This document shows, one piece after another, positions 1-55,165 of a stretch of DNA of 55,165 nt (the first letter of the stretch is position 1; every line of letters begins with the position of its first letter). The notes beneath the pieces are model-generated. The model was not told the origin of the DNA, ran no database searches, and worked only from the letters and a program-made list of their open reading frames with translations. The position numbers were made by a program, and so were the translations under genes. Origin of the DNA: Roseomonas sp. E05 (lineage in GTDB: Bacteria; Pseudomonadota; Alphaproteobacteria; Acetobacterales; Acetobacteraceae); contig NZ_JASIRT010000033.1 of assembly GCF_030063475.1 (NCBI RefSeq), positions 1 to 55,165 of the forward strand, given 5' to 3'.

Positions 1-102
1 ATGAAGGACTGGCGGCGCATCGCTACGCGCTACGACCGCTTGGCCAGGAACTTCCTCTCCGCCATCGCGCTCGTCGCAACCGCTTGTTTCTGGCTCCCCT
101 GA
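1..102 (+). pseudogene. IS5-family transposase, C-terminal tip (cut by window edge)
   Basis: An open frame runs in from the left edge and ends at a TGA at 100-102. The last 33 residues contain RIATRYDRLARNF followed by a hydrophobic tail, which is the usual C-terminus of IS5-family DDE transposases. The ATG at position 1 is probably internal, so the real gene starts outside the window. Whether the full copy is intact cannot be judged. The insertion-sequence end should lie within a few tens of bases after the stop; the GAGTCGGCAACCTAG stretch at 106-120 is a candidate terminal repeat, but its partner is not visible. Confidence 0.75.
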
Positions 103-700
103 TTGAGTCGGCAACCTAGAAAAGGCAGCAATGTATATGGCGCATAGAAATATTATCCCTTAGAAAAATCCACAAAGCAGCGAAATGCAGAAAAAGACAG
201 AATAATGCTCTTCTCATCATGACGGATAATAACAGGATTTTTTTTATAGTCGTGACCGTTTGTTCGGATTCTCCTGCTCAACATCTGTCCGCGATAAAAA
301 CAACAGGATCGCCTTTCAAGGTCCGTTATTTCCGTCAGGGGTGGAAATTTCCTGTAGTTTCTGGTCCATGGCCTGCGTCTACCCGCGCTGTGGCAAGGTT
401 CGCCAGATACACGATCTACGCTCATGCCGCATTGCGGCCAGAAAGATGCGAAGGCTGCCGCAAGCCCAGCCGCCTCGCTATAGATAGAACAACTCTGGAC
501 GGTGAGCCGCCCTTCTGATCGGGTCTTGGCGGGTCCCCGGCGGGCCTCCGCCTGCGTGGCGAAGTGCAACGGTGGATGGACAGGCGCCCGCCGCCCGGCC
601 ATCTGCGGCGGGATCGCCTCGGGGTGGGGTTCTGCGGTAGAGACAGCGCAGCCCGGCCACCCGGACGGGGTGCCGCCATCGTCAAGCCGAAGGAGCTTCC
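103..700. other. Non-coding interval, AT-rich in its left half
   Basis: No convincing gene is seen in these roughly 600 bases. Positions about 119-340 are much richer in A and T than anything else in the window, with several A and T runs. From about 480 onward the composition returns to the GC-rich norm. Open frames here (for example minus strand 153-602) have no recognisable domain and mixed composition. The stretch probably holds the end of the IS5-type element, foreign or decayed DNA, and the promoter of the DsbA-like gene. Confidence 0.6.
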
Positions 701-1318
701 ATGTCCCTCTCCCGCCGCACGCTGATGCTGGCTCCGGCCATCCTGCTCCCGGTCGCCGCCACCGCCCAGGGGACCACGCAGGGGACCGACCCGCGCCTCG
801 GCGAGCGCTCGGCCGGCCCGGCCGACGCGCCGGTGACGGTGCAGGAATTCTTTTCGCTGACCTGCACGCATTGCGCCGCCTTCCACCGCGAGACCTGGCC
901 GCGCGTGAAGCAGGAGCTGGTGGAAAAGGGCAAGATGCGAATGGTCTGGCGCGACTTCCCGCTGGATCAGCTCGCCCTGGCCGCCGCGCAGGTGGCGCGC
1001 GCCCTGCCGCCGGAGCGCTACGAGGGCTTCATCAGCGCGCTGCTCGCCAGCCAGGAGCGCTGGGCCTTCAACCGCAACGCCGACAACATCGCCGAGATCG
1101 CCAAGGTCGCCGCCCTGGCGGGGATGAACCGGCAGCAGGTGGACGCCGCCATCAATGATGAGGCGCTGCGCCGCGCCATCCTGGAGGAGCGGCTGAAGGC
1201 CGAGCAGCAGTACAAGGTGAACTCCACCCCCACCTTCGTCTTCGGCAGCAAGGTGGTGCCGGGTGCTCTGTCCTTCGACCGCTTCGCGCAACTGGTCCAG
1301 GAGGCCTCCGGCACTTGA
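701..1318 (+). CDS. DsbA-family thiol:disulfide oxidoreductase, exported
   Basis: This 205-residue protein has an N-terminal signal with SRR followed by a hydrophobic stretch ending near ATAQG, so it should act in the periplasm; the twin arginine allows Tat export. The mature part is a thioredoxin-fold domain of the DsbA/Thioredoxin_4 type. Its active site is C-T-H-C in SLTCTHCAAFH (around residues 53-60), followed by a helical insertion and the cis-proline region STPTFVFG near residue 170. The likely role is oxidation or isomerisation of disulfides in exported proteins. The stop TGA overlaps the proposed TTG start of smc, so the two are probably co-transcribed. The start is the ATG after AAGGAGCTTCC, a good ribosome binding site. 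Confidence 0.88.
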   Translation: MSLSRRTLMLAPAILLPVAATAQGTTQGTDPRLGERSAGPADAPVTVQEFFSLTCTHCAAFHRETWPRVKQELVEKGKMRMVWRDFPLDQLALAAAQVARALPPERYEGFISALLASQERWAFNRNADNIAEIAKVAALAGMNRQQVDAAINDEALRRAILEERLKAEQQYKVNSTPTFVFGSKVVPGALSFDRFAQLVQEASGT

Positions 1319-4300
1319 CCGAGGTTGTGTCCGAAGGCGGCGCCCGGGAAGAGGGCACCGCGCCCGAGGAGAACGCGCCGGCGCGGGACGCCGCCACGGA
1401 GGCCGCGGCACGCGCCGCGGCCCTGCGGGCGGTGCTGTCGCGCTTGCGCATCGCCGGCTTCAAGTCCTTCGCCGAGCCGACCACGCTGGACGTGCTGCCG
1501 GGCCTGACCGGCATCGTCGGCCCGAATGGCTGCGGCAAGTCCAACGTCGTCGAGGCGCTGCGCTGGGCGATGGGCGAGACCAATGCCCGCGCCATGCGCG
1601 GCGGCGAGATGGACGACGTCATCTTCGCCGGCACCGCCACCCGCGCGGGCCGCAACCAGGCTGAGGTGACGCTGCTGCTGGAGGAGGCCTCCGGCCTCGC
1701 CCCGCCGCCGCACCAGGAGGCGGCCGAGCTGGAGATCACCCGCCGCATCGTGCGCGGCGAGGGCACCGGCTTCCGCATCAACGGCCGCGAGGTGCGCGGG
1801 CGGGACGTGCAGACGCTGTTCGCCGATATCGGCAGCGGCGCCCGCTCCTCGGCCATGGTGAGCCAGGGCAAGGTGGCCACGCTGATCGCCGCCAAGCCGG
1901 AGGAGCGCCGGCAGGTGCTGGAGGAGGCCGCCGGCATCGCCGGGCTGCGCGCCCGCAAGCACGAGGCCGAGCTGAAGCTGCGCCAGGCCGAGCAGAACCT
2001 GACCCGCGCCGACGACCTGAAGGGGCAGCTCGAGGTGCAGCGGCAGTCGCTGCAGCGCCAGGCCCGGCAGGCGGCGCGCTACCGCAACCTCTCCGGCCTG
2101 ACCCGGCAGGCGGAGGCCGAGTATTTCTCGCTGCTGGTCGCCCGCGCCGAGAAGGCGCTGACCGGCAGCCGCAACGCCTACGCCGCCGCCCGCGCCGCCA
2201 CCGGCCGCGCCGAGCAGGCCGCCGCCGAGGCCACCCAGCGCGCCTTCACGGCTGAGCGGGCGCTGCCCGCGCCGCGCGCCGAGGAGGCCGAGGCGCGCAC
2301 CGCGCTGGAGCGGCACCGCGTCGAGTCGGAAGGGCTGGAGGCGGAGGAGCGCCGCGCCCGCGCCACCCTGGCCGATGCCGAGGCGCGGCTGGCGCAGATC
2401 CGGGACGATCTCGGCCATGCCCGGAGGCTGGTCGAGGATGCCGGCGCCGCCGAGGGGCGGCTGGCCGAGGAGGCGCGGACGCTGGAAGGCGTGGCCGCCG
2501 CCCTGCCGGAGCGCCGCGAGGCCGCGCGGGCCGAGCAGGTGGAGGCCGAGGAGGCCGTGGCCAGGCTGGAGCGCGAGGCCGACCGCGCCGCGCAGCAGGC
2601 CGCCGAGGCGGCTGCCGAGCAGGCACGGGTCAGTGGCGAGGTGAACGCGGCCCGGCAGCGCGCCGAGCGGCTGCGGCAGCAGCATGAGGCCCTTCTGGGC
2701 CAGCAGCGCGAGGCCGAGGCCGCCCATGTCGCGCCTGAGACGATCGAGGCCGCCGGCGCCGCCCGGCAGGCCGCCGAGGCGGCGCTGGCCGAGGCGCGTG
2801 CCGCGCTGGAGCAGGCCGAGACCGCCCGCGCCGCCGCGCAGGAGCGGCATGCCGCCGCCCGGCGCGCGGTCGCCGAGGCCGAGGCGGGGCGCAGCCGCGC
2901 CACCGCTGAACGCGACGCCGCCGCCAACCGCGCGCGGCAGGTGACGGAGCAGCGCGACCGGCTGCGCCGCGAGCGCGACGCCGCCGCCGCCGAGCAGCCG
3001 GATCCCACCGCGCTGGACGCCGCCCGTACCGCCACCGCCGAGGCGGAGGCCCGGCTCGCCGCGGCGCGCAAGGCGCTGGCCGAGGCGGAGGGCGCGCGCA
3101 GCGCCGCCGCCGGGGCGCATGCGCTGGCCCGCGGCAATGCCAGCGCCGCCGAGGCCGCCCGCGCCCGCGCCGGGGCCGAGCGGCAGGGCCTCGCCGACCT
3201 GCTGCGCTCCGGCGAGCCGGGCGCGGCGGCACCGATCCTGGAAGCCGTGGTGGTGCCGCAGGGGCTGGAAGCGGCGCTCGGCGCGGCCTTGGGCGAGGCG
3301 CTGGAAAGCCCCGCCGATCCGCGCGCGCCGCGTCATTGGCGCCGCTTGCCGCCGCTGGAGGCGCCGGCACCGCTGCCGGAGGGTGCCACGCCCCTCGGCC
3401 GGCTGGTTGAGGCGCCGCCGGAGCTGGCGCGCGCCTTGTCGCAGGTCGGGCTGCTGGATGCGGGAATCGATGGCGCGGCGCTGCAGGCGCGGCTGGCGCC
3501 GGGGCAGAGCCTGGTCTCCCGCGAGGGCGCGCTGTGGCGCTGGGATGGGCACGGCATCCAGGCCGGAGCGCCCAGCCCGGGCGCGGTGCGGCTGACCCAG
3601 CGCAACCGGTTGCGGGCCGCCGAGCAGGCGCTGGAGCAGGCGGTGGCCGCCGCGAAGGAGGTCGCCGCCACCGCCGAGGCGGCGAAGCACGCCGAGACGC
3701 AGGCGGCCGGGGCCGAGTCCCAGGCCCGCGCCGCGCGCAGCGCCGCCGAGACCACGCTGGCCCGTGCGCGCGAAGCCGAGGCGCGGCTCGCCGCCCAGGC
3801 CGAGCGGGCGGAGAGCCGGCTGGCCGCGCTCGGGCCGCAGCTGGAGCGGCTGGAGACCGAGCTGCAGGCGGCGCAGGCGGCCCGCGAGGCCGCCGAGGGG
3901 GTGCTCGCCACCCTGCCGGATGCCACCGCCGCCCGCGTGGCGCGCGAGGCGGCGGCGCAGGAGGAAAGCGCCGCCCAGGCTGCCGAGGCCGGCGCGCGGG
4001 ATGCGCGACGCAAGGCCGAGGCGGGGCTGGAGGGGGCGCGGGCGGAGGAATCCCGGCTGGCCAGCCGGGCCGCCAGCGCGGAGAGCCGGTTGCGCGCGCT
4101 GGCGCCGCAGCTCGCCCGCGTGACGGAGGATCGCGCCGAGGCCGAGCGCCTGCAGGCCGAGGCGGAGGCCGCCCTGACCGCGCTGCCGGACCTCGATGGG
4201 ATGCGGCAGGCGGTGGAGACGGCGCGGCAGGCCTTGGCCGCCGGCCGCGCGCGGGCAGGGGCGGCGCGTGACGTCGCCGCCGCGCTGGCCGCGGAGACGG

Positions 4301-5421
4301 AGCGCGCTGCCGGACGGCTCGCCGCGCTGGCGCAGGAGCGCACCTCCTGGGCCGAGCGGCGGGAGACCGCTGCGGCGCGCCTGGCCGAGCTGGATCGCCG
4401 CGCCGAGGAAGCGGCCGCCGCCCGCGAGGCGGCCGTCAGTGCCCCGGAGGAGGCGGCCGCCCGCCGCGCCGCCGCCGGAAGGGTGCTGGCTGAGGCCAAG
4501 GCCCGGCACGAGGCCGCCGCCGCGAAGCTGAGGGCCGCCGAGACGGAGGATCGCGAGGCGGCGGAGGGCCGGCGGCAGGCGGATGCCGCCTTCGCCGCGG
4601 CGCGCGAGGCGCAGGTGCGCGCCCAGGCCGCGGTGGAGCAGGCGGAGCAGGCGGCGGGCTCGGTGGCCGCCCGCCTCGTCGAGCGGCTGGGGGAGGACGC
4701 CGCCCTGCCGGAACCGCCGGAGGATCTCTCCGACGCGGCGGAGGACAAGGCGCGCCGCAAGGCCGAGCGGCTGGCGCGCGAGCGCGAGGAAATGGGGCCC
4801 GTCAACCTGCGGGCCGAGCAGGAGGTGGCGGAGATGGAAGCGCGGATCGGCGCCATCGATCGCGACCGCGACGAGATCGGCACCGCCATTGCCAAGTTGC
4901 GCGGCTCGATCGGCCATCTGAACCGCGAGGGGCGGGAGCGGCTGCGCGCCGTCTTCAACCGGGTGGATGCCGAATTCCGCGCCCTGTTCGGCCGGTTGTT
5001 CGGCGGCGGGCGGGCGCATCTGGCGCTGGTCGGCAGCGAGGACCCGCTGGAGGCCGGGCTGGAGATCTATGCCGAGCCGCCGGGCAAGAAGCTCGCCACC
5101 CTCTCGTTGCTCTCGGGCGGCGAGCAGGCGCTGACGGCGCTTTCGCTGATCTTCGCCGTGTTCCGCTGCCAGCCCGCGCCGGTCTGCGTGCTCGACGAGG
5201 TGGACGCGCCGCTGGACGACGCCAATGTCGAGCGGCTCTGCGGCCTGCTGGAGGCGATGGCGGAGGAGGCGGGCACCCGTTTCCTGGTGGTCACCCACCA
5301 CCCGCTGACCATGGCGCGGATGCACCGGCTCTATGGCGTGACGATGCAGGAGCGGGGGGTCAGCCGGCTGCTCTCGGTAGACCTGGGTGTGGCAGCGGAG
5401 TTGGTGGAGGGTGGGCGTTAA
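1315..5421 (+). CDS. smc: Chromosome segregation protein SMC
   Basis: SMC is the coiled-coil ATPase of the bacterial condensin complex and acts on the chromosome with ScpA and ScpB. The protein has an N-terminal ATPase half with Walker A GPNGCGKSN (residues 69-77). Two long Ala/Glu/Arg-rich coiled coils follow, interrupted by a short hinge around residues 620-760. The C-terminal half carries the LSGGEQ signature (about 1266) and Walker B VCVLDEVDAP. At 1368 residues it is longer than the usual 1150-1200. The TTG at 1315 overlaps the dsbA-like stop as TTGA but adds about 40 Ala/Glu-rich residues before the usual SRLRIAGFKSF beginning. GTG codons at 1327 and 1432 are alternative starts; 1432 would give the conventional N-terminus. 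Confidence 0.95.
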   Translation: MTEVVSEGGAREEGTAPEENAPARDAATEAAARAAALRAVLSRLRIAGFKSFAEPTTLDVLPGLTGIVGPNGCGKSNVVEALRWAMGETNARAMRGGEMDDVIFAGTATRAGRNQAEVTLLLEEASGLAPPPHQEAAELEITRRIVRGEGTGFRINGREVRGRDVQTLFADIGSGARSSAMVSQGKVATLIAAKPEERRQVLEEAAGIAGLRARKHEAELKLRQAEQNLTRADDLKGQLEVQRQSLQRQARQAARYRNLSGLTRQAEAEYFSLLVARAEKALTGSRNAYAAARAATGRAEQAAAEATQRAFTAERALPAPRAEEAEARTALERHRVESEGLEAEERRARATLADAEARLAQIRDDLGHARRLVEDAGAAEGRLAEEARTLEGVAAALPERREAARAEQVEAEEAVARLEREADRAAQQAAEAAAEQARVSGEVNAARQRAERLRQQHEALLGQQREAEAAHVAPETIEAAGAARQAAEAALAEARAALEQAETARAAAQERHAAARRAVAEAEAGRSRATAERDAAANRARQVTEQRDRLRRERDAAAAEQPDPTALDAARTATAEAEARLAAARKALAEAEGARSAAAGAHALARGNASAAEAARARAGAERQGLADLLRSGEPGAAAPILEAVVVPQGLEAALGAALGEALESPADPRAPRHWRRLPPLEAPAPLPEGATPLGRLVEAPPELARALSQVGLLDAGIDGAALQARLAPGQSLVSREGALWRWDGHGIQAGAPSPGAVRLTQRNRLRAAEQALEQAVAAAKEVAATAEAAKHAETQAAGAESQARAARSAAETTLARAREAEARLAAQAERAESRLAALGPQLERLETELQAAQAAREAAEGVLATLPDATAARVAREAAAQEESAAQAAEAGARDARRKAEAGLEGARAEESRLASRAASAESRLRALAPQLARVTEDRAEAERLQAEAEAALTALPDLDGMRQAVETARQALAAGRARAGAARDVAAALAAETERAAGRLAALAQERTSWAERRETAAARLAELDRRAEEAAAAREAAVSAPEEAAARRAAAGRVLAEAKARHEAAAAKLRAAETEDREAAEGRRQADAAFAAAREAQVRAQAAVEQAEQAAGSVAARLVERLGEDAALPEPPEDLSDAAEDKARRKAERLAREREEMGPVNLRAEQEVAEMEARIGAIDRDRDEIGTAIAKLRGSIGHLNREGRERLRAVFNRVDAEFRALFGRLFGGGRAHLALVGSEDPLEAGLEIYAEPPGKKLATLSLLSGGEQALTALSLIFAVFRCQPAPVCVLDEVDAPLDDANVERLCGLLEAMAEEAGTRFLVVTHHPLTMARMHRLYGVTMQERGVSRLLSVDLGVAAELVEGGR

Positions 5422-5451
5422 CCGCATCATCACGAATCTGTGTTGTTTAGC

Positions 5452-5499
5452 TCTCCGTAGCGGCACATCTTCTCCCTACCTGCCGCTCGGAGAAGGAAG
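5452..5499 (+). promoter_or_regulatory. Hairpin covering the ribosome binding site of the 5500 gene
   Basis: TCTCCG (5452-5457) and AGCGGCA (5459-5465) pair with TGCCGCT (5481-5487) and CGGAGA (5488-5493). This gives a 13-bp stem with one bulged T and a 15-nt loop. The right arm contains GGAGA, the best-spaced Shine-Dalgarno sequence for the ATG at 5500. There is no T-run, so it is a weak terminator candidate. Control of translation is an inference from the base pairing. Confidence 0.5.
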
Positions 5500-6000
5500 A
5501 TGCTTCCTCGTCGCCGTGTCTTCACGCTCCTGCCAGGGTTGCTGAGCCTGTTTCCAGGCGTAACCCGGGCCGCCGAGATGGCTCCGCCTCCCTCCCTCGT
5601 CGTGACCGGGCTGATCGCCGGTGCGCCGGAGGGCATGCGGCGCTTCGGCCTGGAAGAGCTGGAGGCGCTTGGGTTGCAGGAGCTGCGGACGACCACCCCC
5701 TGGACGGCCGGCATGCAGGTCTTCTCCGGCGTGCCGCTGGCACGGCTGCTGCAGGCCGTCGGCGCCCATGGCACGGTGCTGCATACCGTTGCCCTGAACG
5801 ACTACACCGTGGTCATTCCCGAGGAGGACGCCCGGCTGCATGGCGCCTTCCTGGCCACGCGGCTGGATGGAAGGCCGATGCGCATCCGCGACCGGGGGCC
5901 GATCTGGCTCGTCTACCCCTGGTCGGAGCGGCCGGCGCTTGACCAGATGACGTACCACGAGCGGTCGATCTGGCAGCTGCAGCGCATCGAGGTCCGGTAA
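5500..6000 (+). CDS. Exported protein with molybdopterin-oxidoreductase-like fold (COG3915-like)
   Basis: The 166-residue protein has a signal peptide (RRRVFTLLPGLLSLFPGVTRA) and a short domain resembling the molybdopterin-binding fold of sulfite oxidase/YedY relatives. Recognisable pieces are FSGVPLARLLQAVGA, a VVIPEED segment and RDRGPIWLVYPW. No cysteine is present in the mature domain, so it lacks the residue that ligates molybdenum in the enzymatic relatives and is probably a binding or sensing protein. It lies two bases upstream of the GGDEF/EAL gene, in the same transcript. Related small proteins often sit beside diguanylate cyclases, which suggests a periplasmic partner for the sensor. 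Its ribosome binding site lies in a hairpin (5452-5499). Confidence 0.7.
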   Translation: MLPRRRVFTLLPGLLSLFPGVTRAAEMAPPPSLVVTGLIAGAPEGMRRFGLEELEALGLQELRTTTPWTAGMQVFSGVPLARLLQAVGAHGTVLHTVALNDYTVVIPEEDARLHGAFLATRLDGRPMRIRDRGPIWLVYPWSERPALDQMTYHERSIWQLQRIEVR

Positions 6001-6002
6001 CC

Positions 6003-8396
6003 GTGCCATCCGGCGGTGGCCTTTCGGCAGCCGCGTCGCGCGCCTGGCTGCTGGCGGGGCTGGCAGCCCAGCTCCGCCATGGGCGGCTGCTGTTCAAGTT
6101 CGGCCTGGGGATCGCCGCGCTGCTGTTCCTCATCTCGCTCGGCGCCTCGTTCCTGCATATCGGTGCCCAGTACCGGCGGGAGGGGCAGCTGTTGCGCAGC
6201 GGGCTGTGGATGACCACCCAGGCCGCCTTCGAGGCGGCGCGCTTCGACGCCGCGCTCAGCCGCTACGCCGCCCAGGCCCTGCCGGCCTGGCAGCTCGAAC
6301 AGCGTTTCGAGATCCTCTACAGCCGCATCAAGCTGCTCGGCAGCGGCGACGACCCGAATGAATACACCCAGCTGGAACGCCTGCACGGGGTGCTGCCGCG
6401 GATCGCCGGAATCCTGCGGGTGCTGGACGAGGACCTGCAGAAGCTGCTCGCCGGCGAGGCCACGGCGCTGCCGCGCCTCTACGCCAGCTACCGGGAGCTG
6501 GAGGTGCAACTCGCCGCCGCGCTGCGGATGCTCCACCTCGACCAGCAGGAGGCGGCGGACCATGCCGTCACCGGGCTGCGCAGCCTGCACTGGACCTTCA
6601 TCGCCTCCGCGATGGGGCTGCTGCTCTCGGCAGGGCTGCTGATCGCCCTGCTGATGGTGGAAACGCGCCGGGCGCTGCGCCTGCGGCAGCAGGCCGAGGC
6701 CGCCGCGGCGCGCCAGTCCGAGGCGGAGCGCACCCTGCGCATCCTGATGGACAGTGTCCCGGCGATGATCAGCACCTTCGACCGGAAAGGCCGCTGCCTG
6801 TTCGTGAACGAGGCGCATGCGAGCTTCCACGGGAGCGAGGAGGCGACGCCGCAGTGTGACGAGACGGGGGGCGCCGGCAATGTGCTGGCACTGGTCCATC
6901 TGGTGCTGTCCTCACCCGGGCCGCTGCCCTTCCAGGAGGACAGCCTGTGCAACGCCTCCGGCGAGCCGCGCACCCTGCTGACCACGGCCGTGGCGGTGAA
7001 GAACGATGCGGGTGAGGCGGAGCGGGTGGTGGTCATCTCGCTCGATATCACCGAGCGCAAGCAGGCCGAGGACCGCATTCGCTACCTGGCCGAGCATGAC
7101 GCCCTGACCGACCTGCCCAACCGGGTGCTCTACACCACCCGGCTGCGCGCCATGCTCGGGCAGGCGAAGCTCGGGCTCACGGGCGATTTCGCCCTGCACC
7201 TGATCGACCTCGACCGTTTCAAGACGATCAACGACAGCCTGGGCCATCCCGTCGGCGACAAGCTGCTGGTGGCGGCAGCCGAGCGGATGCGCACCTGCCT
7301 GCGCCGCGGCGACATGGCCGCGCGGATTGGCGGCGACGAGTTCGCGGTGATCCAGCGCGACGTCTGGAGCCCGGAGGACGCGCGGCGCCTGGCCGGGCGG
7401 CTGGTGCGACTGCTGGAGGAGCCCTTCACCATCGAGGGTTCGGTCGTCCGCTGTGGCGCCAGCATCGGCACGGTGCTGGGGCCGCAGCAGGGAAACTCGC
7501 TGGAGCTGCTGCAGCAGCGGGCCGATCGGGCGCTCTACCACGCCAAGGCGGAGGGGCGTGGCTGCGCGGTGATGTTCGACACCGGCATGGAGCAGGCCTG
7601 GCTGGAGCAGCGCCTATTGGAGGCGGAGCTGCGCCTGGCGCTGGAGCGGGGGGAGCTGACCCTGGTCTACCAGCCGAAATTCTGCCTGCGCACCGATCGG
7701 CCGGTCGGCTGCGAGGCGCTGCTGCGCTGGATGCATCCGGAGCGCGGGCCGATCTCGCCGGCACGCTTCGTGCCGGTGGCGGAGGAAGCGGGGATGGCCG
7801 CCCTGCTCGCCCGGTACGTGCTGCGGCAGGCCTGCGCACAGGTGCTTGCCTGGCAGGGGGAAGGGCTGGAGGTGCGCGTGGCGGTGAACCTCTCGGCGGC
7901 GCTCTTCGCGAACGACCAGGCGCCGGCCCTGGTCGAGGCGGCGCTGCGGGAGAGCGGCATGCCGCCTCATCTGCTGGAGGTTGAGTTGACGGAGGGCGTA
8001 TTCATCCGGGACCCCGCGGCCGCGCGGGAGGCGCTGACGCGGCTGCAGCAGTTCGGCGTCCGGGTGGCGCTGGATGATTTCGGCACCGGCTATTCCTCGC
8101 TCAGCTATCTGCAGCACCTGCCCTTCAGCGTGCTGAAGGTGGATCGGGCCTTCATCGGCGCCCTGCAGGTGGAGGGCAGCAGCAGCCGCCTGATCGTCGA
8201 GACCATCCTGCGGCTGGCGCATGGTCTGGGCGCCGAGGTGGTGGCCGAGGGGGTGGAGACCCCGGCCCAGCTCGCGGCACTGCACGAGCTGGGATGTGAC
8301 GCGGCGCAGGGCTTCCTGCTCGGCTTGCCGATGGCGCCCGCCGCGCTGGCTGAGGTGTTCCGCACCACCGGCCCGAGCGGGCGGCAGGTGGCTTAG
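6003..8396 (+). CDS. Membrane-bound PAS-GGDEF-EAL c-di-GMP enzyme
   Basis: The 797-residue protein starts at GTG. It has a transmembrane segment near residues 30-50, a periplasmic helical sensor region (about 51-197), a second membrane segment (about 198-218), a PAS domain (about 246-350), a GGDEF domain and an EAL domain. The cyclase active site GGDEF is intact (443-447), and an RxxD product-inhibition site (434-437) sits five residues before it. The phosphodiesterase residues EALLR (571-575) and DDFGTGYSS (691-699) are also intact. It should therefore both make and degrade cyclic di-GMP, with the balance set by the periplasmic and PAS inputs. The exported protein encoded directly upstream is a plausible input partner. 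Confidence 0.92.
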   Translation: MPSGGGLSAAASRAWLLAGLAAQLRHGRLLFKFGLGIAALLFLISLGASFLHIGAQYRREGQLLRSGLWMTTQAAFEAARFDAALSRYAAQALPAWQLEQRFEILYSRIKLLGSGDDPNEYTQLERLHGVLPRIAGILRVLDEDLQKLLAGEATALPRLYASYRELEVQLAAALRMLHLDQQEAADHAVTGLRSLHWTFIASAMGLLLSAGLLIALLMVETRRALRLRQQAEAAAARQSEAERTLRILMDSVPAMISTFDRKGRCLFVNEAHASFHGSEEATPQCDETGGAGNVLALVHLVLSSPGPLPFQEDSLCNASGEPRTLLTTAVAVKNDAGEAERVVVISLDITERKQAEDRIRYLAEHDALTDLPNRVLYTTRLRAMLGQAKLGLTGDFALHLIDLDRFKTINDSLGHPVGDKLLVAAAERMRTCLRRGDMAARIGGDEFAVIQRDVWSPEDARRLAGRLVRLLEEPFTIEGSVVRCGASIGTVLGPQQGNSLELLQQRADRALYHAKAEGRGCAVMFDTGMEQAWLEQRLLEAELRLALERGELTLVYQPKFCLRTDRPVGCEALLRWMHPERGPISPARFVPVAEEAGMAALLARYVLRQACAQVLAWQGEGLEVRVAVNLSAALFANDQAPALVEAALRESGMPPHLLEVELTEGVFIRDPAAAREALTRLQQFGVRVALDDFGTGYSSLSYLQHLPFSVLKVDRAFIGALQVEGSSSRLIVETILRLAHGLGAEVVAEGVETPAQLAALHELGCDAAQGFLLGLPMAPAALAEVFRTTGPSGRQVA

Positions 8397-8438
8397 GCCG
8401 CGCCGGCGGCGGCAAGGCCTTCACGCCCTTGACACCAC

Positions 8439-8804
8439 ATGAACGCCCCCTTACGAGCCGTCCAGCCTACCGGCGGGGCAACCGCGGGAGCGAAGGTGAA
8501 CGGACGCGACGACTTCAACGAGCGCTTGCGCAAGGCCCGGCAGCGCCAGGGTCTTGAGCGGAGTACTCGGGGTGCCGATGGGGACGGTCAGGGTGGCCTG
8601 CCCCCAAGCGCCTTGCGGATCGGCCTGCGGGCCGGCGCCGAGGTCGTCTCGGCGCTGATCGCCGGGGCCGGAATCGGTTGGCTGATCGATCGCTTGCTCG
8701 GCACGTTCCCCTGGCTCTTCATGCTGTTCTTCGCCATAGGTGGTGTCGCCGGGGTTCTGAACGTCTATCGGCTGTTCAACCCCCGGAAGGGCGCGCGCAA
8801 GTAG
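8439..8804 (+). CDS. atpI: ATP synthase accessory protein AtpI
   Basis: This 121-residue protein has a charged N-terminal half and two membrane helices (GAEVVSALIAGAGIGWLID and the WLFMLFFAIGGVAGVLNVYRLF region), the pattern of the AtpI/AtpZ family. AtpI helps assemble the c-ring and may move magnesium or calcium. It is the first gene of the F0 operon, 23 bases before atpB. The N-terminal 50 residues are low-complexity and poorly conserved in the family, so the exact start is less certain than the identity. Confidence 0.85.
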   Translation: MNAPLRAVQPTGGATAGAKVNGRDDFNERLRKARQRQGLERSTRGADGDGQGGLPPSALRIGLRAGAEVVSALIAGAGIGWLIDRLLGTFPWLFMLFFAIGGVAGVLNVYRLFNPRKGARK

Positions 8805-8827
8805 CACCGGATGACGGGAGAGCCGCA

Positions 8828-9583
8828 GTGGCCGCGGAAGGCAAAACGATCGACGCGCTGAGCCAGTTCGAGCTGACGCATGCCCTCGGGCCTGTGGGCG
8901 CCGCGGTGAATTTCACGCAGTCCAATGCCTTCATGCTGATCGCGGCAGCGGTCATCGTGCTGCTCATGACCGTCGGCATGGCGCCGCGCGCCATCGTTCC
9001 GGGGCGCCTGCAGGCGGCTGCCGAGACCTTTTACGAATTCGTCGAGAACCTGGTGGTCGGGCAGGTCGGGCACGAGGGCAAGCGGTACTTTCCGTTCGTC
9101 TTCACCCTGTTCATGTTTGTCCTGCTGGGCAATGTGATCGGGCTGTTCCCCTACGCCTTCACCTACACCAGCCACATCGCCGTGACCTTCGGGCTGGCCG
9201 CCATCGTCTTCGTCCTGACGACGCTGGTGGCGCTGGCCCTGCACGGCAAGAAGTTCTTCGGCTACTTCTTCCCCGAGGGCGCGCCGCTTTGGCTCGCGCC
9301 CATCATCGTGCCGGTCGAGGTGGTGTCCTACCTCTCGCGGCCGATCAGCCTTTCCGTCCGTCTGTTCGCCAACATGGTTGCCGGCCACGTGCTGCTGAAG
9401 GTCTTCGCCACCTTCGTCGTGCTGCTGGGCGGCCTGGGCATCGTCGGTCCGCTCGTCGCGACGCTGCCGCTGGCGGTCAATGTTCTCCTGATCGGGTTCG
9501 AACTCCTGGTGGCCTTCCTGCAGGCCTATGTGTTCGCCATCCTGACCAGCATCTATCTGCATGACGCGGTGCATCTGCACTGA
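8828..9583 (+). CDS. atpB: F0F1 ATP synthase subunit a
   Basis: Subunit a forms the proton half-channels beside the c-ring in the inner membrane. The 251-residue protein has several membrane helices and the conserved SLSVRLFANMVAGH segment, which contains the essential arginine, and a C-terminal helix pair (FELLVAFLQAYVFAIL). The GTG start at 8828 follows CGGGAGAGCC at the right distance; a longer frame back to 8678 would overlap atpI and is not supported. It is 23 bases from atpI and 85 from atpE. Confidence 0.96.
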   Translation: MAAEGKTIDALSQFELTHALGPVGAAVNFTQSNAFMLIAAAVIVLLMTVGMAPRAIVPGRLQAAAETFYEFVENLVVGQVGHEGKRYFPFVFTLFMFVLLGNVIGLFPYAFTYTSHIAVTFGLAAIVFVLTTLVALALHGKKFFGYFFPEGAPLWLAPIIVPVEVVSYLSRPISLSVRLFANMVAGHVLLKVFATFVVLLGGLGIVGPLVATLPLAVNVLLIGFELLVAFLQAYVFAILTSIYLHDAVHLH

Positions 9584-9668
9584 CGGGGTCAGTCCTCACA
9601 AAGGGGCCACGTCTTTGCCGACCCGCGTCCCGCGGACTTAACATCAGATCAGCGAAGGGATTCTTCTG

Positions 9669-9896
9669 ATGGAAATCGTGCTTGCTGCGAAGGCGATCGG
9701 CGCCGGTATTGCCGTTCTCGCCCTGTTTGGCGTCGGTCTGGCGCTGGGCAACATCTTCTCGACGCTGATCGCGTCCGTGGCCCGCAACCCGGCCTCCCGC
9801 GACACCGTGTTCCCGATCGGCATCCTGGGCTTCGCCCTGACGGAAGCCGTCGCGCTGTTCGCGCTGCTGATCGCCTTCCTCATCCTGTTCACCTGA
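9669..9896 (+). CDS. atpE: F0F1 ATP synthase subunit c
   Basis: The 75-residue hairpin protein forms the rotating proteolipid ring. Two membrane helices flank the polar loop ARNPAS (R39, N40, P41). The ion-carrying carboxylate is Glu59 in [11 protein letters not shown], typical of proton-dependent alphaproteobacterial c subunits. The 85-base gap upstream is the largest inside this operon and may hold a processing or translation-enhancing element, as subunit c is needed in excess. Confidence 0.96.
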
Positions 9897-9966
9897 TGCC
9901 GCGGCGGTGCGGCGCCGGCTTCTGGCCGGCGCCGCACCACCAAGGTTGGGGCTCAAGACGACAGGG

Positions 9967-10581
9967 ATGCAGATGATGAAGCCGATGCCCCTCGCCGGGA
10001 TGCTGGCCCTGCTGGCGACTTCCGCCGCGCGCGCGGTCGAGACAGCCGGCGGCGCCATGGAGGAAACTTCCACCGGCGGCATGCCGCAGCTGGATTTTTC
10101 CAATCCGCTGATGCTGGCGCAGGTGGTCTGGATGCTGATCATCTTCGGCGTCCTGTACTACGTGCTGGCCAATGTGGCGCTGCCGCGCGTCACCTCCGTG
10201 CTGGAGGAGCGCCGCCAGCGAATCGAGGGTGACCTCGAGGCCGCCCGCGCCGCCAAGGCCGAGGCGGATACCGCCGCTCGTGCCTATCAGGATGCCACCG
10301 CCAAGGCGCGTGCCGACAGCCAGGCCGCCATCGCCGGCGCCCTGCAGGCCGCCCAGGCCGAGGCCTCCACGAAGAACGAGGCGCTGAATGCCCGCCTCGC
10401 CGAACAGATCGAGGCCGCCGAGGCCCGCATCAGCACGGCCCGCGACACCGCCATGGCCGCGCTGCGCGAGGTGGCGACCGACACCGCCAATGCGATGGTG
10501 ACGCGCCTGACCGGCCTGAAGCAGGAATCCGCCACCGCTACCGCCGTGCAGCGCCAGCTGGCCGCCCAGGGCCGGGCGTAA
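9967..10581 (+). CDS. atpF2: F0F1 ATP synthase subunit b'
   Basis: This is the first of two b-type stator subunits. It has an N-terminal leader-like stretch, a membrane helix (MLAQVVWMLIIFGVLYYVLANVA), then a long Ala/Glu/Arg coiled coil that reaches up to F1. Its order before atpF and its N-terminal extension mark it as the b' form found in alphaproteobacteria and phototrophs. The chosen start at 9967 gives 204 residues; ATG codons at 9973 and 9976 are equally possible, while the frame back to 9907 adds unlikely sequence. Confidence 0.92.
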   Translation: MQMMKPMPLAGMLALLATSAARAVETAGGAMEETSTGGMPQLDFSNPLMLAQVVWMLIIFGVLYYVLANVALPRVTSVLEERRQRIEGDLEAARAAKAEADTAARAYQDATAKARADSQAAIAGALQAAQAEASTKNEALNARLAEQIEAAEARISTARDTAMAALREVATDTANAMVTRLTGLKQESATATAVQRQLAAQGRA

Positions 10582-10593
10582 AGGGAGGGCGCC

Positions 10594-11100
10594 ATGCACC
10601 ATTACGAGCATTTCTGGCTCAACCCGGTTTTCTGGGTCGCCGTCTCCTTCGTCATCTTCGTGGTCCTGCTGGGCCGCACGATCTGGGGCAAGGCGACCGA
10701 GGCGCTCGATGCACGCGCCAACCGCATCCGCGCCGACCTCGATGAGGCGGCCCGCCTGCGCGCCGAGGCCGAGGCGATGCGTCGTCAGGCCGAGGCGGAC
10801 CGTGTCGCCGCCATGGCCGAGGCCGAGGCGCTGGTCGCCCGCGCCAGGGCCGAGGCCGAGCGGGTTTCCGCCGCGACCGCCGCGGAGGCCGAGGCCGCTG
10901 CCAAGCGCCGCGAGCGGATGGCGATGGACCGCATCCAGGCGGCCGAGGCCAGCGCCCTGGCCGAGGTGCGCAACGCCGCCATCGCGATTGCCGCCGCCGC
11001 GGCGCGCGACGTGATCGCCGACAAGCTGGACGCGAGCGCCGATGCCAAGCTCATCGACGCCGCGGTGGCCGAACTGCCGAAGGTGCTGCGCGCCGCCTGA
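10594..11100 (+). CDS. atpF: F0F1 ATP synthase subunit b
   Basis: This 168-residue protein has one N-terminal membrane helix (NPVFWVAVSFVIFVVLL) and a long charged coiled coil. It forms the peripheral stalk with b' and delta. It starts 12 bases after atpF' behind AAAGGGAGG and is the last gene of the F0 operon. The F1 genes are not here, as is usual in alphaproteobacteria, where F0 and F1 genes form separate operons. Confidence 0.95.
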   Translation: MHHYEHFWLNPVFWVAVSFVIFVVLLGRTIWGKATEALDARANRIRADLDEAARLRAEAEAMRRQAEADRVAAMAEAEALVARARAEAERVSAATAAEAEAAAKRRERMAMDRIQAAEASALAEVRNAAIAIAAAAARDVIADKLDASADAKLIDAAVAELPKVLRAA

Positions 11101-11127
11101 GCGCCTCACCTATCGGCGCACTGAAAG

Positions 11128-11150
11128 CGGGGGCCTCACGGCCCCCGTTT
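11128..11150 (+). terminator. Rho-independent terminator of the F0 operon
   Basis: CGGGGGCC (11128-11135) and GGCCCCCG (11140-11147) form a perfect 8-bp stem with a TCAC loop. A short T-run follows directly. It lies 27 bases after the atpF stop. Confidence 0.85.
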
Positions 11151-11229
11151 GCGTTTCCGGTGTTTGCCTTGTGGCGGGGCAGGGAGTATCGCTCCCGGCG
11201 AGATCTCCGCACGGCCAGGATTTCCCGCA

Positions 11230-11892
11230 TTGCCCGACACCACGGCACCGGTGCGCTACGTCGCCAAGAACATGCGTCTCGACCTGCGGCTGATCGCGGG
11301 CATGATCGCGCCCGGGACGAAGGTGCTCGACATCGGCTGCGGCGACGGCGCCCTGCTGGAGCATCTGACGCGCGAGAAGGGCGCCGATGCGCGTGGCATG
11401 GAGATCGACATGGCGCAGGCGACGGCGGCCGTCGCCCAGGGCCTGGCGGTGATCCAGGGCGATGCCGACACCGACCTCGCCTTCTATCCGGACGACGCCT
11501 TCGATTACGTCGTGCTCTCGCGCACGCTGCACGCGGTGGAGAAGCCGCGCGAGGTGCTGCGGCAGATGCTGCGGATCGGCCGCTACGCCATCGTCTCCTT
11601 CCCGAATTTCGGCCACTGGGAGGTGCGGATGAAGCTCCTCCTCACCGGCCGGATGCCGATGACCGAGACCTGGGGCCGCCCCTGGCACGAGACGCCCAAC
11701 ATCCATCCCTGCACCATCCTGGATTTCTTCGACCTCTGCGAGGCGGATGGCTACGCCGTCGAGCAGTGGCTGGCGGTGGACGAGAAGGGGCTGCGCGCGC
11801 CCTGGGAGCGCACGGTGCGGCTGGCCAACCTGTTCGGCGAGCAGGCGCTGTTCCGCCTCACCAGGAAGGACAAGAAAAGCCCGGGGGAATGA
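11230..11892 (+). CDS. metW: Methionine biosynthesis protein MetW
   Basis: MetW is a small SAM-dependent-methyltransferase-fold protein needed with MetX for homoserine acylation in many proteobacteria. The methyltransferase motif VLDIGCGDG is at residues 32-40 of the chosen 220-residue form, and the family-typical SFPNFGHWEVR and TPNIHPCTILDFF segments are present. The TTG at 11230 follows AGGA at a 9-base spacing; GTG 11251 and ATG 11272 are alternatives. metX is normally directly upstream, but here the ATP synthase operon and its terminator are, so the partner must be elsewhere in the genome. Confidence 0.9.
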   Translation: MPDTTAPVRYVAKNMRLDLRLIAGMIAPGTKVLDIGCGDGALLEHLTREKGADARGMEIDMAQATAAVAQGLAVIQGDADTDLAFYPDDAFDYVVLSRTLHAVEKPREVLRQMLRIGRYAIVSFPNFGHWEVRMKLLLTGRMPMTETWGRPWHETPNIHPCTILDFFDLCEADGYAVEQWLAVDEKGLRAPWERTVRLANLFGEQALFRLTRKDKKSPGE

Positions 11893-11994
11893 ATTCCCTG
11901 CCGGACGCCGTGCGTCCGATCCCCTTCCTTCTTCTTGGAGTTTCCCGCGCGGGCTGGCAGCGCAGCGCCAAGCTGACAAAAGAAAGATGGGGGT

Positions 11995-12016
11995 CTGGGG
12001 GAATTCCTTCCCCCAG
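11995..12016. terminator. Hairpin between convergent metW and aldolase genes
   Basis: CTGGGGG (11995-12001) pairs with CCCCCAG (12010-12016) around an 8-base loop. It lies just before the stop of the minus-strand gene and after metW, so it can serve both. The GGGGGTCTGGGGG context resembles the second hairpin of the repeats at 26180 and 31328. Confidence 0.6.
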
Positions 12017-12023
12017 CCCTGCT

Positions 12024-13130
12024 TCAGGCCATGGCGCCGCGCGCGGCGATCGGCCACAGGCACTCCACCCGACCGTTGCGCAGGCCGACGAACCAGTCGT
12101 AGCGATCGATGGTCGGGTCGCAATGGCCGGGCACCAGCCGCAGCTTCTCGCCCAGCTTCGGCGGCGTACCGCCCTCGATGCGGATATTGCCATGCTCATC
12201 CGAGGCGCCGGCATAGCGCAGGCCCAGCCGCTGCCAGGGCTGCGGGAAACCGGAATCGGTCGGCGCCGCCTTATGCCCGGCATCCACCACGGCGAGGTCC
12301 GGCTTGGGCGTGCTCATCACCTGGGTCAGGATGAAAAGGGCGTGGCGGAAAGGGGGCGCTTCCTGGTTCGCGGCATAGTCCGCGTCCATGAAGGCGTAGG
12401 AGCCGGCCTGGATTTCGGTGAAGACGCCGCTGGCGGCCTCCAGCGGGAAGGTGCCGGTGCCGGCGCCGCCGACGATGCCGCAGTCCAGCCCCCGCTGGCG
12501 CAACTGCTCCACCGTGCGGCGGGTGCGCTCGATGGCACCGTTGATCGCCTCCGCCCGGCCTTCGGGCGTGCGGATGTGCTGGGCGCTGCCATGATAAGCC
12601 TGCAGCCCGCCGAAGGTGAGATGGCGGCTGCCGGCGATGCGTTCGGCGAGCGCCACCGCCTCCGGCCCGGGCGCCACCCCGCAACGGCCGGCCCCGACAT
12701 CGATCTCCACCAGGACAGGCAGGCGGATGCCGGCCGCCTCGGCGGCCTGCTCCGCCAGGGCGAGGGCCTCGGCATTGTCGGTGCAGAGCGCCACCTTGCT
12801 GATGCGCGCCAGGGCCGCCAGCCGCGCCAGCTTGCGCGGCGAGACCACCTCGTTGCTCACCAGAATGTCCGGTACGCCGCCCCAGGCGAGGATCTCGGCC
12901 TCCGCCACCTTCTGCACGCACTGCCCGACGGCGCCGCGACGGATCTGCTGCAGGGCGACGATGGGCGACTTGTGGGTCTTGGCATGGGCGCGCAGCTTCG
13001 CACCGGTCGGAGCGAGGAAGCTCGCCATGGCGTCGAGATTGGCTTCGAAGGCGTCGAGATCGAGGAGCAGGGCGGGAGTGTCCACCTCCTCCTCGCGCAT
13101 GCCAGGCTCGGCGGGGGGCGGTTGCAGCAT
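12024..13130 (-). CDS. D-threonine aldolase / D-serine dehydratase-like PLP enzyme
   Basis: The 368-residue protein belongs to the DSD1/D-threonine aldolase family of fold-III PLP enzymes. The N-terminal alanine-racemase-like barrel begins with DTPALLLDLDAFEANL and carries the PLP-binding lysine in RAHAKTHKS (Lys51). The C-terminal beta domain holds VPGHCDPT, matching the metal-binding histidine site of the family. Such enzymes cleave D-threonine or 3-hydroxy-D-aspartate to an aldehyde and glycine, or dehydrate D-serine; the exact substrate cannot be read from sequence. It stands alone, convergent with metW. Confidence 0.88.
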   Translation of the reverse strand: MLQPPPAEPGMREEEVDTPALLLDLDAFEANLDAMASFLAPTGAKLRAHAKTHKSPIVALQQIRRGAVGQCVQKVAEAEILAWGGVPDILVSNEVVSPRKLARLAALARISKVALCTDNAEALALAEQAAEAAGIRLPVLVEIDVGAGRCGVAPGPEAVALAERIAGSRHLTFGGLQAYHGSAQHIRTPEGRAEAINGAIERTRRTVEQLRQRGLDCGIVGGAGTGTFPLEAASGVFTEIQAGSYAFMDADYAANQEAPPFRHALFILTQVMSTPKPDLAVVDAGHKAAPTDSGFPQPWQRLGLRYAGASDEHGNIRIEGGTPPKLGEKLRLVPGHCDPTIDRYDWFVGLRNGRVECLWPIAARGAMA

Positions 13131-13223
13131 GGCAGGACTCCGGCACAGGGAAGGGCGGAAGGGTAGGGCGGGTCACGCCGCCGTCAAACCCCCCCCCGAC
13201 CCTCTTCCGGCCGGTCGGGCAGC

Positions 13224-13784
13224 CTATTTGGAAGCTGCCTTGACCTCGATCTTGCGCTGCTTCTGCGCCGCCTCGGCCGTCTTGGGAAGGACGACGGTCA
13301 GCACGCCCTTGTCGAAGCTGGCATCGATCTTCTCACGGTCCACCCCCTCGGGAAGCTGGAAGGCGCGCTGGAAGGAGCCGTAGCGCCGCTCGGACAGATA
13401 GTAGCTTTCCGTCTTCTCCTCCTTCTCTTCCTTCTTCTCGCCCTTGATGGTGAGGAGGTCGCCGGAGATGCCGAGATCCACATCGCCCGGGCCCATGCCG
13501 GGCAGTTCGGCGGTAATGCGGTACTCCTTCTCGCTCTCCACCACGTCAATGGCCGGGACCGCGGCACCGAAGGCGGTGTCGAAGCGCCAGGCAGCCACGG
13601 GCGCCGCGGCACCGCGCCGGGCCTGCCCCGGACCGGCGCCGCGCCAGAAGCCGTCGAACAGGCGATCAACCTCCTCACGAAGGGTGGCGAGCGGCTGCCA
13701 GAAGGGGTCCTGCCGCACGGCGGGGGGCGGTGCGGAGGGCTGCTGCGTGGACTTCTCGGATGCCGTGATCGAGCCTTCAGCCAT
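13224..13784 (-). CDS. hsp20: Small heat-shock protein Hsp20
   Basis: The 186-residue protein has a variable N-terminal arm (DPFWQPLATLREEVDRLFDGF) and an alpha-crystallin domain from about residue 76 to 172, ending with the conserved GVLTVVLPK. It holds unfolding proteins in soluble oligomers for refolding by other chaperones. A KGEKKEEKEEK stretch in the domain is unusually lysine/glutamate-rich. The ATG at 13784 follows GGAGGATCACC, an excellent ribosome binding site, so the longer frame from 13910 is rejected. An FNR/FixK-like palindrome lies about 105 bases upstream (13890-13903). Confidence 0.93.
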   Translation of the reverse strand: MAEGSITASEKSTQQPSAPPPAVRQDPFWQPLATLREEVDRLFDGFWRGAGPGQARRGAAAPVAAWRFDTAFGAAVPAIDVVESEKEYRITAELPGMGPGDVDLGISGDLLTIKGEKKEEKEEKTESYYLSERRYGSFQRAFQLPEGVDREKIDASFDKGVLTVVLPKTAEAAQKQRKIEVKAASK

Positions 13785-13889
13785 GGTGATCCTCCAGACA
13801 GACTGTCGTTCGGTCGGGTTGCGAGAATGCGCTGTTCGGGAACGGCGCCCCTCACAGGCACATTTCGACCCCGCAGCGCCGGTACCGCC

Positions 13890-13903
13890 CTGATATGCAT
13901 CAG
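13890..13903 (-). promoter_or_regulatory. FNR/FixK/Crp-type palindrome upstream of hsp20
   Basis: The 14-bp site CTGATGCATATCAG on the minus strand has arms CTGAT and ATCAG around four bases. It closely matches the TTGAT-N4-ATCAA binding pattern of FNR/FixK regulators. It lies 106 bases before the hsp20 start codon, a workable activator position. Regulation by oxygen is inferred, not shown. Confidence 0.4.
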
Positions 13904-13994
13904 CAGCCAAGGGTAACGGCTGAGGGAGGAGGAAGGGGGCCTGGCTGCGCCGGCGACAGCAGCCTGCCGGGCCCGGGAGCCTTGGCGAAGGCGC

Positions 13995-14624
13995 TCAGGC
14001 TTCCGGCCGAAGGCGCGGCAGGCCGATCAGGCGCAGCTTCGGCCAGCGCGCGCACCACCCCCGCTGGACAATACGCTCCGCCACGAGGCGCAGCTTCTCC
14101 GGGCGGCCGGCGAAGGCAGGGCCGGGCCGCACCACGAGTCCGAACAGATCCTCCAGTCCAAGAGGCGCGAGGAACTCGATGCCGGCCGGACCGCAGCGCG
14201 CGGCAATGGCCGTGGCCGTCTCGGGCCAGTGCCGCAGGGCGTCGGCGGTATCGGCATAGGGCGCATCGCCGTTGCGGCGGTGCATGCGCGCCTGGTTCCG
14301 CGCGGACCAGGCGAGGCCGGGCAGAGCGGCATGCAGCGCCGCTTCCACGGCGGTCTCGGGCACGGCTTCCTGCGGGGCGAAGAACACCACGTCGAGGTCG
14401 GCACCCGGCCGCAAGCCCGGCGGGCGGCCGTGCAGCGCATCCCAGACCGCGTTGCGGACGAAGCCGGCGCCGATCCAGGCGTCCGGCAGATCAAGGCGTG
14501 CCAGGGCGGCCAGGGGAGCATGCAGCGCCGGGGTTTCCGCCAGCAGGCGGGCCATCCAGGCGGCGTTCACGGCCAGGGGCGGCCAGAGGCGCGCCAGGGC
14601 GGCGCGATCCAGGCGCGCGCCCAT
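13995..14624 (-). CDS. Nucleotidyltransferase family protein (COG3575/DUF925-like)
   Basis: The 209-residue protein carries the family pattern IGAGFVRNAVWDALHG (about residues 51-66) and the acidic pair in DLDVVFF (about 77-83), which would bind metal in a nucleotidyltransferase fold. The biological substrate of this family is not established. It is the last gene of the galU-ugd-pgm run. The ATG at 14624 overlaps the preceding GGCT-like gene by 58 bases; an in-frame ATG at 14555 would remove the overlap but shorten the N-terminus. Confidence 0.8.
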   Translation of the reverse strand: MGARLDRAALARLWPPLAVNAAWMARLLAETPALHAPLAALARLDLPDAWIGAGFVRNAVWDALHGRPPGLRPGADLDVVFFAPQEAVPETAVEAALHAALPGLAWSARNQARMHRRNGDAPYADTADALRHWPETATAIAARCGPAGIEFLAPLGLEDLFGLVVRPGPAFAGRPEKLRLVAERIVQRGWCARWPKLRLIGLPRLRPEA

Positions 14625-14905
14625 AGCGGCCCGCGCGCCGTGCGCACCCGCAGCGGCGCCAGCCGGTAGAACGGCCCTTCATAGACGTGCAGGCGGACCA
14701 GGGCGGCGGGCGGAGGACGGACCAGCAGCCCGGCCACCGTGCCGGGCCCGCGCGCCAGAGTGGGATAGGGAGTGCCGCGCAGGGCAACGCGGCGGAAGCC
14801 CGGCGCCTCGGCCGGGATGGCGCGGCGATGCAGGTGGGCATCGCCGGCCTCGCGGGTCAGCACGCCGCGGTCCAGCAGCGTGCCGTAGAGGAAAAGCGGG
14901 GTCAG
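14567..14905 (-). CDS. Gamma-glutamylcyclotransferase-like (AIG2/GGCT) protein
   Basis: This is a 112-residue GGCT-fold protein. FLYGTLL near the N-terminus is the phosphate-loop-like signature, and HVYEGPFYR matches the region of the catalytic glutamate. Members release 5-oxoproline from gamma-glutamyl amines or act on related amides. No ATG, GTG or TTG in this frame lies near the expected start; a CTG at 14905 overlaps the phosphomannomutase stop as CTGA and gives the expected N-terminus. The frame stays open further upstream, but only as an out-of-frame shadow of the phosphomannomutase gene. Confidence 0.72.
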
Positions 14906-16314
14906 TGCCCCGCATTCTCGCCGGAGAAGTCCGGCGCCTGCAGGCCCGAGGCTTCGACCTGCTCGGCCAGCAGGGCCTTCAGGCGTTCCAGCCCTTCCTC
15001 GGTCTTGGCCTCGGCGCGGGCGACCAGCACCGCCTGGGTGTTGGAGGCGCGCAGCAGCCACCAGCCATCCTCGGTCAACACGCGCACGCCGTCCACGTCC
15101 TGCACATTGGCGCCGGACTTGGCCAGCCGCTCCTTCACCTCGGTGATGACGCCGAACTTGCGCTCGTCCGGGCAGTCGAAGCGCAGCTCCGGCGTGTTGA
15201 TCACCTGCGGCAGGGCGGCGCGCATGGCGGCCAGGGAGTCGCCGGACCGCGCCACGATGCCGAGCAGGCGCGCCGCGGAGTAGAGCGCATCGTCGAAGCC
15301 GTACCACTTGTCGGCGAAGAAGATGTGGCCCGACATCTCGCCGGCCAGCGGGGCCTTGGTCTCGGCCATCTTCGCCTTGATCAGCGAGTGGCCGGTCTTC
15401 CACATCAGCGGCGTGCCGCCGGCCTTGGCCACCTCGTCGAACAGGACCTGGCTGGCCTTCACGTCGGCGATGATGGTGCCGCCCGGGTTGGCCTTCAGCA
15501 CGTCGCGCGCCAGCACCACCAGGAGCTGGTCGCCGAAGAGCATGTTGCCCTCGCCATCCACCGCGCCGATGCGGTCGGCGTCGCCATCGAAGGCGATGCC
15601 GAGGTCCGCCTTCTGCTTCTTCACCTCGGCGATGATCTGCTCGAGGTTCTTCAGCACCGTGGGGTCGGGGTGGTGGTTGGGGAAGCGGCCGTCGATCTCA
15701 CCGTTGATGACGGTGTGCTGGCCCGGCAGCCTGGCGACGAGATGGTTGGTGATCGCGGCGCCGGAACCGTTGCCCGGGTCCCAGACCACCTTCAGCGCGC
15801 GGTCGCCGCCGTCATAGTCCTTCAGCAGGCGGGCGATGTACTCCTCGGAGATGTCCACCTGGGTGGAGGAGCCGGAGGCTTCCGGCACCACGTCCCCGGC
15901 GGCGGCCATCTTGCCGATCTCCTGGATCTGCGCGCCAAAGAAGGGCTTCTTGCCCAGCATCATCTTGAAGCCGTTGTAGTCCGGCGGGTTGTGGCTGCCG
16001 GTCACCATCGCCGCGCCGTCGGCGCCGAGGGCATAGGCGGCGTAGTAGAGCATGGGCGTCGGGCCGCAGCCGATGCGCGCCACCTCCAGCCCGCAGGCGA
16101 CGAGGCCGGCGACGAGCTGCGCCTCCAGCTCGGGTGAGGAGAGGCGGCCGTCATAGCCCACCGCCACCTTCTTGCCGCCGCCGCGCACCACGATGCTGCC
16201 GAAGCAGCGGCCGATGGCGAAGGCGTCCGCGCCGGAGAGGGTTTTCCCGACGATGCCGCGGATGTCGTATTCGCGGAGCGAGGTGGGGTGGAACTCGTGA
16301 CGGAAGGCGGTCAT
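14902..16314 (-). CDS. Phosphomannomutase/phosphoglucomutase
   Basis: The 470-residue enzyme interconverts hexose 1- and 6-phosphates and feeds GDP-mannose or UDP-glucose synthesis. It begins with the family-typical [10 protein letters not shown], carries the phosphoserine loop [11 protein letters not shown] (Ser107), the metal loop DGDADR (243-248) and a C-terminal phosphate-binding RASNTQ. The ATG at 16314 follows AAGGAATCCGG; the frame open to 16581 is antisense-like extension over ugd. It lies 16 bases after ugd in the same operon. Substrate preference (AlgC/ManB/Pgm) cannot be decided. Confidence 0.93.
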
Positions 16315-16330
16315 TCCGGATTCCTTGAAC

Positions 16331-17635
16331 TTACGGACGGCCAATCGAGGAGTAGTCGAACCCGCATTCGCGCATGGCGGCAGGGTCCCAGACGTTGCGC
16401 AGGTCGCAGACGACGCGGCCGGCCATGGTGCGGCGCAGCTTCTCCGGCGCGATGGCGCGGAACTCGTTCCATTCGGTGACCAGCACCAGGGCATCGGCAC
16501 CCTCGGCGGCGCCGAGCGCGCTTTCGGCATAGTGCACCGCCGCCGGCAGCATCTGGCGGGCATGGCCGGGCTGCGGATCATAGGCGCGGACCCGCGCCCC
16601 GGCGGCGACCAGCGCCGGGATGATCACCAGCGAGGGGGCGTCGCGCATGTCGTCGGTCTCGGGCTTGAAGGTCAGCCCGAACACCGCGATGGTCTTGCCC
16701 GCCACCGAGCCGCCGCAGGCGGCCACCACGCGCTCGGCCATCTGCGCCTTGCGTGCCTCGTTGGCGGCGATGGTCTGCTCGACGATGGTGGCCGGCGCGC
16801 CCAGCTCCTGTGCCGTGCGGGCGAGCGCCAGCGTGTCCTTGGGGAAGCAGGAGCCGCCATAGCCCGGCCCGGCATGCAGGAACTTGCGGCCGATGCGGCC
16901 ATCGAGCCCCATGCCGCGCGCCACGTCATGCACGTTGGCGCCGGCCCGCTCGCAGAGATCGGCCATCTGGTTGATGAAGGTGATCTTCACCGCCAGGAAG
17001 GCGTTGGCGGCGTATTTGATCAGCTCGGCGGTCTCGATCGAGGTCGCCACGACGGGCGTCTCGATCAGGTAGAGCGGGCGGTAGAGCCGCTTCAGCACCT
17101 TCAGCGCCCGCTCGCTCTCCACGCCGATCACCACGCGGTCGGGCCGCATGAAGTCGCCGATGGCGCTGCCCTCGCGCAGGAACTCGGGGTTGGAGGCGAC
17201 CTCGATCTCCAGCTCCGGGCGCACCCGGCGGACGATCTCCTTCACCTGCCGCCCGGTGCCGACCGGCACGGTGGACTTGGTGACCAGCACCAGCGGCCCC
17301 TCGGCCGCCTTCGCCACCTGCTCGGCGGCGGCGAAGACATAGGTCAGGTCGGCATGGCCGTCGCCGCGCCGGGTGGGCGTGCCGACGGCGAGGAAGACCG
17401 CATCCGCCCCGCGCACCGCCTCGGCCAGCTCGGTGGTGAAGGTCAGGCGGCCATCGGCGGCGTTCTCCGCCACCAGCCGGTCGAGCCCGGGCTCGTAGAT
17501 GGGAATCCGGCCGGCCCGCAACGCCTCAACCTTGGACGCGTCCGTGTCCATCACGCACACGTCCACGCCGAATTCCGCGAAGCAGGCGCCGGAGACCAGA
17601 CCGACATAGCCGGCCCCGACCATGGCAATGCGCAT
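16331..17635 (-). CDS. ugd: UDP-glucose 6-dehydrogenase
   Basis: The 434-residue enzyme oxidises UDP-glucose to UDP-glucuronate with two NAD+, supplying capsule, exopolysaccharide or LPS sugars. It has the N-terminal Rossmann motif GAGYVG, the central [12 protein letters not shown] segment, and the catalytic cysteine in GGSCFPKD (Cys263). The C-terminal UDP-binding domain begins around [16 protein letters not shown]. It starts nine bases after the galU stop, so substrate supply and use are encoded together. Confidence 0.96.
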
Positions 17636-17644
17636 TGCGGCGCC

Positions 17645-18514
17645 TCAGACGTATTTCGGCAGGAAGTCGTGCACCGCCTGGGCGATGTCGGGCCGCTGCA
17701 GCGCGAAGGCGATCTGCGCCTCCAGGAAGCCCACCTTATCGCCGCAGTCGAAGCGCCGGCCCTCGTAGCGCAGGCCGTGGAAGGGCTGCCTGCCGATCAG
17801 CTTGGCCATGGCATCGGTGAGCTGAACCTCGCCGCCGGCACCCTTCTCCATCTTGGAGAGGTGCTCCAGCACCTCCGGCATCAGCACGTAGCGGCCAATG
17901 ACGGTGAGGTTGGAGGGCGCATCCTCCGGCTTTGGCTTCTCGACCAGGCCCTTCACCGAGACCAGCCGGCCCTTGTCCTCCGCGATGTCCAGCACGCCGT
18001 ACTTGTTGACGCGCTCCATCGGCACCTCCTCGACGGCGACGACGTTGCCGCCGGTCTCGTGATAGGCCTCGGCGAGCTGCTGCGTGCAGGGGGTCTTGCA
18101 CAGCATCAGGTCGTCCGGCAGCAGGATGGCGAAGGGGTCGTCGCCGATGAAGGCGCGGGCGCACCAGATGGCGTGGCCCAGGCCCATCGGGATCTGCTGG
18201 CGCACCGTGGTGATGCTGCCGGGCAGCGAGGCCTGCCGCCGCAGGTCGTCCAGGATATCCTGCTTGCCGCGCTCCTCCAGCGTCCGCTCCAGCTCGTAGG
18301 CCACGTCGAAATGCTCGACGATGGCGGTCTTGCCGCGGCCGGTGACGAAGCAGAACTGGTCGATGCCCGCCGCGCGGGCCTCCTCGACGGCGTACTGGAT
18401 CAGCGGCTTGTCGACGATCGGCAGCATCTCCTTGGCCATGGCCTTGGTGGCCGGCAGGAAGCGCGTTCCCAGCCCGGCGACCGGAAGCACGGCTTTCTTC
18501 AGCGGTTTCGTCAC
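17645..18514 (-). CDS. galU: UTP-glucose-1-phosphate uridylyltransferase
   Basis: The 289-residue enzyme makes UDP-glucose from UTP and glucose 1-phosphate. The nucleotide-binding start VLPVAGLGTRFLPATK and the downstream AKEMLPIVDKPLIQY are diagnostic. Further family motifs are EKPKPEDAPSNL and GEVQLTDAM. The GTG at 18514 follows GGAGGAGCC at good spacing. It heads the galU-ugd-phosphomannomutase operon and is separated from the upstream J-domain gene by about 140 bases, where its promoter should lie. Confidence 0.96.
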   Translation of the reverse strand: MTKPLKKAVLPVAGLGTRFLPATKAMAKEMLPIVDKPLIQYAVEEARAAGIDQFCFVTGRGKTAIVEHFDVAYELERTLEERGKQDILDDLRRQASLPGSITTVRQQIPMGLGHAIWCARAFIGDDPFAILLPDDLMLCKTPCTQQLAEAYHETGGNVVAVEEVPMERVNKYGVLDIAEDKGRLVSVKGLVEKPKPEDAPSNLTVIGRYVLMPEVLEHLSKMEKGAGGEVQLTDAMAKLIGRQPFHGLRYEGRRFDCGDKVGFLEAQIAFALQRPDIAQAVHDFLPKYV

Positions 18515-18654
18515 GCAGGGCTCCTCCAAGTCTCGAAACGGCGTCCAGCGCACTCCGCCACGCGGAGGCGGCAGAAAAAAGGCTTTCTTCGCGGAAGCAT
18601 TGCCACGAGGGCACCGTCACGGCAATTGATCCGCAGATAGCTTCTTGATGAACT

Positions 18655-19332
18655 TCAGCGCAGCAGGACGTCGCGCGCCCGGTTCAGGCGGGCCGCCTGT
18701 TCGGCCGAGCCGCCGTGGTCCGGGTGTGCCTGCCGCATCAGCCGGCGGTGCGCCGCGCGGATCTCCGCCGTGCTGGCGCCCTCCCGCAGTCCCAGCACCG
18801 CCAGGGCGGCGGCGCGGTCCATTGTCTCGCCGGCCGGCGCTGCGGCGGCCCGCCAGGCTGGATGGGCCCGCTCCAGCCAGGTCTCCAGCAGCGGCAGGCT
18901 TTCCGGGTCGTTCACGGCGCACTCGCTCCGCAGCGCCAGAAGATCCTCCAGGGGCATCTCGCCCAGTTCCCGCCCGGCCCAGCGACCCTGCCGGACCTGG
19001 CCGGAGAGCGCACCGCTTCCGAGGTCCAGGCGCATGGCGAGGCTGGCGGTTTCCACCGTGGTCTCCTGCGCGCCGCTCCCGGGGGCGCCGAAGCGCCGCG
19101 CGGCCCGCCAGCCCCGCCAGAGGCGCAGCGCCAGCGGCAGCAGTGGCAGGAGGGCGGGCAGGGCCTGGAGCAGCCGGCCGCCGCGCAGCAGCAGCAGGAA
19201 GGCGAGCACGCCGGCGATCGCCAGCAGCACCGCGCCGGTGCGCTTCACCTGCGCCACGCTGGCCGTCGCGAAGCCCCAGAGCAGCAGGGCCAGCAGGAGC
19301 AGCAGCGCCAGGCCGCCCAGCAGCCAGCTCAT
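18655..19332 (-). CDS. Membrane-anchored J-domain protein
   Basis: The 225-residue protein has two or three N-terminal membrane helices (about residues 3-25, 32-50 and 55-72), a cytoplasmic middle part and a C-terminal J domain. The HPD tripeptide that stimulates DnaK is at 203-205 (QAHPDHGG). The layout, with membrane anchor and extreme C-terminal J domain, is like TIM14/DjlA-type proteins rather than DnaJ. It follows the VWA gene by 10 bases, so the two are likely made together. The client is unknown. Confidence 0.82.
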   Translation of the reverse strand: MSWLLGGLALLLLLALLLWGFATASVAQVKRTGAVLLAIAGVLAFLLLLRGGRLLQALPALLPLLPLALRLWRGWRAARRFGAPGSGAQETTVETASLAMRLDLGSGALSGQVRQGRWAGRELGEMPLEDLLALRSECAVNDPESLPLLETWLERAHPAWRAAAAPAGETMDRAAALAVLGLREGASTAEIRAAHRRLMRQAHPDHGGSAEQAARLNRARDVLLR

Positions 19333-19342
19333 CGGCGCCGGG

Positions 19343-20044
19343 TCATCGCCCGGGGGCGGGAAGCTGCGCCATCAGCCCGCGCGCCGCCGCGCCGGGCAGG
19401 CGGGCGAGTGCCTCCCGCCCGCCGGCGGCGAAGATCGCGACGGCGCGCAGCAGCTCGCCGAGCGCGGCGGCGCTGCCCTCGTCCAGCGCACGGTGCGCGC
19501 CGCCGGACAGCCGAGCGATCTGCCGCAGCACTGCTCCGGCGGTGGCGTCATGCCCCTCCTGGAAGGCGAAGACCGGCGTGCCGCGCAGGCCGAGCTGGCC
19601 CGCCGCGTGGCAGAGCGGGTCCGGCGCCTCCTCCACCGCGTCGCCCACGAAGACCAGGGCGGCGACCCGCTCGCGCGCCGTCTCGGCCAGGGCATGGGCG
19701 AGCACCTTGCCGATCTGCGTGCGGCCGCCGAGGCAGGTGACGCCGGTCATGCGCCGCGCCAGCTCGGTGCCGTCGGTGAGGAAGGGGGTGGCGGCGAACT
19801 CGCCATAGCCCCGGTAATAGGCGAGCTGCACCGCGAGCCCGCCATGCGCGGCGGCGGCCTGGAACATCTCGGCCTGCAGGTGGCAGGCGCGGTCCCAGCT
19901 CGGCTGGCGGCTGGCCGTGGCGTCGATGGCGAAAACCAGCCGGCCGGGGCGGTGCACGCCCGCTTTCACCGCCGGCAGGCTCTCCACCTGCTTCAGGAAG
20001 GCGGCGACGGCGGCCGAGGCAGGACGGTCGGGGAGGTTCGCCAT
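19343..20044 (-). CDS. VWA domain-containing protein
   Basis: The 233-residue cytoplasmic protein is almost entirely a von Willebrand A domain. The metal site begins with DATAS (Asp41, Thr43, Ser45) in LVFAIDATAS, and an ALVFVGDAVEE strand matches the last metal-binding element. No signal peptide or membrane helix is seen. The ATG at 20044 was preferred over 20092 because it gives a normal domain start. It lies 70 bases after the malic enzyme and 10 before the J-domain gene, suggesting it works with the latter; its ligand is unknown. Confidence 0.78.
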   Translation of the reverse strand: MANLPDRPASAAVAAFLKQVESLPAVKAGVHRPGRLVFAIDATASRQPSWDRACHLQAEMFQAAAAHGGLAVQLAYYRGYGEFAATPFLTDGTELARRMTGVTCLGGRTQIGKVLAHALAETARERVAALVFVGDAVEEAPDPLCHAAGQLGLRGTPVFAFQEGHDATAGAVLRQIARLSGGAHRALDEGSAAALGELLRAVAIFAAGGREALARLPGAAARGLMAQLPAPGR

Positions 20045-20114
20045 GCCCTGCAAGATGGCGAGGCGCCCCCGCCCGAGGCAAGGCTCGGGCAAGGGGATTT
20101 TCGCGCCGGGACGG

Positions 20115-22376
<2,262 letters not shown>

Positions 22377-22466
22377 TGGCACCTCCGGGCCCCGGACGAT
22401 GACGGAGCCGGCGTCTGGTCACAAGGACCGGGACCGGATGGCAAGCGGGGCGAGTGATTGGGAAAA

Positions 22467-22549
22467 TGCGGTCGAGAAGATTCGAACTTCCACGGGGTTG
22501 CCCCCACCAGCACCTCAAGCTGACGCGTCTACCATTCCGCCACGACCGC
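22467..22549 (-). tRNA. tRNA-Leu (anticodon GAG)
   Basis: On the minus strand GCGGTCG at the 5' end pairs with CGACCGC near the 3' end, with discriminator A. The anticodon arm has stem CAGC/GCTG around loop TTGAGGT, giving anticodon GAG (22514-22516). The T-arm contains GTTCGAATC and there is a long variable arm, as expected for tRNA-Leu. The CCA end is not encoded. Length is 83 nt. Confidence 0.95.
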
Positions 22550-22624
22550 ACGTGGTTAAAGTATCAGACAGGGCCGGGCGTATAGCCGATGATCTCAGAG
22601 ACAGCAACAACCCCAGCGGCGTTT

Positions 22625-23287
22625 ATGACGGATATTTCTTCTTCCCCCGAATGGCGGGTGGCCGAGGGCCTGACCGACTACCCCGTGGCCCTGGCGGAAA
22701 TGCAGGCCCACGCGGCGGCGATCCGCGCCGAGGGCGCGCCCGAGCGGCTCTGGCTGGTGGAGCATCCGCCGACCTACACCGCCGGCACCTCTTCCACCCC
22801 CGAGGGCCTGGTGGACCCCCGATTCCCCGTCTATGCCGCCGGACGGGGCGGGCAGTGGACCTATCACGGGCCGGGTCAGCGCACCGCCTATGTGATGCTC
22901 GACCTCACCCGGCCGCACGGCACCGTGCCGGCGCGTGACATCCGCGCCTATGTGCACGGGCTGGAAGAGTGGATCATCCGCGCGCTGGACCGCTTCAACG
23001 TGAAGGGGGAGCGGCGCGAGGGGCGCGTCGGCATCTGGGTCGCCGATGGCGCGAGCGGGCGGGAGGACAAGATCGCCGCCATCGGGGTGCGGGTCACGCG
23101 CTGGGTGAGCTGGCACGGCATCGCGCTGAACGTCGAGCCGGACCTTTCCCACTTCACCGGCATCGTCCCCTGCGGCATCCGGCAGCACGGCGTCACCAGC
23201 CTCTGGGCGCTCGGCATCACGGCGACGATGGAGGAGGTGGACAGCGCCCTGAAGGCGGCCTGGGGCGAGGTGTTCGGGGCAGGCTGA
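22625..23287 (+). CDS. lipB: Lipoyl(octanoyl) transferase LipB
   Basis: The enzyme moves octanoyl groups from acyl carrier protein to lipoyl domains of 2-oxoacid dehydrogenases and GcvH. Family motifs are [13 protein letters not shown], the [11 protein letters not shown] segment, the catalytic lysine region [11 protein letters not shown] and the catalytic cysteine in FTGIVPCGI. The ATG at 22625 gives 220 residues with a usual N-terminus; ATG 22589 would add 12 residues. Neither has a clear ribosome binding site. Confidence 0.93.
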
Positions 23288-23466
23288 AGAGGCCGGAGGA
23301 GGGGAGGCGGGCGGCACGGGGCGCCTGGCCCTTCCACCGGGGGGCGCAACGCGCTGTGATCGGAAAAGCCGTTCCTGACCGCGGCGCCTGGCCGCATCCT
23401 CCGCCGTTGCGTTGCGGCGGGCGGCGCCTCATGCGATCATCATACGAATTGGAGGAAGGAACCGGA

Positions 23467-23514
23467 ATGCGTCGCTCCCCTGTGCCGAACCCCCGCCGGT
23501 GTCCTGCGCTGTGA
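23467..23514 (+). CDS. Possible 15-codon leader peptide before the Ldh-family gene
   Basis: The best ribosome binding site here (GGAGGAAGG, 23451-23459) is followed by ATG 23467, which opens the short frame MRRSPVPNPRRCPAL. Its TGA stop overlaps the GTG start of the dehydrogenase (GTGA, 23511-23514). Translation of the leader could hand ribosomes to the dehydrogenase. A chance small frame cannot be excluded. Confidence 0.4.
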   Translation: MRRSPVPNPRRCPAL

Positions 23515-24593
23515 GCGCCGCCCAGGAACAGCGGCCGCGCTACGCCGCCTCCGCCCTTCGGGAAGTCGCCGCCGCCCTCTTCCAGGCGCACGGCACGCCC
23601 GCCGGCAAGGCGGCGGTGATGGCGGAGGTGCTGGTTGAGTCGGACCTGATGGGGCATGTCACCCATGGCCTCGGCCTGCTGCCGCGCTACCTCGACGAGA
23701 TCGACGCCGGGCTGATGCGGGTCGAGGGCGAGCCGGAGATCATCGCCGACCGCGGCGCCTGCGCCACCTGGGATGGCCGTGGCCTGCCCGGCGGCTGGCT
23801 GACCATGAAGGCGCTGGACCTGGCAACGGAGCGGGCGCGGGTGCATGGCACCTGCACCATCGCCATCGGCAACAGCCACCATATCGGCTGTCTGGCGGTC
23901 TATCCGGCGCGCGCCGCGGCGGCAGGGATGGTGTGCGTGCTGCACAGCAGCGCCCCCGGCACCGCCAGCGTCGCCCCCTTCGGCGCGCGGCAGGCGGTGC
24001 TCTCGCCGGACCCGGTCTCGGTCGGCTACCCGACGGGCCCGGCGGGGGCAGACCTGCCGGTGGTGACCGATATCAGCGCCTCCATCACCACCAACAACAT
24101 GAGCCAGCGGCTCACCCGCCTCGGCCAGCGCTTCCCGCATCCGTGGCTGCTGGATGCCGAGGGCAACCCCTCGGACGACCCCTCGCTCATCGGCAAGGGC
24201 GGCACCATCCTGCCGGCCGGCGGGCTGGACCATGGCCAGAAGGGCTATGCCATGGCGCTGGCCACCGAGGCGCTGACCCAGGGGCTCTCCGGCCATGGGC
24301 GGGCGGACAAGCCCTCCGGCATGATGGCCAGCGTGTTCCTGCAGGTGCTCGACCCGGCGGCCTTCGCCGGGCTTGAGGCCTTCACCCGGCAGACCGGCCA
24401 CACCGCCGCCGCCTGCCGCGCCGCGGCGCCGCGCCCGGGCCAGCCGCCGGTCCGCCTGCCCGGCGAACGCGGGCTGAAGCTGCGGGAGGAGGCGCTCGCG
24501 CGGGGCGTTCCGCTCGCCGAAGGCATCATGGCCGCGCTGCAACCGCGCGCCGAGCGCCATGGCATTCCCCTGCCCGGGCCGCTCGGCCACTGA
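23511..24593 (+). CDS. Ldh-family NAD(P)-dependent malate/L-lactate-type dehydrogenase
   Basis: The 360-residue protein is of the LDH2/MDH2 family, which reduces or oxidises 2-keto/2-hydroxy acids, ureidoglycolate or cyclic imino acids. Family marks are SDLMGHVTHGLGLLPRYL, GNSHHIGCLAVYPARAA, and the DISASITTNN and GYAMALATEAL regions. The GTG at 23511 gives a normal N-terminus and overlaps the stop of a possible leader peptide. The UxaA-type dehydratase starts 25 bases later, so both probably act on one sugar-acid or hydroxy-acid substrate. Confidence 0.85.
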   Translation: MSAAQEQRPRYAASALREVAAALFQAHGTPAGKAAVMAEVLVESDLMGHVTHGLGLLPRYLDEIDAGLMRVEGEPEIIADRGACATWDGRGLPGGWLTMKALDLATERARVHGTCTIAIGNSHHIGCLAVYPARAAAAGMVCVLHSSAPGTASVAPFGARQAVLSPDPVSVGYPTGPAGADLPVVTDISASITTNNMSQRLTRLGQRFPHPWLLDAEGNPSDDPSLIGKGGTILPAGGLDHGQKGYAMALATEALTQGLSGHGRADKPSGMMASVFLQVLDPAAFAGLEAFTRQTGHTAAACRAAAPRPGQPPVRLPGERGLKLREEALARGVPLAEGIMAALQPRAERHGIPLPGPLGH

Positions 24594-24618
24594 CAACGTC
24601 CAAGGAATCCCTGCCGCC

Positions 24619-26172
24619 ATGTCGATCATCGACCTTTCCGCCAAGCGCCTGAACGGCCCCGTGATCCGCCTGCACCCCAATGACAACGTGGTGGTGGCGC
24701 GGATCCCCGTGGAGCCGGGCACCTCGATCCCCGGCGAGAACATCGTCGCGCGGGAGGCGGTGCAGCCGGGCTACAAGATCGCCACCCGGCACCTGCGCAA
24801 GGGCGAGCCGATCCTGAAGTACAACGTGACGATCGGCTTCGCGGCGGACGACATGCCGGCCGGCACCATGCTGCACGGCCACAACATCGCCTTCACCGAG
24901 TTCGACCGCGACTACGCCATCGGCGCCGACTACGAGCCGCTCGCCATGGTGCCGCCGGAAGAGCGCGCCACCTTCATGGGTATCAAGCGCCCCGACGGGC
25001 GCGTGGCGACGCGCAACTACATCGGCATCGTCTCGACGGTGAACTGCTCGGCGACGGTGGTGCAGAGCATCGCCGACCACTTCACCGCCGAGCGGCTGGC
25101 GGAGTACCCGAACGTGGACGGCGTGGCCGCCTTCACGCACCAGACGGGCTGCGGCATGGAGCTTTCCGGCGAGCCGATGCAGCTGCTGCGGCGGACGCTG
25201 GCCGGCTATATCCGCCACCCCAACATCGCCGGCGTGCTGGTGATCGGGCTGGGCTGCGAGCGCAACCAGATCGCCGGGCTGATGGCCGAGCAGGGGCTGC
25301 AGGGCGGCCCGCACCTGCGCCACTACAGCATGCAGGAGATGGGCGGCACCCGGAAGAGCATCGAGGCCGGCATCGCCATGGTGAAGGAGATGCTGGCCGA
25401 GGCCAACGCCGTGACGCGCGAGCCCTGCTCGGCCGAGCACATCATGGTGGGCCTGCAATGTGGCGGCTCGGACGGCTTCTCCTCGATCACCGCCAACCCG
25501 GCGCTCGGCCATGCCATGGACATCCTGACCCGGCATGGCGGCACGGCCATCCTCTCCGAGACGCCGGAGATCTACGGCGTGGAGCACACGCTGACGCGGC
25601 GCGCCGCCCGTCCTGATGTGGCGGAGAAGCTGATCGAGCGCATCCGCTGGTGGAAGGACGAGTACGCAGTCGGGCGCGACACGCAGATCAACGGCGTGGT
25701 CAGCCCAGGCAACCAGGCGGGCGGGTTGGCCAACATCTTCGAGAAGTCGCTCGGCGCCTCGATGAAGGGCGGCACCGGGCCACTGATGGACGTCTTCAAG
25801 TATGCTGAGCCGGTGACGACGAAGGGCTTCGTCTTCATGGACAGCCCGGGCTTCGACCCGGTTTCCGCCACCGGGCAGATCGCCGGCGGCGCCAACGTCA
25901 TCTGCTTCACCACCGGGCGCGGCTCGATGTTCGGCTCCAAGCCGGTGCCCTCGATCAAGCTGGCCACCAACACCCCCATGTACCGCCGCCTGGAGGAGGA
26001 CATGGACATCAACTGCGGGGAGATCCTGGACGGCACGGCCAGCCTGCAGGAGATGGGTCAGCGCATCTTCGAGCACATCCTGCGCATCGCCTCGGGCGAG
26101 CAGACCAAGAGCGAGGACCTCGGCGTGGGCAGGCACGAATTCGCGCCGTGGATCATCGGCATCACCGGCTGA
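24619..26172 (+). CDS. UxaA-family altronate/galactarate-type dehydratase
   Basis: The 517-residue protein contains an N-terminal SAF domain (about residues 14-90) and the large UxaA C-terminal domain, the full-length layout of altronate and galactarate dehydratases. The conserved cysteine motifs NCSATV, TGCGMEL, GLGCERNQ and LQCGGSDGFS fit metal binding. It should remove water from a sugar acid to give a 2-keto-3-deoxy acid. The ATG at 24619 is the natural start. It is the last gene of the plus-strand pair; the next genes converge on it. Confidence 0.88.
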   Translation: MSIIDLSAKRLNGPVIRLHPNDNVVVARIPVEPGTSIPGENIVAREAVQPGYKIATRHLRKGEPILKYNVTIGFAADDMPAGTMLHGHNIAFTEFDRDYAIGADYEPLAMVPPEERATFMGIKRPDGRVATRNYIGIVSTVNCSATVVQSIADHFTAERLAEYPNVDGVAAFTHQTGCGMELSGEPMQLLRRTLAGYIRHPNIAGVLVIGLGCERNQIAGLMAEQGLQGGPHLRHYSMQEMGGTRKSIEAGIAMVKEMLAEANAVTREPCSAEHIMVGLQCGGSDGFSSITANPALGHAMDILTRHGGTAILSETPEIYGVEHTLTRRAARPDVAEKLIERIRWWKDEYAVGRDTQINGVVSPGNQAGGLANIFEKSLGASMKGGTGPLMDVFKYAEPVTTKGFVFMDSPGFDPVSATGQIAGGANVICFTTGRGSMFGSKPVPSIKLATNTPMYRRLEEDMDINCGEILDGTASLQEMGQRIFEHILRIASGEQTKSEDLGVGRHEFAPWIIGITG

Positions 26173-26179
26173 CTTGCGG

Positions 26180-26243
26180 CGGGGTCCGGGGGGACACTGT
26201 CCCCCCGGCGGTGGGGGTCAGGGGGAGGCGGCGCCTCCCCCTG
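26180..26243. repeat. Two-hairpin GC-rich repeat, copy A
   Basis: The first hairpin is 26186-26208 (CCGGGGGGACA / TGTCCCCCCGG) and the second is 26220-26242 (AGGGGGAGGC / GCCTCCCCCT). A close copy in inverted orientation lies at 31328-31385. It sits at the convergent ends of the dehydratase and hydrolase genes and can act as a two-way terminator. The hydrolase stop and last codons lie inside the second hairpin. Confidence 0.7.
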
Positions 26244-26985
26244 GCAGCCCGCGCAGCGTTTCGACCAGCAGCGCGAGATCTTCCTCGCGTGCCAGCCGGT
26301 GATCGCCTTCCTTCACCAAGGTGATCCGCACATCCGGCGCTTCGAGCCGCTGGGCGATCTCGGGCGCGTATTGCCAGGGCACCTCGTTGTCGCGCATGCC
26401 CTGGAGGATGCGCACCGGCCCGTCGAAGGAAATCGGCGCGTTCAGGACGAGCTGGTTGCGCCCATCCTCGAACAGCTTGCGGGTCAGCGGCACGGGCGGG
26501 CCGTAGGGGCTTTCCACCAGCACCATGCCGTTGCGCAGGATGGCGGCGCGATGCTCTTCGGTCAGCGCCGGCCACATCAGCCGCTCGGTGAAGTCCGGCG
26601 CGGGGGCGATGCCGATGAAGCCCTGCACCCGCGCGGCCAGATGGCGCAGCAGCAGCAGCGAGATCCAGCCGCCCATCGAGGAGCCGACCAGCACCACCGG
26701 CCCGTCGGTCAGCGTCTCGATGACGGTGGCGGCGTCCATCGCCCATTCGCCGATGCAGCCCTCCTCGAAGCGGCCCTCGGAGGCGCCGTGGCCGGAATAA
26801 TCGAAGCGCAGGAAGGCGCGGCCCTCGGCGGCGCAGAAGTCGCGCAGGGCGGTGGCCTTGCTGCCCTCCATGTCCGAGCGGAAGCCGGTCAGGAAGACGG
26901 TGGTCGGCCCCCGCCCGGGCAGGCGCGCCCAGGCGAGGTGGGTGCCGTCGCCGCGGTCGAGGCGACCGGTTTCCTCGGCGTTCAT
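26218..26985 (-). CDS. Alpha/beta hydrolase
   Basis: This 255-residue protein has an alpha/beta hydrolase fold. The nucleophile elbow is GSSMGG (Ser103), with the strand VVLVG before it; the FLTGFRSDMEGSK and FDYSGHGASEG segments resemble ABHD10-like thioesterase/esterase proteins, and the catalytic His is likely in EGDHRL near residue 230. The ATG start overlaps the FAH-family stop by four bases. The last residues GGGAASP are encoded by the hairpin repeat and may be a recent replacement of the natural C-terminus. The substrate is unknown, perhaps a lactone or ester of the sugar acid handled by neighbours. Confidence 0.82.
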   Translation of the reverse strand: MNAEETGRLDRGDGTHLAWARLPGRGPTTVFLTGFRSDMEGSKATALRDFCAAEGRAFLRFDYSGHGASEGRFEEGCIGEWAMDAATVIETLTDGPVVLVGSSMGGWISLLLLRHLAARVQGFIGIAPAPDFTERLMWPALTEEHRAAILRNGMVLVESPYGPPVPLTRKLFEDGRNQLVLNAPISFDGPVRILQGMRDNEVPWQYAPEIAQRLEAPDVRITLVKEGDHRLAREEDLALLVETLRGLPGGGAASP

Positions 26986-28127
26986 GCGCGCGGCAGGCCG
27001 CGCTGCGCGAGGTTGCGCATCAGCGCGCCGATGCCGAAGCGCCAGGGCGGGCAGGAGTCGGTGCGGTCCACCGTGTTGACCAGGGCGCCGAGACGCTCGC
27101 TGGCGATGCTCACCACGTCGCCGATGTGGTGGGTGAAGCCCATGCCCGGCGCGTCGCGGTCCTTGGAGGGGGAGAAGGGCGTGCCGAGGAACAGCGCCAG
27201 CCCGTCCGGGTACTGGTGGTGCGGGTTGACGGCCTGGTCCACGATCTCGGTCGGGTCGCGGCTGATGGCGCCGACCCTGCCGCTTTCCTCCAGCCGGAAG
27301 CCCTCCGGCCCCTCGATGGTCAGGCGGATCTCGGCGGCGCGGATGTCCTCCAGGGTGAAGCCTTCGTCGAACAGGCGGATGGCCGGGCCGATGGCGCAGG
27401 CGGCGTTGTTGTCCTTGGCGCGGCCCAGCAGCAGGGCGGAGCGGCCCTCCACGTCGCGCAGGTTCACGTCGTTGCCGAGCGCGGCGCCGAGGATGCGGCC
27501 CTGCGCGTCGATCGCCAGCACCACCTCGGGCTCCGGGTTGTTCCAGGCGCTGGAGGGATGGATGCCGATGCGCGCGCCGCCGCCCACGGCGGAGAGCGGC
27601 TGGGCCTTGGTGAAGATCTCGGCGTCCGGCCCGATGCCGACCTCCAGGTACTGGCTCCACCAGCCGCGGGCGACCAGGTTCTCCTTCAGCGCCATGGCCT
27701 CGGGGCTGCCGGGGCGGAGCGCCGAAAGCTCGTCGCCGATGATGCCGCGCACCTCGGCGCGGATCGAATCCGCCTGGGTGGCGTCGCCGCGGCAGCGCTC
27801 CTCGATGACGCGCTCCAGCATGGAGCGGGCATAGGTCACGCCGCAGGCCTTCAGCGCCTGCAGGTCGAAGGGCGCCAGCAGCCGGGCGGGGCCGGTGCCG
27901 GCCAGCAGGGCCTCCACGTCAAGGGAGAGCGGCTCGCCGCGCGCGGCGATGGCGCCCAGCGGGTCCTCGGCGTTCAGCCAGACGCTGGCGGTGCCGAAGG
28001 CGGGCGTCATGTCGAAGGCGCGGCCCTTGGCGAGGGCGACCGCCTGCGGGCCCTCGGCACCCTCGATGCGGAGCGCGAAATGCCCCTCGCGCCAGTCCGC
28101 GGGCAGGGCGGTGGAGAGGGTGCTCAT
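26982..28127 (-). CDS. FAH-family 2-keto-3-deoxy sugar-acid dehydratase-like enzyme
   Basis: This 381-residue protein has the fumarylacetoacetate hydrolase fold in its C-terminal two thirds. The acidic metal-binding residues fall in NNPEPEVVLAID, and FTHHIGDVVSIASERLGALVN closes the domain. Length and C-terminal pattern (PPWRFGIGALMRNLA) resemble XylX-type 2-keto-3-deoxy-pentonate dehydratases. The ATG follows GGAGGAAACCCGC. It overlaps the hydrolase gene and is divergent from the ABC-transporter genes, so the shared 127-base spacer probably carries both promoters. Exact substrate is inferred. Confidence 0.82.
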   Translation of the reverse strand: MSTLSTALPADWREGHFALRIEGAEGPQAVALAKGRAFDMTPAFGTASVWLNAEDPLGAIAARGEPLSLDVEALLAGTGPARLLAPFDLQALKACGVTYARSMLERVIEERCRGDATQADSIRAEVRGIIGDELSALRPGSPEAMALKENLVARGWWSQYLEVGIGPDAEIFTKAQPLSAVGGGARIGIHPSSAWNNPEPEVVLAIDAQGRILGAALGNDVNLRDVEGRSALLLGRAKDNNAACAIGPAIRLFDEGFTLEDIRAAEIRLTIEGPEGFRLEESGRVGAISRDPTEIVDQAVNPHHQYPDGLALFLGTPFSPSKDRDAPGMGFTHHIGDVVSIASERLGALVNTVDRTDSCPPWRFGIGALMRNLAQRGLPRA

Positions 28128-28254
28128 GCGGGTTTCCTCCATTGCGACGTGTCCCTCCGTCCTAGCCCCAACCAATCCCGCTTGCCATCCGGCGCATGAG
28201 GATGGAAGCATAACGAAACAAGCCGGCGAAGCCCGGCGCTTGGGAGTGCAAACA

Positions 28255-29586
28255 ATGTCCGAGATCACGCGGCGCACCGCGTTGCGCGCGGCTGCCGGCC
28301 TGCTGGCGGCCCCGGCTCTGGTGGAGCGCGCCGGCGCCCAGCAGGCTTTCGACTGGAAGCGCTTCAAGGGCGAGAAGGTGGAGGTGAGCCTCACCGCCAA
28401 CCCGCGCTCCGCCCTGTTGCTCAAGCACCAGCCGGAGTTCGAGGAGCTGACCGGCATCAAGGTCGGCGCCGAGCAGATCCCGGAACAGCAGCACCGGCAG
28501 AAATTCGTCATCGAGTTCGCCTCGGGGCGGCCCTCCTTCGACGTGATCGGCATCAGCCTGCACGTGAACAAGCGGCAGGTCGGCCGGGCGAAGTGGTGCG
28601 CCGACCTGCGGCCGATGATCCAGGACGCCGCGCTGACCGCGCCGGATTTCGACTTCGCCGACTTCGGCAAGGGCGCCGTCGCCTATTCGACCCAGGCGGA
28701 CGGGCGGATGGACACGCTGCCCGAGTTCACCGACTATTTCATCCTCTATTACAACAAGGACCTGCTGGCGGCGAAGAACATCGCCCTGCCCAGGACCTTC
28801 GATGAGCTCTACGCCGCCGCCAAGGCGCTGACCGACCCTTCCAAGCAGCAATACGGCTTCGTCGGGCGCGGGCTGCGCAACGCCAATGTGGTGCTCTGGA
28901 CGTCCTTCCTGCTCGGCACGTCGCAGCGTGACACCGTCAGCGCCGACCGCAAGCTGCTGACCGACACGGCGGACGCCGTCTGGGCGGGCGAGATGTATCA
29001 GAAGCTGATGCGGGACTGCGCGCCGCCCGGCAGCATCGGCTTCAACTGGAACGAGTGCCAGACCACCTTCATGCAGGGGCGCGCCGCTTTCTGGATCGAC
29101 GGCGTGGGCTTCGCCGCCCCGCTGGAGGACAAGACGCGCTCCCGCGTCGCCGGCAAGGTGGGCTACGGGGTGGTGCCGGCCGGGCCGGCGCACCACAACT
29201 GCTGCATGTTCGGCACCGGCCTCGGCGTCAGCGAGCAGAGCAGCCGCAAGGAGCCGGCCTGGTACTATGTGCAATGGGCGGTCAACAAGACGAACCAGCT
29301 CCGCTTCCTGACCTCCGGCGCCGGTGCCCCGGCCCGCAGCAGCCCCTTCCGCAACGAGGAGGCAATCAAGGACAGCCGCTTCCCGCGCGAGTTCTTCGAC
29401 ACCCTGGTGAAGAGCGCCAGCATCGCCCGCCCGGGCCTGCCGGAGATCGTGCCCGTCACCGAGTTCCGCGACACCATCGGTGCGGCGCTGACCAACATGG
29501 TGGGCGGCGCCGACCCGGCGGCCGAGCTGAAGCGCGCCACCGAGGCCTTCCGCCCGGTGCTGGAGCAGTCGGAGCGCGCCACCTGA
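28255..29586 (+). CDS. ABC transporter substrate-binding protein (sugar type)
   Basis: The 443-residue exported protein begins with a Tat-like signal (RRTALRAAAGLLAAPALV) cut near residue 28. The rest fits the extracellular solute-binding protein family 1 fold used by CUT1 sugar importers, with FDVIGISLHVNK early and a TTFMQGRAAFWIDG segment typical of these proteins. It overlaps the first permease by one base (TGATG). Sugar, polyol or oligosaccharide is the likely ligand; the neighbouring enzymes suggest an aldonate or a sugar oxidised to one. Confidence 0.88.
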   Translation: MSEITRRTALRAAAGLLAAPALVERAGAQQAFDWKRFKGEKVEVSLTANPRSALLLKHQPEFEELTGIKVGAEQIPEQQHRQKFVIEFASGRPSFDVIGISLHVNKRQVGRAKWCADLRPMIQDAALTAPDFDFADFGKGAVAYSTQADGRMDTLPEFTDYFILYYNKDLLAAKNIALPRTFDELYAAAKALTDPSKQQYGFVGRGLRNANVVLWTSFLLGTSQRDTVSADRKLLTDTADAVWAGEMYQKLMRDCAPPGSIGFNWNECQTTFMQGRAAFWIDGVGFAAPLEDKTRSRVAGKVGYGVVPAGPAHHNCCMFGTGLGVSEQSSRKEPAWYYVQWAVNKTNQLRFLTSGAGAPARSSPFRNEEAIKDSRFPREFFDTLVKSASIARPGLPEIVPVTEFRDTIGAALTNMVGGADPAAELKRATEAFRPVLEQSERAT

Positions 29587-30506
29587 TGGGCAATTCCGCC
29601 GCCGCGCTGCCGAACAGCACCGCGGTGGCGGCCCCCGGCCGCCGCCGCAACTACGCCCGCCACTACGGCTGGTTCATCGTGCCGGCCGGGGCGGTGGTGC
29701 TGGCCGTCATTCTCTTTCCCTGGGCCTTCACCCTGTTCATGTCCGCGCATGACTGGAAGATCGGCGGCGGCCGGCTCTATGTGGGCCTGGAGAACTACCG
29801 CAAGCTCTTCACCGACGAGCGCTTCCTCTGGTCGGTGCTGCGCACGCTGTACTTCACGGCGCTCGCCGTGATCCTGCCAATGCTGTTCGGCACCGCCGCC
29901 GCGCTGGTGTTCAACCGCCGCTTCCCGTTGCGTGGCCTGGCGCGCACCATTTTCATCCTGCCGATGATGGCGACGCCGGTGGCGGTGGCGCTGGTCTGGA
30001 CAATGATGTTCCACCCGCAACTCGGCGTGCTGAACTGGCTGCTGACACAGCTCGGCCTGCCGCCCAGCATGTGGGTCTATGACGCGCGCACGGTGATCCC
30101 GACCCTCGTCCTTGTCGAGGTCTGGCACTGGACGCCGCTGGTCATGCTGATCGTGCTCGGCGGCCTTGCCTCGCTGCCGGTCGATCCCTACGAGGCGGCG
30201 AAGATCGACGGCGCCAGCGCCTGGCAGGCCTTCCGCCACATCACCCTGCCGCTGCTGATGCCCTTCCTCGTGGTGGCGCTGATCATCCGCACCATCGACG
30301 CGCTGAAGGCCTTCGACACCATCTACGTCATCACCCAGGGCGGGCCGGGAACGAGCAGCGAGACCATCAACATCTTTCTCTACCTGCAGGGCTTCGCTTA
30401 TTACAACATGGGCTATGCCAGCGCGGTCGTGGTGGTGTTCTTCGCGCTGATCGTCTCCCTCGCGGCGCTGCTGCTCTGGACGCGAAACCGGGTGCGGAGC
30501 GCATGA
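29586..30506 (+). CDS. ABC sugar transporter permease (MalF/UgpA type)
   Basis: This 306-residue inner-membrane protein has six predicted helices. The cytoplasmic EAA loop EAAKIDGASAWQAF binds the transporter ATPase. A long hydrophilic N-terminus of about 25 residues precedes the first helix. It overlaps the binding-protein gene by one base and the second permease by four, which points to tight co-translation. Confidence 0.92.
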   Translation: MGNSAAALPNSTAVAAPGRRRNYARHYGWFIVPAGAVVLAVILFPWAFTLFMSAHDWKIGGGRLYVGLENYRKLFTDERFLWSVLRTLYFTALAVILPMLFGTAAALVFNRRFPLRGLARTIFILPMMATPVAVALVWTMMFHPQLGVLNWLLTQLGLPPSMWVYDARTVIPTLVLVEVWHWTPLVMLIVLGGLASLPVDPYEAAKIDGASAWQAFRHITLPLLMPFLVVALIIRTIDALKAFDTIYVITQGGPGTSSETINIFLYLQGFAYYNMGYASAVVVVFFALIVSLAALLLWTRNRVRSA

Positions 30507-31321
30507 TGCGCCTGCTGGAGAAGCTCGGCTTCGCGCTGGCCGTGTTGGTGCTGGTCTCGCCGGCGGCGCTGGTCTTCCTCTGGATGCTCTCGCTTTCGCT
30601 GAAGACCGAGCTGGACAACACCGCCTGGCCGCCGGTCTTCATCCCCAACCCGCCGGTCTGGGACAACTTCGCCGCCGTCTTCGCCCGCAACGACTTCCTG
30701 CTCTACACCTGGAACAGCGTCGTCGTCTCCTTCTCGGCCACGGGGCTGGCCATCCTGATCGGCGTGCCTGCCGGCTACGGCATCGCCAAGATGCGCGCCA
30801 CCCGCGCAGCCATGGTGATCCTGATCGCGCGCATCACGCCGGGGCTCTCCTACCTCATTCCGCTCTTCCTGCTGTTCCAGTGGCTCGGGCTGACCGGCAC
30901 GCTGGCACCGATCGTCATCACCCACCTCGTCATCACCGTGCCCATCGTGGTCTGGGTGATGATCGGCTTCTTCGAAGGGCTGCCGGGCGAGCTGGAAGAG
31001 GCGGCACTGGTGGATGGCGCGACCATCTGGCAGGCCTTCCGCCATGTCGCCTTTCCGCTGGCGCGGCCGGGCATCACCGTGGCCACCATCCTCGCCTTCA
31101 TCTTCTCCTGGAACAACTTCATCTTCGCCGTGGTGCTGGCGGGGCGCGAGACGCGCACCCTGCCGGTCGCGGTGAACAACATGCTCACCTTCGAGCAGAT
31201 CTCCTGGGGCCCGCTCGCCGCCGCGGCGCTGCTCGTCACGCTCCCCGTGCTGCTGCTGACCCTCCTGGCGCAGAAGCAGATCATCGCAGGACTGACGACA
31301 GGCGGGGTGAAGGGCGGCTAG
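30503..31321 (+). CDS. ABC sugar transporter permease (MalG/UgpE type)
   Basis: The 272-residue permease has six membrane helices and the EAA loop EAALVDGATIWQAF. It forms a heterodimer with the upstream permease. It is the last gene of the run; no ATP-binding (MalK/UgpC-like) gene follows or precedes, so the ATPase must be supplied from elsewhere, as happens with shared MsmK/UgpC-like subunits. Confidence 0.92.
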   Translation: MMRLLEKLGFALAVLVLVSPAALVFLWMLSLSLKTELDNTAWPPVFIPNPPVWDNFAAVFARNDFLLYTWNSVVVSFSATGLAILIGVPAGYGIAKMRATRAAMVILIARITPGLSYLIPLFLLFQWLGLTGTLAPIVITHLVITVPIVVWVMIGFFEGLPGELEEAALVDGATIWQAFRHVAFPLARPGITVATILAFIFSWNNFIFAVVLAGRETRTLPVAVNNMLTFEQISWGPLAAAALLVTLPVLLLTLLAQKQIIAGLTTGGVKGG

Positions 31322-31327
31322 AACAGA

Positions 31328-31385
31328 CCAAGGGGGCGCCGCCCCCTTGGAACCCCCGCCGGGGCGACACTGTCGCCCCGGACCC
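31328..31385. repeat. Two-hairpin GC-rich repeat, copy B (inverted)
   Basis: CCAAGGGGGC / GCCCCCTTGG (31328-31350) and CCGGGGCGACA / TGTCGCCCCGG (31359-31381) form two strong stems. Read on the minus strand it matches copy A at 26180-26243 in order and spacing. It again lies between convergent genes and probably ends transcription from both sides. Confidence 0.7.
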
Positions 31386-31391
31386 CGCCGA

Positions 31392-32405
31392 TCATTTCAG
31401 CGAAGGCAGCTCCCGCAGCAGCGCCTCGTGGAACCGCTCCGGCGCCTGGATCTGCGGCGAATGGCCGAGTTCGGGGAAGCGCACCAGCCGCGCGTTGGGA
31501 ATGGCCTCGGCGGTGCGCGGCCCGAGCTCGGCATAGTTGCCGATGCGCGCCTGCACCTCCGGCGGCGCGGCCCCCTTGCCGATGGCGGTGTTGTCCTTCT
31601 CGCCGATCAGCAGCAGCGTCGGCACGCGGATGCGCGGGAAGTCCTGCACCACGGGCTGGGTGAAGACCATGTCGCTGGTCAGCGCCTGGTTCCACATCAC
31701 CGCCTCCCGGCCGGAGCCGGCATACATGCCGGCCAGCATCTCCACCCAGCGGTCGTAGCGCGGCTCCCAGGTGCCCGCATAGTAGGTGTTGCGCTGGTAG
31801 TTGCGGATGCCGGCCGCCGTCGTCTTCCGCTCCCCGGCGAGCCATTGGTCCACGGTCTGGTAGGGGACGCCCTTGGCCTCCCAGTCCTCCAGCCCGATCG
31901 GGTTGACCATCACCAGCGCCTCGGTCGCCTCCGGAAAGGTCAGGGCGTAGCGTGCGGCCAACATTCCACCCATCGAATGGCCCATCACCACGGCACGCTC
32001 GATGCCCAGCGAATGCAGCAACGCATGCGTGTTGGCGGCGAGCTGGTGCAGGCTGAACTGGTAGCCCTCCGGCTTTGTCGAGCGGCAGAAGCCGATCTGG
32101 TCAGGCACGATGACGCGCCACCCCTGGTCGCGCAGCACGCCGATCGTGGCCTCCCAGGTGGCGCCGCAGAAGTTCTTGCCATGCAGCAGGACGATGCTGC
32201 GCCCGTTGGGGCGCTCGGGGCGGACATCCATGTAGCCCATGCTCAGCGCCTGACGCTGCGAGGTCAGCGCGAAGTCCCGGGTCGGGTAGGGATAGGTGAA
32301 GCCCTCCAGCCGCGCCCCATAAGGGGGCGTGCTATCGGCGGGCTGCGCCAGGGTCGGCGACGCGCCGAGCAGAAGCGATGCGGCGAGAAGAAGGGCTGGG
32401 CGCAT
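31392..32405 (-). CDS. Exported alpha/beta hydrolase
   Basis: The 337-residue protein has a cleavable signal peptide (LLLAASLLLGASPTLAQP), so it acts outside the cytoplasm. The hydrolase domain shows the oxyanion segment VLLHGKNFCG, the nucleophile GHSMGG (Ser144) and a late LGHSPQ histidine. It resembles epoxide hydrolase and carboxylesterase-like enzymes; the reaction cannot be named. The ATG at 32405 has GGAG nine bases upstream, so it is preferred over 32414. It converges on the ABC-transporter operon and may process its substrate in the periplasm. Confidence 0.85.
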   Translation of the reverse strand: MRPALLLAASLLLGASPTLAQPADSTPPYGARLEGFTYPYPTRDFALTSQRQALSMGYMDVRPERPNGRSIVLLHGKNFCGATWEATIGVLRDQGWRVIVPDQIGFCRSTKPEGYQFSLHQLAANTHALLHSLGIERAVVMGHSMGGMLAARYALTFPEATEALVMVNPIGLEDWEAKGVPYQTVDQWLAGERKTTAAGIRNYQRNTYYAGTWEPRYDRWVEMLAGMYAGSGREAVMWNQALTSDMVFTQPVVQDFPRIRVPTLLLIGEKDNTAIGKGAAPPEVQARIGNYAELGPRTAEAIPNARLVRFPELGHSPQIQAPERFHEALLRELPSLK

Positions 32406-32538
32406 GGTCGTCATCTCCGGTTGAGGTGGCGTCGTGCCGGATATGGGAGGCGCCCCCGCCCGGGCCGCTCACGATGACGCCAGCAAAGCCGGCCGCGCAG
32501 GCTGACAGCGGCGCCCTCAGGCGCTATGGCGCATCGCC

Positions 32539-33675
32539 ATGTCCGTCCCGGATCGTCCCGCCGTCCTGCAGGTCCTCCCCGCGCTGAACGCGGGCGGGGT
32601 GGAGCGCGGCACGCTCGAAATCGCGGCCGCCCTGGCGGAAGGAGGATTTCGCCCGCTGGTCGCCTCCGCCGGCGGGCGCCTGGTGCCGGAACTGGAGCGG
32701 CTGGGCGGGCGGCACCTCCTGCTGCCGCTGGGCGGCAAGTCGCCCGCCGCGCTGCTGCGCAACGCCGCTGCGCTGGAGCGCCTCGTGCGGACCGAGGGCG
32801 TGCGCATCATCCACGCCCGCAGCCGCTTCCCGGCCTGGTCGGCGCTGCTCGCCGCCCGGCGCACGGGCGCGCGCTTCGTCACCACCTATCACGGCACCTA
32901 CAACGAGGGCTTCCCGGGGAAGCGGCTCTACAACTCGGTGATGGCCCGCGGCGAGCGGGTCATCGCCGTCAGCCACTTCATCGCCGAGCTGATCCGGGCG
33001 CGGCACGGCACCGATCCCGCCCGCATCCGGCTGATCCCGCGCGGCGTGGATGTGCGGGCCTTCGATCCGGCCGCCGTGCCGCCGGAGCGGGTGGCGGCGC
33101 TGCGCGCAGCCTGGGGCGTGCCGGAAGGGCGGCCCGTGCTGCTGCTGCCCGGCCGCCTGACGCGCTGGAAAGGGCAGGGTGTGCTGCTGGAGGCGCTGGC
33201 CCGCCTGCCGGCGCCGCGCCCCTTCGCGCTGCTGCTCGGCGAGGCCGGCCGGGGCGCCTTCGCGGAGGAGCTGCGCCGGCGCGCCGTCGAGCTCGGCCTT
33301 GCCGGCGACGTCGCCATGCCCGGCCACAGCGACGACCTGCCCGCCGCCTTCCTGCTGGCCGACCTCGCGCTGCACTGCTCGACCGATGCCGAGGCCTTCG
33401 GCCGCACCATCGTCGAGGCTCAGGCCATGGCCCGGCCGGTGATCGCCGCCGATCTCGGCGCCCCGCGCGAGACGGTGCGGCAGGGCGAGACCGGCTGGCG
33501 CGTGCCGCCCGGCAACCCGGCGGCGCTGGCCGCCGCCATCGCCCACGCCCTGGCCCTGCCGCCGGCGGAGCGCGCCGCCATCGGCGCCCGTGCCCAGGCC
33601 GTGGTGCGGGCCGAGTACACCACCGCGGCGATGCAGCGCGCGACGCTCGCCGTCTATCGGGAACTGCTGGCGTGA
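32539..33675 (+). CDS. Family 4 glycosyltransferase
   Basis: The 378-residue protein is a GT-B fold retaining glycosyltransferase. The N-terminal half has the NAGGVERGTLEIA loop typical of nucleotide-sugar acceptor sites, and the C-terminal half carries LLPGRLTRWKGQGVLLEA and the E-x7-E motif in EAFGRTIVEAQA. It transfers a sugar to a lipid or polysaccharide, probably for LPS or exopolysaccharide. The stop overlaps the next glycosyltransferase start as GTGA, so they are translated together. Confidence 0.9.
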   Translation: MSVPDRPAVLQVLPALNAGGVERGTLEIAAALAEGGFRPLVASAGGRLVPELERLGGRHLLLPLGGKSPAALLRNAAALERLVRTEGVRIIHARSRFPAWSALLAARRTGARFVTTYHGTYNEGFPGKRLYNSVMARGERVIAVSHFIAELIRARHGTDPARIRLIPRGVDVRAFDPAAVPPERVAALRAAWGVPEGRPVLLLPGRLTRWKGQGVLLEALARLPAPRPFALLLGEAGRGAFAEELRRRAVELGLAGDVAMPGHSDDLPAAFLLADLALHCSTDAEAFGRTIVEAQAMARPVIAADLGAPRETVRQGETGWRVPPGNPAALAAAIAHALALPPAERAAIGARAQAVVRAEYTTAAMQRATLAVYRELLA

Positions 33676-34592
33676 CGCAGCGCATCCTGGTCATCAAGCT
33701 TTCGGCGCTGGGCGACTTCATCCAGGCCTTCGGCCCCTTCGCCGCCATCCGGTCGCACCACCCGGATGCCGAGATCACCCTGCTGACCACCCCGCCCTTC
33801 GCGCCCCTGGCTCGCCGTTCCCCCTGGTTCGACCAGGTCTGGGAGGACGGGCGCCCCTCCTGGGGCGACCTGCCGGCGGTGTGGCGCCTGGCCCGCAAGC
33901 TGCGCCGCCCGGACTTCGACCGTGTCTATGACCTGCAGACCTCCGGCCGCTCCTCGCGCTACCGCTGGCTGACGGGCAGCCGGCCGGAATGGTCGGGCAT
34001 CGCCGCAGGCGCCAGCCACCGGCACGACAACCCGGCGCGCGACCACATGCACACGGTGGAGCGGCAACGCGAGCAGTTGCGCATCGCCGGCATCACGGAC
34101 TTCCCGCCGCCCGACATGGCCTGGCTGGAGAGCGACCTCTCCGCCTTCGGCCTGCCGCCGCGCCTCGGGCTGCTGATTCCCGGTGCCTCGCCGGGCCATC
34201 CAGGCAAGCGCTGGCCGGTGGAGCGCTATGCCGCGCTGGCGGCGCAGCTCGACTGCCCGGTCGCGGTTCTCGGGGGCGGCGCGGAGAAGCCGCTCGCCCA
34301 GGCGATCCGGCAGGCGGCGCCGGCGACGCTGGACCTCACCGGGCGCACCAGCCTGCTGCAGATCGGTGCGCTGGCGCGGCGTGCCGCCTTCGCCATCGGC
34401 AACGACACCGGCCCGACGCATCTGGTCGCCATCGCCGGCTGCCCGACGGTCGCGCTGTTCGGAGATGCCAGCAACCCGGACCTCTGCGCGCCGCGCGGCC
34501 CGGCGGTGGCGGTGCTGCGGCATGTTCCGCTCGCCGCCCTGCCCGTTGAGGCGGTGCGGCGGGTTGTGGCGGGACTGGCGGCGGAGGGCTGA
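33672..34592 (+). CDS. Family 9 glycosyltransferase (heptosyltransferase-like)
   Basis: The 306-residue protein begins with ILVIKLSALGDFIQAFGPFAAI, the hallmark of WaaF/WaaC-like ADP-heptose transferases, and ends with the donor-binding region FAIGNDTGPTHLVAIAGCPTVALFG. Its role should be LPS core assembly at the inner face of the membrane. The GTG start overlaps the preceding gene by four bases. Acceptor position and exact sugar cannot be deduced. Confidence 0.9.
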   Translation: MTQRILVIKLSALGDFIQAFGPFAAIRSHHPDAEITLLTTPPFAPLARRSPWFDQVWEDGRPSWGDLPAVWRLARKLRRPDFDRVYDLQTSGRSSRYRWLTGSRPEWSGIAAGASHRHDNPARDHMHTVERQREQLRIAGITDFPPPDMAWLESDLSAFGLPPRLGLLIPGASPGHPGKRWPVERYAALAAQLDCPVAVLGGGAEKPLAQAIRQAAPATLDLTGRTSLLQIGALARRAAFAIGNDTGPTHLVAIAGCPTVALFGDASNPDLCAPRGPAVAVLRHVPLAALPVEAVRRVVAGLAAEG

Positions 34593-34595
34593 GCC

Positions 34596-35048
34596 TCAGG
34601 GCAGAGGCGAGAGGCTGCGCTTCAGGCAGCGCAGCGCGAAGGCGGTGCGGGTGTGGCGCACGCCGGGCAGCCGGTACAGCTTCTCCCGCAGCAGCGCCTC
34701 ATAGCCCGCCGTACCGCTGACCGCCGCCTTGAGGAGATAGTCGTATTCCCCGGTGGTGAGATGGCATTCCAGCACTTCCGGCATTTCCAGCACCGCCTGC
34801 TCAAAGCGGCCGAGGGCGGCCTCGTCATGCTTCTCCATCATGATCTCGACGAAGATCGTGTCCGGCAGGCCCAGCGCGGCCTGGCTCAGCAGGGCCACAT
34901 AGCCTTCGATCACCCCCGTCTGCTCCAGCCGGCGCACGCGGGTCCAGCAGGGGGAGGGGGAGATCCCGGCCTGCTCCGCCAGTTCGGCATTGGTCACGCG
35001 GGCGTTGCGCGCCAGCGTGCGGAGGATTCGGCGGTCGGTCTGGTCCAT
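34596..35048 (-). CDS. Lrp/AsnC-family transcriptional regulator
   Basis: The 150-residue regulator has an N-terminal winged helix (DQTDRRILRTLARNARVTNAELA, then ISPSPCWTRVRRLE) and a C-terminal RAM domain around TTGEYDYLLKAAV, which binds amino acids and forms octamers. It is divergent from the zeta-class GST gene, so that gene is a likely target; the promoter region contains paired AATTGGC elements 32 bp apart. Confidence 0.92.
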   Translation of the reverse strand: MDQTDRRILRTLARNARVTNAELAEQAGISPSPCWTRVRRLEQTGVIEGYVALLSQAALGLPDTIFVEIMMEKHDEAALGRFEQAVLEMPEVLECHLTTGEYDYLLKAAVSGTAGYEALLREKLYRLPGVRHTRTAFALRCLKRSLSPLP

Positions 35049-35182
35049 TGCGATCCCTCTCGAGGCTGGTGCCGGGCTGGAGCGGCATCATCGCACAAAC
35101 GTGAGCGAAGCGGTTCCGCGGCGCGAGAACAGCGCAATTGGCCCTCGCAATGCAACCAAAGAGCGAGAATTGGCGGAGGTTA

Positions 35183-35211
35183 TTGACAAAGTGTTGGAAC
35201 CGTAACAGAAT
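35183..35211 (+). promoter_or_regulatory. Sigma-70 type promoter of the GST gene
   Basis: TTGACA (35183-35188) is separated by 17 bases from CAGAAT (35206-35211). This is close to the housekeeping consensus. It would start transcription about 13 bases before the ATG at 35231. Two AATTGGC elements at 35136-35142 and 35168-35174 lie just upstream and could bind the divergent Lrp-type regulator. Confidence 0.6.
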
Positions 35212-35230
35212 CGCGATTGAGGGTTATGTG

Positions 35231-35857
35231 ATGCGGTTGCATGGTTATTTGCAGTCTTCGGCAACCTGGCAGGTTCGTGCGGCCCTGGCCCTGAAGGGGT
35301 TGACGGTGCCGGAGGTGCTGCACCGCCTGCCGGACGGCTCGCCTTGCCCGCCTGGGGAGGCCTCCCTCGGCGTGCCCGGCGGACTGCCGGCGCTGGAGCT
35401 TCCCGACGGTACCATCCTGACGCAGTCCCTCGCCATTCTCGAGTGGCTGGAGGAGATCTGGCCCAGCCCGCCGCTGCTGCCGCCCGACCCGCTGACGCGC
35501 GCGCGGGTGCGGGCCTTCGCCATGACCATCGCCTGCGAGGTGCAGCCGCTGCACGCGCCTCGCATGCAGGCCCGCCTTACGGCCGCCGGGCTTTCGGAAG
35601 GGCAGGTGCAGGGCTGGATGCGGCAGATGAGCGCTGAGCGGCTGGATGTCTGCGAGACGATGCTCTGCGGCATGGCCGGCCCGTTCTGCTTCGGTGACGT
35701 GCCCGGCCTCGCGGATGCCTGCCTCGTGCCGCAACTGCATGCGGCCCGGCAGCTCAGCGTCCACCTTGCCTTTCCCCGCCTGCTGGCGGCCGAGGCGGCC
35801 TGCATGACGCTGCCCGCCTTCCGCCAGGTCCACCCGGAGATGCTTCATGTCGGATGA
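35231..35857 (+). CDS. maiA: Zeta-class glutathione transferase / maleylacetoacetate isomerase-like
   Basis: The 208-residue protein has the thioredoxin-like N-terminal domain with SSATWQVRAALALKG, close to the zeta-class SSxSWRVR motif that carries the catalytic serine, and the LPALEL-DG-LTQSLAILEWLEE glutathione-binding segment. The C-terminal ADACLVPQLHAAR is typical of maleylacetoacetate isomerases of tyrosine breakdown. No homogentisate gene is adjacent, so a broader GST role is possible. The start at 35231 is 13 bases from the proposed promoter end, leaving little room for a ribosome binding site. Confidence 0.8.
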   Translation: MRLHGYLQSSATWQVRAALALKGLTVPEVLHRLPDGSPCPPGEASLGVPGGLPALELPDGTILTQSLAILEWLEEIWPSPPLLPPDPLTRARVRAFAMTIACEVQPLHAPRMQARLTAAGLSEGQVQGWMRQMSAERLDVCETMLCGMAGPFCFGDVPGLADACLVPQLHAARQLSVHLAFPRLLAAEAACMTLPAFRQVHPEMLHVG

Positions 35858-36203
35858 TCGCCGGCGCCGCCGCGCCCAGGCCTGCCTCGCGGCGCTGCTC
35901 GGCATGGCGCTGCTGCTGCCTGCCGGTGGAGCCCGGGCACAGCTCCGCAGCCTGTCGGTGCCGGCCGGGGCGGGCGTGGTCGTCGCCCCGCGTGGCCAGG
36001 CGCAGCCGCGCCTCGTGCGGCCACCGGCTGCGCTCTCGGACGCCGCGGCCGAGGCGCCCGCCCCGCTGCAGCTGCCAGCGGGCGGGCAGGGGCTGGCGGC
36101 GCCGCTTGGCCTCATCCTGCCGATGGCGGCGGGCGCCCTGCTGGGGGTCGGCGTGGCAGGCGGCGGCAGCGGCTCCAGCTCAGGCCCCGTCCGCACGCGC
36201 TGA
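35847..36203 (+). CDS. Small exported protein with glycine-rich C-terminus, unknown function
   Basis: The 118-residue protein is not recognised. It has a very basic N-terminus (DDRRRRRAQ), a signal peptide ending at GGARAQ, a proline/alanine-rich middle, a hydrophobic C-terminal helix (LGLILPMAAGALLGVGVAG) and a final Gly/Ser-rich tail. It could be a small envelope protein. Its ATG overlaps the end of the GST gene by 11 bases in another frame, so it is likely part of that transcript. Confidence 0.6.
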   Translation: MSDDRRRRRAQACLAALLGMALLLPAGGARAQLRSLSVPAGAGVVVAPRGQAQPRLVRPPAALSDAAAEAPAPLQLPAGGQGLAAPLGLILPMAAGALLGVGVAGGGSGSSSGPVRTR

Positions 36204-36309
36204 CCCGGTTCCCTCCCTCTCGACGCCGCCTGGGCGTGGCCGCATTCTGCTGCCGCATTTCCGCGAGGGAAGCCGTCCGTCCGGGCGGCGGGGAGCAGGA
36301 GGGGTCGCA

Positions 36310-37710
36310 ATGGCCACACGCGAAGGCGCCATCGGGCGCGCACTGGATTTCTTTGACCGCGGTGGCTTCCGCGATCTCCTGGCGGGGCTGGTGGCCATTC
36401 CCTCCACCTCGCAGGAGGCGCAGCATGCCGAGGCGCTCGGACGCTATCTGGAGACCGCGATTCGCCCCTGGCTGGAGCGGCTCGGCTTCACCATCGCCCT
36501 GCACGAGAACCCCGAGCCGGACTTCGGCCCGATCCTGACCGCCACGCGCATCGAGGACCCGGCCCGGCCGACCGTGCTGCTCTACGGGCATGGCGACACG
36601 GTCGCGGGGCTCGATACCCAGTGGTCGGCCGGGCTTTCGCCCTGGGTGCTGACCGATCGCGGCGACCGCTGGTACGGCCGCGGCACCGCCGACAACAAGG
36701 GCCAGCACGCGCTGAACATCGCCGCCCTGGAGGCAGTGCTCGCCGAACGGGACGGCCGGCTCGGCTTCAACGTCAAGCTGGTGCTGGAGATGGCTGAGGA
36801 GCGTGGCAGCAAGGGCCTGCGCGCCTTCGTCGCGCAGCAGGCCGGGACGCTGGCCGCCGACGTGCTGATCGCCTCGGACGGGCCACGCGTCGCGCCGGAT
36901 CTGCCGACCATCGCCTCCGGTACCCGCGGCACCTTCCATTTCGACCTCGCCGTGCGGCTGCGCGAGGGCGGGGTGCATTCCGGCCACTGGGGCGGCCTGA
37001 CGACCGATCCGGCGGTGGTGCTGGCGCATGCGCTCTCCACCATTATGGACCGCAACGGCAAGATCCTGGTGCGCAGCTGGTTGCCCGCCGGCGGCGCGGT
37101 GCCCGCTGCGGTGCGCGCGGTGCTGGAGGGCTGCCCTGTGGGCGGTGGCGACGGCGCGGCCAGCATCGACGAGGGCTGGGGTGAGCCGGGCCTCACCGCC
37201 GCCGAGAAGATCTATGGCTGGAACAGCTTCATCGTGCTGGCGATGACCAGCGGCGTGCCGGCCAACCCGGTCAATGCCGTGGCGCCGGATGCGCGGGCGC
37301 ATTGCCAGATCCGCTATACCGTGGACAGCGACCCGGCGCAGTTCGAGGCTGCGCTGCGGCAGCACCTGGATGCGCATGGGCTCGGTCTGGTGCGGATCGA
37401 GAATGCCGGCATCCGCATGCCGGCCAGCCGCACCGCACCGGATCACCCCTGGGTGCGCTGGGCGCAGGCCAGCATGGAACGAAGCCTCGGCCGGCGGGTG
37501 CAGATCATCCCCAACAGCAGTGGGGGCCTGCCCGGCGACGTCTTCGTGGACCATCTCGGCGTGCCGCTGGTCTGGGTGCCGCACAGCTATAACGGCTGCA
37601 AGCAGCATGGCCCTGATGAGCACCTGCTGATCGGCCCGGCGCGCGAGGGCATCGCTGGCTTCGCTGGCATGTGGTGGGATCTGGGCGAGGCAGGCACGCC
37701 CGATCGCTGA
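36310..37710 (+). CDS. M20-family metallopeptidase/amidohydrolase
   Basis: The 466-residue enzyme belongs to the M20 dipeptidase/ArgE/carboxypeptidase group. Metal ligands and catalytic residues are visible in LLYGHGDTVAG, WYGRGTADNKGQH and the EMAEERGS glutamate pair, with a final histidine in YNGCKQHGPDEHLL. A dimerisation domain sits in the middle (TFHFDLAVRLREGGVHSGHWGG). It hydrolyses a peptide or N-acyl amino acid in the cytoplasm; no signal peptide is present. The ATG follows GGAGGGGTCGCA. Confidence 0.88.
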   Translation: MATREGAIGRALDFFDRGGFRDLLAGLVAIPSTSQEAQHAEALGRYLETAIRPWLERLGFTIALHENPEPDFGPILTATRIEDPARPTVLLYGHGDTVAGLDTQWSAGLSPWVLTDRGDRWYGRGTADNKGQHALNIAALEAVLAERDGRLGFNVKLVLEMAEERGSKGLRAFVAQQAGTLAADVLIASDGPRVAPDLPTIASGTRGTFHFDLAVRLREGGVHSGHWGGLTTDPAVVLAHALSTIMDRNGKILVRSWLPAGGAVPAAVRAVLEGCPVGGGDGAASIDEGWGEPGLTAAEKIYGWNSFIVLAMTSGVPANPVNAVAPDARAHCQIRYTVDSDPAQFEAALRQHLDAHGLGLVRIENAGIRMPASRTAPDHPWVRWAQASMERSLGRRVQIIPNSSGGLPGDVFVDHLGVPLVWVPHSYNGCKQHGPDEHLLIGPAREGIAGFAGMWWDLGEAGTPDR

Positions 37711-37723
37711 GCGGAGCATGCGC

Positions 37724-37760
37724 GGCAGGGCAGCGCGGCTGCCCTGCCGGGGGCGTTTTC
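37724..37760 (+). terminator. Rho-independent terminator after the M20 gene
   Basis: GGCAGGGCAG (37724-37733) and CTGCCCTGCC (37739-37748) form a perfect 10-bp stem with a CGCGG loop. GGGGGCGTTTTCC follows. Confidence 0.8.
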
Positions 37761-37936
37761 CGATCGTCTGGACAAATTTTCTGGGGTTTTAATCAACTTT
37801 CAGCTATTGAGCTTGCTGGCGACCTTGCCTTTTTCAGCGACAAAATAGGCACAGTGACGGTGAAGCTATCCTCCGCTGCGGATCCCCGCACCGCCTGGGG
37901 GGCCTACTCCGCTCCGGAGCAGGCGCGGAAAACCAC

Positions 37937-39208
37937 ATGAAGGTGCCGTCCGCACCGGCCGGAGAGCAGGCACGCCTCGTGGCCCTGGAAATGACGGGGT
38001 TGACCACGGGACTGCCGGATCCGCGCATCGAGGACGTGGCGCGCCGGGCCGCGATGCTGCTCGAGCGCCCCTTTTCGGCCGTGACGCTGATCGAGGCAAA
38101 CCGGCAGCTCGTCCGGTTCGGCAGCCCGGAGTTGCGCGGGTCCGTGCCGCGGGAGGAATCCTTCTGCACCGAGGCATTGCGCCGGCCCGGCGAGGTCCTG
38201 GTGGTGGAGGATGCGCGGGATGATCCGCGCTTCACCCGGCTTTCCCTGGTCCGTGGCGAGCTGGGGCTGCGCTTCTATGCGGGCAGGCCGATCTGCGCGC
38301 CCGGAGGCCTGCCGCTCGGTGCGCTCTGTGTGCTTGATCAGCAGCCCGGCCGCCTCTCGCCCGAGCAGCGCGGGATGCTGCATCGGCTTGCCAGCGAGAT
38401 CGAGGCGCTGATCGCGGAGCACCAGAGCCGCCGCCAGGAGCGGCAGGCGCTGATGCAGGATTTGCGGCTGGCCGTGGCGAATGACGAATTGCGCCTCCAC
38501 TGGCAGCCGATCGTCGGGGCTCGGTCCCTGCGCGTCTATGGCCACGAGGCCCTGGCCCGCTGGCAGCGGCCGCTCCATGGCGCGGTGCCGCCGGGCCGCT
38601 TCATCCCTCTGGCGGAACAGGATGGGCTGGTCGGGCGCATCGATATCGCGATGCTGCGCAAGGCCTGCGCCCAGGCCGTCGGCTGGCCGCAGCCGATGCG
38701 GGTCTCGGTGAACTTCTCCGCCGACTGGGTCCGGCAGGCGGGGACGACCCTGCCGCATCTGGTGGAGCAGGAACTTGCCCGCAGCGGCCTCGCGGCGGAT
38801 CGTCTGGTGGTTGAAATCACCGAGGGGGTGCTGATCGACCATCCCGATTGCGCTCTGGCCAAGGTCCAGGCGCTGCGCTCCCTGGGCGTCCGCGTGGCGC
38901 TGGATGATTTCGGGACGGGCTACTCCTCCCTCAGCTATCTGGAGCGCTTTCCTTTCGACGTGCTGAAGATCGATCGCAGCTTCCTGAGGCGCCTGGGCCA
39001 GGAGCCGCGGGCGGAGGTGGTGCTGCGCGCCACCTTGCGGCTTGGCCGCGAACTGGGCATGACGGTCTGCGCCGAGGGCGTCGAGGACAAGGAGCAGCTC
39101 GCCTTTCTCCAGCAGGAAGGCTGCGACCTGGTACAGGGCTACCTGCTCGGACGGCCGAGTGAGACGATCCTGGACCGGTGCCATCTCTCTTCGGGCGAGA
39201 ACGGCTGA
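37937..39208 (+). CDS. GAF-EAL cyclic-di-GMP phosphodiesterase
   Basis: The 423-residue cytoplasmic protein has an N-terminal GAF domain (about residues 28-160) and a C-terminal EAL domain. The active-site residues EALAR (204-208) and DDFGTGYSS (323-331) and the EGVED stretch near 380 are kept, so it should degrade c-di-GMP. No GGDEF domain is present. The GAF sensory ligand is unknown. A fairly AT-richer leader of about 190 bases precedes the gene; it contains no riboswitch that I recognise. It is the second c-di-GMP enzyme in the window. Confidence 0.9.
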   Translation: MKVPSAPAGEQARLVALEMTGLTTGLPDPRIEDVARRAAMLLERPFSAVTLIEANRQLVRFGSPELRGSVPREESFCTEALRRPGEVLVVEDARDDPRFTRLSLVRGELGLRFYAGRPICAPGGLPLGALCVLDQQPGRLSPEQRGMLHRLASEIEALIAEHQSRRQERQALMQDLRLAVANDELRLHWQPIVGARSLRVYGHEALARWQRPLHGAVPPGRFIPLAEQDGLVGRIDIAMLRKACAQAVGWPQPMRVSVNFSADWVRQAGTTLPHLVEQELARSGLAADRLVVEITEGVLIDHPDCALAKVQALRSLGVRVALDDFGTGYSSLSYLERFPFDVLKIDRSFLRRLGQEPRAEVVLRATLRLGRELGMTVCAEGVEDKEQLAFLQQEGCDLVQGYLLGRPSETILDRCHLSSGENG

Positions 39209-39294
39209 ACGGCGCCTCCCCCCAGCGGCTGGCCGAGGCCGTCCGCCCCTGGCGCTGCCCGACGACAATGCGTTTCTCCGGAGAAGCCCCGAGC

Positions 39295-39708
39295 ATGATT
39301 GCCGCGCCGCGCCTCGCCTTCGCCCTGCTACTGTCCGCCGCCGCTCTGCCGGCACGGGCCGAGGACGAGGGCTGGACCCGCTTCCTGCCCGATCTGGCCC
39401 CTGCCATGGTGGCCTGCCTGCAGGGGCAGGCGGGAGGCGCCGTCAGCGCCGCACTGCCGATGAACCACGGCCGCGCGCTGGTGCGGCTGGAGCGGCCCGA
39501 TGGGGAACGGCTGGAATGTGTCGCCGAGCTTGCGCCGCCCGGCCAGCCGGCGCGGCCCGAGAGCCTGAAGCCCCTCGGGGCGGCGCCGCCCCTCCCGGGG
39601 GAGGACGAGCGGCGCTTCACCCTCACGCGCCCCTGCGCCGCGGCGAAGCCGGTGCCGGACGCGGCAGGGCAGCCGCTGGGCTGGCTGAGCCTGGCCGGCT
39701 GCCGCTGA
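39295..39708 (+). CDS. Exported protein of unknown function
   Basis: The 137-residue protein has a clear signal peptide (APRLAFALLLSAAALPARA) and a small mature domain of about 115 residues with three cysteines. FLPDLAPAMVACL opens it and LGWLSLAGCR closes it. It is not recognised. The ATG at 39295 precedes the signal directly; the frame is open back to 39178. It lies 86 bases after the GAF-EAL gene and could be co-transcribed. Confidence 0.6.
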   Translation: MIAAPRLAFALLLSAAALPARAEDEGWTRFLPDLAPAMVACLQGQAGGAVSAALPMNHGRALVRLERPDGERLECVAELAPPGQPARPESLKPLGAAPPLPGEDERRFTLTRPCAAAKPVPDAAGQPLGWLSLAGCR

Positions 39709-39718
39709 TGGCGGGCGC

Positions 39719-39826
39719 CTAGAGCATTTTCCGTTCGCCCTGGCTCACGGAAAACGCTCCAGCCATTTGTTTTGACGAGCATCTTCACCCGTTCCGGTGA
39801 TGCCATCGGAACGGGATCTGCTCTAG
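39719..39826. repeat. 108-bp CTAG-bounded MITE-like inverted-repeat element
   Basis: The element starts CTAGAGCATTTTCCGTTCG and its other strand starts CTAGAGCAGATCCCGTTCCG, an imperfect 20-bp terminal inverted repeat. Each end also carries its own smaller inverted repeat: CATTTTCCG/CGGAAAACG on the left and CCCGTTCCG/CGGAACGGG on the right. The unit lies between two gene ends and codes for no protein. It resembles small non-autonomous repeats seen between genes in alphaproteobacteria. Confidence 0.65.
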
Positions 39827-40101
39827 GGCTCCGGGCTGCGGGAGATGGTGACGCGGTACCGCCCCAGCCCGACTTCAAGCGCGCCAGGCTCGCGCTGCCA
39901 GAGCCAGGCGCTGGTCTGCTCCCAGCGGCTGTAGGTCTCAAGCCTGCCGAGCCGGAAGAAACCGGAGAGCGGGCCGTCGATCTCCGCCTCGAAGCGCCCC
40001 CAGCGGAAGATCAGCAGCGGCCAGCGGCCGGCCGCGCGGGGGGTGTGCAGGAAGGCGCCGTCATACGGCGCAGGGGCGAGGGCAGGCGCGGCTGCATTCA
40101 T
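39823..40101 (-). CDS. Small hypothetical protein whose stop lies in the CTAG element
   Basis: The 92-residue protein is not recognised. From about residue 25 it has an ordered, tryptophan-rich composition (RWPLLIFRWGRFEAEIDG, then FFRLGRLETYSRWEQTSAWLW). No signal peptide or membrane segment is seen. The ATG at 40101 was taken; an in-frame ATG at 40152 would add 17 proline-rich residues. Its TAG stop is part of the terminal CTAG of the repeat element at 39719-39826, so the natural C-terminus may have been changed by the insertion. Confidence 0.5.
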   Translation of the reverse strand: MNAAAPALAPAPYDGAFLHTPRAAGRWPLLIFRWGRFEAEIDGPLSGFFRLGRLETYSRWEQTSAWLWQREPGALEVGLGRYRVTISRSPEP

Positions 40102-40316
40102 AGGGGTTGTCCACGGGGGATGGGGGCGGCCTGGGAAGCCAAGCCTCAGCACGAGAGGGTTTATCTCTTCAGGCTGCCGATCAACTCACAGGGGCGGGAG
40201 GATGTGGCCCCGCGCAGGCCGGAATCCTGTGCCTGCCAGACGGCGCAAAATGGGGAAAAATGGTCCGCAACAAAGCCTTCGCCCCTTCGCCGCCGCAGCC
40301 CGACCGAAGCCGGGGG

Positions 40317-40345
40317 AGGGGGAGGGCGCGCGCCGCCCTTCCCCT
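40317..40345 (-). terminator. Hairpin downstream of trpE(G)
   Basis: AGGGGGAGGGCG (40317-40328) and CGCCCTTCCCCT (40334-40345) form a 12-bp stem with one G-T pair and a five-base loop. It lies about 20 bases after the trpE(G) stop. There is no clear T-run. Confidence 0.6.
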
Positions 40346-40366
40346 CTGACGCGGATGTGACGGCGC

Positions 40367-42529
40367 CTACTCGGCGGCGGCCGGCGCCGCCGCCAGCCGC
40401 GTCAGCAGGCCCGCCACCAGCGGCATGCCGATCCGCGCCGGATCCGTCATCAACGATTCCGGATGGAACTGCACGGCGGAGAGCGGCAGGCTCCGGTGCT
40501 CGATGGCCATGATCACGCCGTCCTCGGTCTCGGCGGTGGCGATCAGCTCCTTGGGCAGCGCCACGCGCCGTGCATGCAGCGAGTGGTAGCGGCCGACCGG
40601 GAACTGCTCAGGCAGCCCCTCCAGCAGGCGCCCGCCGAGATTACGCACCACCGAGGGCTTGCCGTGCATCGGCAGCGGAAGGATGTCCAGCGCGCCGCCG
40701 AAATGCTCGACCATCCCCTGCAGCCCAAGGCAGACGCCGAAGGCCGGCAGGCCACGCTTCACCACCAGGTCCAGCGTCTCGGACATGGCGAAGTCGGCAG
40801 GGCGGCCGGGGCCGGGGGAGAGCAGCACCAGGTCAATCGCCGTGCCGCGCTTCAGCTCCTCGCGCGCCAGGTCCGGCCGCAGGGTGCGGACGGTGGCACC
40901 GGCGGCACGGAAGTAGCTGGCCAGCGTGTGGACGAAGCTGTCCTCGTGGTCCACCAGCAGCACCTGCATGCCGGAGACCGCCGGGCGCGGCGCGGCGGAG
41001 GCGCCGGCGGCGGCCGGCACCTCGCCACGGATGGCAGCGAACATGGCGCTGGCCTTCAGGCGGCACTCGGCCTCCTCGGCGGCGGGCTCGCTGTCATGCA
41101 GCAGGGTGGCCCCGGCCCGCACCTCGGCCACGCCTTCCTTCAGGCGGATGGTGCGCAGCGTCAGGCCGGTGTTCATGTTGCCGTCGAAGGTCATGCGCCC
41201 GATGGCGCCGCCATACCAGCGGCGGGCCGAGCGCTCCTCGGCCTCGACATGGCGGATCGCCCAGGTCTTGGGCGCGCCCGTCACCGTCACCGCCCAGGCA
41301 TGGGAGAGGAAGCCGTCCAGCGCATCCATCTCCGGCAGCAGCGTTCCCTCGACATGGTCCACGGTGTGGATCAGGCGGGAATACATCTCGATCTGCCGCC
41401 GCCCGATGACCTTGACGGTGCCGGGGACGCAGACCCGCGCCTTGTCGTTGCGGTCCACATCCGTGCACATGGTCAGCTCGCTCTCCTCCTTGGTGGAGTT
41501 GAGCAGGGTGCGGATGTTGGCGGCGTCCTCCAGCGCGTCCCGGCCGCGCTTGATGGTGCCGCTGATCGGGCAGGTCTCGATGCGCCTGTCCTCGACCCGG
41601 ACGAACATCTCCGGCGAGGCGGCGATCAGGAACTCGCCCTCGCCGAGATTCATCAGCGCGCCATAGGGGGAGGGGTTCACGCGGCGCAGGCGGTCGAAGA
41701 TCTCGCTCGGCGCGTCGGCGCAGGTGGTGGCGAAGGTCTGGCCGAGCACCACCTCGAACAGGTCGCCGCGCTCGAAGGCCTTCTTGGCGCGCTCGACCAT
41801 GGCGGCGTACTCGCCGGGGCCGTAGTCGCTCTCGGCGGGGGTGGTGTTGCCGCCGGCGCGGAACGGATCGGCCGGCGTCTCGCGCGGCAGGCCGGCGGTG
41901 GAGCGGCCCTCGAAGGTGAAGTCGTAGCGGTGCAGCATGGCCGCGCCGCGCATGTGGTCCCGTACCAGGATCTCGTCCGGCAGGTAGAGGACGAGGTCGC
42001 GCTGGTCCTCGGCGCGCGGCAGGCGCAGCGGCATCGGCTCGAACTGGAAGACCAGGTCGTAGCCGAAGGCACCGTAGAGGCCGAGATGCGGGTCCTCCGG
42101 GCTGCCGAACAGGTCGCGCAGCACGCGGAGCAGGGAGAAGACGGAAGGCTGCCGGGAACGCTCCTCCTCGGCGAAGCGGCCCTCGGGCGCCTTCACGCTG
42201 GCGGCGATGCGGTCCGTGCCGACCTCCAGCGAGGCCAGCTCGGGCATGGCGCGCAGGGCGGGGGCGATGGCGGCGAGCAGCAGCGTGCCACGCTCGTTCA
42301 GGGCGCGCAGCGTGACGTCGCGGCCGCGGGCGGCGAGCATCAGCGGCGGGTCGGAGAAGCCCAGATCCCAGCGGGTGTAGCGGCCCGGGAACTCGAAGGA
42401 GGAGGAGAGCAGCACGCCGCGCTGCCGGTCCAGCCGGCGGGCAAGGGCGGCGATGCTCTGGCTGCCATCCGCCTCGAGCACCTCACGCTGGATCGTCAGG
42501 CCGCCTTCGGTTCGGTAGGTCGTCTGCAT
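40367..42529 (-). CDS. trpE(G): Fused anthranilate synthase TrpE-TrpG
   Basis: The 720-residue protein makes anthranilate from chorismate and glutamine, the first step of tryptophan synthesis. The chorismate-binding TrpE part covers about residues 1-505, with CPISGTIKRG, the CTDVDRNDKARVC segment and TVTGAPK. A short Ala/Pro linker leads to the glutamine amidotransferase TrpG part, with the oxyanion loop SPGPGRP, catalytic Cys600 in FGVCLGLQGM and the His689/Glu691 pair in QFHPES. The fusion is typical of Rhizobium/Azospirillum-type alphaproteobacteria. Expression is controlled by the leader peptide and attenuator at 42583-42687. Confidence 0.97.
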   Translation of the reverse strand: MQTTYRTEGGLTIQREVLEADGSQSIAALARRLDRQRGVLLSSSFEFPGRYTRWDLGFSDPPLMLAARGRDVTLRALNERGTLLLAAIAPALRAMPELASLEVGTDRIAASVKAPEGRFAEEERSRQPSVFSLLRVLRDLFGSPEDPHLGLYGAFGYDLVFQFEPMPLRLPRAEDQRDLVLYLPDEILVRDHMRGAAMLHRYDFTFEGRSTAGLPRETPADPFRAGGNTTPAESDYGPGEYAAMVERAKKAFERGDLFEVVLGQTFATTCADAPSEIFDRLRRVNPSPYGALMNLGEGEFLIAASPEMFVRVEDRRIETCPISGTIKRGRDALEDAANIRTLLNSTKEESELTMCTDVDRNDKARVCVPGTVKVIGRRQIEMYSRLIHTVDHVEGTLLPEMDALDGFLSHAWAVTVTGAPKTWAIRHVEAEERSARRWYGGAIGRMTFDGNMNTGLTLRTIRLKEGVAEVRAGATLLHDSEPAAEEAECRLKASAMFAAIRGEVPAAAGASAAPRPAVSGMQVLLVDHEDSFVHTLASYFRAAGATVRTLRPDLAREELKRGTAIDLVLLSPGPGRPADFAMSETLDLVVKRGLPAFGVCLGLQGMVEHFGGALDILPLPMHGKPSVVRNLGGRLLEGLPEQFPVGRYHSLHARRVALPKELIATAETEDGVIMAIEHRSLPLSAVQFHPESLMTDPARIGMPLVAGLLTRLAAAPAAAE

Positions 42530-42582
42530 CGGGAACTCCGGGCTGGGCTGCCACGGGGTCCGGAACGATCGGCTGCAGGATC

Positions 42583-42653
42583 AAAAAAAGCCGCCCGGAA
42601 CTCCGTGGCGGCCGTGGGAACAGGAAAACGCGGGCCGCCTTAGGAGAGCGGCC
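42583..42653 (-). promoter_or_regulatory. trp attenuator (alternative hairpins ending in a T-run)
   Basis: On the minus strand four segments can pair alternatively: 1 GGCCGC (42648-42653), 2 GGCGGCC (42633-42639), 3 GGCCGCC (42607-42613), 4 GGCGGC (42590-42595). 1:2 is the pause hairpin, 2:3 the antiterminator, and 3:4, followed by seven T (42583-42589), the terminator. Segment 1 overlaps the end of the leader peptide. A ribosome stalled at its Trp codons would free segment 2 to pair with 3 and let transcription reach trpE(G). Confidence 0.88.
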
Positions 42654-42687
42654 ACCACCAAGCTTGAGGGGGAATGCGCGTGATCAT
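42640..42687 (-). CDS. trpL: trp leader peptide
   Basis: A 15-codon frame encodes MITRIPPQAWWWPLS, with three consecutive Trp codons directly before the attenuator hairpins and ending in TAA. This arrangement matches the rhizobial trpL leaders that control trpE(G). Its role is to sense charged tRNA-Trp: slow translation of the WWW run shifts the RNA to the antiterminator form. AAGAAG just upstream is a modest ribosome binding site. Confidence 0.9.
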   Translation of the reverse strand: MITRIPPQAWWWPLS

Positions 42688-42689
42688 GG

Positions 42690-43048
42690 CGCTTCTTATT
42701 CCATGCGAGGGTCAGGAAAGCAAGCGAGGATTCGCAGGGGAAGGCCGACGAATTCCTCGTGGCTGCCGCACGGCCTGGCGCGATTCCTGCCCTGCCCAGG
42801 GTGTTTTCCTTGACGCCAGAGTGTTTTCCTTGACGAGGGACAGGCCGGACCGTAGATACCGCTCCCTGATCCGCCGAATCTTTGGTGATGCCGCCGCCCT
42901 ATGGGAGGCATTGCCAGTAAGATGGCGGATGAATCCTTGGTCGGCGCCTCACGGGAGGCCCGGCTCCGTCGCTCCGCGAAGGCTCGCGCAGCGGCGCGTT
43001 TTGTTTTGGGCGGGTGTCGGCCCGCATGAAAGGACGGCGGCGGCCACG
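42690..43048. other. Intergenic region between divergent trpL and ffh
   Basis: No gene was found in this 359-base stretch. It must hold the trpL promoter on the minus strand, where TTGCTT and TGGAAT elements lie at a weak match within 40 bases of the leader start. It also carries the ffh promoter with the duplicated GTGTTTTCCTTGACG segment (42801-42835) and a leader of about 190 bases before ffh. The frame open from 42674 into ffh shows no extra domain. Confidence 0.55.
42830..42858 (+). promoter_or_regulatory. Sigma-70 type promoter for the ffh operon
   Basis: TTGACG (42830-42835) and TAGATA (42853-42858) are spaced by exactly 17 bases. The -35 lies in the second of two tandem copies of GTGTTTTCCTTGACG (42801-42815 and 42821-42835, 20-bp period). 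Only the second copy has a matching -10 at the right distance. Confidence 0.6.
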
Positions 43049-44452
43049 ATGTTCGAGGCTTTGTCGGGCAAGCTGAACGGGGTCTTTGACCGGCTGCGCC
43101 GCCGCGGCGCGCTGTCGGAGGCGGACGTGTCGGAGGCGCTGCGGGAGGTCCGCATCGCGCTGCTCGAAGCCGATGTCGCGCTGCCCGTCGTCAAGGACAT
43201 CGTCAACAAGGTGCGCGAGCGCGCGGTGGGGCAGGAGGTCATCCGCTCCGTCTCCCCGGCGCAGCAGGTCGTCAAGATCGTCAACGACTGCCTGGTCGAG
43301 GCGCTCGGTGGGGGCGCCCCGGGGGCGGACGGCGTGGAGTACGTCCCCGGCCTCAGCCTGAATGCGGCGCCGCCGGTGGCGATCCTGATGATCGGCCTGC
43401 AGGGCTCGGGCAAGACCACGACCTCAGGCAAGATCGCGCTGCGGCTGCGGACGCGGGAGAAGAAGAAGGTCCTGCTGGCCAGCCTGGACGTGCAGCGCCC
43501 GGCGGCGCAGCTCCAGCTGGAGACGCTGGCGAAGCAGGCTGGCGTCACCAGTCTGCCGATCATCAAGGGCCAGTCGCCGCTGGAGATCGCGGCGCGAGCC
43601 ATGCAGGTGGCGCGCGGCGAGCTGTATGACGTCGTCATCCTCGACACCGCCGGCCGGCTCTCGATCGACGAGGAGCTGATGGCCGAGGTCGCCGCCGTGA
43701 AGGCCGCGACCAAGCCGCATGAGAGCCTGCTGGTCGTGGACGCCATGACCGGCCAGGACGCGGTGAACACCGCGCGGTCCTTCAACGAGCGGGTCGGCGT
43801 CACCGGCATCGTCATGACGCGTGTCGATGGCGATGCGCGCGGTGGCGCGGCGCTGTCCATGCGGGCGGTGACGGGCGCGCCGATCAAGCTGCTGGGCGCC
43901 GGCGAGAAGCTGGACGCGCTGGAGGACTTCCACCCCGACCGCATCGCCGGCCGCATCCTCGGCATGGGCGACATCGTCTCGCTCGTCGAGCGCGCCGCCG
44001 AGACGATCGACAAGGCCGAGGCGGAGAAGCTCGCCGCGAAGATGCAGAAGGGTCAGTTCGACCTGGAGGACTACGCGGCGCAGCTCAAGCAGATCAACAA
44101 GATGGGCTCGCTCTCGGGCATCCTGGGCATGCTGCCGGGCATCGGCAAGCTGAAGTCCCAGCTCGAAGGGGCCAATCTCGACAATTCCATCCTGAAGCGT
44201 CAGGCCGCCATCATCGGCAGCATGACGCCGAAGGAGCGCCGCAACCCCGAGATCCTGAAGGCGTCGCGCAAGCGCCGCATCGCGCTGGGCTCGGGCACCA
44301 CGGTGCAGGAGGTCAACCGGCTGCTGAAGCAGTTCGACGACATGTCCGTGATGATGAAGCGGATGAACAAGCTTGGCCAGAAGGGGCTGATGCGCGGCGG
44401 GCTCGGCGCGCTTCTCCCCGGTGGCGGGGGCGGCGGCAAGCGCCCCTTCTGA
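43049..44452 (+). CDS. ffh: Signal recognition particle protein Ffh
   Basis: The 467-residue GTPase binds 4.5S RNA and signal sequences on nascent membrane proteins and docks with FtsY. It has the N domain (LSGKLNGVFDRLRRRG), the G domain with P-loop GLQGSGKTTT, DVQRPAA, DTAGRL and TRVDGDARGG, and the methionine-rich M domain with its GSGTTVQEVN RNA-binding helix. The ATG at 43049 gives the standard N-terminus. It heads the ffh-rpsP-rimM-trmD-rplS cluster. Confidence 0.97.
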   Translation: MFEALSGKLNGVFDRLRRRGALSEADVSEALREVRIALLEADVALPVVKDIVNKVRERAVGQEVIRSVSPAQQVVKIVNDCLVEALGGGAPGADGVEYVPGLSLNAAPPVAILMIGLQGSGKTTTSGKIALRLRTREKKKVLLASLDVQRPAAQLQLETLAKQAGVTSLPIIKGQSPLEIAARAMQVARGELYDVVILDTAGRLSIDEELMAEVAAVKAATKPHESLLVVDAMTGQDAVNTARSFNERVGVTGIVMTRVDGDARGGAALSMRAVTGAPIKLLGAGEKLDALEDFHPDRIAGRILGMGDIVSLVERAAETIDKAEAEKLAAKMQKGQFDLEDYAAQLKQINKMGSLSGILGMLPGIGKLKSQLEGANLDNSILKRQAAIIGSMTPKERRNPEILKASRKRRIALGSGTTVQEVNRLLKQFDDMSVMMKRMNKLGQKGLMRGGLGALLPGGGGGGKRPF

Positions 44453-44482
44453 TCAACCTGACAGCCTACTAAGGAACCGAAT

Positions 44483-44824
44483 ATGTCCCTGAAGATCCGC
44501 CTCGCGCGCGCCGGTGCCAAGAAGCGCCCCTACTACCACATCGTGGTGGCCGACAGCCGCTCCCCGCGCGACGGCCGCTTCATCGAGAAGGTCGGCAGCT
44601 ACAACCCGATGCTGCCCTCCGACCATGCCGAGCGCGTCCGTCTGCAGGACGAGCGCATCAAGCATTGGCTGAGCAACGGCGCCGTGGCGACCGACCGTGT
44701 GGCGAAGTTCCTCGGCAAGGCCGAGCTGGCCCCGATGCCGGTGTTCCGCGAGCAGCCGAAGCAGTCCGCGCCGAAGAAGAAGGCGCAGGAGCGCGCCGCC
44801 GCGGCCGCCGCCGCGGCCGGCTGA
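44483..44824 (+). CDS. rpsP: 30S ribosomal protein S16
   Basis: The 113-residue protein begins [25 protein letters not shown], the conserved start of S16, followed by [12 protein letters not shown]. The C-terminal tail ([16 protein letters not shown]) is an alanine-rich extension common in alphaproteobacteria. It sits 30 bases after ffh, behind AAGGAACCG. Confidence 0.97.
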
Positions 44825-44853
44825 GCGGAGCCCCACGAGCGCGCTGACCCGCC

Positions 44854-45468
44854 ATGTCCACGAACCGCATCCTGGTAGGGGAGATCGGGCGGCCGCACGG
44901 TGTGCGCGGCCTGGTCCGTATCCAGTCCTTCACCACCGAGCCGGCGGATATCGCCGCCTATGGCCCGCTCTCCGACGAGCGTGGGAAGCCGTTCGTGCTG
45001 CAATGGCTGGGCAATGGGCTGGCGCGCATCGAGGGCGTGGCCGACCGTGACGCCGCCGCCAGGCTGACCGGCACGCGGCTCTATTTGCCGCGCGAGAAGC
45101 TGCCGCAGCCGGAGGAGGACGAGTTCTACCTCGCCGACCTGATCGGCCTCGCCGTCCGCGATGCGGAAGGGCAAGTGCTCGGTGAGGTGCGGATGGTGGA
45201 CGACTATGGCGCCGGCGCCTTCCTGACCGTCATCGACGAGCAGGGGCGGGAGACGTTGCTCCCCTTCACCAGGGCGGTGGTGCCGGTGGTGGACGTGGCC
45301 GCCGGGCACATTGTGGTGCAGCCGCCCGAGGATGTGGTGGTGCGGCCGGAGGAGGCCGGCGAGGCCGCTTCCGAGGCCGCGCCGCCGGAGCCGCTGCGCC
45401 CGCTGCCGCGCCGGCAGGATGCGCCGAAGCGCATCGGCCCGCGTGGCGTGCGCGGAGGTGCCGCGTGA
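44854..45468 (+). CDS. rimM: Ribosome maturation factor RimM
   Basis: This 204-residue protein helps assemble the head of the 30S subunit and binds S19. The N-terminal barrel starts [18 protein letters not shown], and the PRC-barrel follows around [22 protein letters not shown]. The C-terminal 50 residues are a proline/glutamate/arginine-rich tail beyond the usual domain. The stop overlaps the trmD start by four bases. Confidence 0.95.
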
Positions 45469-46172
45469 CCTGGCGCGCCACCGCCCTGACGCTGTTCCCC
45501 GAGATGTTCCCGGGGACGCTCGGCCACTCGCTGGCCGGGCGCGCGCTGCGCGAGGGGCGCTGGAGCCTGGACACGCTGCAGATCCGCGACTTCGCGACGG
45601 ACAGGCACCGCACGGTGGACGACACCCCCTGCGGCGGCGGCGCCGGGATGGTGATGCGGCCGGACGTGGTGGACGCCGCCTGCGCCACCGCCCTGGAAGG
45701 CGGGCCGGAGCGTCCGATGGTCTATCTCACCCCGCGTGGGCGCCTGCTCGACCAGGCGCTGGTGCGGGAGCTGGCGGCGGGGCCGGGGGTGATCCTGGTC
45801 TGCGGCCGCTACGAAGGGCTGGACCAGCGGGTGATCGAGGCGCGCGGCATGCGCGAGGTTTCGGTTGGCGACTTCGTGCTGTCGGGCGGCGAGCCCGCGG
45901 CGCTGGTGCTGCTGGACGCCTGCGTGCGGCTGCTGCCGGGCGTGATGGGCGGGGCGGAGAGCGCGGAGGAGGAAAGCTTCTCCGACGCCGCGGCCCCGCT
46001 GCTGGAATACCCGCACTACACCCGCCCGGTGGAGTGGCAGGGGCGGCGGGTGCCGGAGGTGCTGCTCTCCGGTCACCATGCGGCGGTGGCGCGCTGGCGC
46101 CGGGAGATGGCGGAGGCGGCCACGCGCGAGCGGCGGCCCGACCTCTGGGCCCGGCATCGTGCGGCGGGCTGA
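45465..46172 (+). CDS. trmD: tRNA (guanine-37-N1)-methyltransferase TrmD
   Basis: The 235-residue SPOUT enzyme methylates G37 beside the anticodon of tRNAs reading CNN codons. Knot motifs [15 protein letters not shown] and [14 protein letters not shown] are intact, as is the early [10 protein letters not shown] loop. The GTG start overlaps the rimM stop (GTGA), so translation is coupled. At 235 residues the length is normal. Confidence 0.96.
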
Positions 46173-46189
46173 GAACACAGGATTGAACG

Positions 46190-46205
46190 GGCGGCCGCGG
46201 CCGCC
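46190..46205 (+). promoter_or_regulatory. Perfect 16-bp palindrome in the rplS leader
   Basis: GGCGGCCGCGGCCGCC lies between the trmD stop and rplS, 28 bases before the rplS start. It can form a short stem in the mRNA and may set the relative output of L19 against the upstream genes. It may also be a chance GC-rich palindrome. Confidence 0.35.
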
Positions 46206-46233
46206 TAAACGAGTTGACGAGAGGACCTGAACC

Positions 46234-46602
46234 ATGAACCTGCTGCAGCAGTTCGACGCCGAGCAGCTCGCCCGCCTCGCCGAGGCCCGTGCCGTCCCCG
46301 AATTCGCCGCCGGTGACACGGTGCGCGTGATGGTGAAGGTGGTCGAGGGCGAGCGCACCCGCACCCAGGCCTATGAGGGCGTCGTGATCGCGCGCTCCAA
46401 CAAGGGCCTGCACAGCAACTTCACGGTGCGCAAGCTCTCCTACGGTGAGGGCGTCGAGCGCGTCTTCCCGCTCTACAGCCCGAACGTCGCCGAGATCGCC
46501 GTGCTGCGCCGCGGCAAGGTCCGCCGCGCGAAGCTGTATTACCTGCGCGGCCGCACCGGCAAGTCCGCCCGCATCGCCGAGCGGGCTGCGCCGAAGGCGT
46601 GA
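46234..46602 (+). CDS. rplS: 50S ribosomal protein L19
   Basis: The 122-residue protein sits at the 30S-50S interface. Conserved pieces are [20 protein letters not shown], the [23 protein letters not shown] segment (a longer run split here only by convention), [13 protein letters not shown] and [15 protein letters not shown]. It ends the ffh cluster and is followed by GC-rich hairpins. Confidence 0.97.
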
Positions 46603-46882
46603 GCCGGCGGGGAGGGGGCCGGCGCGCCTCCTCCCTCGCGGGTTGCCGGCCGGAAGGCCGGAGGAAGCCGGCGCCTCGGGCGCCGGGACCGTGCCGGGAG
46701 AAGCTTCCCCCGGAGCATCAGGACCGGGGGTGCCCCCGGGGGATGCCTCCCCCCGCGACGCCAGGCCGGAGGGGTTCCGGGGGATGCCTCCCCCCGCGAC
46801 GCCAGAGTGACGCCCGCGTGACGCCGGGCCCCAAGCCCCGTCGCCGTGCGGATGAGTGATCCATCTGCCAGAGGAAAGCACC
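46603..46882. repeat. Hairpin-rich GC intergenic region with 29-bp direct repeat
   Basis: A 29-bp sequence beginning CCGGGGGATGCCTCCCCCC occurs twice in the same direction (46736-46764 and 46777-46805), 41 bases apart. Each copy contains a GGGGGATGCCTCCCCC hairpin. More stems surround them, including CCGGGGGTGCCCCCGG (about 46724-46739) and GGGAGAAGCTTCCC (46697-46710). The block separates rplS from leuC and probably ends transcription of the ribosomal cluster. Confidence 0.7.
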
Positions 46883-48298
46883 ATGTCGGCCACGAAGCCG
46901 CGTACGCTGTTCGACAAGATCTGGGACGCCCATGTGGTCGAGACGCTCCCGGACGGCACCGCGCTTCTCTACATCGACCGGCATCTTGTGCATGAGGTGA
47001 CCAGTCCGCAGGCCTTCGAGGGGCTGCGCATGGCGAAGCGTCAGGTGCGCCGCCTGGACGGCACCATGGCCGTGGTGGACCACAACATCGCCACCGACGC
47101 CTCCCGCTTCACCGGCATCGCGGACCCCGAGAGCCGGGTGCAGGTCGAGACGCTCGAGAAGAACGTCGCTGAGTTCAACGTCCCCTACATCCCGCTGGCG
47201 GATGCGCGGCAGGGCATCGTGCATGTCATCGGGCCGGAGCAGGGCCTGTCGCTGCCCGGCATGACCATCGTCTGCGGCGACAGCCACACCTCCACGCATG
47301 GCGCGATGGGCGCGCTGGCCTTCGGCATCGGCACCTCCGAGGTCGAGCATGTGCTGGCCACCCAGACCCTGCTGCAGAAGCGCGCGAAGAACATGCGCGT
47401 GACGGTGGAGGGCACGCTGCCGGTGGGCTGCACGGCGAAGGACATCATCCTCGCCATCATCGGCAAGATCGGCACCGCCGGCGGCAACGGGCATGTCATC
47501 GAATATGCCGGCTCGACCATCCGCGCGCTCGACATGGCCGGCCGCTTCTCGATCTGCAACATGTCGATCGAGGCAGGCGCCCGCGCCGGCATGATCGCGC
47601 CGGACGAGACCACCTTCGAATACGTCAAGGGCCGCCCCTTCGCGCCGCAGGGCGAATATTTCGACCGCGCCGTGGAATGGTGGAAGACCCTGCCCTCCGA
47701 CGAGGGCGCCGTCTTCGACAAGGAGGTGTTCCTCGACGCCGCCGAGATCGTGCCGATGGTCTCCTGGGGCACCAGCCCGGAGGACGTGCTGCCGATCACC
47801 GCCGCCGTGCCGGACCCGGAGGCGGCCGCCGACGAGGCGCGTCGCACCCAGCTCCGCCGCATGGTGGAATACATGGGCCTGACGCCGGGCCAGAAGCTGA
47901 GCGACCTCAAGGTCGATGTCGTCTTCATCGGTTCCTGCACCAACAGCCGCATCGAGGACATCCGCGCCGCCGCCGCCATTGCCAGGGGCCGCAAGGTGGC
48001 CGAGGGCGTGCGCGCCATGGTGGTGCCGGGCTCCGGCCTGGTGAAGCACCAGGCCGAGCAGGAGGGGCTGGACGCCATCTTCAAGGAGGCCGGCTTCGAA
48101 TGGCGCGAGGCGGGTTGCTCCATGTGCCTCGGCATGAACCCGGACAAGCTGAAGCCCGGCCAGCGTTGCGCCTCGACCAGCAACCGGAACTTCGAGGGGC
48201 GGCAGGGGCCGGGCGGACGGACGCATCTCTGCTCGCCGGCCATGGCGGCGGCAGCCGCCATCACCGGGCACCTGACCGACGTGCGGGAGATTGGCTGA
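46883..48298 (+). CDS. leuC: 3-isopropylmalate dehydratase large subunit
   Basis: With LeuD this enzyme isomerises 2- to 3-isopropylmalate in leucine synthesis. The 471-residue protein carries the iron-sulfur ligands in [12 protein letters not shown] and [10 protein letters not shown] and the [19 protein letters not shown] active-site loop. The ATG at 46883 follows AGAGGAAAGCACC; the upstream in-frame ATG at 46856 is less likely. leuD starts one base after its stop. Confidence 0.97.
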
Positions 48299-48299
48299 T

Positions 48300-48911
48300 A
48301 TGGACGCCTTCACCAAGCTGACCGGCATCGCCGCGCCGCTGCCGATGGCCAATGTCGATACCGACAAGATCATCCCTGCGCGCTTCCTCAAGACCATTGC
48401 GCGCACCGGCCTCGGCAAGTCGCTCTTCGCCAACCTTCGCTACAAGGAGGATGGCAGCGAGAACCCGGACTTCGTGCTGAACCAGGAGCCCTACCGCCAT
48501 GCGGAGATCCTGATCGCGCACGAGAATTTCGGCTGCGGCTCCTCGCGCGAGCACGCGCCCTGGGCGCTGCTCGACTTCGGCATCCGCTGCGTCATCGCGC
48601 CGGACTTCGCCGACATCTTCCACAACAACAGCTTCAAGAACGGCATCCTGCCCGTGCGCCTGCCGCGCGCGGTCTGCGACCAGCTCATGGAGGACGCGAA
48701 GCTCGGCGCCAACGCCCGCCTCACCGTGGACCTGGAGCGCCAGGTGGTGGTGCGGCCGAATGGCGAGGAGATCCCCTTCGAGATCGACCCGCTGCGCCGG
48801 TACCTGCTGCTGAACGGGCTGGACGATATCGGCCAGACGCTGCAGCAGGTGACCGCCATCGACGGCTTCGAGGCCAAGCAGCGCGCGGCCCAGCCCTGGC
48901 TGTACCGCTGA
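48300..48911 (+). CDS. leuD: 3-isopropylmalate dehydratase small subunit
   Basis: The 203-residue subunit has the swivel domain with [14 protein letters not shown] and the [18 protein letters not shown] substrate loop. The ATG at 48300 lies directly after the leuC stop; the TTG at 48291 would add three residues by overlap and is unlikely. leuB follows after 64 bases. Confidence 0.97.
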
Positions 48912-48975
48912 GATCCACCAGAAGCCCGGCCCGCCGCCGGCGGGCCGCTCCAGGAAAGAAGGACGACCCGCGACG

Positions 48976-50088
48976 ATGACGGCGAACAAGAGGCTGCTGG
49001 TCCTGCCCGGCGACGGCATCGGGCCCGAGGTGATGCGTGAGGTGCGGCGGGTCATCGAATGGATGGACCGCCGCCGCCACGTCAGCTTCGCGCTTGAGGA
49101 AGGGCTGGTCGGCGGTGCTGCGCTGGAGGCGGCCGGCTCGCCCTGCCCGGATGCCACGGTGGAGCGGGCGCTGGCCGCCGATGCCGTGCTGTTCGGCTCC
49201 GTGGGTGGTCCGAAGTGGGATTCGCTGCCCTTCGAGAAGCGCCCTGAGCTCGGCATCCTGCGGCTGCGCAAGGAACTGGGCCTCTTCGCCAATCTCCGCC
49301 CCGCCCTGGTGCTGGACCCGCTGGTGGACGCCTCCAGCCTGAAGCCGGACGTGGTGCGCGGGCTCGACCTGATGATCGTGCGGGAATCCACCGGCGGCAT
49401 CTATTTCGGCGAGCCCCGCGGCGTGGAAACGCTGCCCAACGGCAAGCGCCGCGGCGTGGATACCGAGGTCTATACCGAGGACGAGATCGCGCGCGTGGCG
49501 CGGGTGGCCTTCGAGCTGGCCAAGAGCCGCACCGGCAAGATGACCAGCGTGGACAAGGCCAATGTGATGCAGTCCGGCCGGCTCTGGCGCGCCGTGGTCT
49601 CCGAGGTCGGCAAGGCCGAGTATCCGGAGGTGGAGCTGTCGCACATGTACGCCGACAACTGCGCCATGCAGCTCTGCGCCAGGCCGAAGCAGTTCGACAC
49701 CATTCTGGCCAGCAACATCTTCGGCGACCTGCTCTCCGACCTGGCGGCGGCGGCCACCGGCTCGCTCGGCATGCTGCCCTCTGCCACGCTCGGGGCACCG
49801 GACGCCTCCGGCCGGCGGCGCGCGCTCTACGAGCCGATCCATGGCTCGGCGCCGGACATCGCCGGCAAGGGCATCGCCAATCCCTGCGCCCAGCTCCTCT
49901 CCTTCGCAATGCTGCTGCGCTGGTCCTTCGGCATGGAGGAGGATGCGAAGCTGATCGAGACGGCCATCGAGAAGGTGCTCGCGGGTGGCCTGCGCACGGC
50001 CGACATCATGAGCGCCGGCACCGCCCGCGTCGGCACCAATGTGATGGGCGATGCGGTACTGCGCGAGCTGGACAAGCTGGCTGCGTAA
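48976..50088 (+). CDS. leuB: 3-isopropylmalate dehydrogenase
   Basis: The 370-residue NAD-dependent enzyme oxidises and decarboxylates 3-isopropylmalate. It shows [11 protein letters not shown], the [16 protein letters not shown] substrate loop, [13 protein letters not shown] and the NAD-site [18 protein letters not shown]. It completes the leuCDB run; leuA is not in the window. The ATG follows AAGAAGGACGACC. Confidence 0.97.
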
Positions 50089-50148
50089 CAACCTCAAAAG
50101 GCCTCTTGCGCGGGGACAGCTCCTCGGTTATCTCCGCGCCACTGGCAA

Positions 50149-50225
50149 GCGCTCGTAGCTCAATTGGATAGAGCACTAGACTACGGATCTGGGGGTTAGG
50201 GGTTCGAATCCTCTCGAGCGCGCCA
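50149..50225 (+). tRNA. tRNA-Arg (anticodon ACG), attachment site of the downstream element
   Basis: The 77-nt tRNA has acceptor GCGCTCG/CGAGCGC, discriminator G and an encoded CCA. The anticodon arm is CTAGA/TCTGG around CTACGGA, giving ACG at 50183-50185, which reads CGN codons after A34 deamination. The T-arm holds GGTTCGAATCC. A tyrosine integrase gene pointing toward it lies 500 bases downstream, so its 3' end is the probable att core. No second copy of this 3' end was found in the window. Confidence 0.95.
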
Positions 50226-50257
50226 GATCTTCTCCTTGGAAATCAAGAAGATCCCGA

Positions 50258-50285
50258 AAAAGCCCGGCCCCCGCGCCGGGCTTTT
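50258..50285 (+). terminator. Rho-independent terminator after tRNA-Arg
   Basis: AAAAGCCCGGC (50258-50268) pairs with GCCGGGCTTTT (50275-50285), giving an 11-bp stem ending in T residues. The loop is six bases. It lies 33 bases after the tRNA. Confidence 0.85.
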
Positions 50286-50421
50286 CGCGTTGGGGCGTCC
50301 CACGCAGGTCCCACGGAATTGCCCTCCTGCGTGAGATCCGGTGCGGCCAGCCTGCGGCCCGGCTCGGAGGTGCCCTGACGCCGCGACGGGCGTCAGAGGC
50401 AGTGTCCGGCGCAGCGTTAGG

Positions 50422-50658
50422 TCAGGCCGCCGTGCTGGCGTGGAGGCGTCCGGTCACGAAAGCCTCCACATCCTCCATGCGGTAGCGGACGGTCTTGTGG
50501 CCGAGGCGCACGAAGCGCGGCCCGTCGCCCGTGCAGCGCCAGCGCTCCAGCGCCTTGCGGCTGACGCCGAGCTGGGCGGCCACGTCCTCGGGCGTCAGCA
50601 GGGCAGGGCGAGTAGAGGCGGCGGCGGTGGCGCGGCTGGACGGCTGCGACTGGTCCAT
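50422..50658 (-). CDS. Helix-turn-helix excisionase-like (AlpA/MerR-type) protein
   Basis: The 78-residue protein has a single winged-helix domain with LLTPEDVAAQLGVSRKALERWRCTGDGPRFVRLGHKTVRYRMEDV-type layout, as in phage and island excisionases and AlpA regulators. The first 20 residues are a Ser/Ala-rich tail. It lies between the tRNA and the integrase on the same strand as the integrase, the place usual for a recombination directionality factor. Confidence 0.85.
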   Translation of the reverse strand: MDQSQPSSRATAAASTRPALLTPEDVAAQLGVSRKALERWRCTGDGPRFVRLGHKTVRYRMEDVEAFVTGRLHASTAA

Positions 50659-50733
50659 GACGGTGTCCTTGTTCGGATGAGATGAGAAAAAAGGCGCAGG
50701 CGCGGAGAGAAGGGCGGCGCGGCCGCCCTCCGG

Positions 50734-51927
50734 TCAGGCTGTCTCCGGGGATGCGTCGTCGGCCCGCTGGGCCGGCTGGCCGATGCGGCCGACGGCGTTC
50801 GCCGCCTCGAGCAGGCGCTCCTGGCTGAGGTGGGCGTAGCGGGTGGTGGTGGTGACCTGCTTGTGCCCGAGGATGCGGCCGACCTCGTAGAGCGAGTGGC
50901 CGCGATTGGCGAGCGCGCTGGCGAAGCTGTGGCGCAGGTCGTGCAGCCGCAGGGTGGGCGACAGCCCGGCCGCCGCCTTGGCCCGCGCCCAGGCGCCGCG
51001 GACGCTCTCCATCGGCTGGCCGCGGCGGCGGGCCGAGGGAAAGACGAAGGGGTTGCCCGGCACCCGCCGAAGGCCCCGCAGCAGCGCCAACGCCGCGTCG
51101 GAGAGCGGGATGTGCCGCCGCTCGCCGTGCTTGGCCAGCGGCACCGTCAGGACGCGTCGCCCGAGGTCGACGTGCTCCCAGCGGGCCCGCAGCACCTCGT
51201 TCTTGCGCGCGCCGGTCAGCGCCAGCAGGCGGATGGCCTCGGCGGCCACGCGGTCCGGCTCCTCGGCCAGCACGGCCAGCAGCCGGACGTGCTCGGCGTC
51301 GGTGAGGAACTCCTCGCGGTGCCGCTCCGGCAGCATGCCCGGGCGCTCGGCCGGGTTGCGGCCCTCGTAGGCGCCCCAGCGTAGGGCCAGGGTGAAGATC
51401 CGGCGCAGCACGGCGAGGTGGCGGTTCACCCGCGGGTTCGACAGGCCCTCGGCGAGGAGCCGGCGGCGGAACTCCGCCACGTCGCCCGGCTCCACCCGGT
51501 CGAGCGGCGTGCGCCCGAGCGCGGGCAGGATCCGCCGGCGGCACATCGCCTCGTAGTCCCAGGCGGCGCGCAGGGTGTCGCGGATCTGCGGCAGGTACTT
51601 CTGCTCGACGAACTCGGCGAGCGTCGGGATGGCGCGCCGCCGGTCGCGCTCGCCGCCGGGATCGCCGCCGAGGGTGACGGCGGCGCGGAGCTGCTCGGCC
51701 TTCTGGCGCGCCTGGTCGAGGGTGATGTCGCCGAGGCGGCCGAGGCGAACCTCCCGGGCGCGGCCGCGCTCGTCGGCGTAGCGCAGCCAGAAGGTGACCT
51801 GTCCGCTGGCTCGGACCTCCATGATGAAGCCGCGGAGACGGGTGTCGAAGATGCGGAGTTTCCGCGCCCCCGGCGGCACCGGCGGGGGTGCCTTGGTGAG
51901 GGCGCGGGTGATCAGCTCGGTGGCCAT
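50734..51927 (-). CDS. int: Tyrosine recombinase/integrase
   Basis: The 397-residue protein has an N-terminal DUF4102-like arm-binding part (about residues 10-90), a SAM-like core-binding domain (about 100-190) and a C-terminal catalytic domain. Active-site residues are visible as arginine in LTGARKNEVL, the lysine near LAKHGERRHIPL, HDLRHSFAS, LGHK and tyrosine in TTTRYAHLS. It should be functional. The ATG at 51927 follows AAAGGCGGCC; the longer frame to 52047 is not needed. It points toward tRNA-Arg, as expected for an integrated element. Confidence 0.94.
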   Translation of the reverse strand: MATELITRALTKAPPPVPPGARKLRIFDTRLRGFIMEVRASGQVTFWLRYADERGRAREVRLGRLGDITLDQARQKAEQLRAAVTLGGDPGGERDRRRAIPTLAEFVEQKYLPQIRDTLRAAWDYEAMCRRRILPALGRTPLDRVEPGDVAEFRRRLLAEGLSNPRVNRHLAVLRRIFTLALRWGAYEGRNPAERPGMLPERHREEFLTDAEHVRLLAVLAEEPDRVAAEAIRLLALTGARKNEVLRARWEHVDLGRRVLTVPLAKHGERRHIPLSDAALALLRGLRRVPGNPFVFPSARRRGQPMESVRGAWARAKAAAGLSPTLRLHDLRHSFASALANRGHSLYEVGRILGHKQVTTTTRYAHLSQERLLEAANAVGRIGQPAQRADDASPETA

Positions 51928-52137
51928 GCGAGGCCGCCTTTCATCCGGTCGCGAGAATTGGGGAATGGGTGCCGGCCGCACCGAATGGCGGGTACCGGGG
52001 CCCAAGGGTGTGTTCGCGGCGTGACTTTGGTGCGCAAAGCGGCGCATCGCGGACGAGCGGCGAAAATGCCCCTCGCCGCCCTGTGCCCGTCCTCCGGCAA
52101 GCTGCCTTGGCGTTGCTTCGCGCGCCTCAGTCAGCGG

Positions 52138-52749
52138 TCAGGCCTGGTGCTGCCGGCGCGCCACCTCGCAGCGGAGCGCGGTGGTGGCGTGCGAGCTGGC
52201 AAGGCCGACCAGGTTGTCGGCGGGCCGCGCCAGCGCCGCGTCGATCAGCAGCTGGTCGAGCACCAGCAGCAGCAGGCTGGCGGTGATGCCTGTGCTCCGG
52301 CCGTCGGGGTCGGAGCACAGGACGAGGGGACTGCGCACGGCGCCGCCGCGCTGGGCGATGTCCCAGGGGTAGGGGGAGGGCGCATCGCCCGGGCGGAAGC
52401 TCAGCGGGGCCGCCATCGGCTGGCCGGGGCGGGCGCCGAGGATCTCCACCACCTTCTCGAGATGGTCGGCCGACTGCAGGGCGAGGAGGTTCGGCTTGCG
52501 CCGTGCCTCGGCCTGCTGCCGGTGCCGGGCCACGCCCGCGAGGTCGCGGGCGCTCCAGGCGCCGCCCGGTCCGGTGTTCTCGTCGAGGCCGAGGCGCAGC
52601 GTGGCCTGGGTGCCGGCGCCGGCGTCGAGCACCGCGAGGTGCCAGGGCAGCAGGCAGCCCGCGGGCATGTTGGTGCGGGTGAAGAGGGCATAACGCCCGG
52701 CGAGGTCGCGGCGCAGGGCCACGACGTCCGGGTGCGGAGCGTCGGTCAT
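52138..52749 (-). CDS. Protein of unknown function in the integrated element
   Basis: The 203-residue protein is not recognised. It has no signal or membrane segment. A conserved-looking middle (PNLLALQSADHLEKVVEILGARPG) and the DAPSPYPWDIAQRGG stretch suggest a folded domain. The start at 52749 is uncertain; ATGs at 52791 and 52857 are in frame and no ribosome binding site decides. It lies between the helicase and the integrase on the same strand and is presumably an accessory gene of the element. Confidence 0.6.
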   Translation of the reverse strand: MTDAPHPDVVALRRDLAGRYALFTRTNMPAGCLLPWHLAVLDAGAGTQATLRLGLDENTGPGGAWSARDLAGVARHRQQAEARRKPNLLALQSADHLEKVVEILGARPGQPMAAPLSFRPGDAPSPYPWDIAQRGGAVRSPLVLCSDPDGRSTGITASLLLLVLDQLLIDAALARPADNLVGLASSHATTALRCEVARRQHQA

Positions 52750-52908
52750 GGGGTCGTCCGGGAAGTGGATGGGAGCAGCCTTCCTCCTCATCTGCGCGAG
52801 CGCGCAGTGGGGTGGCCGGCACCATGAAATGCGGCTGAGGAGCCGCTCGTCCGACACTGGCTGGAATGGGCTTGGTACCCTCGCGGTAGCCGAAGGCGGG
52901 GCAGGCGC

Positions 52909-54210
52909 CTAGAAACTGCTCAGCTTCGTGCGCCTCCGCGGCTGGGCCGCAGCGGCCGAAGACGCCGGCGCAAGTTCCCCCGGCCGACGGAAGGCGGCGA
53001 CAATCTGGTCCTCGGATTTGCTTGACCAGTTCTCCACGTGCCTCGCCGCCCAGATCCGGCGCTTGCCTTCGGGAAAGCGCTTCTGTCCCAGGTCCACAGC
53101 TCCGAGCGATCTCATAATGGGACCGAGCTGTCTGTGTCCGAGGCGCATCTGTTTCTCGCGGGCGAGATAGTCACTCAGGTCAGGCAGGGTGAAGAGGTCG
53201 CACGCGAAGGGCGCCTCGCCTGCCTCGAGCCTCTCCTGGAGGTAGTCGTGGGCCGGATGGCGGCTGGCCGCCACCAAGTCAGCCCGGGAGGCGGTTCTGG
53301 GAGGCGCCCGGAAGGGACTGAAGCCGGACAGGTCACGCGTCAGGAGGTAGTGAAGCACGCGCTCGCGCCCGCCGCCCTTGAACCATGCCGACAAGCGGTC
53401 GAAGTAGTTGCGGCTGTGGGGCTTGGCTGCCTGGCTCTTCCAGACGAAGTAGCGCCGGTCGTCCGGGTCGAGCTTGGCGGCGTCGTCCTCATTCGACAGC
53501 AGGATGAAGTTCGCCCGGTTGCGCTGCTGGTAGGCGCTCACCCCCTTGGGGTTCACCAGGGTCATGTCCTCCGTGATCAGCTCCTTCAGGCGAGCTGCGG
53601 CGGTGCGGCTATTGTCGCCCACGAGCTCATGGACGACGACCAGCTGCGCCGTCTGGACCCACTCGTTGTGGTCCGCGACCAAGCCAGAGGGGTTGAGCGA
53701 CTTGGTGTTGTCCTTACCGACCAACTCACGGGCCATGTCGGCAAGCATGCTCTTCCCGGTGCCCTGCGAGCCGATGATGAGCAGCGCGAACCGCATCTTC
53801 TGGTCGGGCTGTTGGACCAGGTGGGCAAGGAAATTCAGCACGAAATGGATGGCGGTCTCGTCGTCGTCCAGAATGTGGGCAACGTGGCGCAGGAATGGCC
53901 CTACGCGGCCCTCGCGGGCCGTCAGCCCCGGCTGGCGCCACAGGTTCAGGCGCATGCCGCCATCCTCCTCGACGAGTTCGGGCTGCCCGGGCCAGAACGT
54001 CACCCCGTCAGCCTTCTCGACCGCGTCCGGTCCCGAGAGGAGGAGCTGCGTGAAGTTGGTACCCTCGGGAAGCTCGTGGGCATGGGCGCGGCTGACCGCG
54101 CGCAGGGTGTGGAAGTCACGTGTCTGGCGATCGAAAAACTGATCCCGGCCCTTGACGTAGACGTAGCGGCTGAGGCAGGAGGGACGAGCACGGCGGGATT
54201 TGCGGGTCAT
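52909..54210 (-). CDS. Phage/plasmid D5/VirE-type helicase (primase C-terminal half)
   Basis: The 433-residue protein is an SF3-like or VirE-type P-loop helicase of the DUF5906 kind found in phage and plasmid primases. The Walker A motif is IIGSQGTGKSM (about residues 147-157), the Walker B-like strand is VVVHELVGD (about 192), and NFILLSNEDDAAKLDPDDRRYFV carries the sensor asparagine (residues listed in two parts: NFILLSNEDD and DPDDRRYF). The N-terminal primase domain usually fused to it is absent; no frame upstream supplies it. It may load replication of the element, or be the remaining half of a longer gene. Confidence 0.8.
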   Translation of the reverse strand: MTRKSRRARPSCLSRYVYVKGRDQFFDRQTRDFHTLRAVSRAHAHELPEGTNFTQLLLSGPDAVEKADGVTFWPGQPELVEEDGGMRLNLWRQPGLTAREGRVGPFLRHVAHILDDDETAIHFVLNFLAHLVQQPDQKMRFALLIIGSQGTGKSMLADMARELVGKDNTKSLNPSGLVADHNEWVQTAQLVVVHELVGDNSRTAAARLKELITEDMTLVNPKGVSAYQQRNRANFILLSNEDDAAKLDPDDRRYFVWKSQAAKPHSRNYFDRLSAWFKGGGRERVLHYLLTRDLSGFSPFRAPPRTASRADLVAASRHPAHDYLQERLEAGEAPFACDLFTLPDLSDYLAREKQMRLGHRQLGPIMRSLGAVDLGQKRFPEGKRRIWAARHVENWSSKSEDQIVAAFRRPGELAPASSAAAAQPRRRTKLSSF

Positions 54211-54714
54211 GAGGTGGCCCTTCAGGGAACCGCGGCCTATCTGCTCCCCGGAGCAGCGACCGTCGATTTCGGTACACCTACTGGTTCGAAAAGCATCCCT
54301 CGTCGGCTAAGTGGCTGGATTCGCTTGGCATGGGTGAGTGCCTCCGAAGGTGCTCCTTGGCCCCTCTCAGGAGGTCTGAGGAACTGTCCTGCCCAGCTAT
54401 GCGCCTCGCCATGCCTCACCGCGCCTCGGCAACAGACGCCTTGGCGAGCCGGGGCTCTGGCCTTGACCCGGAAGACCTTTCCCCTTCTGCCTCAGCAAAC
54501 TCGGCAAATCTGAGAAGGAAATGGTAAGGCGAGCGGCGGACGAAGCCCGAAGAGACGGTCCCAAGGCGAGGTGGCGAGGCAAGCGAGGCGGATCTGAGTA
54601 CCTTCTCGGCGGGACAAGCTGCGGCCCTGCCGCATTGCCTCGCCTGATTCGCCCCCGAAGGAGCGGGTGTTGCCTCATCTGACATGCTCCCGAGCGGCGG
54701 CAGACCGCAGACGG
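54211..54714. other. Non-coding interval upstream of the helicase gene
   Basis: About 500 bases with no convincing gene on either strand. It must contain the promoter of the minus-strand helicase gene. The base composition is somewhat less GC-rich than the core genome, and several short frames overlap without recognisable content. It borders a decayed transposase, so it may be insertion-sequence debris. Confidence 0.5.
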
Positions 54715-55068
54715 ATGGATGAGGAAGGCGAGCAGCATGATGCGTTGGCGGCCGTGGCGGCGGCGCATCACCGTGGGGTGGGCCGCGTAGAAGGGGGCCG
54801 GATCCTGAACGAACTGGCGTCGGTGACCCGTCACCACCGCAAGCAGCTGATACGGCTGCTGAGGCGCAGCGGGCTGGTGCGGGCGGCCAGGCACGCCCGG
54901 GCGCTGGGGTCTATGATACGGCGGTGCGCGAGGCGTTGGTGGCCGCTTGGGAGGCTTCCGACCGGATCTGTGGCAAACGGCTGCGGCCCTGCTGCCCGGA
55001 CTCTGGCGGAGGCGACGGAACGACACGGGTACCTGTCACTGGCGCCTGTAGCACGTCGATTGGGATGA
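54715..55068 (+). pseudogene. Frameshifted integrase-type transposase remnant
   Basis: The frame from 54715 encodes GRILNELASVTRHHRKQLIRLLRR, like the N-terminal helix-turn-helix of integrase-core transposases that begin RILDEFxAVTGYHRKxAIRLL. Similarity then moves to another frame at about 54906 (VYDTAVREALVAAWEASDR, ICGKRL) and back near 55003 (TLAEATERHGYLSLAP), before a TGA at 55066. At least two or three indels therefore break the gene and no catalytic DDE domain follows in the remaining bases. It is a decayed insertion sequence. Confidence 0.65.
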
Positions 55069-55165
55069 GCGCTGGGCGTCAACTATGATGAGCGCCGCGG
55101 ATGCGGTGGTGAAGGTTGTCCAGATGTCGCGCTGCGACAAGAGGGGACGGTAATTGACGTTGCGC

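Follow-up and report, generated by a model that had tools for sequence, protein, structure and literature searches.

A trp-type attenuator in front of a fused trpE(G) gene in the Roseomonas group, with a conserved segment by the trpE ribosome site that can pair with the terminator arm

Results

A fused trpE(G) gene and its leader

The DNA analysed here (55,165 nt, called the window) is a contig from a genome of the Roseomonas group, and the nearest named trpE(G) loci, from Pseudoroseomonas, Plastoroseomonas and Roseomonas, are 77–81% identical. Its minus strand carries a 720-residue open reading frame (40367–42529) that was assigned from protein family profiles as a fused trpE(G), anthranilate synthase; it scores far over the cut-off of the models for the fused enzyme (TIGR01815, 1079 bits; NF010081, 1109 bits). 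Elsewhere in the window genome, trpD (TIGR01245) lies in locus L111 (about 1473–2493, G000:C2), with an apparent trpC and moaC on its 3′ side and, on its 5′ side, a gap followed by an apparent peptidyl-prolyl isomerase gene. Judging these neighbours by eye, the trpD cluster seems to lack trpE and trpG.

Upstream of trpE(G) and on the same strand, trpL (42687–42640) reads ATG...TGG TGG TGG CCG CTC TCC TAA, that is 15 codons with three tandem Trp codons, and encodes the leader peptide MITRIPPQAWWWPLS. Segment 1 (GGCCGC, 42648–42653; all leader features are on the minus strand) overlaps the third Trp codon and the Pro codon after it, and segment 2 (GGCGGCC, 42633–42639) follows immediately 3′ of the trpL stop codon. 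Segment 3 (GGCCGCC and ACGG, 42603–42613) can pair with segments 2 and 4, and its 3′ half also with a segment 5 described below. Segment 4 (CCGGGCGGC; CCG-GGCGGC at 42598–42590) and the seven-T run that follows it (TTTTTTT, 42589–42583) occupy 42583–42598 and form an intrinsic terminator with segment 3. The helices in the window measure 6 bp (1:2), 7 bp (2:3) and 6 + 3 bp around one bulge (3:4). The initial annotation had placed a leader and attenuator at 42687–42583, with a 15-residue peptide, three tandem Trp codons and a seven-T tail; on reading the sequence these boundaries are exact and all of these elements are present.

Searched over the whole window at the gathering score, Rfam (release 15) returns two tRNA genes (50149–50222, plus strand; 22467–22549, minus strand) and no leader family, and no trp leader is among the 7 matches found up to an E value of 10. 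The leader peptide has no match in NCBIfam, and a simple terminator scan of the window gave none on the minus strand. For terminator detection in the survey below a relaxed T rule was used instead of a strict one, which missed many Acetobacteraceae.

Promoter spacing points to a leaderless trpL

A −35 element (CTTGCT, 42719–42724), the TTG of which begins 36 nt 5′ of the trpL ATG, and a −10 element (AATAAG, 42695–42700), with TA at −11 (42698), predict a transcription start at or adjoining the trpL ATG. Such spacing recurs among the relatives: 74 of 76 leaders have a TTG that begins 33–38 nt 5′ of an in-frame trpL ATG (200 letter shuffles: mean 8.5, maximum 17), and in 68 it lies at −37 to −34 when the farthest ATG alone is considered. 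TA at −14 to −11 occurs 62 times over the 76 leaders. A Shine-Dalgarno-like motif is found upstream of trpL in 8 of 76 cases, versus 64 of 78 upstream of trpE. From this spacing trpL looks leaderless, with transcription probably starting at the ATG as in Sinorhizobium meliloti, where the transcript begins at the trpL ATG (PMC7298713). The anatomy first given for the locus was correct in its four segments but missed both this likely leaderless start and segment 5.

Further 5′ of the trpL promoter lies a direct repeat, CAAGGAAAACAC (42801–42832, minus strand; copies start at 42832 and 42812), no counterpart of which was noticed on visual inspection of 200 nt upstream in the near relative L002. 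Four terminator-like sites on the plus strand (42785–42817 and 42985–42998) are located between trpL and the divergent gene beyond it, which is ffh-like by eye.

Distribution of the fused gene and of the leader

At E ≤ 1e-180, 20 of the 397 Acetobacteraceae genomes sampled, from 6 of 102 genera, contain fused trpE(G); a search of a sample of 385 alphaproteobacteria with the Ensifer protein found it in 39. Within the genus of the window, 12 of 17 genomes carry it, the window's own included. Four genomes of this genus (G003, G006, G008 and G016) list the fused gene together with split trpE and trpG, and others list the split genes only; compared at loci L003, L007, L008 and L015 and in genomes G001, G002, G007 and G013, the mixture looks like gene displacement. 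Among the matches listed, the window genome has the fused gene and a 28% relative on contig C14.

A leader with tandem Trp codons precedes the gene in 18 of the 20 sampled Acetobacteraceae genomes that have the fusion. The two exceptions are L010, where the contig ends too early, and L014, where the leader is degenerate. The latter seems eroded: it reads W-R-W-R in place of WWW and stands before a trpE(G) that is 58% identical.

Leader and terminator were both found at 78 of the 131 loci entered into a wider survey (named duplicates and loci with < 150 nt upstream were skipped). Two of the 78 are MAGs labelled Binatia and Polyangiaceae; at L015 the leader picked is a wrong upstream WW and the terminator is right. 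No leader was obtained at many loci (for example L054, L056, L060, L129, L132, L148 and L149), and none of 14 distant trpE loci has one within the stretch searched. These distant loci are 35–40% identical; the match covers just the TrpE part in 13 of them and both parts in L017. At the loci checked, the attenuator accompanies the fused form of trpE/trpG.

The core helices are conserved, 1:2 only in part

The main alignment holds 23 of the 25 leaders prepared and was made without structure; L122 (a near copy of L036) and L046 (which has a long spacer) were left out, and Labrys is the only rhizobial member. In helix 2:3, 99.4% of cells are paired and one pair shows a compensatory change from G-C to A-U (2 leaders); in 3:4 the figure is 95.2%, with zero compensatory changes. 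Pairing in helix 1:2 reaches 80.4% of cells: 19 of the 23 leaders lack one of its pairs and 8 lack another, and the complete 6-bp helix is not general among the leaders. The scheme of four segments pairing as 1:2, 2:3 or 3:4, as initially drawn, is thus sound for 2:3 and 3:4 and conserved only in part for 1:2. In some relatives the T run after the terminator is poor (alignment of 20 leaders).

Covariation scores over the 23 leaders are 0.047 (2:3), 0.045 (3:4), 0.029 (1:2) and 0.080 (4:6). Slid versions of all four helices sometimes outscore the true register; 1:2, 2:3 and 3:4 rest on the percentage paired and on known biology. Helix 4:6, which joins segment 4 to the trpE Shine-Dalgarno region and has 12 bp in the predicted fold of the window, was considered as a further switch and rejected (covariation not above shuffles, 172/500).

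The initial annotation had suggested a check by covariation and folding. Helices 2:3 and 3:4 are conserved, 2:3 with its one compensation; the folding energy of the leader is nothing unusual (z −0.48, a stability matched by 63 of 200 shuffles). The attenuator stands beyond chance because of conservation, with the tandem Trp codons kept in 18 of 20 genomes and 2:3 and 3:4 paired as given above; folding energy alone does not show that. Trp codons, 2:3, 3:4, terminator and fused gene are all conserved, in agreement with the original proposal of ribosome-mediated attenuation as in rhizobial trpE(G). We regard a core trp-type ribosome-mediated attenuator before trpE(G) as close to certain, and infer that it depends on Trp in vivo.

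Segment 5 is complementary to segment 3

A conserved block stands shortly 5′ of the trpE ATG in the alignment of 20 leaders, and its complementarity to segment 3 was first noticed by eye. In the window, this segment 5 (CCGTGGC, 42550–42556) pairs with GCCACGG (42609–42603) of segment 3. Segment 5a (TCCGGA, 42559–42564), a feature proposed from folding only, would pair with the TCCGG that opens segment 4 or with the trpE Shine-Dalgarno; the former pairing lies inside the 3:5 hairpin in the predicted fold. The Shine-Dalgarno region itself, segment 6 (GCCCGGAG, 42536–42543), was taken from the alignment.

In the 23-leader alignment, 91.8% of 3:5 cells are paired against 86.4% in shuffles, and the covariation score is 0.204 against 0.103 (0/500 shuffles reach either value); as 18 of the 23 rows are shared with the 20 leaders in which segment 5 was noticed, this is not a blind test. 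Six slid versions score at most 0.085. The score of 3:5 is the highest of the five helices counted, a measure that taken alone can exceed shuffles through the relatedness of the rows. Two of the five measures for 3:5 fail to exceed shuffles, namely pairs changed on both sides (2, reached by 158/500) and further pair types (5, reached by 459/500). By eye, segment 5 is misaligned in L012, L042, L123 and L126, so that the 3:5 counts and the enforced-state results (see below) of these four rows are unsafe.

Pair 61:125 is U-A in 9 leaders, A-U in 5, U-G in 4 and C-G in 2, and is unpaired in 3. Its left base forms the bulge of the terminator and takes no part in 2:3. On the TrpE tree, left A occurs with right U in both of the two independent comparisons, a number too small for a sign test, and pair 59:138 switches once from C-G to U-A; independent compensations in 3:5 are few (2 flips plus 1). 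Of the 23 leaders, 7 break pair 62:124 and 3 break pair 63:123.

Duplexes between the segment 3 (arm and loop) of each leader and its own downstream stretch were compared over 68 dereplicated leaders. No permutation of partners did as well as the own partners (0/2000; 3/2000 in the 18 Acetobacteraceae-like leaders and 0/2000 in the 50 others). Four rows were dropped before the shuffle and reversal controls. In L104, L126 and L133 the terminator seems by eye to have been picked wrongly; the fourth, L065, is a Polyangiaceae MAG with a sound-looking terminator and the weakest 3:5 in the set (rank 68 of 68). For 17 Acetobacteraceae-like leaders the mean duplex energy is −22.3 kcal/mol versus −16.0 for shuffled downstream stretches, with an advantage over swapped partners of −2.2 versus +0.1 for shuffles (0/200 each). 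The corresponding values for the 47 others are −16.2 versus −14.4 kcal/mol, and −2.0 versus −0.35 (0/150 each); all these control figures overstate the certainty somewhat, because related rows are not independent.

Taken leader by leader, 3:5 reaches p < 0.05 in 8/14 Acetobacteraceae, 4/4 nearby loci and 11/46 others, and a reversed segment 3 does so in 0/14, 0/4 and 4/46. Single leaders thus often fall short of significance, with p ≥ 0.05 in 6 of the 14 Acetobacteraceae and 35 of the 46 others (examples are L003 with 0.20 and L125 with 0.64). The clearest cases outside the Acetobacteraceae are L079, L080, L101, L138, L140 and L142. As a yardstick, the same kind of shuffle finds the accepted 2:3 helix at p < 0.05 in 25 of 69 leaders and 3:5 in 19 of 69, as well as 3:5 in 4 of 11 further leaders. 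We conclude that 3:5 is probably a selected pairing; that the locus combines the core attenuator with a selected 3:5 is likely to practically the same degree.

Predicted access to the trpE ribosome site

With each helix enforced in turn, the median cost of opening the trpE ribosome site is 8.3 kcal/mol for 3:5, 10.7 for 2:3 and 12.9 for 3:4; opening is cheaper in the 3:5 state than in the 3:4 state in 22 of 23 leaders, and than in the 2:3 state in 20 of 23. The site is cheaper to open in the 3:5 state partly because segment 5 has been taken away from the Shine-Dalgarno. When 3:4 is enforced, the segment 5 block accounts for ≥ 0.58 of the Shine-Dalgarno pairing in 20 of 23 leaders, and opening costs more than the shuffled-block mean in 19 of 23 (mean z 1.1; p < 0.05 in 7/23). 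The predicted fold of the stalled 2:3 state of the window masks the Shine-Dalgarno too, by segment 4, which would be the opposite of what induction requires, except if 2:3 lasts only briefly. Folding suggests a translational role of 3:5, in which 3:5 might open and 3:4 might mask the trpE ribosome site, an idea that we put forward only tentatively and against which the computed stability of 3:4, at least that of 3:5 in 19 of 23 leaders, also speaks.

Discussion

A possible fifth segment in the trp switch

The trp attenuator is a textbook RNA switch that is usually drawn with four segments. At the present locus, RNA polymerase would start at or adjoining the trpL ATG, so that ribosomes would initiate directly on a trpL without a 5′ leader. 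When charged tRNA-Trp suffices, the ribosome would reach the stop codon and cover segment 2, and the 3:4 terminator would form. With too little, it would stall on UGG UGG UGG, 2:3 would form and the polymerase would read through. Segment 5 is made only after the terminator and therefore does not act on the termination decision itself. Available only in read-through RNA, it may take over segment 3 and, through 5a, the start of segment 4; the 3:5 pairing would then prevent the terminator hairpin from re-forming and leave the trpE Shine-Dalgarno more open. In a transcript that has leaked through with 3:4 still holding segment 3, the segment 5 block would instead fold onto the Shine-Dalgarno. We speculate, with some doubt, that alphaproteobacterial trpE(G) attenuators are five-segment switches of this sort, in which 3:5 locks the translatable form and the leaked terminator fold masks the ribosome site. 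If this is true, a single event sensed by the ribosome would be enforced at both transcription and translation.

The simplest alternative is a plain four-segment attenuator in which segment 5 is a conserved stretch around the trpE ribosome site and its complementarity to segment 3 is without function. The region of segments 5 and 6 adjoins the Shine-Dalgarno and may be conserved for other reasons, the computed stability of 3:4 is at least equal to that of 3:5 in 19 of 23 leaders, and 35 of the 46 leaders beyond the Acetobacteraceae and nearby sets lack a 3:5 at p < 0.05. The two covariation measures that do not rise above shuffles fit the same reading. However, covariation is seen at 61:125, where the left base is free in both 2:3 and 3:4, and the sliding control also speaks for the pairing itself, as do the comparisons with shuffled and swapped partners in both sets of leaders. 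We consider the functionless match unlikely.

Alternatively, the leader RNA could act in trans like rnTrpL, with segment 5 or other mRNAs as its target, and the peptide may do so as well. Trans action of rnTrpL and peTrpL is reported for S. meliloti, and of the peptide for Agrobacterium tumefaciens and Bradyrhizobium japonicum, which have unlike peptides (PMC7298713); segment 5 is moreover complementary to the terminator arm and loop that a released RNA would carry. However, the same segment 3 is present in cis on the read-through RNA and should win. A duplex of trpL RNA with the trpD mRNA of the window genome is no better than with random stretches, 160 of 299 of which are at least as strong by a crude method that ignores folding. 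Action in trans as the explanation of segment 5 appears improbable.

A non-regulatory origin, in which the WWW codons and the GC-rich hairpins arose by chance between genes in high-GC DNA, would agree with the unremarkable folding energy but is ruled out for practical purposes by the conservation of leader, terminator, 2:3 and their position across Acetobacteraceae and other alphaproteobacteria.

Comparison with known systems

The kind of switch is already known: the locus has an ordinary trp-type ribosome-mediated attenuator. In the E. coli trp leader (Rfam Trp_leader), tandem Trp codons are combined with 2:3 and 3:4 alternatives and an intrinsic terminator. The locus studied here differs in that it has no match to an Rfam leader family, an apparently leaderless trpL, a single fused gene and the fifth segment. 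The Azospirillum trpE(G) attenuator belongs to a fused gene with a leader of the same class. The Skermanella loci L046 and L049 carry the leaders MSNIVLTAAQRWWWPV and MNTLIVTAAQRWWWPV, and 3:5 is weak in them, unlike in the window (p 0.048 and 0.913 respectively). Among the matches listed from the open-licence literature, titles and abstract openings mention neither a fifth segment nor a Roseomonas trp attenuator. A covarying fifth segment by the ribosome site of the structural gene would, if true, add a translational layer to a transcriptional switch.

A close parallel is S. meliloti trpLE(G) with its rnTrpL and peTrpL (PMC7298713), which likewise has a fused trpE(G), a short leader peptide with WWW and a mutually exclusive antiterminator and terminator. 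Its transcript starts at the trpL ATG, a start that at our locus is predicted from promoter spacing, and its peptide differs from MITRIPPQAWWWPLS apart from the WWW run, as the initial annotation had noted for rhizobial peptides in general (PMC7298713). Trans action is reported there for S. meliloti; at the window locus, where the initial annotation had suggested that it may occur, the sequence speaks neither for it nor against it. The fifth segment of the window is marginal in the Ensifer locus L110 (own partner ranked 16 of 68 among segment 3s and 32 of 68 among downstream stretches). With the survey, the trp leader is now seen in the Roseomonas group as well, in which fused and split forms of trpE/trpG coexist.
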